Below, in pieces: positions 1-42,013 of a stretch of 42,013 nt of DNA. The first letter of the stretch is position 1, and each line of letters opens with the position of its first letter. Made by a program: the position numbers and the translations under genes. Origin of the DNA: Spirochaetae bacterium HGW-Spirochaetae-5 (lineage in GTDB: Bacteria; Spirochaetota; UBA4802; UBA5550); assembly GCA_002839285.1 (NCBI GenBank), contig PGXT01000003.1, positions 1 through 42,013 on the forward strand, read 5' to 3'. Under the pieces are notes generated by a model. That model did no database searches. It saw only the letters and a program-made list of their open reading frames with translations, and had not been told where the DNA came from.

Positions 1-67
1 AAACAGGTTTAAGCCTTTAAGCTCCAGCCAGTCAAAGAAGATCTGAAGGCTCTTACCATATGTCTCG
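1..67. repeat. Terminal overlap, left copy (circle junction)
   Basis: These 67 bases are identical to positions 41947-42013. The integrase reading frame continues without a break from position 1 to position 41946 on the minus strand, so the repeat is the overlap of a circular assembly and not a biological duplication. Removing one copy gives a 41,946 bp circle. Confidence 0.95.
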
Positions 68-297
68 CGTGTAGCAGCTGAATCAAAACCGGAAAGCCAC
101 CTGTCTAAAAAAGCATCCAGGTCAACCTTGCTCATCTTGATTTCGGTTTTCAGTTCATCCTTCAAGCGGTCAACAAGGATCTGTTTAGTTATATACTCAA
201 GCTCGTTTTCATTGAGTTTATCAAGGCTCTTCGAATCAAGAAACTCCGAAATCTGTTCAATGATCTGCTGTTTTTTATAAGGGGTTAATTCTGACAT
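1..297 (-). CDS. Tyrosine recombinase/integrase, N-terminal part (gene crosses the circle junction)
   Basis: This holds residues 1-99 of a 335-residue tyrosine recombinase that continues at position 41946 downwards. It starts at the ATG at 297-295, preceded by an AGAGG ribosome binding site. The N-terminal ~55 residues are helical and charged. They are followed by a SAM-like core-binding domain with the usual pattern 'ATRETYGKSLQIFFDWL', which contacts DNA at the recombination core. The catalytic domain lies in the part at 41236-41946. Integration, excision or dimer resolution of the circle are the possible jobs. No tRNA or obvious attachment core was seen beside the gene. Confidence 0.93.
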   Translation of the reverse strand, partial: MSELTPYKKQQIIEQISEFLDSKSLDKLNENELEYITKQILVDRLKDELKTEIKMSKVDLDAFLDRWLSGFDSAATRETYGKSLQIFFDWLELKGLNLF

Positions 298-344
298 TTC
301 ATACCTCTGATTATTTCGGTTGGTGAGCGAAGCCGAACCACTAA

Positions 345-359
345 ACACATCTTATGTGT
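345..359. promoter_or_regulatory. Short inverted repeat upstream of parA
   Basis: ACACAT-CTT-ATGTGT is a perfect 6-bp inverted repeat. It lies in the AT-rich gap between the divergent integrase and parA genes. It could be an operator or part of a partition site. A single copy so short gives little weight. Confidence 0.35.
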
Positions 360-523
360 CGGCATAAACTTATATTATATGGACATAAAAATTGTTTTAA
401 TAATCCCTTATATTCGTAGTTTTTTATTATAGTGTTTATGATTCAAATTTATTTTCATATTAACTATTAATATATGCGTAACCGTTGAAGTTATATAATC
501 ACATGTTGTAATAAATTATCTGG

Positions 524-551
524 TTGACAAATTATAATAATGCCTTATGGT
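524..551 (+). promoter_or_regulatory. Probable sigma-70-type promoter of the parA operon
   Basis: A perfect -35 box TTGACA (524-529) is followed after 16 bp by TATGGT (546-551). The parA start lies about 25 bases further on and is preceded by a strong AAAGGAGG ribosome binding site at 561-568. Confidence 0.6.
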
Positions 552-574
552 GACATAATCAAAGGAGGTCTATT

Positions 575-1495
575 ATGATGATACCTATAAAAACAGCCTG
601 TCAGATTTCTAATCTTACCGACCGGACTATCAGGGACTGGATAACAGATGGTAAAATAATCGGCGGCAAAGATGATCTTACAGGTATTCTCCATGTAGAT
701 AAAGAATCGCTTCTAAAATCTCTTCCGACTTCAATCTGTTTTTATAACCAGAAAGGTGGCGTCGGCAAAACCACCATAAGTGTTATGATGGCCGATTACT
801 TTGATAAAAAAGGTGTTAAAACACTTTTGATTGATCTGGATCAGCAGGCCAACCTTTCACAATCATATTTTGATTATGACGACATTCGAGGTTCGAGCAC
901 TTTGTATAATTATCTTGAAGATAAAACCCCGCTTGCCAAGTGTATTAAAACTTATAATGATAATATAGATGTACTTCCTGCTGATATCCGCTTAAGCCGT
1001 AAAGATAATTATGATCTTGATGAACTGGACAGCATCAAAGCTGATTTTATTCCTATATTCAGAAAATATCAGATAGTAATAATTGACTGTCCCCCTTCTC
1101 TCTCTGCAATGTCTAAGTTCGGGCTTCTGCTTTCAAATTACGTTTTCATTCCGGTTATTCCTGAGCCGTATTCATTTGACGGTATGTTTGAAACTCTTAA
1201 TAACCTCAAGCGTATGACAAAGTTCTGCGCGGACTTTATCGATTACAGGGTTATCATTACAAACCATGAAATGCGTAAGCTCACATTACATGAAAATTAT
1301 GTGGATATGATAAAGAATGATAAGAAGATCCGCTCTGCTGAGCAGACAATCCCCAATTCGGTTGCTATGAAAGAACGGCCTCTGCATAAGTCGAATATTT
1401 TTGATATGTACGGAAATGATAAAGGTGTGAAAAAACTTGAAACACTTCTGGATGAGTTGTATAACGCTATTTATATTGAAAGGGGTAACAAATAA
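575..1495 (+). CDS. parA: ParA-type partition ATPase with N-terminal MerR-like helix-turn-helix
   Basis: This 306-residue protein is a plasmid segregation ATPase. Residues 1-50 form a MerR-like DNA-binding module ('DRTIRDWITDGKIIGG'). The ParA core follows, with a deviant Walker A KGGVGKTT at 60-67, the switch I region 'LLIDLDQQANLS' (about 84-95) and Walker B 'IVIIDCPPS' near 167-174. ParA proteins of this type bind DNA when loaded with ATP and move plasmid cargo through a ParB-like partner; those with an N-terminal DNA-binding domain often repress their own operon. Its TAA overlaps the ATG of the next gene (TAATG), so the two are probably translationally coupled. Two adjacent ATG codons could start it. 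The fused HTH resembles type Ia ParA in layout. Confidence 0.95.
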   Translation: MMIPIKTACQISNLTDRTIRDWITDGKIIGGKDDLTGILHVDKESLLKSLPTSICFYNQKGGVGKTTISVMMADYFDKKGVKTLLIDLDQQANLSQSYFDYDDIRGSSTLYNYLEDKTPLAKCIKTYNDNIDVLPADIRLSRKDNYDLDELDSIKADFIPIFRKYQIVIIDCPPSLSAMSKFGLLLSNYVFIPVIPEPYSFDGMFETLNNLKRMTKFCADFIDYRVIITNHEMRKLTLHENYVDMIKNDKKIRSAEQTIPNSVAMKERPLHKSNIFDMYGNDKGVKKLETLLDELYNAIYIERGNK

Positions 1496-2454
1496 TGGCT
1501 ATTAAGAAATTTAATAAAGACCAGCTCTCCAGGGGTAAATCAATTCTAAATCCTGATGATAATTTTAATCCCGACGATTTCACCTATGATGTAATAACTG
1601 AATTTGAGAACAATCCCCGTAAAGAAAACCTCCCCAAAGTAATAGAGGTTATAGAGAAGGATAGTAGTCTCCCGGTTATTCAAAAAGAGATTTTAATAAC
1701 CAGGCTTAAAGCGGATTTTGTAACACTATTCGGTTTTAATAATATTCCGGATGATTATAAGTCTCTCAAAAATGAAGCAAAGTTTCTGTCCGATATTACT
1801 CAGTACAGTTTTGCATCTCTCGCAGTCAGACTTAAAAAAATAAGAGATGATGAATTATATAAGGAGGATAACTATCCCGATTTTAAGAGTTTTATAGACA
1901 AAGAACTTTCAATCAATAGAACTACCGCATATAATTACATTGATCTGGTTACTATTTTTGGTGTTCAAACGTTTGAACACGTTACCGAACCTTCAAAGCT
2001 GATCTCTGCATTACCGCTTCTTAAATCGGCAAATACCAATAAGGACATCCCTCTTGCCAAAATAAAAAAAGATATTATTAAACAATCTCAAACAATGTCA
2101 GCCAGAGAATTAAATGAACATATAAAAGGGTTAAAAGTTGAATATGGTTTCAGGAAATCAGACTCTGAAAAACCTGCAGAGAAGTCAACTGGAGTAATTA
2201 ACCAGTTAGATGTTTCTAAAAATGAAGCATCTTGGTGGACACCTGAAATGGAAGCCGATAAGAAAAAAAAGGATAAGCTTAAATCAACAATAACAGTAAA
2301 GTTTCAACACAACATAGATCTTTACGAGGGTTATATTAAGCAGTGTCGCCGTTCAAAAAAAGAAAAAGAACAAAACGAAGGGCGGATAATGGCTTATCAG
2401 GTAGCAATTTCAGATTTAAAAGAATTGCTGAAAAAAATATTGAAAGATATATAA
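1495..2454 (+). CDS. ParB-like partner of ParA (non-canonical, HTH-containing)
   Basis: This 319-residue protein is fused by start/stop overlap to parA. It lacks the usual ParB N-terminal CTPase motif. Residues about 125-150 contain a helix-turn-helix-like stretch ('INRTTAYNYIDLV'), recalling the PF49/PF50-type partners of spirochaete plasmids. The C-terminal ~70 residues are very rich in Lys and Glu and likely form a coiled coil for dimerisation. Position and composition argue that it is the centromere-binding protein of the partition system. Its family is not certain from reading alone, and the centromere has not been identified. Confidence 0.7.
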   Translation: MAIKKFNKDQLSRGKSILNPDDNFNPDDFTYDVITEFENNPRKENLPKVIEVIEKDSSLPVIQKEILITRLKADFVTLFGFNNIPDDYKSLKNEAKFLSDITQYSFASLAVRLKKIRDDELYKEDNYPDFKSFIDKELSINRTTAYNYIDLVTIFGVQTFEHVTEPSKLISALPLLKSANTNKDIPLAKIKKDIIKQSQTMSARELNEHIKGLKVEYGFRKSDSEKPAEKSTGVINQLDVSKNEASWWTPEMEADKKKKDKLKSTITVKFQHNIDLYEGYIKQCRRSKKEKEQNEGRIMAYQVAISDLKELLKKILKDI

Positions 2455-2493
2455 ATAAAGGTTTTAAAAAAGTATAAATAGTTATTAAATCAA

Positions 2494-2512
2494 GCCCTGG
2501 CTACGTCAGGGC
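2494..2512. terminator. Short hairpin between converging genes
   Basis: GCCCTG (2494-2499) pairs with CAGGGC (2507-2512) across a 7-base loop. It lies between the converging parB-like gene and the exported-protein gene. No clear T-run follows, so a terminator role is plausible but not firm. Confidence 0.45.
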
Positions 2513-2518
2513 CATTTA

Positions 2519-3085
2519 CTACTCCATCTCTACACAAACATATTCAATCTCTGCAAACAGCTTCTCAATCTCAATAAAAGTTTCATTCAGCTGTAGCTGC
2601 AGCTGATCAACTTTTTCTTGCCGGTTGGCAGCTTCAATCGGCTCTTCAATTGACTTCACAATCTGCTTCATCTTCCAAATCTGATCCGTCATCAGATACT
2701 TTCTTTCAATCAGTTTTTCAATACTATATCCCAGGCTTTCAACCTTCCGGACCGCCTTCCGCCTTTCAGCTTTCTTCTTATCGGCAATATCTGTCATATC
2801 ATAAAACTGGTTTAACGTTACAGAAGCCGATACATAAGTCTCCGTGTCCGGTGAATTCACCTGGTCATAAGGTGATCTTCTTGAAACACTCACCTCCGGT
2901 AAAAACCGTAGAGAATCTTTCCATCGGTATGTATCTGTATCATTGATACGCCTTTTTGATTCTACCAGAGTCTTTTTTAGATCCCGCATCTCATTTTCTT
3001 TATTATTTTTACTTTCTTCGGCTGAAAGTCCGATACTTTGAATAAAAATTATTGCTATTATAAAAGTGTTTATTATTTTATTCAT
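2519..3085 (-). CDS. Exported coiled-coil protein, short TolC-like
   Basis: This 188-residue protein starts with a clear signal peptide (hydrophobic residues 4-20, 'SIGLSA-EES' cleavage region). A segment 'WKDSLRFLPEVSVSRRSPYD' leads to 'SASVTLNQFYDM' and then long heptad-rich helices to the end. This order (short beta-strand-like segment, then long helices) resembles one half of a TolC outer-membrane channel repeat, but the protein is less than half the usual TolC length and no second repeat is present. It could be a periplasmic or outer-membrane accessory protein rather than a channel. It is transcribed divergently from the small gene at 3111. Its role on the plasmid is unknown. Confidence 0.7.
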   Translation of the reverse strand: MNKIINTFIIAIIFIQSIGLSAEESKNNKENEMRDLKKTLVESKRRINDTDTYRWKDSLRFLPEVSVSRRSPYDQVNSPDTETYVSASVTLNQFYDMTDIADKKKAERRKAVRKVESLGYSIEKLIERKYLMTDQIWKMKQIVKSIEEPIEAANRQEKVDQLQLQLNETFIEIEKLFAEIEYVCVEME

Positions 3086-3110
3086 AATATTTCCTCAAAG
3101 GGGTTCATGG

Positions 3111-3260
3111 ATGAAGCCAGTCGTATTGCTCGCAATGGTTAAGGATTTGCAGATTTATATCAAAGACATCAAAGACCTTGATAAAAATAATCTCGTTGAG
3201 ATTAACAAAAAACTCATTAAAATATCGTCAGAAGTGAATGAAAATCTCGAAAAAATTTAG
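3111..3260 (+). CDS. Small hypothetical protein (49 aa)
   Basis: An AAAGGGG ribosome binding site about 6-13 bases upstream favours the ATG at 3111 over an in-frame start at 3066, which would lie inside the divergent gene. The product is a small helical, Lys/Glu/Asn-rich protein ('KDLQIYIKDIKDLDKNN...'). It precedes the recombinase-ATPase gene by about 200 bp on the same strand and could be a small regulator or assembly partner, but no family is recognised. Confidence 0.5.
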   Translation: MKPVVLLAMVKDLQIYIKDIKDLDKNNLVEINKKLIKISSEVNENLEKI

Positions 3261-3285
3261 ATCTTTTTTTGCTCTTTTCATCCCG

Positions 3286-3326
3286 TTTTGTTCGAAAAAG
3301 CTTTGAACAAAATCGCCCTTTTGTTC
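3286..3326. repeat. Three copies of TTTTGTTC, two as a perfect inverted repeat
   Basis: TTTTGTTC occurs at 3286-3293, inverted as GAACAAAA at 3305-3312, and again directly at 3319-3326. The set lies about 140 bp upstream of the recombinase-ATPase gene. Phased copies of an 8-mer suit an operator or a recombinase/initiator binding array. Confidence 0.55.
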
Positions 3327-3465
3327 CAAAACCGCCCGGAATGATGTATGATGCAGTCATTATCGCATCGTGTTTATCGTGATTCCGGTCTAATAATGGT
3401 TTAGTTTTGTGTTTAAAATTGATGGTTTTTTATCGTAAATAATGTGCTAAAATGAATGAAATTGA

Positions 3466-4878
3466 ATGAAGAATAAAACTCAAAAAATCCCGCTCTTTCT
3501 TTCTCAGAAAGAAGTTGATGATCTGATACGTGGCGTGCGGAAAGAGAGGCATAAACTCGGCCTTTATCTGATGTCATACGGTGGGCTTCGTGTGTCCGAA
3601 ATGTGTAATTTGAAAGTATCTGATGTTCACCTGCAACGGAATTTTATGATCATTACAGGCAAAGGGAATAAGCAGAGAGTCGTCCCGATAAATGCCACTC
3701 TTCAGAAGATGCTTGAATCATATTTCAGTAAATACAGTTATAAATTAAATCCCGATTCCCTGCTTCTTGGTGGTGCCCGTAATTCCTGGCATTATGTTAT
3801 AAAGAAATATTCCGAACAGAATCTCGGTAGAAGAGATGTTCACTGTCACACCCTCCGGCACTCATTCGCAACCGGACTTTATGAAAAGGATGTACCTATA
3901 GAGAGAATCTCCCAGATCCTCGGTCACTCCAAACTTGATACAACTCTTATATATTCAAGGATCTCTATTGAGCAGAAGAAAGATGCGGTAATGACCCTTG
4001 ATGGTCCTCGTGGCCGCTTATTCACATTTGCCCGGTCATTCAGAAAAAAAACAGATATAACAGTAAAAAGCTCCGGCTCTCTAATCGGAAGAGAGAAGGA
4101 ATCCGAACTTATAAACAATTATATCAAAAAGAAAATTTCCGTGATCCTCTCCGGAGGCAAGGGAAGCGGTAAATCAGCGATCCTCCGCCACATCCCCGAT
4201 GCGGTTTTTATAGATGAATATAAAAAGAAACAGACCCTTGTGAAAATAATTCTATCTGCTTCAGCTGGTTCTGATGGTACGCTTTTATCAGCAGATGATA
4301 AGGTTTATAAAGAGGCAGAGAAGCAGTTTAAAAAGCTATCAATTGATGAGTTGCTTAATGAGCTTAAGAACTTTAATAAAACCATAATCTTTGACGATAT
4401 AACAGGGCTTTCAAAAACCGATAGATCAACAATATCAAAGCTTTCTGAATTGACTCCAGTTCTTGCGGCAAGTTCCAGAACTGCGGATAAAAAACTGTTT
4501 AAAACCTTTGTTGAAATTAAACCGCTTAAAAGACATTTCACCAGGTTAATTCTCTCAGAAATGGTACAGATAACTGATCCCCGGAAGAAAGAATTAATGA
4601 TAGATGATGTACTGCATCAGGCAGGGGATAATCTGAAAGAAGCCGAATACATCTCCCGTCAGATGACAATGGGTAAAACCAGTGAAGAGGTAATCACTGA
4701 CGAAAGGATCAGCAACCAGGAATCAATCGCCCCTTTCCTTCTCATTCTGGTTCTATTCTTCGCAGCATATGTTCTCAAGTCTTATGCTTCGGCAATGGTA
4801 GCTTTAAGTTATGCCCTTCTGGTTGTGTTCAGAATGGTATTTTACAAATACATCTTTATGCCCGCGAGTAAGAAGTGA
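3466..4878 (+). CDS. Tyrosine recombinase catalytic domain fused to a P-loop ATPase with C-terminal membrane helices
   Basis: This 470-residue protein joins three parts. Residues about 10-175 are a complete tyrosine recombinase catalytic domain: Arg42 (GLRVSE), Lys66/69 (GKGNK), His128-x-x-Arg131 (HTLR), His154 (LGHS) and nucleophile Tyr163. The N-terminal core-binding domain is absent; the protein begins directly at the catalytic fold. Residues about 205-400 are a P-loop ATPase with Walker A GGKGSGKS (230-237) and a Walker B-like 'TIIFDDI'. Residues about 421-463 form one or two membrane helices followed by a basic tail. Such a protein would tether DNA strand exchange, or at least DNA binding, to the membrane under ATP control. 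The next gene overlaps it by 4 bp (GTGA). The ribosome binding site is weak. The fusion is seen directly; its function is inference. Confidence 0.88.
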   Translation: MKNKTQKIPLFLSQKEVDDLIRGVRKERHKLGLYLMSYGGLRVSEMCNLKVSDVHLQRNFMIITGKGNKQRVVPINATLQKMLESYFSKYSYKLNPDSLLLGGARNSWHYVIKKYSEQNLGRRDVHCHTLRHSFATGLYEKDVPIERISQILGHSKLDTTLIYSRISIEQKKDAVMTLDGPRGRLFTFARSFRKKTDITVKSSGSLIGREKESELINNYIKKKISVILSGGKGSGKSAILRHIPDAVFIDEYKKKQTLVKIILSASAGSDGTLLSADDKVYKEAEKQFKKLSIDELLNELKNFNKTIIFDDITGLSKTDRSTISKLSELTPVLAASSRTADKKLFKTFVEIKPLKRHFTRLILSEMVQITDPRKKELMIDDVLHQAGDNLKEAEYISRQMTMGKTSEEVITDERISNQESIAPFLLILVLFFAAYVLKSYASAMVALSYALLVVFRMVFYKYIFMPASKK

Positions 4879-6146
4879 CAGCAACGACACATTATGCTTT
4901 TTCATATCTTTTATGTGCTGCAGCTGGTATGGAGCCGGCCACTGCCCTCACAGCTTCCCTGTTCTCCCTGCTCCCGGATATAGATCATCCGGAGAGTACA
5001 ATCGGCCGTATATTCTCCCCTTTATCAAAATATATTCAGCGGAAATATGGCCACAGAACAGTTACACATTCAATATTCGCAATCATGTTTATCTCAGCTG
5101 TTCTTCTCCCCCTGCTTCTTATTCCCAGGCTTTTACAGTGGGGCAGTCCATTCTGGACTGGTTTGTATGCAGCTGCTCTTCTTGCGTTTTCCAGTCATAT
5201 ATTTATAGATCTTTTTAATAAATCCGGTGTTCGTATCTTTTCACCATTTTCACAGAAGGAATATATCTCCTTCAGAACTCCATCCCTGCGAATACTTGTT
5301 TCTTCATGGCAGGAATATATTCTTCTGTTTGTAATTGTATTCTTCGCTTTTACTGTTACAGGTGAGGGCTTCTCGATCCACAAGGCTGTCCGTTCTGTCG
5401 GTAAAATGATCTATAAGAATTATGATAATGCGGTTAAAGATTATCAGGAGAACAGCGCTTATTTCTGTATGGCTCATATAGATTATTTTGACAATATAGA
5501 ACGGCGTATTATTATCGTAGATCTTCCGGTTCTCAATATGTATCCGGAATCCGGTGTGTTCCTCCGGAACAATGAAAGACTTGTAATCGGTAAAGAGAAT
5601 ATCAATGAAATTACAGTTGAGAAAACAGATAAACAGGTAATAACAAAAAGGATCTCCGGTAGTGATCCGGCTCTTCTTAAAAGTATTCCAAATGGATCGT
5701 ATATCTCCGGAACAATAGACGTTAAAAATTATTTTCCGGAACTTAAATCAAACAGCTTTATAACAGTAGACCGCAGATCAGACGGTGCAGGTTTTATATT
5801 AAAATGCGCTGCTCCCTGGGAGATTTCCCGCATTCTAAATCTTCATAATGAAATTGGTGTTGAGATAGAGAAGCTTAAAAAGAAGCTCTGCTCATACCAG
5901 ATAGATCAGCTGAGGGGTGAAGAATCAGAATTAAAAAAAAGGATTGAAACGTTACGGAAGAAAGGGCTATATAATAATTATGGTCGTATATCAAAGCTTA
6001 CTGCGGAGATGAAGAAGATTCAGTCGAAGATTAGCTCTCTTGAAATGAAAGAGAGCATGGGCGGTGATGCGGAGATACAGGAGAAGATTAATCTGCTAAC
6101 TAATGGCTTCCATTTTTACTTCGATCTTGTAGTATTTGAGATGTAG
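4875..6146 (+). CDS. YdjM/DUF457-like membrane-bound metal-dependent hydrolase with long C-terminal extension
   Basis: This 423-residue protein starts at a GTG that overlaps the previous stop codon (GTGA), so it is translationally coupled to the recombinase-ATPase. The first ~185 residues match the YdjM/DUF457 membrane family: 'THYAF', 'DIDHPES', 'GHRTVTHS' and several membrane helices. The His/Asp motifs are the expected metal ligands. The remaining ~240 residues, absent from a minimal YdjM protein, are soluble. They contain a beta-rich domain ('SGSDPALLKSIPNGSYISGTI'...) and a Lys/Glu coiled coil ('LRGEESELKKRIETLRKKG'). The pairing with a membrane-tethered recombinase suggests one membrane complex. 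The substrate is unknown. Confidence 0.8.
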   Translation: MTATTHYAFSYLLCAAAGMEPATALTASLFSLLPDIDHPESTIGRIFSPLSKYIQRKYGHRTVTHSIFAIMFISAVLLPLLLIPRLLQWGSPFWTGLYAAALLAFSSHIFIDLFNKSGVRIFSPFSQKEYISFRTPSLRILVSSWQEYILLFVIVFFAFTVTGEGFSIHKAVRSVGKMIYKNYDNAVKDYQENSAYFCMAHIDYFDNIERRIIIVDLPVLNMYPESGVFLRNNERLVIGKENINEITVEKTDKQVITKRISGSDPALLKSIPNGSYISGTIDVKNYFPELKSNSFITVDRRSDGAGFILKCAAPWEISRILNLHNEIGVEIEKLKKKLCSYQIDQLRGEESELKKRIETLRKKGLYNNYGRISKLTAEMKKIQSKISSLEMKESMGGDAEIQEKINLLTNGFHFYFDLVVFEM

Positions 6147-6234
6147 CTAAATAAAGAATAGACAAAATAATTCTTAATGTGTAAAGATCTTCATGTATAA
6201 CAGCCTAATAGATATAAATAAAGAGAGAAAGACA

Positions 6235-6957
6235 ATGTTGGCTAATGTTGAGTTACGATATAAAAAGGAAATATCAGGCCCTGAATCGGATTTTATAAAT
6301 AGTTTTTTATCTAACTATAAACAGGAATATTCAGATGATAAAAAAACAATGACCATATTTTCAGAACCATTTGTCGGCTCCGGATTTCCTGATTTAGTAA
6401 TGGTCAGATGGGATAATGAAAAACCAAAAAAATGGAATGAAGAAAGAAATAATATTAGCAATATTGATCTTAAAATAATTCATCACATGATGGTTAATCC
6501 GGGAATTTATTCTATTGAAAATCTGAAGTTGCAATTAGGTTATTCTGAAAAAATCATATCCGGTTCAGTTCAAAGAATGAAAGATGCTGGCTTGATTAGA
6601 GAGGATAAAAAAGGATTAATCAGAATCGGAAATAAGAAAGAATTATTTTTTATTCAATCAATAATTGCAATTGAAGCAAAGATGAAAAATTGGAAGAAGG
6701 CATTTATTCAGGCTGAAGCTAATCAATGGTTTTCTTCTGAAAGTTATGTGTTATTACCGGATTTTATAATTAATGAAGCTATCATTAATCATGCAAATTT
6801 ATCCACTGCTGGTCTGATCTCTTTTGGGGATGATGGTATTAAAATATTAAAAAAACCTGAAAAAAGAAAAATGCCTGTTTCTTTTTGTTCCTGGATTTTT
6901 AATGAAAATATCGGCCGTTCATTATGGGGTGATGGGGATAATTATGGATTTATCTGA
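6235..6957 (+). CDS. PD-(D/E)XK nuclease-like protein with inserted winged helix (first gene of three-gene operon)
   Basis: From the ATG at 6235 the product has 240 residues; an in-frame ATG at 6193 would add 14 but lacks a ribosome binding site. 'GSGFPDLVMV' supplies Asp53 and 'IIAIEAKMKNW' supplies Glu147-x-Lys149. A following 'QAEANQW' fits the Gln helix, so the active-site set of a PD-(D/E)XK nuclease is complete. Between the two halves (about 75-130) lies a winged-helix DNA-binding domain ('YSEKIISGSVQRMKDAGLIRED'). It may be a DNA nuclease, or a regulator built on a nuclease fold. It overlaps the kinase gene by 14 bp. Other three-gene defence operons use similar nuclease effectors, but this family is not one that I recognise by name. 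Confidence 0.75.
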   Translation: MLANVELRYKKEISGPESDFINSFLSNYKQEYSDDKKTMTIFSEPFVGSGFPDLVMVRWDNEKPKKWNEERNNISNIDLKIIHHMMVNPGIYSIENLKLQLGYSEKIISGSVQRMKDAGLIREDKKGLIRIGNKKELFFIQSIIAIEAKMKNWKKAFIQAEANQWFSSESYVLLPDFIINEAIINHANLSTAGLISFGDDGIKILKKPEKRKMPVSFCSWIFNENIGRSLWGDGDNYGFI

Positions 6958-7798
6958 GATACAGAAAAATTTTCCGCATCTTAAAGATATAACCCCTCTT
7001 GCAAAAGGCGGGTATAAAACGGTATTTAGAGCAAAGAGTGATCTTCATGGTGATGTTGTTCTCAAAATTATTAATCCAGGTAATGATAAAGATGAAATAA
7101 CCGAACGTATAAAACGTGAAGTTAGAGCTGCTGAAGTAATTGAATCAGTTCACATCCCACAAATTTTTGAAAGCGGTATGTTAAATGTTGGTAAAGAAGA
7201 ATTGTGGATTATAGAACAATGGATAGATGGAAAAACATTGCGGGAACATATGCAATCAGGCCGGAAATATTCAATATCAGAGATCTACAATTTTTTAGAG
7301 ATAATGCTTCAGATAATAATTCAGGCTGAAATAAAAAAAATTGTTCATCGTGATATTAAACCTGAAAATATAATAATTGATACTACTGATAAGATATGGC
7401 TTATAGATTTTGGTATTTCACGCCATCTTGATTTATCATCTCTCACGAATAGTAATATTCCATTCGCTCCCTGCACAATCGGTTATGCCTCTGCGGAACA
7501 GTTTAGAAACCGGAAACGTGAAATTGATTCAAGAACAGATCTTTTTGCAATCGGCGTTGTTGCGTATGAAATGATAATTGGCGAAAATTTCTATATCAAA
7601 GATGCCAGAGATGCATTTCAAGTCATACGGAAAATAGAAAGAGATCATCTTCCGGTTATTAAAATTGCTGGCGATTCGCAATATCTCATGGCAAATTTTA
7701 TTCAAACAATAGGTGATAACCGGTTCTCAAGACGCCCGTCTTCAGCTTTCGAAGCATATGAAATATTAAAAACAATAAAATCAACTCTGGTTTTTTGA
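6944..7798 (+). CDS. Hanks-type serine/threonine protein kinase
   Basis: This 285-residue kinase consists almost only of the kinase domain. The ATG at 6944 is chosen because GGGGAT lies just upstream; an ORF start at 6902 would extend into the previous gene. A Gly-rich loop variant 'AKGGYKTVF' is followed by Lys41 (VVLK), Glu59, the catalytic loop HRDIKPEN (135-142) and DFG (155-157), so it should be active. 'TIGYASAEQF' replaces the usual APE motif region. There is no transmembrane segment and no PASTA or other sensor domain, so it is cytosolic. It sits between a nuclease-like gene and a TIM-barrel gene, which suggests that it controls one of them by phosphorylation. Stand-alone kinases in such settings occur in phage-defence operons. 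Confidence 0.92.
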   Translation: MDLSEIQKNFPHLKDITPLAKGGYKTVFRAKSDLHGDVVLKIINPGNDKDEITERIKREVRAAEVIESVHIPQIFESGMLNVGKEELWIIEQWIDGKTLREHMQSGRKYSISEIYNFLEIMLQIIIQAEIKKIVHRDIKPENIIIDTTDKIWLIDFGISRHLDLSSLTNSNIPFAPCTIGYASAEQFRNRKREIDSRTDLFAIGVVAYEMIIGENFYIKDARDAFQVIRKIERDHLPVIKIAGDSQYLMANFIQTIGDNRFSRRPSSAFEAYEILKTIKSTLVF

Positions 7799-7806
7799 GG
7801 TAATTT

Positions 7807-9012
7807 ATGGAACTCTATCTACAAATGGGACATGGCATGATGGATCATGCTAAAACGTTGATTTCAAAATGGGGTGGCGGAACTTGTATATTAAGTCCCA
7901 GAGATATGAAGATTGAACAGATAGAACGCTTCAGCCAAGAAATACATAATTTAAATGGAAAAATTGCAATAGACCCTCAATTCTATCAGCCGTATTCGGA
8001 TCACGATAAACTTACAAATCATTCGTTCTGGCCTGAAAGTTTTGAAACCAGTAATTTCTTTTCAGGTTCGGGTATTAGTGAAATGATAAATGATCTTTTG
8101 AATAATTATAATTTAAAAACACTGTCCGATATATTTATTATCCCGGGCAGATTTACTGACATTATAGATGACGATTGGAAGAAATATAACGATATTCTGA
8201 TAACTGAAGTATTAAAAAAAAATATCAGCACGCCTGTTTATATGACACTAAGTCTTTCATCGGAAGTTATATATTCCGAAGAAATGGTTCATGAACTCCT
8301 TGAACATATTGAAGATTGGAATGTTACCGGTTATTATATTGTTGCGCAACATCCTAAGGATAATTATTTGATAGCAGATGCTTCATGGCTTGCAGGTCTT
8401 ATTGATTTATGTGCCGGTATTAAACTTCTCAATAAAAAAATAATCGTCGGTTATGCAAATCAGCAGCAGCTGTATTTAGCCCTTGCAAAAGTTGATGCAA
8501 TAGCTACAGGTACTTGGCTGAATGTAAGGGCATTTTCTCTTGATAAATTTGAGAAGGCAGAAGAAGATCAGCAGAGCAGACGCTCCACCTGGTATTATTG
8601 TCCACAGTCATTGTCTGAGTATCAAATTCCTTTTATGGATATTGCAAAACGTTCCGGTATAATAGATAATTTAAAAGCTGAATCATTATTTGATTCCAGT
8701 TATGCGGATATCCTTTTCACCGGTGCTCAGCCAACCTCTGTAGAGTTTTCCGAAAGAGAGGCATTTAGACATTATTTGCAATGTCTTCATATTCAGACAG
8801 ATTTAACTCATAAAAATACTTTTGATGAAACTTACTTATATCTAACGCAAATGTTTGATGCTGCGGGTAAGCTTGCATCTTATTTTAAATCACGAGGTGT
8901 TCGTGCAAAGTATAAGGATTTTAGTGATGTTTATGAGGATACTATCTCCGCGCTGGATCTCTTTAAAACAACTCGAGGTATGATTTTTAAGCATAAATGG
9001 AATAGTTTGTGA
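7807..9012 (+). CDS. TIM-barrel protein, possibly tRNA-guanine-transglycosylase/DpdA-like (third gene of operon)
   Basis: This 401-residue protein starts 8 bp after the kinase stop, with GAGG upstream. The sequence alternates strands and helices through about residue 260, as in a TIM barrel. 'GGGTCILSPRDM', 'GKIAIDPQFYQP', 'DIFIIPGRF' and 'AIATGTWLNVRAF' sit where the barrel strands of transglycosylases would lie. The overall pattern recalls tRNA-guanine transglycosylase-like enzymes, including the DNA-modifying DpdA group. The classical DSGGFQ motif and the four-ligand zinc site are not present. A nucleobase-exchange role is therefore a hypothesis. Operon structure ties it to the kinase and the nuclease-like protein. 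Confidence 0.5.
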   Translation: MELYLQMGHGMMDHAKTLISKWGGGTCILSPRDMKIEQIERFSQEIHNLNGKIAIDPQFYQPYSDHDKLTNHSFWPESFETSNFFSGSGISEMINDLLNNYNLKTLSDIFIIPGRFTDIIDDDWKKYNDILITEVLKKNISTPVYMTLSLSSEVIYSEEMVHELLEHIEDWNVTGYYIVAQHPKDNYLIADASWLAGLIDLCAGIKLLNKKIIVGYANQQQLYLALAKVDAIATGTWLNVRAFSLDKFEKAEEDQQSRRSTWYYCPQSLSEYQIPFMDIAKRSGIIDNLKAESLFDSSYADILFTGAQPTSVEFSEREAFRHYLQCLHIQTDLTHKNTFDETYLYLTQMFDAAGKLASYFKSRGVRAKYKDFSDVYEDTISALDLFKTTRGMIFKHKWNSL

Positions 9013-9125
9013 ATATATTTCTAAATACTGTTATTTATTTCATTGAGGTTCGATCTTTTTATCTCCCAGAGGTCTTAAAAGAGAAATAATCATTCCGTGA
9101 ATTTGAAAGCCAGCTTGATGCTACT

Positions 9126-9150
9126 ATTAACGTGTGGTCTATACGTTAAT
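9126..9150. repeat. Inverted repeat ATTAACGT / ACGTTAAT
   Basis: A perfect 8-bp inverted repeat (9126-9133 and 9143-9150) with a 9-base spacer, about 110 bp after the TIM-barrel gene. It could be an operator or a protein-binding site in the candidate origin region. Confidence 0.45.
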
Positions 9151-9540
9151 AAAATAACACAGTTCTACGCATAACAGCAAATTATAAAATATACACTACA
9201 TTTAAAGACAGCTATTTTTTTTATTCTTTGGACCTTCCAGAATATCACTCCCAGTGTAAATTGCATAAAAGTCTTATGAAAAATCTCAAATTATTCACTC
9301 ATGAACTGGGCAAAGAATTTTTTTTATTGTAAAAATACTTGAAAAACTATTTTTTAAAAAAAATTAAAAATAGAACAATGTGTTTTTTCATGATTCTTTA
9401 ACTTTTTTAAATAGTTTCTTCTTTAAAAGCACTTAAAAAATAGAGTCATTGTGACTATTCCAGGTTATATATTATCAATGAGACATAAAAAAAGTGGTTG
9501 ATTAATAATAAAGCGTATTTTATAGTAAAAATTAATAAAG

Positions 9541-9562
9541 AAAGCTCTCTTTTGGAGACTTT
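9541..9562 (+). terminator. Imperfect hairpin followed by T-rich tract
   Basis: AAAG-C-TCTC pairs with GAGA-C-TTT (bulged C on each side) and is followed by TTTCTTATTTTT. It looks like a rho-independent terminator for plus-strand transcripts, more than 500 bp downstream of the kinase operon, so it may end a small RNA instead. Confidence 0.4.
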
Positions 9563-9622
9563 TTCTTATTTTTAAGGGAATTATATAGAGTATGTGAATA
9601 TGATCAAGTCTTAAAAATACAA

Positions 9623-9647
9623 AACCTGAAGCTGGACACTTCAGGTT
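9623..9647. repeat. Hairpin AACCTGAAG / CTTCAGGTT
   Basis: A perfect 9-bp stem with a 7-base loop. No T-run follows on the plus strand. It stands 8 bp before the larger compound inverted repeat at 9656. Confidence 0.55.
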
Positions 9648-9655
9648 AGTATTAC

Positions 9656-9736
9656 GGGTGTTAGCCCGAATTGACAGTCAAATTGTTAATTAGTATATGC
9701 TTCTAAAGCACTACTTCTGTCAATTCGAAAACACCC
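9656..9736. repeat. Compound long inverted repeat (81 bp)
   Basis: The outer arms GGGTGTT (9656-9662) and AACACCC (9730-9736) and the inner arms CGAATTGACAG (9667-9677) and CTGTCAATTCG (9717-9727) are perfect complements: 18 paired bases in a nested arrangement. A small central stem GCTT-CTA-AAGC lies within the loop. It can extrude as a cruciform or fold as RNA. It is a candidate recombination or replication site, or a structured RNA. Confidence 0.65.
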
Positions 9737-9816
9737 AAAATTGTTAAAAATTTATAAAAAAATGGGTGTCAAACTATGCAAAAATTTATCTCCAACAATC
9801 GGTCATATGATCATGT

Positions 9817-9840
9817 AAGGGCGAATAATCATTCGCCCTT
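9817..9840. terminator. Strong 10-bp hairpin upstream of the rep-like gene
   Basis: AAGGGCGAAT (9817-9826) and ATTCGCCCTT (9831-9840) form a perfect stem with a 4-base loop, followed by TATTTA. It looks like a bidirectional terminator or attenuator in the leader of the next gene and may control initiator expression. Confidence 0.6.
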
Positions 9841-9892
9841 TATTTACATAACACCAACCTTCGGCATCAAGTAAGTACAAGGCAAACTTACA

Positions 9893-10771
9893 GTGATCCG
9901 CATCAGTCGTGGAATCATCAAGCTCGCCCGCGGTCAGGGGAGTAATCTTGAGGACTATCGATACTACTGTATTGCACGTCACCACTATGCTCTCCGCTCA
10001 GGGATCTTCTCGCTTGATGAATTCTGCGATCTTTTGCATTCAGAATACGAATATGCCTCACTGCACCGTAAACCGGGCAACGACCGGACACGTTTCAAGC
10101 AGCGTCTTGTTAAAATCATTCAAAAATCAATGCTCTTTGCAGAGCTTCTTGACGGCCGCTACAAGGCCAATTCCGAAAAAGGCTTACTCTCCAGGTATAA
10201 CAAGGGCCATAATAAGTCTATGTGGTACGTATTACCTGATAAAAAAATATTAACATCAAAAAAGGAGTTCTTTGACTTCTGCGTAGGCTCACTACTTGCG
10301 GGGGGCAGATTCCAGGCCAATAAAAACATTGCAGAGCAGTGCGGTGTCTCGGTCAGGAGGATTCAGTTTGCCACATCCCGTAACAGCAAAAACAAAACAT
10401 TTATCAAACGTTACAATTTTTTAGAGGATTTCTCCGGCACTTCAAAAGATGTCGAGAAATTTCGCGCGATTCTTTTCAATGCGCATGGTATTTCATCACC
10501 CCTCCCCCGGAAGACTAAAAAGGGTTGGGTGGTACGGCTTAACGCTCCAAATACTTACAGGGCTAACTTGTTGTGCGGGGTTAAAGGGGACAGGGCACAA
10601 CCACTGGTGGTGAATGTAAGTAAAAAAGAGGAGAGCTGGTTTATACCTGCATTTGAAACGGGTAAGTCGAAATTAGTCTCGGACTATTCTGATGAAAAAC
10701 GCTGGATTTTCAATGACAATGTATACAGCACAAACCGCTATATACAGGACAACAGCAAGTTCATGTCATAA
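9893..10771 (+). CDS. Candidate plasmid replication initiator (HTH protein)
   Basis: This 292-residue basic protein has no ATG near its start. Reading begins after an in-frame stop at 9872-9874, and GTG at 9893 is the first usable start, without a good ribosome binding site. Residues about 142-162 form a helix-turn-helix ('NIAEQCGVSVRRIQFATS'). The N-terminal half is rich in Arg, Lys and aromatics ('RTRFKQRLVKIIQKS'), and the C-terminal part is beta-like. I cannot name a family. The link to replication rests on DNA-binding character, its position after an AT-rich, palindrome-rich region and the absence of any other rep gene on the circle. A transcription regulator is the main alternative. Confidence 0.5.
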   Translation: MIRISRGIIKLARGQGSNLEDYRYYCIARHHYALRSGIFSLDEFCDLLHSEYEYASLHRKPGNDRTRFKQRLVKIIQKSMLFAELLDGRYKANSEKGLLSRYNKGHNKSMWYVLPDKKILTSKKEFFDFCVGSLLAGGRFQANKNIAEQCGVSVRRIQFATSRNSKNKTFIKRYNFLEDFSGTSKDVEKFRAILFNAHGISSPLPRKTKKGWVVRLNAPNTYRANLLCGVKGDRAQPLVVNVSKKEESWFIPAFETGKSKLVSDYSDEKRWIFNDNVYSTNRYIQDNSKFMS

Positions 10772-10789
10772 TATATATTTGTATTTATA

Positions 10790-10802
10790 GTTTTTGTTCA
10801 CC
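10790..10802 (+). repeat. Inverted repeat flanking the thermonuclease gene, left arm
   Basis: GTTTTTGTTCACC matches in reverse complement all 13 bases of positions 11865-11877. It begins 18 bp after the stop codon of the rep-like gene. Confidence 0.6.
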
Positions 10803-11017
10803 CTAAGGGGTATTTGGCCTATAGGATTCCGCCCTTCCCGGCCATGGTTAAGCCCAAATCGTGTTATCGGGATATACAAGCGGATGCTTTTTAAAATGAT
10901 TATTAAGCCTTCAGGTGTTCCAAATCAGCAGGGGTTTTACCGGCAATTTGTGTATTATTTAACAAATTACCTTTATTCGACCGACCAAACCCCTCTGAAA
11001 AAATGGCGGTAATTACA

Positions 11018-11515
11018 ATGCGGTTTAAAATTGGATTATTTTTAATATTATTCTCAATCTTTGCTGCAGCTGCTGAAAAAGCAGTCATCAAACGGATTAT
11101 TGATGGTGATACTATTTCTGTCTTTTCCGGCGGAAAAATATTAAAAATACGCTTAATAGGGATTGATGCCCCAGAAAGTATGGAAAATAAAAAATCTCTT
11201 CGTAATTCAAACATGTCCGGTAAAGATATTAAAACAATAATATCGCAGGGAAAACAGGCTATAGCATTTTTAAAGACTCATCTGAAGAAAGGAGATGTGG
11301 TTTTTCTTGAATTTGATATAGTTAATCATGATAAATACGGCCGGACCCTGGCTTATGTCTATCTTTCCGATGGAAGATTCCTCAATAATTTGATGATTTC
11401 TTCAGGTTATGCCTCCCCTCTTACAATAGCTCCTAACGTAAAATATAAAGATCTTTTTTTAAAATCATTCCAGACTGCCAGGGAGAATAAAATCGGGCTA
11501 TGGGCTGACAAATAG
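11018..11515 (+). CDS. Secreted thermonuclease-like nuclease (SNase family)
   Basis: From the ATG at 11018 the product has 165 residues and begins with a signal peptide ('KIGLFLILFSIFAAAA-EKA'); an in-frame ATG at 11003 would add five residues. The staphylococcal nuclease signature is complete: 'IIDGDTI' and 'IRLIGIDAPES' give the calcium-binding Asp residues and the catalytic Arg and Glu, and 'HDKYGRTLAYVY' gives the second catalytic Arg. Such enzymes cut DNA and RNA non-specifically outside the cytoplasm and are common on plasmids. Here the gene stands alone between inverted repeats, suggesting that it arrived as a small unit. Confidence 0.92.
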   Translation: MRFKIGLFLILFSIFAAAAEKAVIKRIIDGDTISVFSGGKILKIRLIGIDAPESMENKKSLRNSNMSGKDIKTIISQGKQAIAFLKTHLKKGDVVFLEFDIVNHDKYGRTLAYVYLSDGRFLNNLMISSGYASPLTIAPNVKYKDLFLKSFQTARENKIGLWADK

Positions 11516-11590
11516 TACTTTTTTTTGGCTGGTCTTGATATTTTTTCAAAAATATTCAGAATTCCATAGTTTCTAATTTATAGACTTAGA

Positions 11591-11601
11591 GTTTTTGTTC
11601 A
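11591..11601 (+). repeat. Direct partial copy of the flanking repeat
   Basis: GTTTTTGTTCA repeats the first 11 bases of the left arm at 10790, in the same orientation, 75 bp after the thermonuclease stop codon. Confidence 0.5.
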
Positions 11602-11696
11602 TGGGGTCTTTTTAAAATTTCACGAAAATGATAAATTTTATGGAGTTTCGGTTAAATCAATTAAAACTTGATCTATCCTTTATCTCTGCGGTGTAA

Positions 11697-11789
11697 AATG
11701 AGTTTGAAAGTTTCATTCTGGCAAGATATAAAGCATTAAAAAAAGTTTCAGCAGCTCTTGTAATGGCATTTGAACAAAAAATCAATTAA
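11697..11789 (+). pseudogene. Possible gene remnant (30 codons)
   Basis: After an in-frame TAA, 30 codons without a start give a protein-like string containing 'LARYKALKKVSAALVMAFEQ', then a stop. The composition resembles a C-terminal amphipathic helix of a real protein. It may be the tail of a decayed gene; no family can be named. Confidence 0.25.
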
Positions 11790-11864
11790 TATGGTTTAGT
11801 TCATAATGTTCCATTAAGCTTTTCTATAATAGGTAAAATTCATCCGGGATGAATTAAAAAGACA

Positions 11865-11877
11865 GGTGAACAAAAAC
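11865..11877 (-). repeat. Inverted repeat flanking the thermonuclease gene, right arm
   Basis: GGTGAACAAAAAC is the exact reverse complement of 10790-10802. Together the arms enclose a ~1.09 kb segment with the thermonuclease gene. No target duplication was seen beside either arm. Confidence 0.6.
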
Positions 11878-12095
11878 ACTAAACATCCGGAAGCACATCT
11901 CTCCATAATGTTTAAAATATTAAATAATGTCTTCTCGCCAGACCAATAAAAGAATGTAACTTTAAATTACTGTTCTTATCTAAAATTAATTAAATCTGTA
12001 TAAGTCTGTCATCCAATTGTTTAAATCAAATATAAATAAATTCTGTGGAAATACATATTTAAAAAATATAATGATAATCTTAAGATGGTGAAAAC

Positions 12096-13232
12096 ATGAA
12101 ATTCTCGAATAAATCCTATTTTATTACTATACCAGTTTTAGTAATACTTATTGCCGGCGGTTTAAAATACAGTACAGGAAGCAGCGGAATTCAGTTCGGC
12201 AATACCGGGGTATCTCCGGTGAAATCTGAAGCCGAATCGGCAAAAGCATTTGAAACACAGAATGTATTCAGAAAAATATTCAGCCAGAATAAAGACTCGG
12301 TTGTATTTATAACAACCGAACAATTAGTAAAAGTCCGGAATCCGTTTTTTGATGATCCTGTGATGAGAGAATTTTTCGGTAGAGAAAACGGTTCAAAAGT
12401 ACAGAAACGGACAGGTCTCGGGACAGGTTTTATCATTTCAGAAGACGGGTATATCTGCACAAATCATCATGTAATCAATGGCGTGGATAAAGTTGTTGTT
12501 AATATAAACGGTAAAAACTATGAGGCAAAAATAATAGGTTCAGACGAAAGAACAGACCTTGCCCTTCTTAAAATAAACCCGAAAAGTAAACTCTCCCCTG
12601 TATATTTCGGTGATTCAGATAAAGTTCAAGTTGGCGACTGGGCAATCGCGATAGGTAATCCCTTCGGGCTTGATAAGACATTTACAGTAGGTGTAATAAG
12701 TGCAACAGGTAGACGTGACGTTGATTTTATGGGGGGATCACATCTCCAGACAGATGCGTCAATCAATCCCGGCAATTCAGGGGGGCCCTTAATCAATATA
12801 TACGGGGAGGTTATCGGTATAAACCGGATGATCTACTCAAAAAGCGGCGGATATATGGGGATCGGATTTGCAATTCCGATGAATACAGCCAAATCGATAC
12901 TAACTCAGCTTCAGAAAAATAAAAAAGTAAAAAGAGGCTATCTTGGTGTTAACATTGTCCCGGTTTCAGAAGAGGATGCCAAACAGATGGGGCTTGAAAA
13001 TAACCAGGGAGCTTTTGTCGGGGATGTCGTAAACGGCAGTCCGGCTGAATCCGGCGGAATGATGGTTGGCGATGTAATTGTGCAGATTAACAATAGAAAC
13101 ATAACTGAAGTTAATGAGTTATTTCAGGCAATAGAGGAAGCTGCTATAGGGGATACTATCACAGTTACAGTATGGCGTCATGGTGAATTAAAAAAACTCT
13201 ATATCAACATCAAAGAAAGGCCGGGTAATTAA
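12096..13232 (+). CDS. HtrA/DegP-family periplasmic serine protease with one PDZ domain
   Basis: This 378-residue protein degrades or refolds damaged envelope proteins. An N-terminal signal/anchor helix (about 9-25) is followed by a linker and a trypsin-like domain with the full catalytic triad: His125 in 'CTNHHVING', Asp154 in 'RTDLALLK' and Ser228 in 'NPGNSGGPL'. One PDZ domain occupies about 280-370 ('RGYLGVNIVPV', 'SPAESGGMMVGDVIVQINN'). With one PDZ it resembles DegS or short HtrA forms. The uncleaved-looking N-terminus suggests a membrane anchor. Transcription appears to end at the strong hairpin 13278-13321. Confidence 0.95.
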   Translation: MKFSNKSYFITIPVLVILIAGGLKYSTGSSGIQFGNTGVSPVKSEAESAKAFETQNVFRKIFSQNKDSVVFITTEQLVKVRNPFFDDPVMREFFGRENGSKVQKRTGLGTGFIISEDGYICTNHHVINGVDKVVVNINGKNYEAKIIGSDERTDLALLKINPKSKLSPVYFGDSDKVQVGDWAIAIGNPFGLDKTFTVGVISATGRRDVDFMGGSHLQTDASINPGNSGGPLINIYGEVIGINRMIYSKSGGYMGIGFAIPMNTAKSILTQLQKNKKVKRGYLGVNIVPVSEEDAKQMGLENNQGAFVGDVVNGSPAESGGMMVGDVIVQINNRNITEVNELFQAIEEAAIGDTITVTVWRHGELKKLYINIKERPGN

Positions 13233-13277
13233 TCAAAAAGTTAAAGTATTCATTAAAAAATAAATGCTTTAAATAAT

Positions 13278-13321
13278 TATTTCTCTATGGGCAATTTCTT
13301 AAATTTACCCATAGAGAAATA
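13278..13321. terminator. Long perfect hairpin downstream of htrA
   Basis: TATTTCTCTATGGG (13278-13291) pairs perfectly with CCCATAGAGAAATA (13308-13321): a 14-bp stem with a 16-base loop, starting 45 bp after the protease stop codon. It lacks a following T-run, but the arm itself ends in AAATA. Terminator or mRNA-stabilising hairpin. Confidence 0.65.
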
Positions 13322-13470
13322 TTAAATTGTAACATTAATCCTGAAGCAAGCATCATATTTTATTCAATCCGCTTAACAGCTAATTTAGATATAAATCTAT
13401 TACTATGTAAAATTGCACTAATAATGCCATGGCACAGCTGCGCGGTTATAACATTACAGGGGTAAAAATA

Positions 13471-13908
13471 ATGAACAGAAATTTAATAGCCGTAAAGTCC
13501 GGGCTTCTCTCTCTGTTGGCAGTGATTCTATTCACAGGTGTGAATGTCTCGGCTAACGAAAATAATTCCAGTGTCCGGAATTCTCCTTCGAATGAAATTA
13601 TAAAACTGACAATCAACCGGTCTAATCTAATAATGTATCCGGGCGGCAGTTTTCAACTGATAGCATCTGCTATTGATAATAAAGGGAAAAAAATTGCAGT
13701 CACTCCATCATGGAAAATAAAGAGCGAGGTTCCGTCGTTCGGTGAAATTGATAAAACTGAAGGAGACAGGGTTATTTTTAACGCACTTACCTCCGGCTGC
13801 GGTTCATTAATAGCTGTTTATAATAATGTAGAGGCGGAAGTTCATGTTGAAATATTTAAACCGGGTCATTCAAACAAACAGCTTCATAAGCAAAAGAAGC
13901 AGCAGTAA
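13471..13908 (+). CDS. Exported Ig-like (BIG2-type) domain protein
   Basis: The ATG at 13471 is preceded by CAGGGG and begins a typical signal peptide ('SGLLSLLAVILFTGVNVSA-NEN'); an upstream ATG at 13429 would bury it. The mature part of the 145-residue protein holds one domain ('IKLTINRSNLIMYPGGSF...PSWKIKS...GSLIAVYNNVEAEVHVEI') with the strand pattern of bacterial Ig-like group 2 domains, and a His/Lys/Gln-rich tail. These domains mediate surface or wall attachment. It precedes a polysaccharide deacetylase by 31 bp and probably shares its transcript. Confidence 0.75.
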   Translation: MNRNLIAVKSGLLSLLAVILFTGVNVSANENNSSVRNSPSNEIIKLTINRSNLIMYPGGSFQLIASAIDNKGKKIAVTPSWKIKSEVPSFGEIDKTEGDRVIFNALTSGCGSLIAVYNNVEAEVHVEIFKPGHSNKQLHKQKKQQ

Positions 13909-13939
13909 ATAAAATATAAAAAGATAAAGAGAGTACCCT

Positions 13940-14941
13940 GTGAAAAAAAGAGTTTTCAGAATTGTTGCTTCCTTCATGTTATTTTTTATTTTTGCCGCAC
14001 CTTCATACTCAAAAAATGTATATATTCTCTGTTATCATGCTTTTCTTGACAAGAAAGATCCCTATTCTATAACCGTTGATCAGTTCAGGGATCAGCTTAA
14101 TAAACTGAAAAACAGCGGATTTACCTTCGTTGCGTTTGAAGATGTTATTAATGACAAGGTTACAGGCAACAAAAATATCCTCATAAGCATAGATGACGGT
14201 AATCATTCGGTTTATCAGACATACTATTCAGTATTGAAACCGATGGGGATCAGGCCGATTCTCGGGATTTACCCCGCGATAATCGGCAGAGTAAAATATG
14301 CCATGAACTGGGACCAGGTAAAACAGCTTTCTGATGAAGGGTGCTATATCGCCTCTCACGGATATCATCATATGTTTTTATCTCAGAAATATTATAATGA
14401 AGATCCCGTCAGTTTTAAAAAAGAGATTTATTTATCAAAGAAGATACTCGAAGAAAAACTTAACCGTAAGATAGAAACAATGCTGTACCCTTTTGGTGTT
14501 AACAGCGAAATAGCTTTAAGTGAACTTAAAAATGCCGGCTATAAATACGGCATGACAATAGATCAGGGAGTAACTCCCCTGCCCGTCAGAGATAATTTTC
14601 AGATTCACCGGTATCTTATGACAAAGCCGGGATTAAAAAGTGTAATCGCAAATATTATCAGACATGCTGATACAGCTTCAAAAGATACAGCTCTTCAGAA
14701 CAGCAGAGAAACAGATTTAACATTAACAAGCGATGGTTCCATTTTCAACTATCCTGAAAGAATAAATAAATTTTTAACAGGTGCTTTAGAATTAAATTTA
14801 AAGAATCCGCCTGAAAAAACAATCAGTGTAAAACACAAAGACGTGAAGCAAAAATCACGAAAAAATTCAGCTTCCATAAATAAAAATAAAATAGCAGCTA
14901 AAACTGAGAAGAAAGCACAGAAGAAAAAAAAGGCGGTGTGA
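13940..14941 (+). CDS. Exported polysaccharide deacetylase (NodB/CE4-like)
   Basis: This 333-residue protein starts at a GTG after GAGAGTACCCT and carries a signal peptide. The NodB fold is shown by the opening 'VYILCYHAF', the metal/base motif 'ISIDDGN' (canonical TFDDG) and the zinc-binding 'SHGYHHMF' (His-x3-His pattern). 'MLYPFG' and 'IHRY' match later motifs. It removes acetyl groups from N-acetylated sugars, in peptidoglycan or an exopolysaccharide. The C-terminal ~50 residues are a Lys-rich tail that could bind polyanions. It follows the Ig-like gene and converges on the GH18 gene. Confidence 0.9.
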   Translation: MKKRVFRIVASFMLFFIFAAPSYSKNVYILCYHAFLDKKDPYSITVDQFRDQLNKLKNSGFTFVAFEDVINDKVTGNKNILISIDDGNHSVYQTYYSVLKPMGIRPILGIYPAIIGRVKYAMNWDQVKQLSDEGCYIASHGYHHMFLSQKYYNEDPVSFKKEIYLSKKILEEKLNRKIETMLYPFGVNSEIALSELKNAGYKYGMTIDQGVTPLPVRDNFQIHRYLMTKPGLKSVIANIIRHADTASKDTALQNSRETDLTLTSDGSIFNYPERINKFLTGALELNLKNPPEKTISVKHKDVKQKSRKNSASINKNKIAAKTEKKAQKKKKAV

Positions 14942-14962
14942 ATAATTTAAAGAGATCGAGGT

Positions 14963-16117
14963 TTAGTTATATTTAATTATAATCTCTTTCCACATTTCCG
15001 GGCTCTCCATGCCCAGACGCCAGAATCCTATTGAGTCAACAAACTTGCGGTAATAGATAAATTTTTCAATTGTGGCATTTACGTCATCACAATAAAGGAT
15101 CTCTTTTGAACTATCGCTGTATTTGATTTTATATCCCGTTTCAGGTGAATACTCTTTTGTTGAATTTTTGCCTGAAATGAGTTTTGTTATATTCCCTGTT
15201 TTGACAGAGCGGCTTTTCGTTACATATTTTGTTGTTGTTATTGTACGGCATTTTTTCCCTTTTTTAACATTTGCTGCGTGTTTTTTCTTTGGATGAATTT
15301 TTTTTACAATTTTAATATCCCTCCATGCCCTGCCGTAAAGCGGTATACCCATAATAAGTTTTTCCGCCGGTATTTCAGTTATCGCGTAGCTTATGACGTT
15401 AATCCCCCACGAAAGAGAAGCGACCGGTCCCGGCTTGCTTGTACTCCAGTGCTGATCATAGGCCATTATAAATACCCTGTCCACAATATCTGATACAGCC
15501 TTATAATCATAAGCATCCTTTACTTTTCTCGGTTTGGCCGGTAAAGCAACACTCAGTGTTTTACCCGGTTCCAGTCCTGCTTTTATCAGCTTTAGAAATT
15601 CAAGAAAATTGCCGGCATCATCAGGACTGATAGCTTCAAAATCGATCTGCACTCCATCAAATTTTTTTGATACTTCAATTATATCATTCACAAGCAGGGC
15701 TCTGGCATCTTTCTCCGGATTGAGTATAAAACGCATCATCGATGTATTCTGGAGATCGGCGATTACCATATGGATTTTTCTTTTTCTGCCGTTTAATTCC
15801 GGCAGAATGGGGGGTGTTACATTAATGTTTATTCTACCTTCAGAATTGATTCCGCAGCTGAAATAGCATACATCCGTTACAGGCTCATCACCTTTAAAGA
15901 CCTTTTCTTCACCGCGCATAAGGTATCCCCAGACCTCCCTGAATTCAACAGGTGACTGTAAATTTTCAGCGGAATTTTTATTTATATCAGTTTCATTATA
16001 CTGCGTGATTACTTCCGGAGATTGCTGTTTAATAACGGTCTCTTCTGCTGAGAGAGTAACCCGGGATGAAAAAGTCACAGAGATTAGTAGTAAAAATGCA
16101 GTTAATGTTTTTTTCAT
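14963..16117 (-). CDS. Exported GH18-family glycoside hydrolase
   Basis: This 384-residue protein has a signal peptide (residues 1-24). The GH18 strand 4 motif is 'FDGVQIDFEAI', with Asp154, Asp159 and catalytic Glu161; the second Asp of DxxDxDxE is Gln, as is common in YaaH/SleL-like members. 'VFIMAYDQHW' and 'GIPLYGRAW' are the further barrel strands, and the end 'GFWRLGMESPEMW' is typical of the family. The strand 'LYGRAW' is followed by a very basic insertion of about 40 residues (Lys-rich, with 'TTTKYVTKS'). Substrates are likely N-acetylglucosamine polymers such as peptidoglycan or chitin. It converges with the deacetylase gene. Confidence 0.92.
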   Translation of the reverse strand: MKKTLTAFLLLISVTFSSRVTLSAEETVIKQQSPEVITQYNETDINKNSAENLQSPVEFREVWGYLMRGEEKVFKGDEPVTDVCYFSCGINSEGRININVTPPILPELNGRKRKIHMVIADLQNTSMMRFILNPEKDARALLVNDIIEVSKKFDGVQIDFEAISPDDAGNFLEFLKLIKAGLEPGKTLSVALPAKPRKVKDAYDYKAVSDIVDRVFIMAYDQHWSTSKPGPVASLSWGINVISYAITEIPAEKLIMGIPLYGRAWRDIKIVKKIHPKKKHAANVKKGKKCRTITTTKYVTKSRSVKTGNITKLISGKNSTKEYSPETGYKIKYSDSSKEILYCDDVNATIEKFIYYRKFVDSIGFWRLGMESPEMWKEIIIKYN

Positions 16118-16234
16118 AATATACCATAAGATAAAATCAGGCTTTATGCTGATTTTTTAATTTAAGATTTTTAGATCTTAATTGTGCCTTTATAAATTAT
16201 CGGGTTACTATAGTCCGGATAGATAAAATATTTG

Positions 16235-17845
16235 TTAACCGGCATATTTTATTCTTAGAAATTTGAAAATATCCCATAATAAAATAATCAGAATAAAAAT
16301 CATAGATGCATAAAGAATAAGATCACCATATATAGAGTAAAATGTTTTAACATTTTGAGATGTATCGATTTCGCCAGTTAGAAAACTTTTTTTAAGTATA
16401 GGGATGGTGCTCACTACTTTTCCCTTCGGATCAATAATTGAACTGACGCCGGTATTTCCGGCTCTTACCATCCATATACCGTTTTCAACCGCGCGGAAAA
16501 TGGAAGCCGAATAGTGCTGATAGTGGCCGTTGTAAGTATCTGTCCATCCGTCATTGGTTATATTTACGAAGAAATCGGCACCCATTCTGCGGTAATCCCT
16601 GCAGCGTCCTGTAAAGATACCTTCGTAACAGATAAGGTTACCGTACTTTAATCCATTTACACTAAAAAGTTCAGGGTTTTTTCCCGGTACAAAGCTTGAT
16701 CCTCCGAAACTTTCAACCAGATTTTTAACCGGTACCAGCCATTTTTCATACGGGAACCACTCTCCGAAGGGTACAAGATTTATTTTTGAATAAGTCTGCA
16801 TAACCTCCCCCGAACCGCTGATCAGAACAGCGTTATTCTGCGGGTAATAGTTCAGCAGATCCCCGTTTTTTTTGACAGTGAGCCCTATCTCGCCTGTAAG
16901 CAGCGGTTTGCCGTTCTCTTTTATAAAATTTATAAGCCGTTCATCGAAGCTGTCTCTCCCTCCGGTTATTGCCCTGAAGGATATCAGTTCAAGCGTTGCT
17001 GATTCGGACCATACAATAAAATCAGGATTCGACTTGAGCGATTCCCTGGTTAATTGAATAAGTTCCGCAAGATAATTGAATCTATTCCCTGACCAGTTCT
17101 CCCAGGGAGAGATACACGACTGAATAACAGCGACTTTCAGGGTCTTGCCATTAACGTCTTTGTTTTTGATGGATAGCCTGATGAATCCCGATATGGTAAT
17201 GACAACAATCAGGAGTGAGACCGCTGTAAATCTGATAAAATATTTATTGTTCATGATGTCTCTGAGCCGTGTAAAACCGTTAAAAGAGATCAGAAATTGG
17301 GCGAAGGCAGAATTAAACATAATAATAATAAAATTTACCCCGAGTATACCGGTAACCGAAGCCATCTGAATAAAAGGGGTAAATGTGTACTGGGAGTATC
17401 CGATATATGTCCACGGGAAAGCCAGAAATCCCAGAGATTGTATATAATCAATTATTATCCAGACAGAGGGATAGATAATAATTCTGAATCCCGGTAATTT
17501 TTGAGAGAGATATTCCGAAATGGAGACTTTTAAAGTAAAAAATACCGTCAAACTCGGTATTAAAAAAAGAAGTACAACCGCATATCCTCCCGGAACTTTA
17601 GCTCCAAAGTTCCCTATCCAGCCATAGGCAAATAAGTGTCCGGCAAGTCCGGTAATAAATGAAGCAAAGAATGTATCTTTTGCAGATTTTCCTGTTACAT
17701 AACAGAAAAGAGGAACTAAAGAAAACCATGCAATAACCGGAAAAAATTTTAACAGTACAAAATCATATGACGGAAAAGAGAGAAATATTAATATCGCTGT
17801 TGCAGTATAATACTTTCTTTTCAGCAGTTTACTTAATCTGTTCAT
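16235..17845 (-). CDS. lnt: Apolipoprotein N-acyltransferase
   Basis: This 536-residue inner-membrane enzyme adds the third acyl chain to lipoproteins. The N-terminal ~220 residues contain six or more membrane helices. A nitrilase-like domain follows, with the full catalytic triad Glu281 ('WSESAT'), Lys354 ('YSKINLVPFGEW') and Cys406 ('LICYEGIF'), and there is a C-terminal membrane helix near 505-525. The size is normal for Lnt. AGGGA precedes the start. It follows the yibE/F-like gene by 25 bp on the same strand, probably in one operon. lspA, acting one step earlier, lies 3.8 kb away; lgt is not on the circle. Confidence 0.96.
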   Translation of the reverse strand: MNRLSKLLKRKYYTATAILIFLSFPSYDFVLLKFFPVIAWFSLVPLFCYVTGKSAKDTFFASFITGLAGHLFAYGWIGNFGAKVPGGYAVVLLFLIPSLTVFFTLKVSISEYLSQKLPGFRIIIYPSVWIIIDYIQSLGFLAFPWTYIGYSQYTFTPFIQMASVTGILGVNFIIIMFNSAFAQFLISFNGFTRLRDIMNNKYFIRFTAVSLLIVVITISGFIRLSIKNKDVNGKTLKVAVIQSCISPWENWSGNRFNYLAELIQLTRESLKSNPDFIVWSESATLELISFRAITGGRDSFDERLINFIKENGKPLLTGEIGLTVKKNGDLLNYYPQNNAVLISGSGEVMQTYSKINLVPFGEWFPYEKWLVPVKNLVESFGGSSFVPGKNPELFSVNGLKYGNLICYEGIFTGRCRDYRRMGADFFVNITNDGWTDTYNGHYQHYSASIFRAVENGIWMVRAGNTGVSSIIDPKGKVVSTIPILKKSFLTGEIDTSQNVKTFYSIYGDLILYASMIFILIILLWDIFKFLRIKYAG

Positions 17846-17870
17846 TTTAAATCCCTAAATAATAAATAAA

Positions 17871-19022
17871 TCAGGCAATTATTTCTTTTTTTCTTGATCT
17901 CATGTGGAGCTCAATGCAGATCAATGCTGTTGCCGGCATACTGAGAAACATTCCGATACATCCGATTGCGGACTGAACGAGCTCGCGTAAAACGGGATTA
18001 TAATTGAGCACCATGGCAAAGGGGAGACCGGGTTCCAGTTTAAGCGCGATAAGGAGTACCAGGGGGAGTGAACACCCGACATAGGCGAACAGCAGGGTAT
18101 TCATCGTAGCCCCAAGCATGTCAGAACTGACTGTAACAACGGACTTGAAAGCCTCTTTGAAGGATATCTCAGGGTGTACACGGAATATCTCCTCGGTTGC
18201 CGAAGCAATTGAGATACATACGTCCATTATCGCACCCAGGGCAGAGATGATAATTCCTGAAAGAGCAAGCCCTTTAAGGTCTATATCAATTGAAGACGCA
18301 TAAAATACGGTCATCATGTCATTGCTTACAATGCCGGGGAGTCTTAGCATCCATCCCGATGCAAGCGCTAAGGTTGTTGATATTATCACGCCGCTTGCGG
18401 CTCCTATTATGGCCGCCAGAGTTTTTTTCTGAAATCCCATTATTACAGGTATCGTTACAACAATAGCAAAAAGCGAAATAGCTACAGTCATAGGTATCGG
18501 TGATTTACCCTTTAATGTCATAGGGACCAGAAGGAAAAAAAGAAGAATTATTGTTGAAATAAGAGATGCCATTGAAAGGACACCCCTTAACCTTCCGACA
18601 GCTATGATAGATATGAGGAGCAGTATCCCGAGCATTATTATGCCGCTTGAATTTTGAATGTCATAAATTGATATATAATCAATCTCATTCGATCTGAATT
18701 TTGCAATACCGACAAAGACTGTATCCCCCTCCTCATAGAACATCCCTTTCGGCATGTTGTCATCACCCTTGAACTCAACTACATGGGACTCACCTTTTTT
18801 AACTCCATCGAGTATATTCAGATGAATCCGCACCATAATATCGTAAGGGTTGTTTTCATCCCCTTCCACGCGTTCAATTTTTTCAACCAGTGCACGGGTA
18901 AAAATCCGCTGGTCATTAAATATTTTTTTTTCTACAGCGGCAAGCGGTGCTGAAAATATAGATACAATTAAAAAAAGTAATACCGGGAGCAGGCGAAGTC
19001 TGTTCATATAATAAAGCCTCAT
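17871..19022 (-). CDS. YibE/F-family membrane protein
   Basis: This 383-residue protein has an N-terminal signal-like helix, then a beta-rich extracytoplasmic domain of about 100 residues ('DGVKKGESHVVEFKGDDN'), then seven or eight membrane helices. The pattern matches YibE/F ('GIIISALGAIMDVCISIASA' is its most conserved stretch, followed by 'SSDMLGATMNTLLFAYVG'). Function is uncertain in the family; export or membrane remodelling has been suggested. An internal ATG at 19007, preceded by AGG, could be the true start. It is the upstream partner of lnt. Confidence 0.9.
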   Translation of the reverse strand: MRLYYMNRLRLLPVLLFLIVSIFSAPLAAVEKKIFNDQRIFTRALVEKIERVEGDENNPYDIMVRIHLNILDGVKKGESHVVEFKGDDNMPKGMFYEEGDTVFVGIAKFRSNEIDYISIYDIQNSSGIIMLGILLLISIIAVGRLRGVLSMASLISTIILLFFLLVPMTLKGKSPIPMTVAISLFAIVVTIPVIMGFQKKTLAAIIGAASGVIISTTLALASGWMLRLPGIVSNDMMTVFYASSIDIDLKGLALSGIIISALGAIMDVCISIASATEEIFRVHPEISFKEAFKSVVTVSSDMLGATMNTLLFAYVGCSLPLVLLIALKLEPGLPFAMVLNYNPVLRELVQSAIGCIGMFLSMPATALICIELHMRSRKKEIIA

Positions 19023-19210
19023 TGTAAAATTTCGGATGATAATATGGAATTATCAGAAAAGAATTGTTCGGGTATAAGACTTTTTACAGACCAGTTAATG
19101 CCATCTTTCGGAAACGGCAGAACAACGATCAATAAAATAGTAACCTGAAACTCAATTTTGATACAGAAGTAATTATATTTTTTAAAAAATAATTTATATG
19201 GTGTCCATTG

Positions 19211-19426
19211 ATGAGCAGATTAACAAGCCTCCCGTACAGATGTTTTAAAATTTTTCTTATAGTTTTTTTGGGCAGCGCAGTTGTCTATATTGCCGCCAGG
19301 TCTATAGAGTGTGTTTCGATTTCAAAATCAGGCCATCTTAATCTGCACCCGGTAAAAACCTGTGTTTCTCATAAACAGGGGGGTGCTGTTACAAAATTAT
19401 TCTGCCGGATAAAGATAGTCTCATGA
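19211..19426 (+). pseudogene. Truncated paralogue of the following membrane protein
   Basis: The first 40 residues of this 71-codon frame ('YRCFKIFLIVFLGSAVVYIAARSIE') parallel the N-terminus of the next gene ('YQSIKIFILIVFGSVCVHIVTLSID'): the same membrane helix, spacing and charges. After about residue 42 the resemblance stops and the frame ends early in unrelated Cys/His-rich sequence. It looks like the remains of a tandem duplicate, although a small expressed membrane protein is possible. Confidence 0.5.
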
Positions 19427-19504
19427 AAATTTTAGAAAACAGTTTTCAGCTTTATCCTGAAATCAGGTAATTATCTTTTATAATTTATAAAGTGGAGTTG
19501 TACA

Positions 19505-20053
19505 ATGAGTATATTTTACACCCGTATTTACCAGAGTATTAAAATTTTTATCCTGATTGTTTTTGGCAGCGTCTGCGTTCATATAGTCACACTCTCTATT
19601 GATTATTTTTCATTCACCGGACCTACAGCAGACGGATTATCTTCGGCAATACATAACCAGCTGACAGTTCATGTGCTCCCGATTATGCTGGCTTATGGAT
19701 CGCTTTTTACAGTGATTTATTTTTTATGGCAGAAGTACCATAGGGAGATCGAGCTTCAGCACGCAAAGGATATTCAGCTCCGGAATGAACAGGCAGTATT
19801 AGAGACAACCCAGCAGTTAACTGCTATAATGGCCCAGTATATAACCAGGCATAATAATGAAATCAAGGAATGGATCGAAACTCGCAGGATAAACGGCCAG
19901 GTCCCTCCACGCCTTGAAAATGCAAACCGTAAAATATCCGAGGCACTGGAAGCTATGACAGAAATCAGCTATGTGCTCCCTTATACGGATAAAAATACAA
20001 ATACGGATTATGTAAAATACCTTGAAAATTTCCTTTCCGAAACATTAAATTGA
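19505..20053 (+). CDS. Two-helix membrane protein with cytoplasmic coiled coil
   Basis: This 182-residue protein has membrane helices at about 10-32 and 55-75. A soluble helical domain follows ('HREIELQHAKDIQLRNEQAVLETTQQLTAIM') with heptad character, and a C-terminal part ends in 'YLENFLSETLN'. No enzyme motif is visible. A truncated copy of its N-terminus lies just upstream. The layout of two helices followed by a coiled coil suggests a scaffold or signalling adaptor. It is convergent with the DsbA-like gene. Confidence 0.65.
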   Translation: MSIFYTRIYQSIKIFILIVFGSVCVHIVTLSIDYFSFTGPTADGLSSAIHNQLTVHVLPIMLAYGSLFTVIYFLWQKYHREIELQHAKDIQLRNEQAVLETTQQLTAIMAQYITRHNNEIKEWIETRRINGQVPPRLENANRKISEALEAMTEISYVLPYTDKNTNTDYVKYLENFLSETLN

Positions 20054-20107
20054 AATCATGATTAGATCGTCCGGTGTACAGTTTTAATGTATAATTATCC
20101 GGGGGTG

Positions 20108-20851
20108 TTATTTCCCCCTTTTTATGCAGTACTTTACCAGTCCTTCCAGTATATCCGCTTTCCTCGATCCCGCCGGAATTAATCTTCCATTAAGAAATAC
20201 TGTAGGTGTGCTTTCTATTCCGAGTTTCTCGGCTTCATTATACTCGCGGGAGATGAAGCTTTCGGTCTTTTCCGATAAAAAAATCGTATTAAATGACTTG
20301 AAGTTCAATTTAAAATTTTTTGCCAGCTCTGAGACTGTTTTTACAGTAAACTGATTACTCTTTGTATGATACCAGTCAAAAAGAAGACCGGAGAATTCCA
20401 TGAACCTGTTCTGACTGTAAGAGCTGTAAGCCGCCTTAGCCGCTATGCATGCACCGGCAGAAGGATCATCCCTCCCCCTTTCAAAACTTTTGCATGTGCC
20501 GTCGATTGGAAAAAATTTATATGAAACCGAAATCTCATCGGGGTATTTTTTCTCAAGTTTCTGAACCAGCTCAAACTCCTTTTTGCAGTGACTGCATGTG
20601 TAATCAAAAAAAATGATTAAATGCGCGGCTGCTGTTTTCTTCCCGAAAAAAGGCACTCCTTCCAGATTTATATTCAGAGTTTCTGCCGTTTCATACAGCC
20701 GTATCGCGTATTTCAGACGCTCTTCGGGAGTCCCTCCATTTTTCTTATCAGCAATGATTCTGGCACCGGTGCTGAGGCCGACAGCCGCAGCTGCAGAGAG
20801 CACAATGATAATTAATAGTCTGTAAATATTTTTTTTAAAGTACATTACCAT
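20108..20851 (-). CDS. DsbA-like thiol-disulfide oxidoreductase
   Basis: This 247-residue protein has an N-terminal membrane anchor or signal (about 8-30) and a thioredoxin fold with active site Cys86-Ser-His-Cys89 ('DYTCSHCKKEF') and the cis-proline loop 'STPTVFLNG'. A helical insertion between them is typical of DsbA. It introduces disulfides into exported proteins. The gene overlaps the end of the VKOR gene by 17 bp, which ties it to its likely reoxidising partner. AGAGGA lies upstream of the chosen ATG. Confidence 0.93.
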   Translation of the reverse strand: MVMYFKKNIYRLLIIIVLSAAAAVGLSTGARIIADKKNGGTPEERLKYAIRLYETAETLNINLEGVPFFGKKTAAAHLIIFFDYTCSHCKKEFELVQKLEKKYPDEISVSYKFFPIDGTCKSFERGRDDPSAGACIAAKAAYSSYSQNRFMEFSGLLFDWYHTKSNQFTVKTVSELAKNFKLNFKSFNTIFLSEKTESFISREYNEAEKLGIESTPTVFLNGRLIPAGSRKADILEGLVKYCIKRGK

Positions 20852-21350
20852 TCGCAGTGTCCTCTTTTAAAGTATTTTCATGTCTGTACAGCAGGATTGA
20901 AGTTACAAAAATAATAAAAGTCGATATATAGGTCATCACGCAGAGCGGGCAGATAACTTTTATTATAAATATGGAAATCAGATAAAGAACAATGTCTCCC
21001 GCAAATCCGGTTCCGGCAATAATTGAAATAAAAAGAAGTGCGGATTTTACATCAAGGCTCTTTCTTTGCAATACTCCGGTGATCAGAACAGCAAGGATAA
21101 AGGAATAAAAAACAAATCCTGCGGCTGCAACAGGGATCTCTTTAATAAATGGGATTCCCCTGATCGCGGCATAGCGGCTTGCCGAAACGATAGTGCAGTT
21201 GTTAATACCTTTACCCCATTTTGAACATACAGCATCGGCTGCCGCGTTAGAGATTCCATAATATTCAAAAATCAGAACCGTGCTTAATACAATGCCGGTT
21301 ATCGCGGATGCAATTATCAGAAATATAAAAACGGCGGACTTTTTTCGCAT
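20835..21350 (-). CDS. VKOR-family membrane oxidoreductase (DsbB equivalent)
   Basis: This 171-residue membrane protein has four or five helices. The redox centre CxxC is Cys134-Pro-Leu-Cys137 ('VICPLCVMTY') and the loop cysteines are Cys42 and Cys52, the standard set of bacterial vitamin K epoxide reductase homologues, which pass electrons from DsbA to quinone. It overlaps the following DsbA-like gene, forming a complete disulfide-forming unit. No fused thioredoxin domain is present, so the neighbour supplies it. Confidence 0.94.
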   Translation of the reverse strand: MRKKSAVFIFLIIASAITGIVLSTVLIFEYYGISNAAADAVCSKWGKGINNCTIVSASRYAAIRGIPFIKEIPVAAAGFVFYSFILAVLITGVLQRKSLDVKSALLFISIIAGTGFAGDIVLYLISIFIIKVICPLCVMTYISTFIIFVTSILLYRHENTLKEDTANGNVL

Positions 21351-21392
21351 TTTCTATAAACCTTGTTTTAAATTTTTTTGATTCAGAGAAAG

Positions 21393-21467
21393 AATGGAGT
21401 TTATTAAACCTGACTAATAACAATGTGGAAGCATTAGTCTTTTATACAGGTTTTATTAAACTCCATT
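21393..21467. repeat. 75-bp near-perfect hairpin between divergent genes
   Basis: AATGGAGTTTATTAAACCTG (21393-21412) pairs with 21447-21467, with a single bulge/mismatch. Inner arms ACTAAT (21413-21418) and ATTAGT (21433-21438) extend the structure. A T6 run overlaps the right end. It lies between divergent VKOR and lspA, where a gene terminator is not expected. It may terminate a small RNA or be a MITE/REP-like repeat. Confidence 0.65.
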
Positions 21468-21621
21468 TTTTGAAAATATTCAAATTATTTTGTTACATTT
21501 TTTCATTGATATTGTCTTTTATACTGATCTTCGCCTTATGAAGGTCTGATCTCTTGAATTCAGAACGCGGGTATAACAGAATTCTTCGTTTTAAAAAATT
21601 AATATTACAAATAGAGGAAGC

Positions 21622-22119
21622 ATGAGAAAACATATTTTACCGGCTATTACAGTCCTGGCTGTCTTTACAGCAGACGCAGTTACAAAAAATCTTGCTCTTA
21701 AACATCTTGGTTCATACAACAGTTTTGATTTCTTCGGCGGTTTTCTCAGGCTTGATCTTGTATTCAACCGTGGCGGGGTGTTCGGTATAATGCAGGGGTA
21801 TAAGAACTTTTTTATGATAGTTTCTATCATTGTTCTGCTGATAATGGTGGCTTACTACTTCTATGAAAGAACAATGCCCGCTCTTTTCAGAATTGCCATG
21901 GCCCTCATAATCGGCGGGGCTGCAGGTAATATTTTCGACAGGCTTGTTCCCGGCAGGCCGGGCGTTGTCGATTTTTTTTCCGTTGGCGTAGACGGGGTGT
22001 ACAGATGGCCGACTTTTAATATTGCAGATTCGGTTATAATCGCGGGTGCAATTCTCCTGGTTATTATTGTGTACATTGAGGATAAAAAAAAGGCAGACGG
22101 GATGGAAGTAAATTCATGA
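21622..22119 (+). CDS. lspA: Signal peptidase II (lipoprotein signal peptidase)
   Basis: This 165-residue inner-membrane aspartic protease has four membrane helices and is the usual size. The catalytic aspartates are Asp106 in 'GGAAGNIFDRL' and Asp136 in 'FNIADSVI'. 'FNRGGVFGI' is the conserved strand that contacts the substrate. It cleaves prolipoproteins in front of the lipidated Cys. AGAGGAAGC precedes the start. The next gene starts inside its stop codon (ATGA), so it shares a transcript with the Cache-like sensor. Confidence 0.96.
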   Translation: MRKHILPAITVLAVFTADAVTKNLALKHLGSYNSFDFFGGFLRLDLVFNRGGVFGIMQGYKNFFMIVSIIVLLIMVAYYFYERTMPALFRIAMALIIGGAAGNIFDRLVPGRPGVVDFFSVGVDGVYRWPTFNIADSVIIAGAILLVIIVYIEDKKKADGMEVNS

Positions 22120-22844
22120 CAGAACCGGTGAACAATTATCCCGATAAAGAATTTAATGTGAAGACAAAACCAGTCAGAAGAAAGGCCTTTATCGTTTATT
22201 ATGCGGTAATTCTATTGCTCATTATAACAGCTTTTTTATCACTGGCGGGATTTGTCATATTACGCTATCAGGAAAAAAACCTTCTGCTTGCTCATATTGA
22301 ATTTTATCCGGAATTAATTAATTTAGTTGTAGATAAACAGTATGAATCCATTCCCCCTGTTAAGGGTGAATCTCTTGAGAGTATAACTGCAGAAAGGCTG
22401 CAGTTTACTATAATTGAAATTCTGGGTTTAAAAGGTGTAAAAGAAGCTGCATTAATCAACTTAAAAGGAGAAATCTTATCGCGAAGTGATGTAAACCTGC
22501 CATTAAAAAATATAAGTGATAATCCGCAATATATAAAAGCTAAAACCGGCGAAACCGGTTATGAATATACTATTAATGATGGTTTGTTTTCTCTCGGTCT
22601 GTATATTCCAGTGAAATCAGATGATATTGTAACCGGGATCGTATACATACTGGAGGGTGAAGGCCATTTGTCATCAGTTATCCATGACAGCAGGCTCACT
22701 GTATGGGGAGCTATTTCCTTTTGCGGTTTATTGCTCTATCTTGTTATAATATATCTTTTCTGCAATTCACACAAAAAGCGGCCGGTTATAGATGAGCCTG
22801 TGCCATTATCAGATGAATTACTGGAAGATGTTAAACCGGATTAA
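22116..22844 (+). CDS. Membrane protein with an extracytoplasmic Cache/PAS-like sensor domain
   Basis: This 242-residue protein has two membrane helices (about 25-48 and 200-220) framing a ~150-residue periplasmic domain. 'KGVKEAALINLKGEILSRSD' and 'YIPVKSDDIVTGIVYILEGE' show the strand pattern of a single Cache/PAS-like sensor. The cytoplasmic tail is only about 25 residues and has no kinase, cyclase or chemotaxis domain, so it could be an output-less sensor that works with another protein. Its start overlaps lspA's stop codon by 4 bp. Confidence 0.75.
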   Translation: MTEPVNNYPDKEFNVKTKPVRRKAFIVYYAVILLLIITAFLSLAGFVILRYQEKNLLLAHIEFYPELINLVVDKQYESIPPVKGESLESITAERLQFTIIEILGLKGVKEAALINLKGEILSRSDVNLPLKNISDNPQYIKAKTGETGYEYTINDGLFSLGLYIPVKSDDIVTGIVYILEGEGHLSSVIHDSRLTVWGAISFCGLLLYLVIIYLFCNSHKKRPVIDEPVPLSDELLEDVKPD

Positions 22845-22885
22845 CAGGAAGCTCAAACCTCTTCTTAAGGGAAGAGTTTCCTGTT
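22843..22885. terminator. Bidirectional hairpin between converging genes
   Basis: AACAGGAA (22843-22850) pairs with TTCCTGTT (22878-22885), and an inner stem CTCTTC/GAAGAG (22859-22864/22871-22876) extends it. It lies between the Cache-like gene and the SUMF1-like gene, which converge here. Confidence 0.6.
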
Positions 22886-22922
22886 CACTATAAATCAATT
22901 GGTTTTATTGTATAAGGTTCTG

Positions 22923-23732
22923 CTACTCCGCATTTCTAACGCATCTGAAACCTATGGTGTCGCGAAGTATGCACGCGTCATTAATAGATCCGTCCATAGC
23001 CCGGGCCGAGGAGCTGAAAAATTCTTCCGGATCATTCCATGAACCGCCGCGCAGGACACGCTCCTTCCCTTTCGCGGGTCCCCGGGGATCAGCAAAAGGG
23101 GATGATTTATAATAGTCCGCGGCAAAAAAATCATTACACCATTCAGCGACATTTCCGTACATGTCATATAATCCCCAGGGGTTCGGTTTTCGTGATCCCG
23201 CCGGGGCTGTTTTACCCGATGAGTTTTTATTATAAATTGCGTAGTTCTTTAAATTTTTCTGATCATTGCCGAAAAAATATTTTTCTTTGCTTCCCGCCCG
23301 CGCGGCATACTCCCATTCTGCCTCTGTGGGGAGTCTGTATCCGTTTGCATTGAAATTGCATTCCCATGTATCTTCATTATAAGCCGGTGTTAAACCCTCT
23401 TCAAGCGACCTTTCATTGCAATACATGGCGGCGTTGACCCACGCTATCATCTCTGCCGGATTTTTATCCCCTTTAAAATGAGATGGATCAGGAAGATCAA
23501 TTTTTTTAAACATCCCCTGCGTTACTTCATATTTATCAATATAGAAAGGTGAGAGTTTAACCTTGCGGGCGTTGTTGCCCTCCCCCATGATGAATTCTCC
23601 ACCAGGCAGATAGACCATCTCTATACCGGATTTACTCTTTATATCCTTAACAGCGGTTTCACTTTTTTTCCCGCATGAAACGCCTGTAAGCAGTGCAGCC
23701 GCGATGCATAGTATTGTGATAATTTTTTTCAT
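22923..23732 (-). CDS. SUMF1/formylglycine-generating-enzyme-like lipoprotein
   Basis: This 269-residue protein has a lipoprotein signal ending in 'LLTGVSC' (Cys20), a relaxed lipobox of the kind spirochaetes tolerate. The FGE-sulfatase fold is indicated by 'GIEMVYLPGGEFIMG', 'YRLPTEAEWEYAARAG', 'NPWGLYDMYGNVAEWC', 'RVLRGGSW' and 'TIGFRCV'. The paired active-site cysteines of true formylglycine-generating enzymes are not apparent, so it is more likely a ligand-binding or C-type-lectin-like relative. GAGGAG precedes its start, and it follows the propeller gene by 11 bp in one operon. Confidence 0.9.
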   Translation of the reverse strand: MKKIITILCIAAALLTGVSCGKKSETAVKDIKSKSGIEMVYLPGGEFIMGEGNNARKVKLSPFYIDKYEVTQGMFKKIDLPDPSHFKGDKNPAEMIAWVNAAMYCNERSLEEGLTPAYNEDTWECNFNANGYRLPTEAEWEYAARAGSKEKYFFGNDQKNLKNYAIYNKNSSGKTAPAGSRKPNPWGLYDMYGNVAEWCNDFFAADYYKSSPFADPRGPAKGKERVLRGGSWNDPEEFFSSSARAMDGSINDACILRDTIGFRCVRNAE

Positions 23733-23743
23733 TTTTTATCTCC

Positions 23744-24715
23744 TCATGGTATCCAGTCCGGTTCTTTGTTCTGTTTGCCGTCAGTTGTGACATACACCCA
23801 TTTGCCCGTTGCAATTTCCGCAATACAGATATTCCACCCCTTTGCAGTTCCACCCACATTCTGTTCCCCTTCAGGGCCGAATGAAAAAGCAATATATTTC
23901 CCGTCAGGCGACCAGTCGAGATGATAAACCTCATATCCTTTTGTAACAGAAAGAAACGGCCGCTTGTCCCTGTCGGCCACAGGCACAGCCCTGTTCAAAT
24001 ATATTTTTGCGATGTTGAATTCAGAATCCGTCCTCCCCCACCCTATAGTACTGCCGTCGGGTGAAAATTCCGGCCTGCATCCGGAGACGTTAAGTTTGAA
24101 ATATCTTTGACTGTTTACTTCAATCCCTATGTTTGTATGTTTAAGTCCCATACCGCCGATTACAGTGGCTGTAATATATTTTCCGTCGGGCGACCAGCAG
24201 AGATTATATAGATGCTCAAGAGTATTGTTCGCGTGTTCCCTGACTATCCCTGTTCTGGTATCATACAAGTAAAGGCCTTTCGTCGCCCAGCTTTCCATTG
24301 AAAACCTTCTTGTAGATTCTGATTTCACAAATGCAATAAACCGGCCGTCAGGCGACCAGCATTGTTCTCTTGAATCTTTTGATATAAGCATCCGCCCGGT
24401 ACCGTCAATATTCATAAGATATAAATCACGCCTTCTTTCCCTCCCTTCTCCGGTGTCTTCGACATAACTGATTTTTTTTCCGTCAGGGGAAACCTTGGGG
24501 TGCATCTCGTGGACATCGGCAGTATCGGTCAGTTTTTTTCTGCCGGTCCCGTCCGCGTTGATTATGCAGATGTCAAAACTGCTGTTTTCAAATGTCTCAT
24601 ATACAAGCCTGTATTTTATTGCAGAAAGATCTACAGCTGGGATATTGCTCTGCCCGGCAGAGAGAGCGGAAACTGCGAGCACTATAATAGTTAAAGACAG
24701 GCGTATTCTGTTCAC
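23744..24715 (-). CDS. Exported beta-propeller protein with PD40/TolB-type repeats
   Basis: The GTG at 24715 is chosen as start because AGAGGA lies just upstream and the reading then opens with a clean signal peptide ('NRIRLSLTIIVLAVSALSAG'); an ATG 11 codons earlier would add a charged leader. The 323-residue protein carries at least five WD40-like PD40 repeats: 'SPDGKKISYVED', 'SPDGRFIAFVKS', 'SPDGKYITATV', 'SPDGSTIGWGR' and 'SPDGKYIAFSFG'. These build a propeller that binds proteins or glycans in the periplasm. It is co-transcribed with the SUMF1-like lipoprotein. Confidence 0.9.
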   Translation of the reverse strand: MNRIRLSLTIIVLAVSALSAGQSNIPAVDLSAIKYRLVYETFENSSFDICIINADGTGRKKLTDTADVHEMHPKVSPDGKKISYVEDTGEGRERRRDLYLMNIDGTGRMLISKDSREQCWSPDGRFIAFVKSESTRRFSMESWATKGLYLYDTRTGIVREHANNTLEHLYNLCWSPDGKYITATVIGGMGLKHTNIGIEVNSQRYFKLNVSGCRPEFSPDGSTIGWGRTDSEFNIAKIYLNRAVPVADRDKRPFLSVTKGYEVYHLDWSPDGKYIAFSFGPEGEQNVGGTAKGWNICIAEIATGKWVYVTTDGKQNKEPDWIP

Positions 24716-25022
24716 AAATTCCTCTTTTGAACAATCAGATAAATTCATGTATCAGTATTTTTTTGCAGAGTATTTTTCAATACTTTTTTTGTGAATAACG
24801 CGGCAGTATGCAAGTTGCAATCTTTATGTCTGTCCCTTACATCTTAAATTATTTTTGTAACAAAAATAATTTAAGAATAACACCTTAGGTTAAGGTTTAT
24901 TCTGTTAATCCGCCATAATGGATCAGTTGTTTTATCATTTACGATCGAACAAATTATAAACTCCGGATTCTGTATCAAAAAATTTAAATAAAATTTCACA
25001 GGAAAGAAGAGGTGCCAATTCC
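24716..25022. other. Divergent promoter region containing a large palindrome
   Basis: This 307-bp gap separates the minus-strand propeller operon from the plus-strand ABC/GldG operon. Apart from the 35-bp palindrome at 24842-24876 and AT-rich sequence, nothing gene-like is seen. A GAAGAGGTG ribosome binding site for the ABC gene lies near its end. Confidence 0.5.
24842..24876. repeat. Perfect 35-bp AT-rich palindrome
   Basis: Two 17-base arms (24842-24858 and 24860-24876; core CTTAAATTATTTTTGT) are exactly complementary around a single central A. It is midway between divergent operons. A dimeric regulator's operator or a cruciform-forming site are the likely readings. A terminator is less likely at this position. 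Confidence 0.7.
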
Positions 25023-25961
25023 ATGATTAGTGTTAATGGGCTTACCAGGTCATACGGAAATTTTAAAGCCGTGGATGATATTTCTTTTACAGTGCGGGAC
25101 GGCGAGATCACAGGTCTGCTAGGCCCTAACGGAGCAGGGAAAACAACGACCCTCAGGATGTTGAGCTGTTACCTGAACGCAGATAAGGGCTCGGTAATTG
25201 TTGACGGGCTCAATTCTCTTGATGATTCCCTTAAAATCAAGCAGATGATAGGATATCTGCCCGAGTCTGCGCCGCTGTACGGAGATATGCTTGTTTTTGA
25301 TTACCTTATGTACATTGCTGAGGTAAGGGGGATTTCCGGAACCGGGCGAATAGAGGAAGTCGCTGAAATGTGCAGAATTAAAGAAGTAATGCACAAAAAT
25401 ATCAATGAACTTTCAAAAGGGTTCAGGCAGAGGGTCGGGCTTGCGCATGCAATGATACATGATCCGCAGATACTCATACTTGATGAACCGACTTCGGGAC
25501 TTGATCCTATCGAGATTGTTGAGATAAGAAATCTTATAAAGGAACTTGGAAAGAAAAAAACAGTAATACTCTCCACTCATATACTCTCGGAGGTCGAGGC
25601 TACATGCGACAGGGTCATAATTATTAACAGGGGGCGAATTGTCGCAGATGACAGGACTGAAGCGCTCCAGTCGGCTGCTGCGGGGGATAAAAAAATTACA
25701 GTGAGAATATCCGGTGCGGACTTTGATACAGTCAAATCGGCAATAATGAAGGTAAACGGAATTAAAGGTGTCGTGCGGGTTGCCGATACGTCACTTACGG
25801 CAGTCTCAATATCAGTGTCAGGCAATATCGAGGTACGGCCCGATATATTTAAAATTATAAGTTCAGCTGACTGGGTGCTCTATGAAATGAAGCAGGATCA
25901 GGCGAGTCTTGAAAATATATTCAGGGAACTTACAATAGGGGGTGTAAATGAAACGGTTTAG
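25023..25961 (+). CDS. ABC transporter ATPase (GldA-like)
   Basis: This 312-residue nucleotide-binding subunit has Walker A GPNGAGKTT (34-42), an ABC signature variant 'LSKGFRQRVGLAHA', Walker B 'ILILDEPTSGLDP' and the H-loop 'ILSTHILSEVE'. A C-terminal regulatory extension of about 90 residues follows, as in GldA/CcmA-like ATPases. It powers the permease whose gene overlaps its end by 14 bp. The gene order (ATPase, ABC-2 permease, GldG-like, DUF4340) is the gliding-associated transporter array found in several non-gliding phyla including spirochaetes. Confidence 0.95.
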   Translation: MISVNGLTRSYGNFKAVDDISFTVRDGEITGLLGPNGAGKTTTLRMLSCYLNADKGSVIVDGLNSLDDSLKIKQMIGYLPESAPLYGDMLVFDYLMYIAEVRGISGTGRIEEVAEMCRIKEVMHKNINELSKGFRQRVGLAHAMIHDPQILILDEPTSGLDPIEIVEIRNLIKELGKKKTVILSTHILSEVEATCDRVIIINRGRIVADDRTEALQSAAAGDKKITVRISGADFDTVKSAIMKVNGIKGVVRVADTSLTAVSISVSGNIEVRPDIFKIISSADWVLYEMKQDQASLENIFRELTIGGVNETV

Positions 25962-26658
25962 CGTACTCCATGCAATAATAAAAAAAGAGCTTAAAAGCTA
26001 TTTCAATAGTCCAATCGCGTATATAGTAATTACAATTTTTCTGGTGTTTACCGGATTTTTCTTTTTCAAGGATTTTTTCTATTTTAACCAGGCGGAGATG
26101 AGAAACCTTTTTCAGCTTATGCCTCTCATGCTCTGTTTTGTAATTCCGGCGGTAACTATGAAGCTTCTATCTGAAGAGAGGCATAGCGGGTCATTCGAAA
26201 TACTTCTTACCCTTCCCGTATCCACTCAGGATATTGCTTTAGGAAAATTTCTCGCAGGGACAATTTTTTCATTAATAATGATCTCTCCGACATTGTTATA
26301 TCTGATCACCTTAATGTTTCTGGGGTCACCGGATTTCGGTCCTATAATCGGCGGGTATCTGGGTATAATTTTTCTTGCAGCTGCATACACATCAATAGGT
26401 ATTCTTGCTTCTTCATTCACAAAAAACCAGATAATTTCGTTCATTTCCGCGTGGGCAGCATGTTTTTTCCTGTGGCTGCTGGATAAAATGGTGGTTTTTT
26501 TCCCGTCCAAACTCGGGTTTATTTCGTATTTTGGAACTGATTATCATTTCCAGAATATTTCTAAAGGCCTGATCGACTCACGGGATATTATATACTTCGT
26601 CTCAATATGCGTGCTGTCACTTATGTTTACGGTTAAAGCGATTGAGGAGAGGAGATAG
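25948..26658 (+). CDS. ABC-2 type permease (GldF-like)
   Basis: This 236-residue integral membrane subunit has six membrane helices. 'IIKKELKSYFNSPIAYIV' at the N-terminus and 'VIPAVTMKLLSEERHSGSFEILLTLPVS' are the conserved elements of GldF/NosY-type permeases. GGGGGTG precedes its ATG, which lies inside the ATPase gene. The substrate of this transporter class outside Bacteroidetes is unknown; export of a lipid or polysaccharide is possible. Confidence 0.93.
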   Translation: MKRFSVLHAIIKKELKSYFNSPIAYIVITIFLVFTGFFFFKDFFYFNQAEMRNLFQLMPLMLCFVIPAVTMKLLSEERHSGSFEILLTLPVSTQDIALGKFLAGTIFSLIMISPTLLYLITLMFLGSPDFGPIIGGYLGIIFLAAAYTSIGILASSFTKNQIISFISAWAACFFLWLLDKMVVFFPSKLGFISYFGTDYHFQNISKGLIDSRDIIYFVSICVLSLMFTVKAIEERR

Positions 26659-26662
26659 TAAT

Positions 26663-28810
26663 ATGAAATATAAAGTGAAAGATAGTTTTAAAAAAATCAG
26701 ACAGTATTTGATGGATGCATTGAATATAGACAGCAGAAAGTATCAGCTTGTTCTGAATGTCGTCCTGATTATAGTCATTAACATAGCGGCAGCAACGTTA
26801 AGCATCAGGTTTGACCTTACAGCAAAGGATACCTATTCACTGACGGATCGCAGCAGGGAGACCGTTTCAGGGCTGGATGAAAAACTGAAAATAAAAGTAT
26901 TCTTTTCAAAAGATCTCCCCGCCGAGCATGCAGCGGTGTACAGATATCTGAAGGATATCCTTGAAGAGTACAGCTTCTACGGAAACAGAAATTTTTCTTA
27001 TGAAATAATCGATGAAGATAAACTTGAAGCACAGGCCAAAGATTACGGAATAAATCCTGTACAGAGCAGGGAGTTGTCCAATGACCAGGTTAAAGTCAGA
27101 AATGTGTATATGGGCGTTGTTGTTCAGCATGCTGATCTTATCGAGAAGATTGAATCTTTAACTTCAACAGTGGGGCTTGAATATGAGATTACGTCACGAA
27201 TTGAGAAAATGACCGGTAAAATAGACAGGCTTCTTAAACTGGAAAAACCTCTCATGCTGTCACTCTATTTAGATGAAAAAGTCAGGGACCTCCCGATCGA
27301 CGGGATTGGGAAACTTGAAGATCTTCTTAAAAACGCAGTGGCGAAAAGCAATCTGGTAAACTACGACAAGATACAGTTTCAGGTTACAGATCCATCAAAG
27401 AGCGGCATTAAAGAACTCGATACTCTTTACGGTATTTCAAAGCTGAAATGGGGTGCAATGAAATCCAGGTCGGGCAAACCGGTCTCCGCCGGGGATGGTT
27501 ATTTCGGTCTTGTGATGGAAGGCAACGGCAGATTTGTAAAGATAGATATGGAAGTCGCTCCTACCATAATGGGGACAAATGTTATAACCGGGCTCCAGAA
27601 TCTTGATGATACAATCAATAACTCGGTAGGTGATCTTCTTAACAGCAATTCAAAGATCGGTTATATCACCGGTCATGGAATACCGGAGATCAGGGATAAA
27701 AGAAACCCTGAAGGTGCGGGCCTCTTCGCGGAACTATTGTCAGATATTTATTCTCTTTCAGAGGTTGATCTCAAGTCACAGGATATCCCTGCCGATATAA
27801 GGGTTCTTATTATCAATGGGCCTGTTGATGCTTTCTCCGAAGCGGAAAAATACAAACTGGATCAGTTTTTGATGGAAGGTAAATCGGTAATACTCTTCGT
27901 TAACTCCTTCATGGAGATGAACCAGGGGGAACAGGGGGGATTTATGGGAAATATGCCGATGATAATCCCTGTAAGTTCCGGCCTTGAAGAATTGACCGCG
28001 CACTATGGTATTAAAGTGAATAAAAATGTAGTTCTTGATAAGAGCTGTGCAAAAATAAATATGGGTCCGATGCCTGGTGATTATCCGCTAGTACCTCTTA
28101 TAGAAAAAAAGGGTCTTAACAGGGAAAACCTGATAACTAAATATATCAACACCGCTCTTTTTATTAAAGCTTCATCTCTTGAAATTAATGAAAACCTTAA
28201 AGACAGAGGAGTAGCCGCATCAGTACTTGTTTCAACATCACCGCAAAGCTGGCTGATGGAAGGCAGAATGAACTTCAATCCGTTATATATGGCCGAACCG
28301 ACCGGCGTAGAGATGAAGAGCTACCCTGTGGCGGCTATTATATCAGGTAAATTTGAAAGCTTCTTTAAGGGTAAAAACATCCCTGCAGGGATATCCGCCG
28401 CGGATAAAAGAGGTTCGCTAAGCAGCAGCGGAAAACTGGACGCGACAGTCTCATCGGGTAAATCAGAACTGATTGTAGTCGGTACTTCCGAAATAAATTC
28501 GTCCGGTTTTCTGAATTCAGCAAGGAAGATACTCGCCGGTAAAAATGAGGCAGGTGCATTCTCAAACGATATACTGATTCATTCGATGGTGGATTACCTT
28601 GCCGGTAACAGCTATATACCTGAAATGAAAAGTAAAAGCCTCGACTTTAATCCGCTGGTCAAGTCAGGCGATCAGACGAGATTCATTTTAAAAATAATAA
28701 ACATGGGGCTTGTCCCGCTTTTCGTGGTTATCGCGGGCCTTATAGTCTGGAGAAGAAGAATCGAGCGTAAGCGGTTCATTGAAAGTCAATTTTCCGGGGG
28801 TATTAAATAA
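26663..28810 (+). CDS. GldG-like ABC-type transport auxiliary protein
   Basis: The ATG at 26663 is preceded by AGGAGAGGAG; an upstream ATG at 26642 would overlap the permease. The 715-residue protein has one N-terminal membrane helix ('LVLNVVLIIVINIAAATLSI', about 33-55), a large periplasmic region with the GldG/IFT52-type core ('KIGYITGHGIPEI', 'IRVLIINGPVDAFSEAEKYKLDQFL') and a C-terminal membrane helix followed by Arg-rich residues. It overlaps the next gene by one base (TAATG). It is thought to be the extracytoplasmic partner of the permease. Confidence 0.92.
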   Translation: MKYKVKDSFKKIRQYLMDALNIDSRKYQLVLNVVLIIVINIAAATLSIRFDLTAKDTYSLTDRSRETVSGLDEKLKIKVFFSKDLPAEHAAVYRYLKDILEEYSFYGNRNFSYEIIDEDKLEAQAKDYGINPVQSRELSNDQVKVRNVYMGVVVQHADLIEKIESLTSTVGLEYEITSRIEKMTGKIDRLLKLEKPLMLSLYLDEKVRDLPIDGIGKLEDLLKNAVAKSNLVNYDKIQFQVTDPSKSGIKELDTLYGISKLKWGAMKSRSGKPVSAGDGYFGLVMEGNGRFVKIDMEVAPTIMGTNVITGLQNLDDTINNSVGDLLNSNSKIGYITGHGIPEIRDKRNPEGAGLFAELLSDIYSLSEVDLKSQDIPADIRVLIINGPVDAFSEAEKYKLDQFLMEGKSVILFVNSFMEMNQGEQGGFMGNMPMIIPVSSGLEELTAHYGIKVNKNVVLDKSCAKINMGPMPGDYPLVPLIEKKGLNRENLITKYINTALFIKASSLEINENLKDRGVAASVLVSTSPQSWLMEGRMNFNPLYMAEPTGVEMKSYPVAAIISGKFESFFKGKNIPAGISAADKRGSLSSSGKLDATVSSGKSELIVVGTSEINSSGFLNSARKILAGKNEAGAFSNDILIHSMVDYLAGNSYIPEMKSKSLDFNPLVKSGDQTRFILKIINMGLVPLFVVIAGLIVWRRRIERKRFIESQFSGGIK

Positions 28811-29766
28811 TGAAGAATAAGGCAATGATCACAGTATGGGTTATAGTTTTTATCTCCGCGTTCCTTGTTTTAAAAAACAGGGGCTGCGGAAACAATGTCC
28901 CTGAACTCGAAGGGCTGCTTGAATCAGGAGATGAAATTAATATAAGCGGCAGGGACCTGTCTCTTGCCATGGTCAAAAAAGATAACAACTGGTTTATCAA
29001 TGACCAGGCTTATCCGGGCGATGTGGAAAAAATAAACAGTCTTGCAAAAAAGGTGCGGGATCTAAAGCTGCTCGATCTGGTATCTGATAAAGGTTATTAT
29101 GATAAATATGACCTCACTGATGAAAAAGGGATCTCAGTGACAATAAAAGAAAAGGGGAAGGTATTAAGACGGCTTCTTGTAGGGAAAGCAGGTTCTACAA
29201 ATAATCATTCCTATCTTAAAATAGATGATAGAAAAGAGATATATCTTGCTGCCGGGATAATGAAAAAGGATTTTATTCTTAAAGTTTCAGATTTAAGAAA
29301 TAAAAAGATTTTTGATGTTAAAAATCCCGACATAAGATACTTTAGCATAAACTACAAAGGTAAAAATTTTGATTTTAAGTTAAATCCTTTAAAAAGTAAA
29401 ACTGAAAATGGCGGCAATACTGAAGAGGGGAAGAGCGATCCGGTTAATCAGGAGCCTAAATGGTTATCCAGGGATTATCAAAAAGGGAAGCTCAGCGATG
29501 CTGCTATTAATTCAATTCTTGCTCTGTTCTCACCCCTGGAAGCATCGGATTTTCCGGAAAATGCAACAATTAAAAATGCAGGTAATCCCTTATGCAAGGT
29601 TGTTGTTGCATACGAAGATAAAAAAGCTGAACTTGTAATTTACAGCAAAAAAGAGAACGGGATGTACTATGCCTCTTCTTCAGAAAATAAAGATATTTTT
29701 GCAATCGATTCCTGGAAGGCAGAGAAACTCTTTATAAAAAGCTTAACTGATTTAGCTGTTAAATAG
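28810..29766 (+). CDS. DUF4340 protein
   Basis: This 318-residue protein has an N-terminal membrane anchor ('MITVWVIVFISAFLVL'). Its periplasmic region matches DUF4340 ('LVKKDNNWFINDQAYPGDVEKINSLAKKVRDL', seen here with Met for the initial Val, then 'YLLTDEKGISVTI'-like segments and repeated 'KIF' motifs). It completes the four-gene transporter array; the start codon is coupled to the GldG stop codon. Its biochemical role is unknown. The family occurs almost always beside GldG. Confidence 0.85.
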   Translation: MKNKAMITVWVIVFISAFLVLKNRGCGNNVPELEGLLESGDEINISGRDLSLAMVKKDNNWFINDQAYPGDVEKINSLAKKVRDLKLLDLVSDKGYYDKYDLTDEKGISVTIKEKGKVLRRLLVGKAGSTNNHSYLKIDDRKEIYLAAGIMKKDFILKVSDLRNKKIFDVKNPDIRYFSINYKGKNFDFKLNPLKSKTENGGNTEEGKSDPVNQEPKWLSRDYQKGKLSDAAINSILALFSPLEASDFPENATIKNAGNPLCKVVVAYEDKKAELVIYSKKENGMYYASSSENKDIFAIDSWKAEKLFIKSLTDLAVK

Positions 29767-29931
29767 TAAAACATGCCGGTATAATTCAAATGTCCGGTGT
29801 GTCGGGATTGTTAAGTATAAAAGCATCACCCCGGATTATCAGGCTGCCCTCTGCGGAATTATTCTTCATGGGGCGGCCCGATATAAATTTTAATTCAGCG
29901 AAAAATTCCAGACAGGTATAAGGGTAAATAA

Positions 29932-32091
29932 ATGAATATAGGTAGTGTAATACTCGGCACAGCTTTTTTGCTGTCGCTGGTATCGGTTTTTTTCATGGCA
30001 AGAAGCATATTTAACAGCAAAAGAGCGGCTGTCATCGGGCAGAGTATATTTTATATAACCGGGATACTGATAATTCTTGCGGTACTTATAATGTTCAACG
30101 CTATCACAAATAACGAATTTCAGTACGCCTATGTATACGGCAATTCTTCAAAAACAATGCCAGTAGCATATAAAATTGCAGCCATGTGGGCGGGTAACGA
30201 AGGAAGTTTTCTCATCTGGCTGTTAATTCTGAATATCTGCGGTATAATAGCAGTCCGCAAAAGCGGTGATTTTACCCCTGCATTACTCACTTCGATTACT
30301 GTTGTACAGACATTTATTCTGCTGATCCTTCTTGTAAAAAGCCCGTTTGCGTATGTCTGGGATTCAATGCCGGATGATTTTAAACCGGGTATAATACCCG
30401 GAGACGGTACAGGGATGAATCCGCTGCTTATGAATCCGTGGATGATAGCGCATCCCCCTGTTTTGTTTCTTGGTTACGCGTCTTCAACAATTCCCTTCGG
30501 TTTCGCTATCGCAGCGCTGATAAAAGGCGAATATGAAAGCTGGATAAAGAAATCCTATCCATGGCTTGTTTTCAGCATCCTTACCCTCGGTGCCGGTATA
30601 TTCATGGGCGGGTACTGGGCATATAAAGTTCTCGGCTGGGGCGGTTACTGGGGATGGGACCCTGTGGAAAACTCTTCATTAATTCCCTGGCTGGTTTCAA
30701 TTGCGCTGCTTCATGGATTCATGCTTCAGTCAAGAAAGGGGCTTTTAAAAAGAACAAATATTGTCATGGCCCTTGCGTACTTCATTCTTGTTTTCTTCAG
30801 CACCTTTCTCACCAGAAGCGGAGTCCTCTCTGATTTCTCGGTACATTCATTCGGTAAGTCAAGTGTCCTTTATTTTCTGCTGGCAAATATTATATTATTG
30901 CTGGTTGTTTCAATATTTCTCTTTGCAAGAAGATATAAACAGATTGAATCAAAAAAATTCAGCACCGATATATTTACTTTTGAGGGGATGACAGTTTACG
31001 GTATAATAGTTCTGCTGCTATTTTCATTTATTATTTTAGCAGGCACAACAATGCCGATCATAACAGGTTTTTTCAACAAACCGGCAAACGTAACAGAAAA
31101 TTTTTATAATAACATTTCTATACCCTTCGGGCTAATGATATTATCGTTCATTATTCTCGCGGTTTTTACAATACGGAAATATTCAAAAAAAGAGATAGTA
31201 TCGGCCATAATATTCTCAATCACAGCAGGGGTTCTGTTTAACATTTATTCTCCCAAAAATCCAGCTGCTGTTCTTTTTTCAATCCTTTCATTTTTAATTT
31301 TCATAATGGTTTTTGTCGATCTCAGAAAAAACAGACGGGGCATTGCTATTGCTTCCGGGGTTGCGCACCTTGGTGTTGCAATTTTTGTTCTTGGTGTTAT
31401 CTCATCAAATTTCCATTCATGGAGTGAACAAAAGCATGTCGCCGTGGGTGAAACTATAAAGACAGGCGATAAATCAGTTACCCTCAAAGGGTTTAAAGAA
31501 GAAGAAAAATCCCATGTTCTCCTGTCAATTTCAGATAAAGACATTACAAAAGATGCACAGATGGCATATTATATAGATCCTAAAACAGGGTCTCTCTATC
31601 GCGAACCTTATATAATAACAGGTATAACCGGTGACATTTATATTACACCTCAGCAGTATAATTTTGCCTCAATTAATTACAGTTCCGCAATACTGCAGGG
31701 AAAAGAAGAAAAAAGCATAAGCGGCTATAAAGTTAAATTCTACGGATTTATTTCTGACAAGATGGGTTCAGAAGAGATGTCAATACGCGCGGATTTATCA
31801 ATTGACGGTAAAAGATATTTTCCCGGACTGAAGGTGAATAAATCAGGTGAAACGGAGAAGCTCGATCTGAAAATTTCAGGTACAGATAAAATTATTTCGA
31901 TCGACAGTTTAAGCCCGCGCGACAGATCGGTAAGGGTTTTTATCTCTCCGGGAAAGGATGCTGTTCTCCCCCCCGATTCCGCAATATTAGAAATATCCTA
32001 CAAAAGATTTATATGGATTGTCTGGGCAGGTACAATTCTTATTGCTGCCGGTTTAATGTTTTCAATGTATAGAATCAGAAAAGATAAGTAA
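29932..32091 (+). CDS. ccmF: Cytochrome c maturation haem lyase subunit CcmF
   Basis: This 719-residue inner-membrane protein has more than ten membrane helices. The haem-handling signature 'GWGGYWGWDPVENSSLIPWL' (WxWD motif) is intact. 'MNPWMIAHPPVLFLGYAS' and 'FLTRSGVLSDFSVHSF' are the other conserved CcmF segments. A periplasmic domain near the C-terminus is followed by a last helix. CcmF attaches haem to apocytochrome c, normally with CcmH/CcmI and with haem delivered by CcmE. None of those genes is on the circle, so it must work with chromosomal partners or differently. It ends at a strong bidirectional terminator. Confidence 0.94.
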   Translation: MNIGSVILGTAFLLSLVSVFFMARSIFNSKRAAVIGQSIFYITGILIILAVLIMFNAITNNEFQYAYVYGNSSKTMPVAYKIAAMWAGNEGSFLIWLLILNICGIIAVRKSGDFTPALLTSITVVQTFILLILLVKSPFAYVWDSMPDDFKPGIIPGDGTGMNPLLMNPWMIAHPPVLFLGYASSTIPFGFAIAALIKGEYESWIKKSYPWLVFSILTLGAGIFMGGYWAYKVLGWGGYWGWDPVENSSLIPWLVSIALLHGFMLQSRKGLLKRTNIVMALAYFILVFFSTFLTRSGVLSDFSVHSFGKSSVLYFLLANIILLLVVSIFLFARRYKQIESKKFSTDIFTFEGMTVYGIIVLLLFSFIILAGTTMPIITGFFNKPANVTENFYNNISIPFGLMILSFIILAVFTIRKYSKKEIVSAIIFSITAGVLFNIYSPKNPAAVLFSILSFLIFIMVFVDLRKNRRGIAIASGVAHLGVAIFVLGVISSNFHSWSEQKHVAVGETIKTGDKSVTLKGFKEEEKSHVLLSISDKDITKDAQMAYYIDPKTGSLYREPYIITGITGDIYITPQQYNFASINYSSAILQGKEEKSISGYKVKFYGFISDKMGSEEMSIRADLSIDGKRYFPGLKVNKSGETEKLDLKISGTDKIISIDSLSPRDRSVRVFISPGKDAVLPPDSAILEISYKRFIWIVWAGTILIAAGLMFSMYRIRKDK

Positions 32092-32102
32092 AAAATTTAG
32101 AA

Positions 32103-32127
32103 TAAGCCCGCCCTTTTGGCGGGCTTA
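32103..32127. terminator. Bidirectional rho-independent terminator
   Basis: TAAGCCCGCC (32103-32112) and GGCGGGCTTA (32118-32127) form a perfect 10-bp stem with a 5-base loop. It lies between ccmF and the converging P-type ATPase gene, with A/T-rich sequence on both sides. Confidence 0.85.
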
Positions 32128-32147
32128 AAATTCAATATATATAAATT

Positions 32148-34247
32148 TTATTTTGCCGTTTTCAGCATTCTTGTAGCATTGAAAATAGCGATAAGTGCAA
32201 CACCCATATCGGCAAAAACAGCTTCCCACATTGTGGCTATACCGATGAAGCCTAATACTACAAAGATGCTTTTAACACCAAGAGCAAAAACAACGTTTTC
32301 AAGAAGGATTACCCTGTTTTTCCGTGCGATCTGTATTGCCTCTGGAATCTTTGCAAGGGAATCATTCATTATGACTATATCAGCTGTTTCTATGGCCGCA
32401 TCCGATCCCAGCCCCCCCATTGAAAAACCCACATCCGATCTTGCAAGAATAGGTGCATCATTTATACCGTCTCCAACAAATGCTGTTTTATCCCCCGGTT
32501 TTTCTTTTCTGATAAAATCTTCAAGGATAGAAACTTTATCCTCAGGCATAAGCCCGGCATAGAATTCATCAATACCGGCTTCTCTGCTTATAGCCGCAGC
32601 GATATCTTTATTATCGCCTGTGAGCATTACTATCTTTTTAATTCCAAGCTTTTTAAGCTGAGCAATCGCTTTGATGGAATCATCTTTAATCTCATCGCTG
32701 ATTACCAGATAACCGGCATATTTATTGTCTATCGCGACATGCACAACAGTGCCGGGGATTGAACATAATTCATGTTCAATATTGAAACTATGGAGCATCC
32801 GGTCATTCCCGGCAATTACTGTTTTATTATCAATAATTGCTTTAATGCCCTGACCGCTTATTTCCTGATAATCATGGACAGTGGATAAGTCTATACTTTT
32901 ACCGTAAGATTCCCTGATGGAAACAGCAATCGGGTGATTTGAATATGCCTCAGCTTCGGCAGCGAATTTTATAATCTCATCCGCTGTATAACCGTTTTTC
33001 GTAATAACGCCGGTTACCTTGAATACACCTTTTGTAATAGTCCCTGTTTTATCAAGCAGGAGTGTTTTTACAGAATTTAATGCATCTAAATAATTAGATC
33101 CCTTGATTAATATCCCTCTTTTTGAAGCCCCCCCTATCCCGCCGAAATATGTAAGGGGTATGCTGACAACAAGGGCACAGGGACACGAAATCACCAGTAT
33201 AACCAGCGCACGGTAAATCCAGGTTGTGAAATTCTGATCCGCCATAAACAGCGGAGGCAGAACCGCAGTCAGCGAAGCTATCGCAACAATCACAGGCGTA
33301 TAATACTTCGCGAAGGTCGTGAAGAACAGCTCGGTTTTAGCTTTATTGTGCGTGGCATTCTCAACAAGCTCCAGAATTCTGGTAATGGATGATTCGCCAA
33401 ACAGTTTCGTTACCTCAATTGTTATCATACCCTCTTTATTGATTGTCCCGGCTAACACGGTGTCCTTCTCCCTGACAATTCGGGGAACAGATTCCCCCGT
33501 TAATGCAGAAGTATCAATCTGGCTATATCCCGAAATAACAATCCCATCAAGCGGTATCTTCTCACCAGGCTTAACTATAACATGCATCCCAATGCTTACA
33601 TCTTCAGGTGATACTTTTTTTATCTCTCCATTTATTTTCAAATTTGCGTAATCCGGCCTTATCTCAAGCAGGGCCTTTATCGATTTTCTCGATCTGTGGA
33701 CGGATAATTCCTGAAGAAACTCCCCTGCTTTATAAAACAGCATAACACCAGCGGCTTCGGTTAAGGCATGTATCGCGATTGCTCCTAAAGTTGCTATTGT
33801 CATCAGGAAGTTTTCATCAAAGACCATTCCTTTTGAAATATTTCTAAATGCGTTGAACAGGACCTTCCAGCCCGATGCCAGATATATGAATATGAATAAT
33901 AAATATTCCGCAAAGTGATACGGTGTTTTTTCCATCTGAGTCTGGAACACCAGTCCAGCAATATAAATTACAGATGTCAGGCCCAGAAAAGTGAGTTCCC
34001 TTTTCGGATTAAATTCCTCTTCTTCTTCCGTTTCAGCAGATTTAATAATCGGGTCAACAATAATCACACACGGTTCAATTCTTTCGATCTCCTTCTGTAC
34101 TTTATCTATATCACCAGTATCAATAAGCATTGAGAGCGAACCGAAATCTATTGATACAGATTTTACGCAGTCCAGTTTTTTAATGCTGTTTTCCAGCTTT
34201 GCGGCACAATTAGCGCAGTCCAGATTTTTTAAAATATACTTCTTCAT
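32148..34247 (-). CDS. P1B-type heavy-metal transporting ATPase (Zn/Cd/Pb type, CadA/ZntA-like)
   Basis: The ATG at 34247 shares a base with the ArsR stop (TGATG), giving 699 residues. The order is an N-terminal HMA domain with 'LDCANCA' (CxxC), a hydrophobic membrane domain with the transport motif 'SCPCALVVS' (CPC), the phosphorylation site 'LLDKTGT' near residue 400, nucleotide-binding 'SNHPIA' (HP motif), and 'GDGINDAP'. It exports divalent soft metals across the inner membrane. It is cotranscribed with a CadC/ArsR-like sensor, which supports Zn/Cd/Pb rather than copper. An ATP-driven Cu+ exporter would usually have extra HMA domains or a CopY/CueR regulator. Confidence 0.96.
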   Translation of the reverse strand: MKKYILKNLDCANCAAKLENSIKKLDCVKSVSIDFGSLSMLIDTGDIDKVQKEIERIEPCVIIVDPIIKSAETEEEEEFNPKRELTFLGLTSVIYIAGLVFQTQMEKTPYHFAEYLLFIFIYLASGWKVLFNAFRNISKGMVFDENFLMTIATLGAIAIHALTEAAGVMLFYKAGEFLQELSVHRSRKSIKALLEIRPDYANLKINGEIKKVSPEDVSIGMHVIVKPGEKIPLDGIVISGYSQIDTSALTGESVPRIVREKDTVLAGTINKEGMITIEVTKLFGESSITRILELVENATHNKAKTELFFTTFAKYYTPVIVAIASLTAVLPPLFMADQNFTTWIYRALVILVISCPCALVVSIPLTYFGGIGGASKRGILIKGSNYLDALNSVKTLLLDKTGTITKGVFKVTGVITKNGYTADEIIKFAAEAEAYSNHPIAVSIRESYGKSIDLSTVHDYQEISGQGIKAIIDNKTVIAGNDRMLHSFNIEHELCSIPGTVVHVAIDNKYAGYLVISDEIKDDSIKAIAQLKKLGIKKIVMLTGDNKDIAAAISREAGIDEFYAGLMPEDKVSILEDFIRKEKPGDKTAFVGDGINDAPILARSDVGFSMGGLGSDAAIETADIVIMNDSLAKIPEAIQIARKNRVILLENVVFALGVKSIFVVLGFIGIATMWEAVFADMGVALIAIFNATRMLKTAK

Positions 34248-34624
34248 CACTTAACCCCTTTTTGTTCTTTTATGTGAATCATCCCCTGTTCATATATATG
34301 CTTAACGTGTTCATCATGAAGTGAGTAATATACCACTTTACCATCCTTGCGATATCGCACTAAACCTGCCTGTTTTAACATTTTAAGCTGGTGTGAAATA
34401 GCAGGCTGGTTCATCTGCAGTACCGCAGCAAGATCGCAGACACACATTTCGGAAATGAACAGAGCGTTAACTATTTTAATCCTTGTGGGATCACCCAGTA
34501 CTTTAAAGAAATCGCCGATATCCCTTATCAGATTTTCATCCGGCATATTATTTTGAGCCTTTAAAACCAGATCGTCGTGTATGACTAAAGTCTTACAAAA
34601 TTCAGTTTTCCCGGGTTTCATACG
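34247..34624 (-). CDS. ArsR/SmtB-family metal-sensing repressor (CadC-like)
   Basis: The ATG at 34624 is favoured: GGAG lies 8 bases upstream and the resulting 125 residues match CadC length; an ORF extending to 34687 would cover the presumed operator. The winged helix is clear ('FFKVLGDPTRIKIVNALFISEMCVCDLAAVLQMNQPAISHQLKMLKQAGLV'-type core, here 'GDPTRIKIV' and 'NQPAISHQL'). The ELCVCDL-like motif 'ISEMCVCDL' supplies two Cys metal ligands, and an N-terminal Cys in 'EFCKT' could be a third, as in CadC. It should derepress the downstream ATPase when Cd, Pb or Zn binds. Confidence 0.94.
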   Translation of the reverse strand, partial: RMKPGKTEFCKTLVIHDDLVLKAQNNMPDENLIRDIGDFFKVLGDPTRIKIVNALFISEMCVCDLAAVLQMNQPAISHQLKMLKQAGLVRYRKDGKVVYYSLHDEHVKHIYEQGMIHIKEQKGVK

Positions 34625-34650
34625 CTTTCTCCATTTCTCTTCAAAATCAA

Positions 34651-34672
34651 CATATGCACACATGTATATATG
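34651..34672. promoter_or_regulatory. Possible CadC/ArsR operator
   Basis: CATAT and ATATG form an inverted repeat with a 12-base spacer directly upstream of the arsR start and inside its promoter region. CadC/SmtB sites are typically imperfect AT-rich inverted repeats of this kind. The match is short. Confidence 0.35.
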
Positions 34673-34755
34673 ATGATTTTTTGTCAATAAATTATGGTTT
34701 TAAATTGATCTTTTTTTTAGTTAATGCTCATTTTTTGATGGGGAAATGTATTTCC

Positions 34756-34774
34756 CCCGCACCGGTGGTGCGGG
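34756..34774. terminator. GC-rich hairpin between divergent genes
   Basis: CCCGCACC (34756-34763) and GGTGCGGG (34767-34774) form a perfect 8-bp stem with a 3-base loop, flanked by TTTC/GAAA. It lies between the arsR operon and the methyltransferase-like gene, which diverge. It may block read-through or act as an RNA regulatory element. Confidence 0.45.
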
Positions 34775-34886
34775 AGAAAACAAAATACCTGCGGTTTTTG
34801 AGTAGATACATTTTTTATGTTTAATAATAATGGCTGGAAATGTTGTTTCAGTTTATTCATTTTTATATTAAAGGAGATATCTAATC

Positions 34887-35516
34887 ATGGGTATATTTTG
34901 CTCTGCATTTATGGATGTATCATTAGTTGTAGCTGCTTTCATATTATATGTCCTGCTCTGGTTTATTAAAAAGCAGGAGCTGATGAAATCGACCGGTGTG
35001 GACGCAAATGTAATATTCAATGCCACCAGACCTATTCAGAAATATTTCGGAGTGATGGAAAGATTAATGACTGTCTCAATAGTGCTCATAATTGCCGTCC
35101 ATTATCTTGTTCCGGATGATATATTTCTAACAACCAGATTATTCGGTGCGGGTGTATACATAAATAAAATTATCGGTTTTGTTTTTTGTATTATTGGTTT
35201 GGCTATCTGCCGGCTTGCCCAGGTTACAATAGGCAAATCCTGGCGTGTCGGTATTGATGAGAACGCAAAACCGGGATTGATTACAAATGGTATATACGGC
35301 GTTATAAGAAATCCGACTTATACAGGTTTATTTATTTTATGTACCGGAGTTTTTGTTATTCTGCCCACAGTTCTGATATCATACTGGATACTGGCTTTTT
35401 TTATCATGATGGAGTTTCAGGTTCGCTGTGAAGAGGAGTATCTGGAAAAACAGTATGGCAATGAGTATCTTCAATATTTAAAAAAAACCAGCCGTTATAT
35501 TCCGTTTATCTATTGA
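34887..35516 (+). CDS. Isoprenylcysteine carboxyl-methyltransferase-like membrane protein
   Basis: This 209-residue protein has five membrane helices and the ICMT/PEMT catalytic region: 'GLITNGIYGVIRNPTYTG' and, at the C-terminus, 'EFQVRCEEEYLEKQYGNEYLQYLKKTSRYIPF'. The RNPxYxG and EE-x-YG-x-EY patterns bind S-adenosylmethionine in this family. In bacteria the methyl acceptor is mostly unknown; many members sit by metal-resistance genes, as here. AAAGGAG precedes the start. It converges with the periplasmic protein gene at 35603. Confidence 0.9.
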   Translation: MGIFCSAFMDVSLVVAAFILYVLLWFIKKQELMKSTGVDANVIFNATRPIQKYFGVMERLMTVSIVLIIAVHYLVPDDIFLTTRLFGAGVYINKIIGFVFCIIGLAICRLAQVTIGKSWRVGIDENAKPGLITNGIYGVIRNPTYTGLFILCTGVFVILPTVLISYWILAFFIMMEFQVRCEEEYLEKQYGNEYLQYLKKTSRYIPFIY

Positions 35517-35530
35517 AGCAATGTTTTTAT

Positions 35531-35583
35531 ATGCTTTACAGATGTCCGTTTCAATCAATAACCCTCAGGCATCCGTAAAGCAT
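35531..35583. terminator. Imperfect long hairpin between converging genes
   Basis: ATGCTTTAC-A-GATG (35531-35544) pairs with CATC-C-GTAAAGCAT (35570-35583), a 13-bp stem with one internal mismatch. It is centred between the stop codons of the converging genes and probably terminates both. Confidence 0.55.
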
Positions 35584-35602
35584 TCAGGCCCATGCCCTGT
35601 TG

Positions 35603-36067
35603 TCATCTATCCAGGCTGCAGCAGCCGCTCCATGCCGGGCGTCCTTTTTCATCCCAAAGCCTGAGTATTGTATCGCCTTTTATAACCTCGGTGGCCATTA
35701 CAGTTTTTTTGTCTTCAAAGATGATCACTGACCCTTTCACTTTAATTTTTTCTTTTGTTTCAAATTTAAAATCCTGTTTCTCAATATACCACAACGGTCC
35801 GAGGTGGACGGGTATAATTTCTTTTTCAGTCTTTAGCATAATGTGCACACCATGGCTCATCCCTTTTAATGGTGTAAACTTATTAACGCTTAAAATTTCG
35901 CCGGTTAAAGTTTCAATGGTTCCTGTATTGTACATTCCGCAATATGACCCGTTCATTCCCCAGCCGTCGCTCCCCTGCCACATTACCCCCATCCGAGCAT
36001 ATGAAGAACTCACAAACGAGAGAGCTATCAGCAAAGTTGTTAATAATGAAAACATTATTTTATTCAT
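35603..36067 (-). CDS. Small exported protein, candidate periplasmic metal-handling protein
   Basis: This 154-residue protein has a signal peptide ending near 'SSSYA-RMG'. The mature N-terminus is rich in Met, Gly and Trp with one Cys ('MGVMWQGSDGWGMNGSYCGMY'). Next comes a small beta-barrel-like domain ('TGEILSVNKF', 'GVHIMLKTEKEIIPVHLGP', 'KVKGSVIIFEDKKTVMATEV') of the DUF5666/MamS-like OB-fold type. The C-terminus has a CC pair ('WSGCCSLDR'). Soft-metal binding residues and the neighbouring metal ATPase suggest metal trafficking. I do not recognise an exact family. Confidence 0.6.
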   Translation of the reverse strand: MNKIMFSLLTTLLIALSFVSSSYARMGVMWQGSDGWGMNGSYCGMYNTGTIETLTGEILSVNKFTPLKGMSHGVHIMLKTEKEIIPVHLGPLWYIEKQDFKFETKEKIKVKGSVIIFEDKKTVMATEVIKGDTILRLWDEKGRPAWSGCCSLDR

Positions 36068-36294
36068 ATTTTTTCTCCTGTTTACTTTAAAAATGTGTAA
36101 CTAAATTGTATTGTTTGTTTCTTATAAAAATGTTTATTAATCACCATATAACCACTTTTTTTTTGAAAAACTAAAACCGTTTCCACTCCCACCTTGATGG
36201 GGAAAGCCTGTTTTTAAAACTTGACTAAAGCAGGTGCGGTTATATTTTTATTAAAAAAAATAATCTCAAAATTTGATAAGGCAGAATTCAAAGA

Positions 36295-37401
36295 ATGTTT
36301 AATAAAAAAGGTTTTAATACGTTCAAAATATGGAAATACACTATAAATGTTTTTACACACGATATAGTTTTAATTTATTCCGGTAAAGACGGCACACACA
36401 TAAAGAACATTAATAAAAAACATTTTTTCCGTCTGTCAAGATCAGTCTCAATGATCTGCGGTTTTATAATTATATCATCTATTATTTTAAGCGCAATTCC
36501 ATCAGGTAAGGTCTCTGATGTTATTAATGATGGTGATTATATAATATCTGTTGAAGATTTAAATGATATCAGCTCCAATCTATTGAGTGCTGCTAAAGGT
36601 GCTGATATCAAAGACATGGAGGAGGATGAAATACTTAAAAATAAACTCCTTTATTCGGACAAAACAAATTACTCGGAACCAGCAGCAAAGACTCCATTAA
36701 ACATAAGGTTTCATAAAGTAAAATCAGGTGAGAGTCTGAGCGGTATCGCGAAAAAATATGGTATATCCATGGCTACAATCAGCGGCAGTAATAATTTAAA
36801 TACTAACGACAATATCGCTCCAGGTACAGCCTTGATGATACCAAACAGGGAGGGGATTCTCCATAAAATGAAGAGCGGGAATAATATTGCGGGCCTTGCT
36901 TCAAAATATAAAATACCCGTAGAAAAGATACTGGCTGAAAATAATCTGAAGAATCCGGATTTTGTTCCGGAAAATGAAGTTATCTTTATACCTGACGCTA
37001 AGCCGCAAAATACGGTTTCCGGCTTTTTATGGCCGGCTAATATCCGAAAAGTTACAAACGGGTACGGCTGGAGAAAAAATCCTTTTACCGGCAAGAATAA
37101 GGAATTTCATAAAGGAATGGATATCGGTGTCAGATACGGCTGGGTCAGATCAACCAAATACGGGAAAGTCACATTCGCCGGATGGATGGGGGGGTATGGA
37201 AATGCTGTTATAATTGCGCATCCCGGTGGATGGAAAAGCCTGTATGGCCATTTGTCGAAAATTATTGTCAGCGAAGGCCAGTATGTTAATCAGGGTCAGA
37301 ATATAGCGGTAAGCGGTAATAGCGGCAGATCGACAGGCCCTCATGTACACTTTGAATTGATAAAGCAGGGTGACCACACAAATCCGAAAAAATATCTGTG
37401 A
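36295..37401 (+). CDS. LysM-containing M23 peptidoglycan endopeptidase
   Basis: This 368-residue protein has an N-terminal membrane helix ('MICGFIIISSIILSAI', about 56-73). Two LysM modules follow (about 139-182, 'HKVKSGESLSGIAKKYGIS', and about 190-232, 'HKMKSGNNIAGLASKYKIP'). An M23/LytM domain ends the protein, with the zinc motifs 'HKGMDIG' (HxxxD) and 'GPHVHFEL' (HxH). The metal site is complete, so it should be an active lytic endopeptidase rather than an EnvC-like activator. It remodels the cell wall during growth or division. Confidence 0.93.
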   Translation: MFNKKGFNTFKIWKYTINVFTHDIVLIYSGKDGTHIKNINKKHFFRLSRSVSMICGFIIISSIILSAIPSGKVSDVINDGDYIISVEDLNDISSNLLSAAKGADIKDMEEDEILKNKLLYSDKTNYSEPAAKTPLNIRFHKVKSGESLSGIAKKYGISMATISGSNNLNTNDNIAPGTALMIPNREGILHKMKSGNNIAGLASKYKIPVEKILAENNLKNPDFVPENEVIFIPDAKPQNTVSGFLWPANIRKVTNGYGWRKNPFTGKNKEFHKGMDIGVRYGWVRSTKYGKVTFAGWMGGYGNAVIIAHPGGWKSLYGHLSKIIVSEGQYVNQGQNIAVSGNSGRSTGPHVHFELIKQGDHTNPKKYL

Positions 37402-38002
37402 AAAATGTTATCCTTCAAATAAAAATCTTTCATGGTACACCGCACCCTCTCGCTCAACTCACAGAGTAACAGACTTACTGCCCCCACGCACTTCAGCGAT
37501 AAGTGGTATTATGTCGCCACGCCCTGAATATTTACATTCGATCAAACTTATACTAAGCAGATACTTCTTGCCGTTCTTATACTCATCGTACCAGGGCGGG
37601 GTGCCCTCAACTCCAGCCCCCGGCCACCCTTTTCGACGTCCTTGTCTCAAAGGCCGCTCGCTCTTCCTCCGCTCGCTGTGTCCGGGTATACCAGTTGAAA
37701 AGAAAACTTTTTTCTTACTCCCCGTGCAACGAATCCCGTTTCGCCCGCATCAACCACATCCACAACTCCTCCTAGCTGACGAACTCAATGTAAGTTCCTG
37801 CGGCTGCTGCGACCTCCACTTTTGATTATTTACTATACTTAATACAGCTTGAAACAGTCGTGCCTGGTGACTTTCAGCTTTTTATGTTACTTATTCGCGG
37901 TGTCCCTTATACACTTAATATTTTACACTTTTATCAATTTTGATTGCATTAAATCCTTCTGAATTCTAATGATAATCAGTATTAAGGCTTAAGGATAACA
38001 TA
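37402..38002. other. GC-richer stretch without an intact gene
   Basis: About 440 bp (37430-37830) differ from the rest by their high C content on the plus strand and dense runs such as CCAGCCCCCGGCC. The minus strand keeps a 96-codon frame open (37459-37749) with no ATG. The last 150 bp before uppP are AT-rich again and carry its AAGGA ribosome binding site. The block could be a repeat-family member, a decayed gene or a structured RNA. Confidence 0.5.
37459..37749 (-). other. Open frame without start codon in the GC-rich block
   Basis: After a TGA at 37752-37750, 96 codons are open and read protein-like: '...KKVFFSTGIPGH...', 'GAGVEGTPPWYDEYKNGKKY' and 'LIECKYSGRGDIIPLIAEVR', ending in TGA. 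The only usual start is a TTG at 37650 (63 codons) without a ribosome binding site. It may be part of a longer gene broken by mutation, or a chance frame within a non-coding repeat. Confidence 0.3.
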
Positions 38003-38812
38003 ATGGATCAATATCTTATCTCTGTAATACTTGGTATTGTTGAAGGTGTCACAGAGTTTCTACCTGTTTCATCAACAGGCCATCTTATTATATTAAATGA
38101 ATTTATCGATTTCAAAGGTGATTTTGCAATAATGTTCGATATTGTAATACAGTTCGGTGCGATTCTTTCGGTCGTTGTTGTATTTTGGGATAAACTCTTT
38201 CCGTTTAAAAAAGGCAGATCGGCAGATGAGGTTAAAGACGTATTCACCATATGGTTTAAAGTCTGCGTTGGTGTAATCCCAGCCCTCGTAACAGGTGCTC
38301 TTGTGGCTTCTATTGTAAAAAAATATCTGTTTAATCCCGTGACAGTGTCAATTGCTCTTGTTATCGGCGGTATAATACTTTTATATATTGAGAACAAAAA
38401 AAGAATGAGCAGTATAAACTCAATAACCGAACTGACTTACAAAACTGCTTTTTTTATAGGCATGTTCCAGTGTCTTGGAATGATACCTGGAACATCCCGT
38501 TCCGCGGCAACGATAATCGGGGCAATGTTCCTCGGCTTGTCTCGTGTTGCGGCAGCAGAGTATTCATTCTTTCTTGCAATACCAACTATGGCTGCAGCAT
38601 CGTTTTACTCAGTCTGGAAGCTGGGTCGAATGCTTACCCCTGATGAGACTAAAGTTGCAGCTGCCGGATTTATTGTTTCTTTCATTATTGCATGGCTTGT
38701 AATTAAGATATTCATTAAGTACATATCGAGGAATGATTTCAAACCTTTCGGTTATTATAGAATTGCTTTCGGTGTTTTAATTCTTCTTTATTTTACTTTG
38801 AATATAAATTGA
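38003..38812 (+). CDS. uppP: Undecaprenyl-diphosphatase
   Basis: This 269-residue membrane protein recycles undecaprenyl pyrophosphate for cell-wall and surface-polysaccharide synthesis. The two signature motifs are 'GIVEGVTEFLPVSSTGHLI' (residues 12-30, with the catalytic Glu and Ser residues) and 'MIPGTSRSAATI' near 160. Seven or eight membrane helices and the length fit UppP/BacA. AAGGA precedes the ATG. The gene stands alone between two non-coding stretches. Overproduction of this enzyme confers bacitracin resistance in other bacteria, a known property of the family. Confidence 0.97.
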   Translation: MDQYLISVILGIVEGVTEFLPVSSTGHLIILNEFIDFKGDFAIMFDIVIQFGAILSVVVVFWDKLFPFKKGRSADEVKDVFTIWFKVCVGVIPALVTGALVASIVKKYLFNPVTVSIALVIGGIILLYIENKKRMSSINSITELTYKTAFFIGMFQCLGMIPGTSRSAATIIGAMFLGLSRVAAAEYSFFLAIPTMAAASFYSVWKLGRMLTPDETKVAAAGFIVSFIIAWLVIKIFIKYISRNDFKPFGYYRIAFGVLILLYFTLNIN

Positions 38813-39475
38813 TTGAGAACGTTCTTTCATTAATAAGTGCCAATCACATTGCCTTGCTACTCAAAATCTAATTTAAAAGATCATATTGAATACATACGGT
38901 CAAATCCGTTCTTTTAGCATCTGATAATTACGTTAACAACTTTACGCCTTTGTCACGCCCCTTGCGGAAAAGAGCAAGAGTCGTGCCAATCAGCAGAGCT
39001 GAACCGGCTCCACCCTTCTCCCTTTTATTTTATATTATCAGTTTATAAAACCGAATATCCCCCGCGTCCCCCGCCACCCTTTGAGTAAGGTAAATTTTAA
39101 CCTCCAGGGCGGCACATATACTGTCCGGTAACTCACACTCCTAAGTTAATCATCAGTGAAACCCCGCCGACCGGCTACCAGCTTCCGGAAAAGACCCCTC
39201 CAGCTGCAAGCCTCTCCGGGCAAACATTCCCCATATTGCAAAGCAACTTCCCCTATGCCCTCCGTCGGCCGCTCCCCGTTATAACCGCCACCCTTACGGT
39301 TAAAATTTTCTTTAAACCCCATCCGCGGGTACAGCTTAAAATTTAAAGGTCTGATAAAAACATATAGTAAAATACCCCGCCAGCTCCCTTCATTGGTAGA
39401 GGGGTCCGGCGGGGTATTAATCTAAAGAATATCAGAGATTGTATACTCATTGTCTGGTTGTGTTCCTGCAGTGAA
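38813..39475. other. Intergenic region with GC-rich, possibly structured sequence
   Basis: This stretch of 660 bp has no convincing gene. 38953-38990 contains nested arms (CACG-CTTGC ... GCAAG-CGTG) that could fold as RNA. 39050-39330 is rich in C and CC-GG stacks, unlike the coding DNA around it. The terminator of the ribbon-helix-helix gene occupies 39371-39418. The rest is unexplained. Confidence 0.45.
39371..39418 (-). terminator. Rho-independent terminator of the ribbon-helix-helix gene
   Basis: AATACCCCGCC (39371-39381) and GGCGGGGTATT (39408-39418) form a perfect 11-bp stem; read on the minus strand it is followed by TTTTAC. It lies 58 bp downstream of the minus-strand repressor gene. 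Confidence 0.75.
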
Positions 39476-39652
39476 TTAAAACTCCGGGATAATCTTTTTG
39501 TGTACGCAATGCAGTGCTGCTCTCCGCATAAAATCGTTGATGGTGATCTCCTGGTCGATGCAGAATTTTGCTATAAGTTTATGCTCCTCCGGTGTCAGTG
39601 TAACGGTCGGTCTTTTAAGTCCTTCATATTTATTATCAATGGTTTTTGTCAT
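39476..39652 (-). CDS. Ribbon-helix-helix (CopG/Arc-like) repressor
   Basis: The ATG at 39652 follows a strong GAGGAGAAC and gives 58 residues; a longer frame from 39697 would lack a ribosome binding site. The pattern 'RPTVTLTPEEHKLIAKFCIDQEITINDFMRRAA' is a beta-strand followed by two helices, as in CopG/ParG-type dimeric repressors. Such proteins control plasmid copy number, partition or neighbouring toxin genes. It is divergent from the DUF6573-like gene, with tandem 8-bp repeats between the two promoters as a likely operator. Confidence 0.85.
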   Translation of the reverse strand: MTKTIDNKYEGLKRPTVTLTPEEHKLIAKFCIDQEITINDFMRRAALHCVHKKIIPEF

Positions 39653-39690
39653 GTTCTCCTCTTCCGGTGACTTTCTTTTCCGATTGTGCA

Positions 39691-39719
39691 ATAACACAGA
39701 GTCTTATAATAAAAGTCAA
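39691..39719 (-). promoter_or_regulatory. Promoter of the ribbon-helix-helix gene
   Basis: Read on the minus strand, TTGACT (39719-39714) and TGTTAT (39696-39691) are separated by 17 bp. The start codon follows about 38 bases later. The operator repeats lie just upstream of the -35 box. Confidence 0.6.
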
Positions 39720-39726
39720 CTTAACT

Positions 39727-39742
39727 TTATAACGTTATAACG
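39727..39742. promoter_or_regulatory. Tandem TTATAACG repeats, operator for the repressor
   Basis: Two directly repeated octamers TTATAACG form overlapping palindromes (TATAACGTTATA and ACGTTATAACGT). Ribbon-helix-helix dimers bind such tandem half-sites. The site is exactly between the -35 boxes of the two divergent promoters, so one binding event could control both. Confidence 0.6.
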
Positions 39743-39752
39743 TGAAAATTTA

Positions 39753-39781
39753 TTGACAGAAGATAATACTATATATATGTT
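39753..39781 (+). promoter_or_regulatory. Promoter of the DUF6573-like gene
   Basis: TTGACA (39753-39758) is followed after 17 bp by TATGTT (39776-39781). The transcript would start about 20 bases before the GGAGG ribosome binding site. Confidence 0.65.
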
Positions 39782-39811
39782 AAGTAAAAATTCGACGGTA
39801 TGGAGGCCACT

Positions 39812-40210
39812 ATGAATAATCCTTTTCCAGAACAAGCAAACGAGTTTCATGTAATTCACACCTACACAAGAAAACAGGCAATCAATGATGGTGTACTGGT
39901 GGATGTCTCAGAAACAGCAAAGGAGGCTGGTATTAATTTTCCGGTAGCTGTTACCTCTGCGGTCTGGGGCCTGTATATTGTGCCGCCGGTGGAACTTGAA
40001 AGCTTCGGACAGTCAGTATCTGGGCGTCTCTGGGATCTTCTCTGGATGTTCCGGTTGCAGGCTCTTAAAACCAACTCCTCCCTTTTGTTCTATTCCTGTA
40101 TCTTTTTAAATAAATATGAAAAACGGGAAGAGGTTAAGTTTAAAGCTCTCTGCGGTCCGGGGGATAATTGTGAACCGGTAATTACAATAATGCTTCCCGA
40201 TGAAGATTAA
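39812..40210 (+). CDS. DUF6573-type plasmid protein
   Basis: The ATG at 39812 has GGAGG five bases upstream and is preferred over the ATG at 39800, whose own codons form that ribosome binding site. The 132-residue protein shows the DUF6573 pattern: 'VIHTYTRKQAINDGVLVDVSETAKEAG', 'FPVAVTSAVWGLYIVP', a conserved 'RLWDLLWM' helix and the tail 'KALCGPGDNCEPVITIMLPDED'. The family is widespread on plasmids and has no assigned function. It is divergently paired with the ribbon-helix-helix repressor. Confidence 0.85.
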   Translation: MNNPFPEQANEFHVIHTYTRKQAINDGVLVDVSETAKEAGINFPVAVTSAVWGLYIVPPVELESFGQSVSGRLWDLLWMFRLQALKTNSSLLFYSCIFLNKYEKREEVKFKALCGPGDNCEPVITIMLPDED

Positions 40211-40219
40211 AATTCAGCG

Positions 40220-40242
40220 GAGCCGCCCGGTCCGGGCGGCTC
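40220..40242. terminator. GC-rich terminator after the DUF6573-like gene
   Basis: GAGCCGCCCGG and CCGGGCGGCTC are perfect complements (11 bp, minimal loop), followed by TTTCTGATTTTT. It probably ends the plus-strand gene and may also stop the minus-strand toxin-antitoxin operon. Confidence 0.85.
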
Positions 40243-40371
40243 TTTCTGATTTTTATGAAATAAAACTGACTGTGTAGTCGGTGAGGCGTTAAAAAGTGCT
40301 TTTATTCTGCTCAGGATCGCTCAGATTCAATTTTAATGTAATCGCTAGGGGTTCAGGGTGGTATATGAAAA

Positions 40372-40554
40372 TTAATCTTTATCGGTGCTTTTTTTATCAG
40401 GTGCCTGAATCTCCTGCAGCAGCTTTTTGATCTCTTTCAATTTTTCAATATCATCCTGATTCAAATCCCTGTCACCGCTGATAGCTTTTGAAATAATACT
40501 TATCAGTAGACCCTTGCTCCAGTTATCAAGTTTCAGACCGCTCTCATTTGCCAT
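40372..40554 (-). CDS. Small helical protein, third gene of the toxin-antitoxin operon
   Basis: This 60-residue protein starts 24 bp after the antitoxin gene, with AAAGGA upstream. It is a helical, charged protein ('GLKLDNWSKGLLISIISKAISGDRDLNQDDIEKLKEIKKLL') with no recognised family. Three-gene HigBA-type operons carry a chaperone as third gene; this one is too short for that. It could be an independent regulator. Confidence 0.6.
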   Translation of the reverse strand: MANESGLKLDNWSKGLLISIISKAISGDRDLNQDDIEKLKEIKKLLQEIQAPDKKSTDKD

Positions 40555-40578
40555 TTATTTAAATCCTTTTTTCTTATT

Positions 40579-40938
40579 CTATATCAATCTATCAATTGAA
40601 ATGTTAAACAGATCAGACAGCTGTTTAGCAGTTTTCTTGCTTATTGGGCGAATATTCCTCTCCATTTCAGAGACGTTCTGCTTTGAAAAATTCCCAAGTT
40701 TTTCACCCAGATCTTTCTGAGTCATCTTGTGCATCTTACGGTAAAAAGAAACAGTCTCTCCAGGTGTAATTTTTGCTTTTATGTTATTATACCATTCTGT
40801 GTCTTTAACATTAACATATTCATCATCCGATACAGTAACTTTTTTACCATATACTTCTTTTAACATAATGATAATCTTTTCAGGTATATCACCGGTCATA
40901 TCTATTTTAGTATGGGGCGTTTTCACGTGAACCTGCAT
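40579..40938 (-). CDS. HigA-like antitoxin with C-terminal Xre helix-turn-helix
   Basis: This 119-residue protein overlaps the toxin gene by 32 bp. Residues about 60-115 form an Xre/Cro HTH ('TPGETVSFYRKMHKMTQKDLGEKLGNFSKQNVSEME'). The N-terminal half probably binds the toxin. The order toxin then antitoxin is typical of HigBA systems. The antitoxin should repress the shared promoter; a small inverted repeat GTAGC/GCTAC is present at 41179-41197. Confidence 0.88.
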   Translation of the reverse strand: MQVHVKTPHTKIDMTGDIPEKIIIMLKEVYGKKVTVSDDEYVNVKDTEWYNNIKAKITPGETVSFYRKMHKMTQKDLGEKLGNFSKQNVSEMERNIRPISKKTAKQLSDLFNISIDRLI

Positions 40939-41170
40939 AGTATACCTCTATTATAATTGAATTTTTTTCACACCGCCAGCAGGCAACCCACTTATGCGAA
41001 AGATGACAGTGGTATTCATTTTCTCCAAGACTGCTGAAGTTCTGCCATTCCGTCCGGATCGGTCCGAGTCTTTCCAGGTCATTAATTAAAAAGAAAAATT
41101 TCTTTTGAATAGATAACGGGATCTTTTCAATATTTTTCTTTACCTGCTTATTTCGTTTTACCGTGTACAT
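40907..41170 (-). CDS. RelE/HigB-like mRNA-interferase toxin
   Basis: This 87-residue basic protein has the RelE/ParE fold pattern: 'YTVKRNKQVKKNIEKIPLSIQKKFFFLINDLE' (two helices) and the strands 'WQNFSSLGENEYHCHLSHKWVACWR' and 'SIIIEVYYAGSREN'. His and Tyr/Arg residues in the last strands suit ribosome-dependent mRNA cleavage. It is encoded first, as in HigBA, and would contribute to plasmid maintenance. Confidence 0.88.
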   Translation of the reverse strand: MYTVKRNKQVKKNIEKIPLSIQKKFFFLINDLERLGPIRTEWQNFSSLGENEYHCHLSHKWVACWRCEKNSIIIEVYYAGSRENAPY

Positions 41171-41178
41171 AATATCAT

Positions 41179-41205
41179 GTAGCTAAAAACAGGCTACTTT
41201 GTCAA
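41179..41205 (-). promoter_or_regulatory. Promoter/operator of the toxin-antitoxin operon
   Basis: On the minus strand a TTGACA (41205-41200) lies upstream of the toxin start, with an inverted repeat GTAGC/GCTAC (41179-41183 and 41193-41197) in the spacer region. The -10 box is weak (TACATG at 18 bp spacing), which would suit tight repression by the Xre antitoxin. Confidence 0.45.
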
Positions 41206-41235
41206 GTTAATTTAAATAGCTTTAAATTAGATTTA

Positions 41236-42013
41236 TCAATCTTCGCAGTTAAGCGAAGCCAGATAGCCTTGCGTAATCGAAACGCTCCTGTGTCCAAGAT
41301 AACGCTGTGTCGAAATAATATTCCTCTCATTTTCATAGTGTTTTACTGCAGCATAATGTCTAATATCATGGAGGCTGTAAACGGTTTCAATCTTCCCCTC
41401 TGTATATAATCTTTTGCAGAATCTTTCAAATCCCTTCTGGATCGAATTAACCTTCAGCTCTCTAAATGGCTTAGATTTATCAAAACCAAGCTTAAGAAGA
41501 AGATCAGCTGTCTCTTCTGAAAATTTTCCTTTAACCAGACTCCCTTTGCTCTCAGCCTTAAATCTTCCGGTCTTATCAATGGTGAAGGAGGGGAGGGCTC
41601 CGCACCTTAATCCATGATTTTTAATAACCGATATTACAGCTATAAGAACTCTTGCCTGTTTCTTTTTTCCTGCAGAGCCTTTCCCCTCAGCATTAAGCTC
41701 TTCATAAAGATTCTGATTTATTATTTCAAGCTCTCTGTCCCCTGGAACATCTCCTGTATCTTTGGTTTCAAACGGGCGGGGAGGGCGGCGGCATCCCTTA
41801 AAGTAGTTCTTTGAAATAATGTCATGACGTTCAAGAAAAGAGAAAAAACTCGACACCCCGGCGATCCTCTCTCTTATGCTGTTATTCATGGAGTACTGTT
41901 TTTCTGTATATTTCACATAGTCATCAATATCAATTGAATTAAGATTAAACAGGTTTAAGCCTTTAAGCTCCAGCCAGTCAAAGAAGATCTGAAGGCTCTT
42001 ACCATATGTCTCG
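41236..42013 (-). CDS. Tyrosine recombinase/integrase, C-terminal catalytic part (gene crosses the circle junction)
   Basis: These are residues 100-335 of the integrase that begins at 297; positions 41947-42013 are the redundant overlap. The full catalytic set is visible: the first Arg in 'GLRCGAL', a beta-hairpin Lys near 'SKGSLVKGK', HxxR in 'HDIRHYAAV', the second His in 'YLGHRS' and the Tyr nucleophile in 'TQGYLAS'. Length and domain order are typical of phage/plasmid integrases and XerC/D-like enzymes. It lies beside the toxin-antitoxin operon on the same strand, about 65 bp downstream in position but upstream in reading. XerCD-like dimer resolution or chromosomal integration are both possible; the sequence does not decide between them. 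Confidence 0.93.
   Translation of the reverse strand, partial: ETYGKSLQIFFDWLELKGLNLFNLNSIDIDDYVKYTEKQYSMNNSIRERIAGVSSFFSFLERHDIISKNYFKGCRRPPRPFETKDTGDVPGDRELEIINQNLYEELNAEGKGSAGKKKQARVLIAVISVIKNHGLRCGALPSFTIDKTGRFKAESKGSLVKGKFSEETADLLLKLGFDKSKPFRELKVNSIQKGFERFCKRLYTEGKIETVYSLHDIRHYAAVKHYENERNIISTQRYLGHRSVSITQGYLASLNCED
41947..42013. repeat. Terminal overlap, right copy (circle junction)
   Basis: This is an exact copy of positions 1-67. It should be counted once when the molecule is circularised. Confidence 0.95.

Follow-up and report, generated by a model that had tools for sequence, protein, structure and literature searches.

A plasmid-borne spirochaetal gene joining a tyrosine recombinase domain to an NTPase and a predicted membrane hairpin, with a candidate target site upstream

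The locus and its plasmid

The window, the whole stretch of DNA analysed here (42,013 nucleotides), is an entire contig whose ends (1-67 and 41947-42013) overlap exactly over 67 bp, and the 353-codon open frame of a second tyrosine recombinase, additional to the one considered below, runs across the contig junction. Because the ends overlap and this frame reads through the junction, the window most likely represents one whole circular plasmid, 41,946 bp long. The junction-spanning recombinase (41236-42013, minus strand, continuing past base 67) is of an ordinary kind, with a core-binding-like N-terminus, and looks catalytically complete.

The gene of interest encodes a tyrosine recombinase catalytic domain, a P-loop NTPase and a predicted membrane hairpin in one chain. 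The list of open reading frames and the translation place it exactly in the interval given in Table 1, uninterrupted from its ATG start. Full-length homologues occur at four other loci, one on a second contig of the same genome (C112, 93% identity) and the others in three genomes of the same family (G016, 78%; G005, 66%; G006, 39%). Gene order is the same at the 93-66% homologues. The small divergent gene precedes the fusion at the three loci whose flank is complete, and its 188-aa product has no family match above cut-off and no PDB match. The YdjM-like gene comes next after the fusion in four of the five members, and in the window its start overlaps the fusion stop by 4 nt.

Table 1. Features in and around the fusion gene, in coordinates of the window
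Feature	Position	Strand	Evidence and remarks
ParA partition ATPase	575..1495	+	PF13614 3.7e-37; phrog_164 5.1e-46
ParB-like/borfam49-like partition protein	1495..2454	+	NF033725 2.4e-6, below cut-off
Small 188-aa protein, divergent, apparent signal peptide	2519..3085	-	conserved at C112 and G005
49-aa ORF upstream of the repeat site	3111..3260	+	alignment, four loci; inner ATG
Third arm, direct repeat CCGTTTTGTTCGAAAA	3283..3298	+	33 bp upstream of CCCTTTTGTTCCAAAA (3316-3331)
dif-like site, arms 11-6-11, TTTGAACAAAA-TCGCCC-TTTTGTTCCAA	3302..3329	+	repeat analysis; same place in C112 and G016
Recombinase-NTPase-membrane hairpin fusion, 470 aa	3466..4878	+	single ORF, family matches, homologues
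Xer-type tyrosine recombinase catalytic domain, residues 4-173	3475..3984	+	Pfam and NCBIfam matches; R42, K66, H128, R131, H154, Y163
STAND/AAA_16-like P-loop NTPase, residues about 201-415	4066..4710	+	Walker A K236, Walker B DD310-311, SSR338
Two predicted membrane helices, residues about 419-464	4720..4857	+	hydropathy
YdjM-like membrane protein, likely coiled-coil C-terminus	4875..6146	+	PF04307 1.7e-25

Elsewhere on the plasmid, a winged-helix-like protein, a Ser/Thr kinase (PADLOC PD-T4-6, 7.9e-39) and a 401-aa protein that matches no family stand in a row at 6193-9012, a possible defence cassette. Segments at 9341-10474, 37438-37882 and 38942-40420, all outside the fusion block, are 83-90% identical to the C112 contig; what the two contigs share includes an unassigned 292-aa ORF (9893-10771) and a DUF6573 gene, and is perhaps plasmid backbone. 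The C112 contig also bears ParA and a DUF6573-like gene, and in G005 a DUF6573-like gene adjoins the fusion copy, the family match being confirmed for the window gene and the other two assigned by resemblance. Between 16235 and 34687 lie genes that, judged by sequence alone, are chromosome-like, encoding proteins resembling apolipoprotein N-acyltransferase, signal peptidase II and cytochrome c biogenesis factors, together with a P-type metal ATPase and an ArsR-type regulator. The host genome is a 4.7-Mb draft in 309 contigs with 3.4% estimated contamination, so the window and C112 plasmids may not share one cell.

The fusion protein and its family

The recombinase half is recognised by Pfam Phage_integrase over residues 11-166 (2.3e-29) and by NCBIfam XerA, whose model positions 89-261 of 263 align to residues 4-173 (1.9e-40, yet under its 220-bit cut-off); the Xer scores in general fall below equivalog cut-offs. 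FimB/FimE-type NF007370 also matches, at 2e-7. Since XerA positions 1-88 are unmatched, the N-terminal core-binding half is absent, and of the core-binding and catalytic domains that mark the Xer subgroup only the catalytic part is matched. The active site also includes Lys66, which sits on the beta-hairpin and is the sixth of the classical catalytic residues, beside the five conserved arginine, histidine and tyrosine residues, and thus has the R-K-H-R-H set and tyrosine nucleophile of the superfamily. In the NTPase half, which covers about 205-345 on the narrower of two delimitations, the P-loop GGKGSGKSA holds Lys236 and a Walker-B-like IIFDD follows at 310-311, giving the Walker A and hhhhDD Walker B pair typical of STAND/AAA_16 proteins. 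The family matches are to AAA_16, nSTAND3 and ATPase_2 (archaeal-ATPase type); AAA_16 lies under cut-off in the window protein (8.3e-5), and two homologues reach the curated threshold, C112 with 32.6 of 32.6 bits and G006 with 33.1. GxxGxGK(S/T) and the DD pair are retained in all five members, in G005 as GxxGCGKS. Hydropathy predicts helices at about 419-440 and 441-464 (two peaks, maximum 2.26, 19-residue windows), and hence a membrane location; this part is 82-91% identical to the window protein among the intact members.

These results uphold most of the first-pass annotation, which had read the gene as a recombinase with Arg42, His128, Arg131, His154 and Tyr163 in place and no core-binding domain, followed by a Walker-type ATPase and C-terminal membrane helices. 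Family matches and hydropathy agree with that order and with each of its parts. A plasmid location, with ParA and ParB-like genes nearby, is supported as well. A frameshift or misassembly joining two genes, which it had named as a danger, is ruled out by the full-length homologues at the four other loci, and a decaying gene by dN/dS values of 0.02-0.12 between the window and C112 copies.

Domain by domain, dN/dS between these two copies is 0.02 for the recombinase, 0.08 for the NTPase and 0.04 for the membrane part, which indicates that strong purifying selection is acting on every domain. On sequence evidence, then, the fusion is a genuine, conserved gene family. All five recombinase domains group together in a single clade (99/99) in a tree sampled locally, from the same order and viral contigs, where the host Xer and related proteins make up a separate supported group to which the fusion does not belong. 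In a phylum survey, strong matches came from 5 of 46 genomes, all within the same order, and in one of the five the match was a 98-aa fragment; weaker ones were other P-loop proteins aligned chiefly over the nucleotide-binding part. Searches of 72,556 records of plasmids, 50,697 of phages and of viral contigs gave no match to the NTPase-membrane part, and a scan of genome contigs returned just one short, unrelated integrase match. A spirochaete-type host is supported by the confinement of homologues to one order and by the borfam49-like ParB.

The upstream repeats and the loss of the active site in one member

A composite repeat lies between the conserved 49-aa ORF and the fusion gene, directly upstream of the latter. 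Two TTTTGTT arms stand 33 bp apart at all four catalytically intact loci; an inverted arm lies between these direct arms, and together with the right arm it makes up the 11-6-11 half, which has the geometry of dif. Such 11-bp arms about a 6-bp centre occur in the window, C112 and G016, the C112 site being a perfect 12-6-12 palindrome. In G005 the direct arms, the right arm and the spacing are kept, both direct arms are altered alike (TTTTGTTG), and the inverted (left) arm is not conserved. Shuffled sequences reached the palindrome score in 0 of 2000 trials for C112, 6 of 2000 for the window and 97 of 2000 for G016, which is weak alone. The 6-bp centres vary (TCGCCC, TTGCCC, TCTCCA, GAGCCC) and the right arm is retained, as expected of recombination sites.

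No further exact copy of the third arm was found elsewhere within the window, and across the 4.7-Mb genome the composite site is limited to the two copies of the gene, on C238 and C112. A search of the genome for a canonical chromosomal dif found none clearly, control patterns matching equally often. We regard the repeat site as a candidate DNA target of the fusion.

All catalytic residues are invariant in four of the five members (window, C112, G016 and G005) and lost in G006, where K66T, H128Y, H154Q and Y163G leave only Arg42 and Arg131. The G006 gene is nevertheless an open 465-aa frame that retains Phage_integrase similarity (66 bits), the NTPase and the hairpin. The upstream repeat site was looked for at this locus and is absent. 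The downstream YdjM gene is missing as well, and the neighbours are Wzz-like and sugar-transferase-like genes, named by sequence reading, of an exopolysaccharide-type locus. The joint loss of active site and repeat site suggests that the site is linked to catalysis, in this one case, which equally indicates that the NTPase and membrane anchor can persist without it. With the active site gone from one member, the family is not strictly one of recombinases.

Possible functions and known relatives

We tentatively propose a model, to which we would give somewhat less than an even chance, where a plasmid-borne, membrane-anchored and NTP-switched recombinase acts at its own adjacent site, probably resolving multimers. 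The catalytic domain would bind and act at the upstream repeats, a dif-like pair with one accessory arm. The STAND-like NTPase, which the C-terminal hairpin would anchor in the inner membrane, would replace both the core-binding clamp and an FtsK-type activator. NTP-driven oligomerisation would gather four recombinase domains, permitting strand exchange, and plasmid multimers would be resolved at the membrane. The YdjM-like protein, co-transcribed in this scheme, may pass an envelope signal to the switch. We infer support for the recombinase reading from the intact active site at a dN/dS of 0.02, the likely circular plasmid and the adjacent site. Of the two roles put forward in the first-pass annotation, dimer resolution or DNA translocation, the former is plausible because the dif-like site lies directly upstream; the latter is not supported, since the NTPase matches STAND, AAA_16 and archaeal ATPases and not FtsK or HerA. 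Against the recombinase reading, the need for a second resolvase is not obvious, because the plasmid carries another complete tyrosine recombinase and the host encodes both its own canonical Xer (L004) and FtsK gamma; the upstream repeats could be an operator; and in G006 the NTPase and membrane part persist without catalysis.

The last two points belong to the main rival, which sees the protein as a DNA-binding regulator tethered to the membrane or as an anchor for the plasmid. The recombinase fold would serve chiefly to bind the repeats, and the protein would control its own operon or hold the plasmid at the membrane, with the NTPase as switch and catalysis secondary. Direct repeats 33 bp apart, about three helical turns, upstream of a gene do resemble an operator, and G006 has dispensed with four catalytic residues while keeping its integrase similarity, NTPase and hairpin. 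We nonetheless think this rather unlikely, given the invariant catalytic residues of the other four members. There the recombinase has diverged less than the NTPase (71.9% against 59.1% identity between window and G005), an order reversed in G006 (34.8% against 39.6%), which is what a constraint imposed by catalysis on the intact proteins would produce.

A reading of the block at 2519-6146 as a mobile element that its own recombinase transfers seems a good deal less probable. The block is common to two otherwise largely different plasmid contigs, and 3' fragments of the YdjM gene lie at several G005 contig ends. However, similarity between the window and C112 ends with the outer genes, at 2523 and 6142, the repeat site is internal to the block rather than terminal, and a search around the block found no conserved transposon outer ends. 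One further YdjM-coiled-coil protein, in G005 (L102, 829-2421, minus strand), is apparently in frame with a guanylate-cyclase-like N-terminal piece; the recombinase-NTPase gene is absent nearby.

An anti-phage or anti-plasmid STAND-type defence protein, its recombinase domain serving as DNA-cutting effector, is very unlikely. The order of effector then STAND NTPase would suit it, as would weak PADLOC matches in the NTPase (DpdH and PDC-S01) and a best PDB profile match to Avs4 (E 0.0019), but the PADLOC matches are confined to the P-loop region, family profile scans of the fusion members matched no C-terminal sensor repeats, and a candidate cognate repeat site adjoins the gene. Least probable is a reading in which a DNA-translocating motor and its recombinase, in effect FtsK and Xer, share one polypeptide. 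The anchor, ATPase and Xer-type domain recall such an arrangement by analogy only; no member scanned matched the FtsK, HerA or VirD4 families, including FtsK_SpoIIIE-type motors in Pfam and NCBIfam, the matches being to AAA_16, nSTAND3 and ATPase_2 instead.

Returning to the recombinase model, it is tempting to speculate, though we hold it doubtful, that a membrane-anchored NTPase switch replaced the clamp, giving single-protein, FtsK-independent, membrane-only plasmid resolution, and that one lineage later domesticated the protein as a dead, membrane-bound DNA-binding switch. Tyrosine recombinases normally require a core-binding domain, and those of Xer systems also depend on a separate membrane motor that controls them. 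If true, the merging of catalysis, NTP switch and anchor would be another way to confine recombination in space and time. One gene and one site of ~50 bp would form the whole candidate system, and the decayed G006 member would place enzyme and possible regulator in one natural series.

The catalytic fold, NTPase class and site geometry are of known kinds; the fusion, with the clamp missing and a hairpin added, turned up in none of the collections or papers searched. The portion of a tyrosine recombinase survey consulted here (PMC8138268) describes simple members as a core-binding plus a catalytic domain, and fusions to an NTPase or a membrane part are not mentioned there. The literature, as far as it was covered, yielded no protein with these domains in this order, and the order was absent from all other collections searched.

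With the Xer proteins (XerA, XerC, XerD and XerH) the fusion shares its catalytic domain, catalytic residues and, at three of the loci, a dif-like 11-6-11 arrangement of arms, but it lacks their core-binding domain, bears an NTPase and hairpin, is plasmid-borne and stands in a clade apart from the host Xer. The FtsK-XerCD/dif system is alike by analogy, as a membrane-linked ATPase controlling an Xer-type recombinase, whereas the fusion is one chain with a C-terminal hairpin and a STAND-like NTPase instead of an FtsK-type motor. STAND/AAA_16 NTPases share the P-loop, the hhhhDD Walker B and an SSR motif past the next predicted strand; the fusion differs in its N-terminal recombinase and in having a membrane hairpin where sensor repeats stand. 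FimB/FimE-type short invertases, of about 200 aa, likewise have a catalytic domain without a separate core-binding domain, and they are unfused and act on an invertible promoter. The layout of the locus recalls TnpI/IRS of Tn4430, where a tyrosine recombinase gene adjoins a site that combines an inverted core pair with an additional direct arm; TnpI itself carries neither an NTPase nor a membrane part, and the IRS has four arms where the site described here has three.
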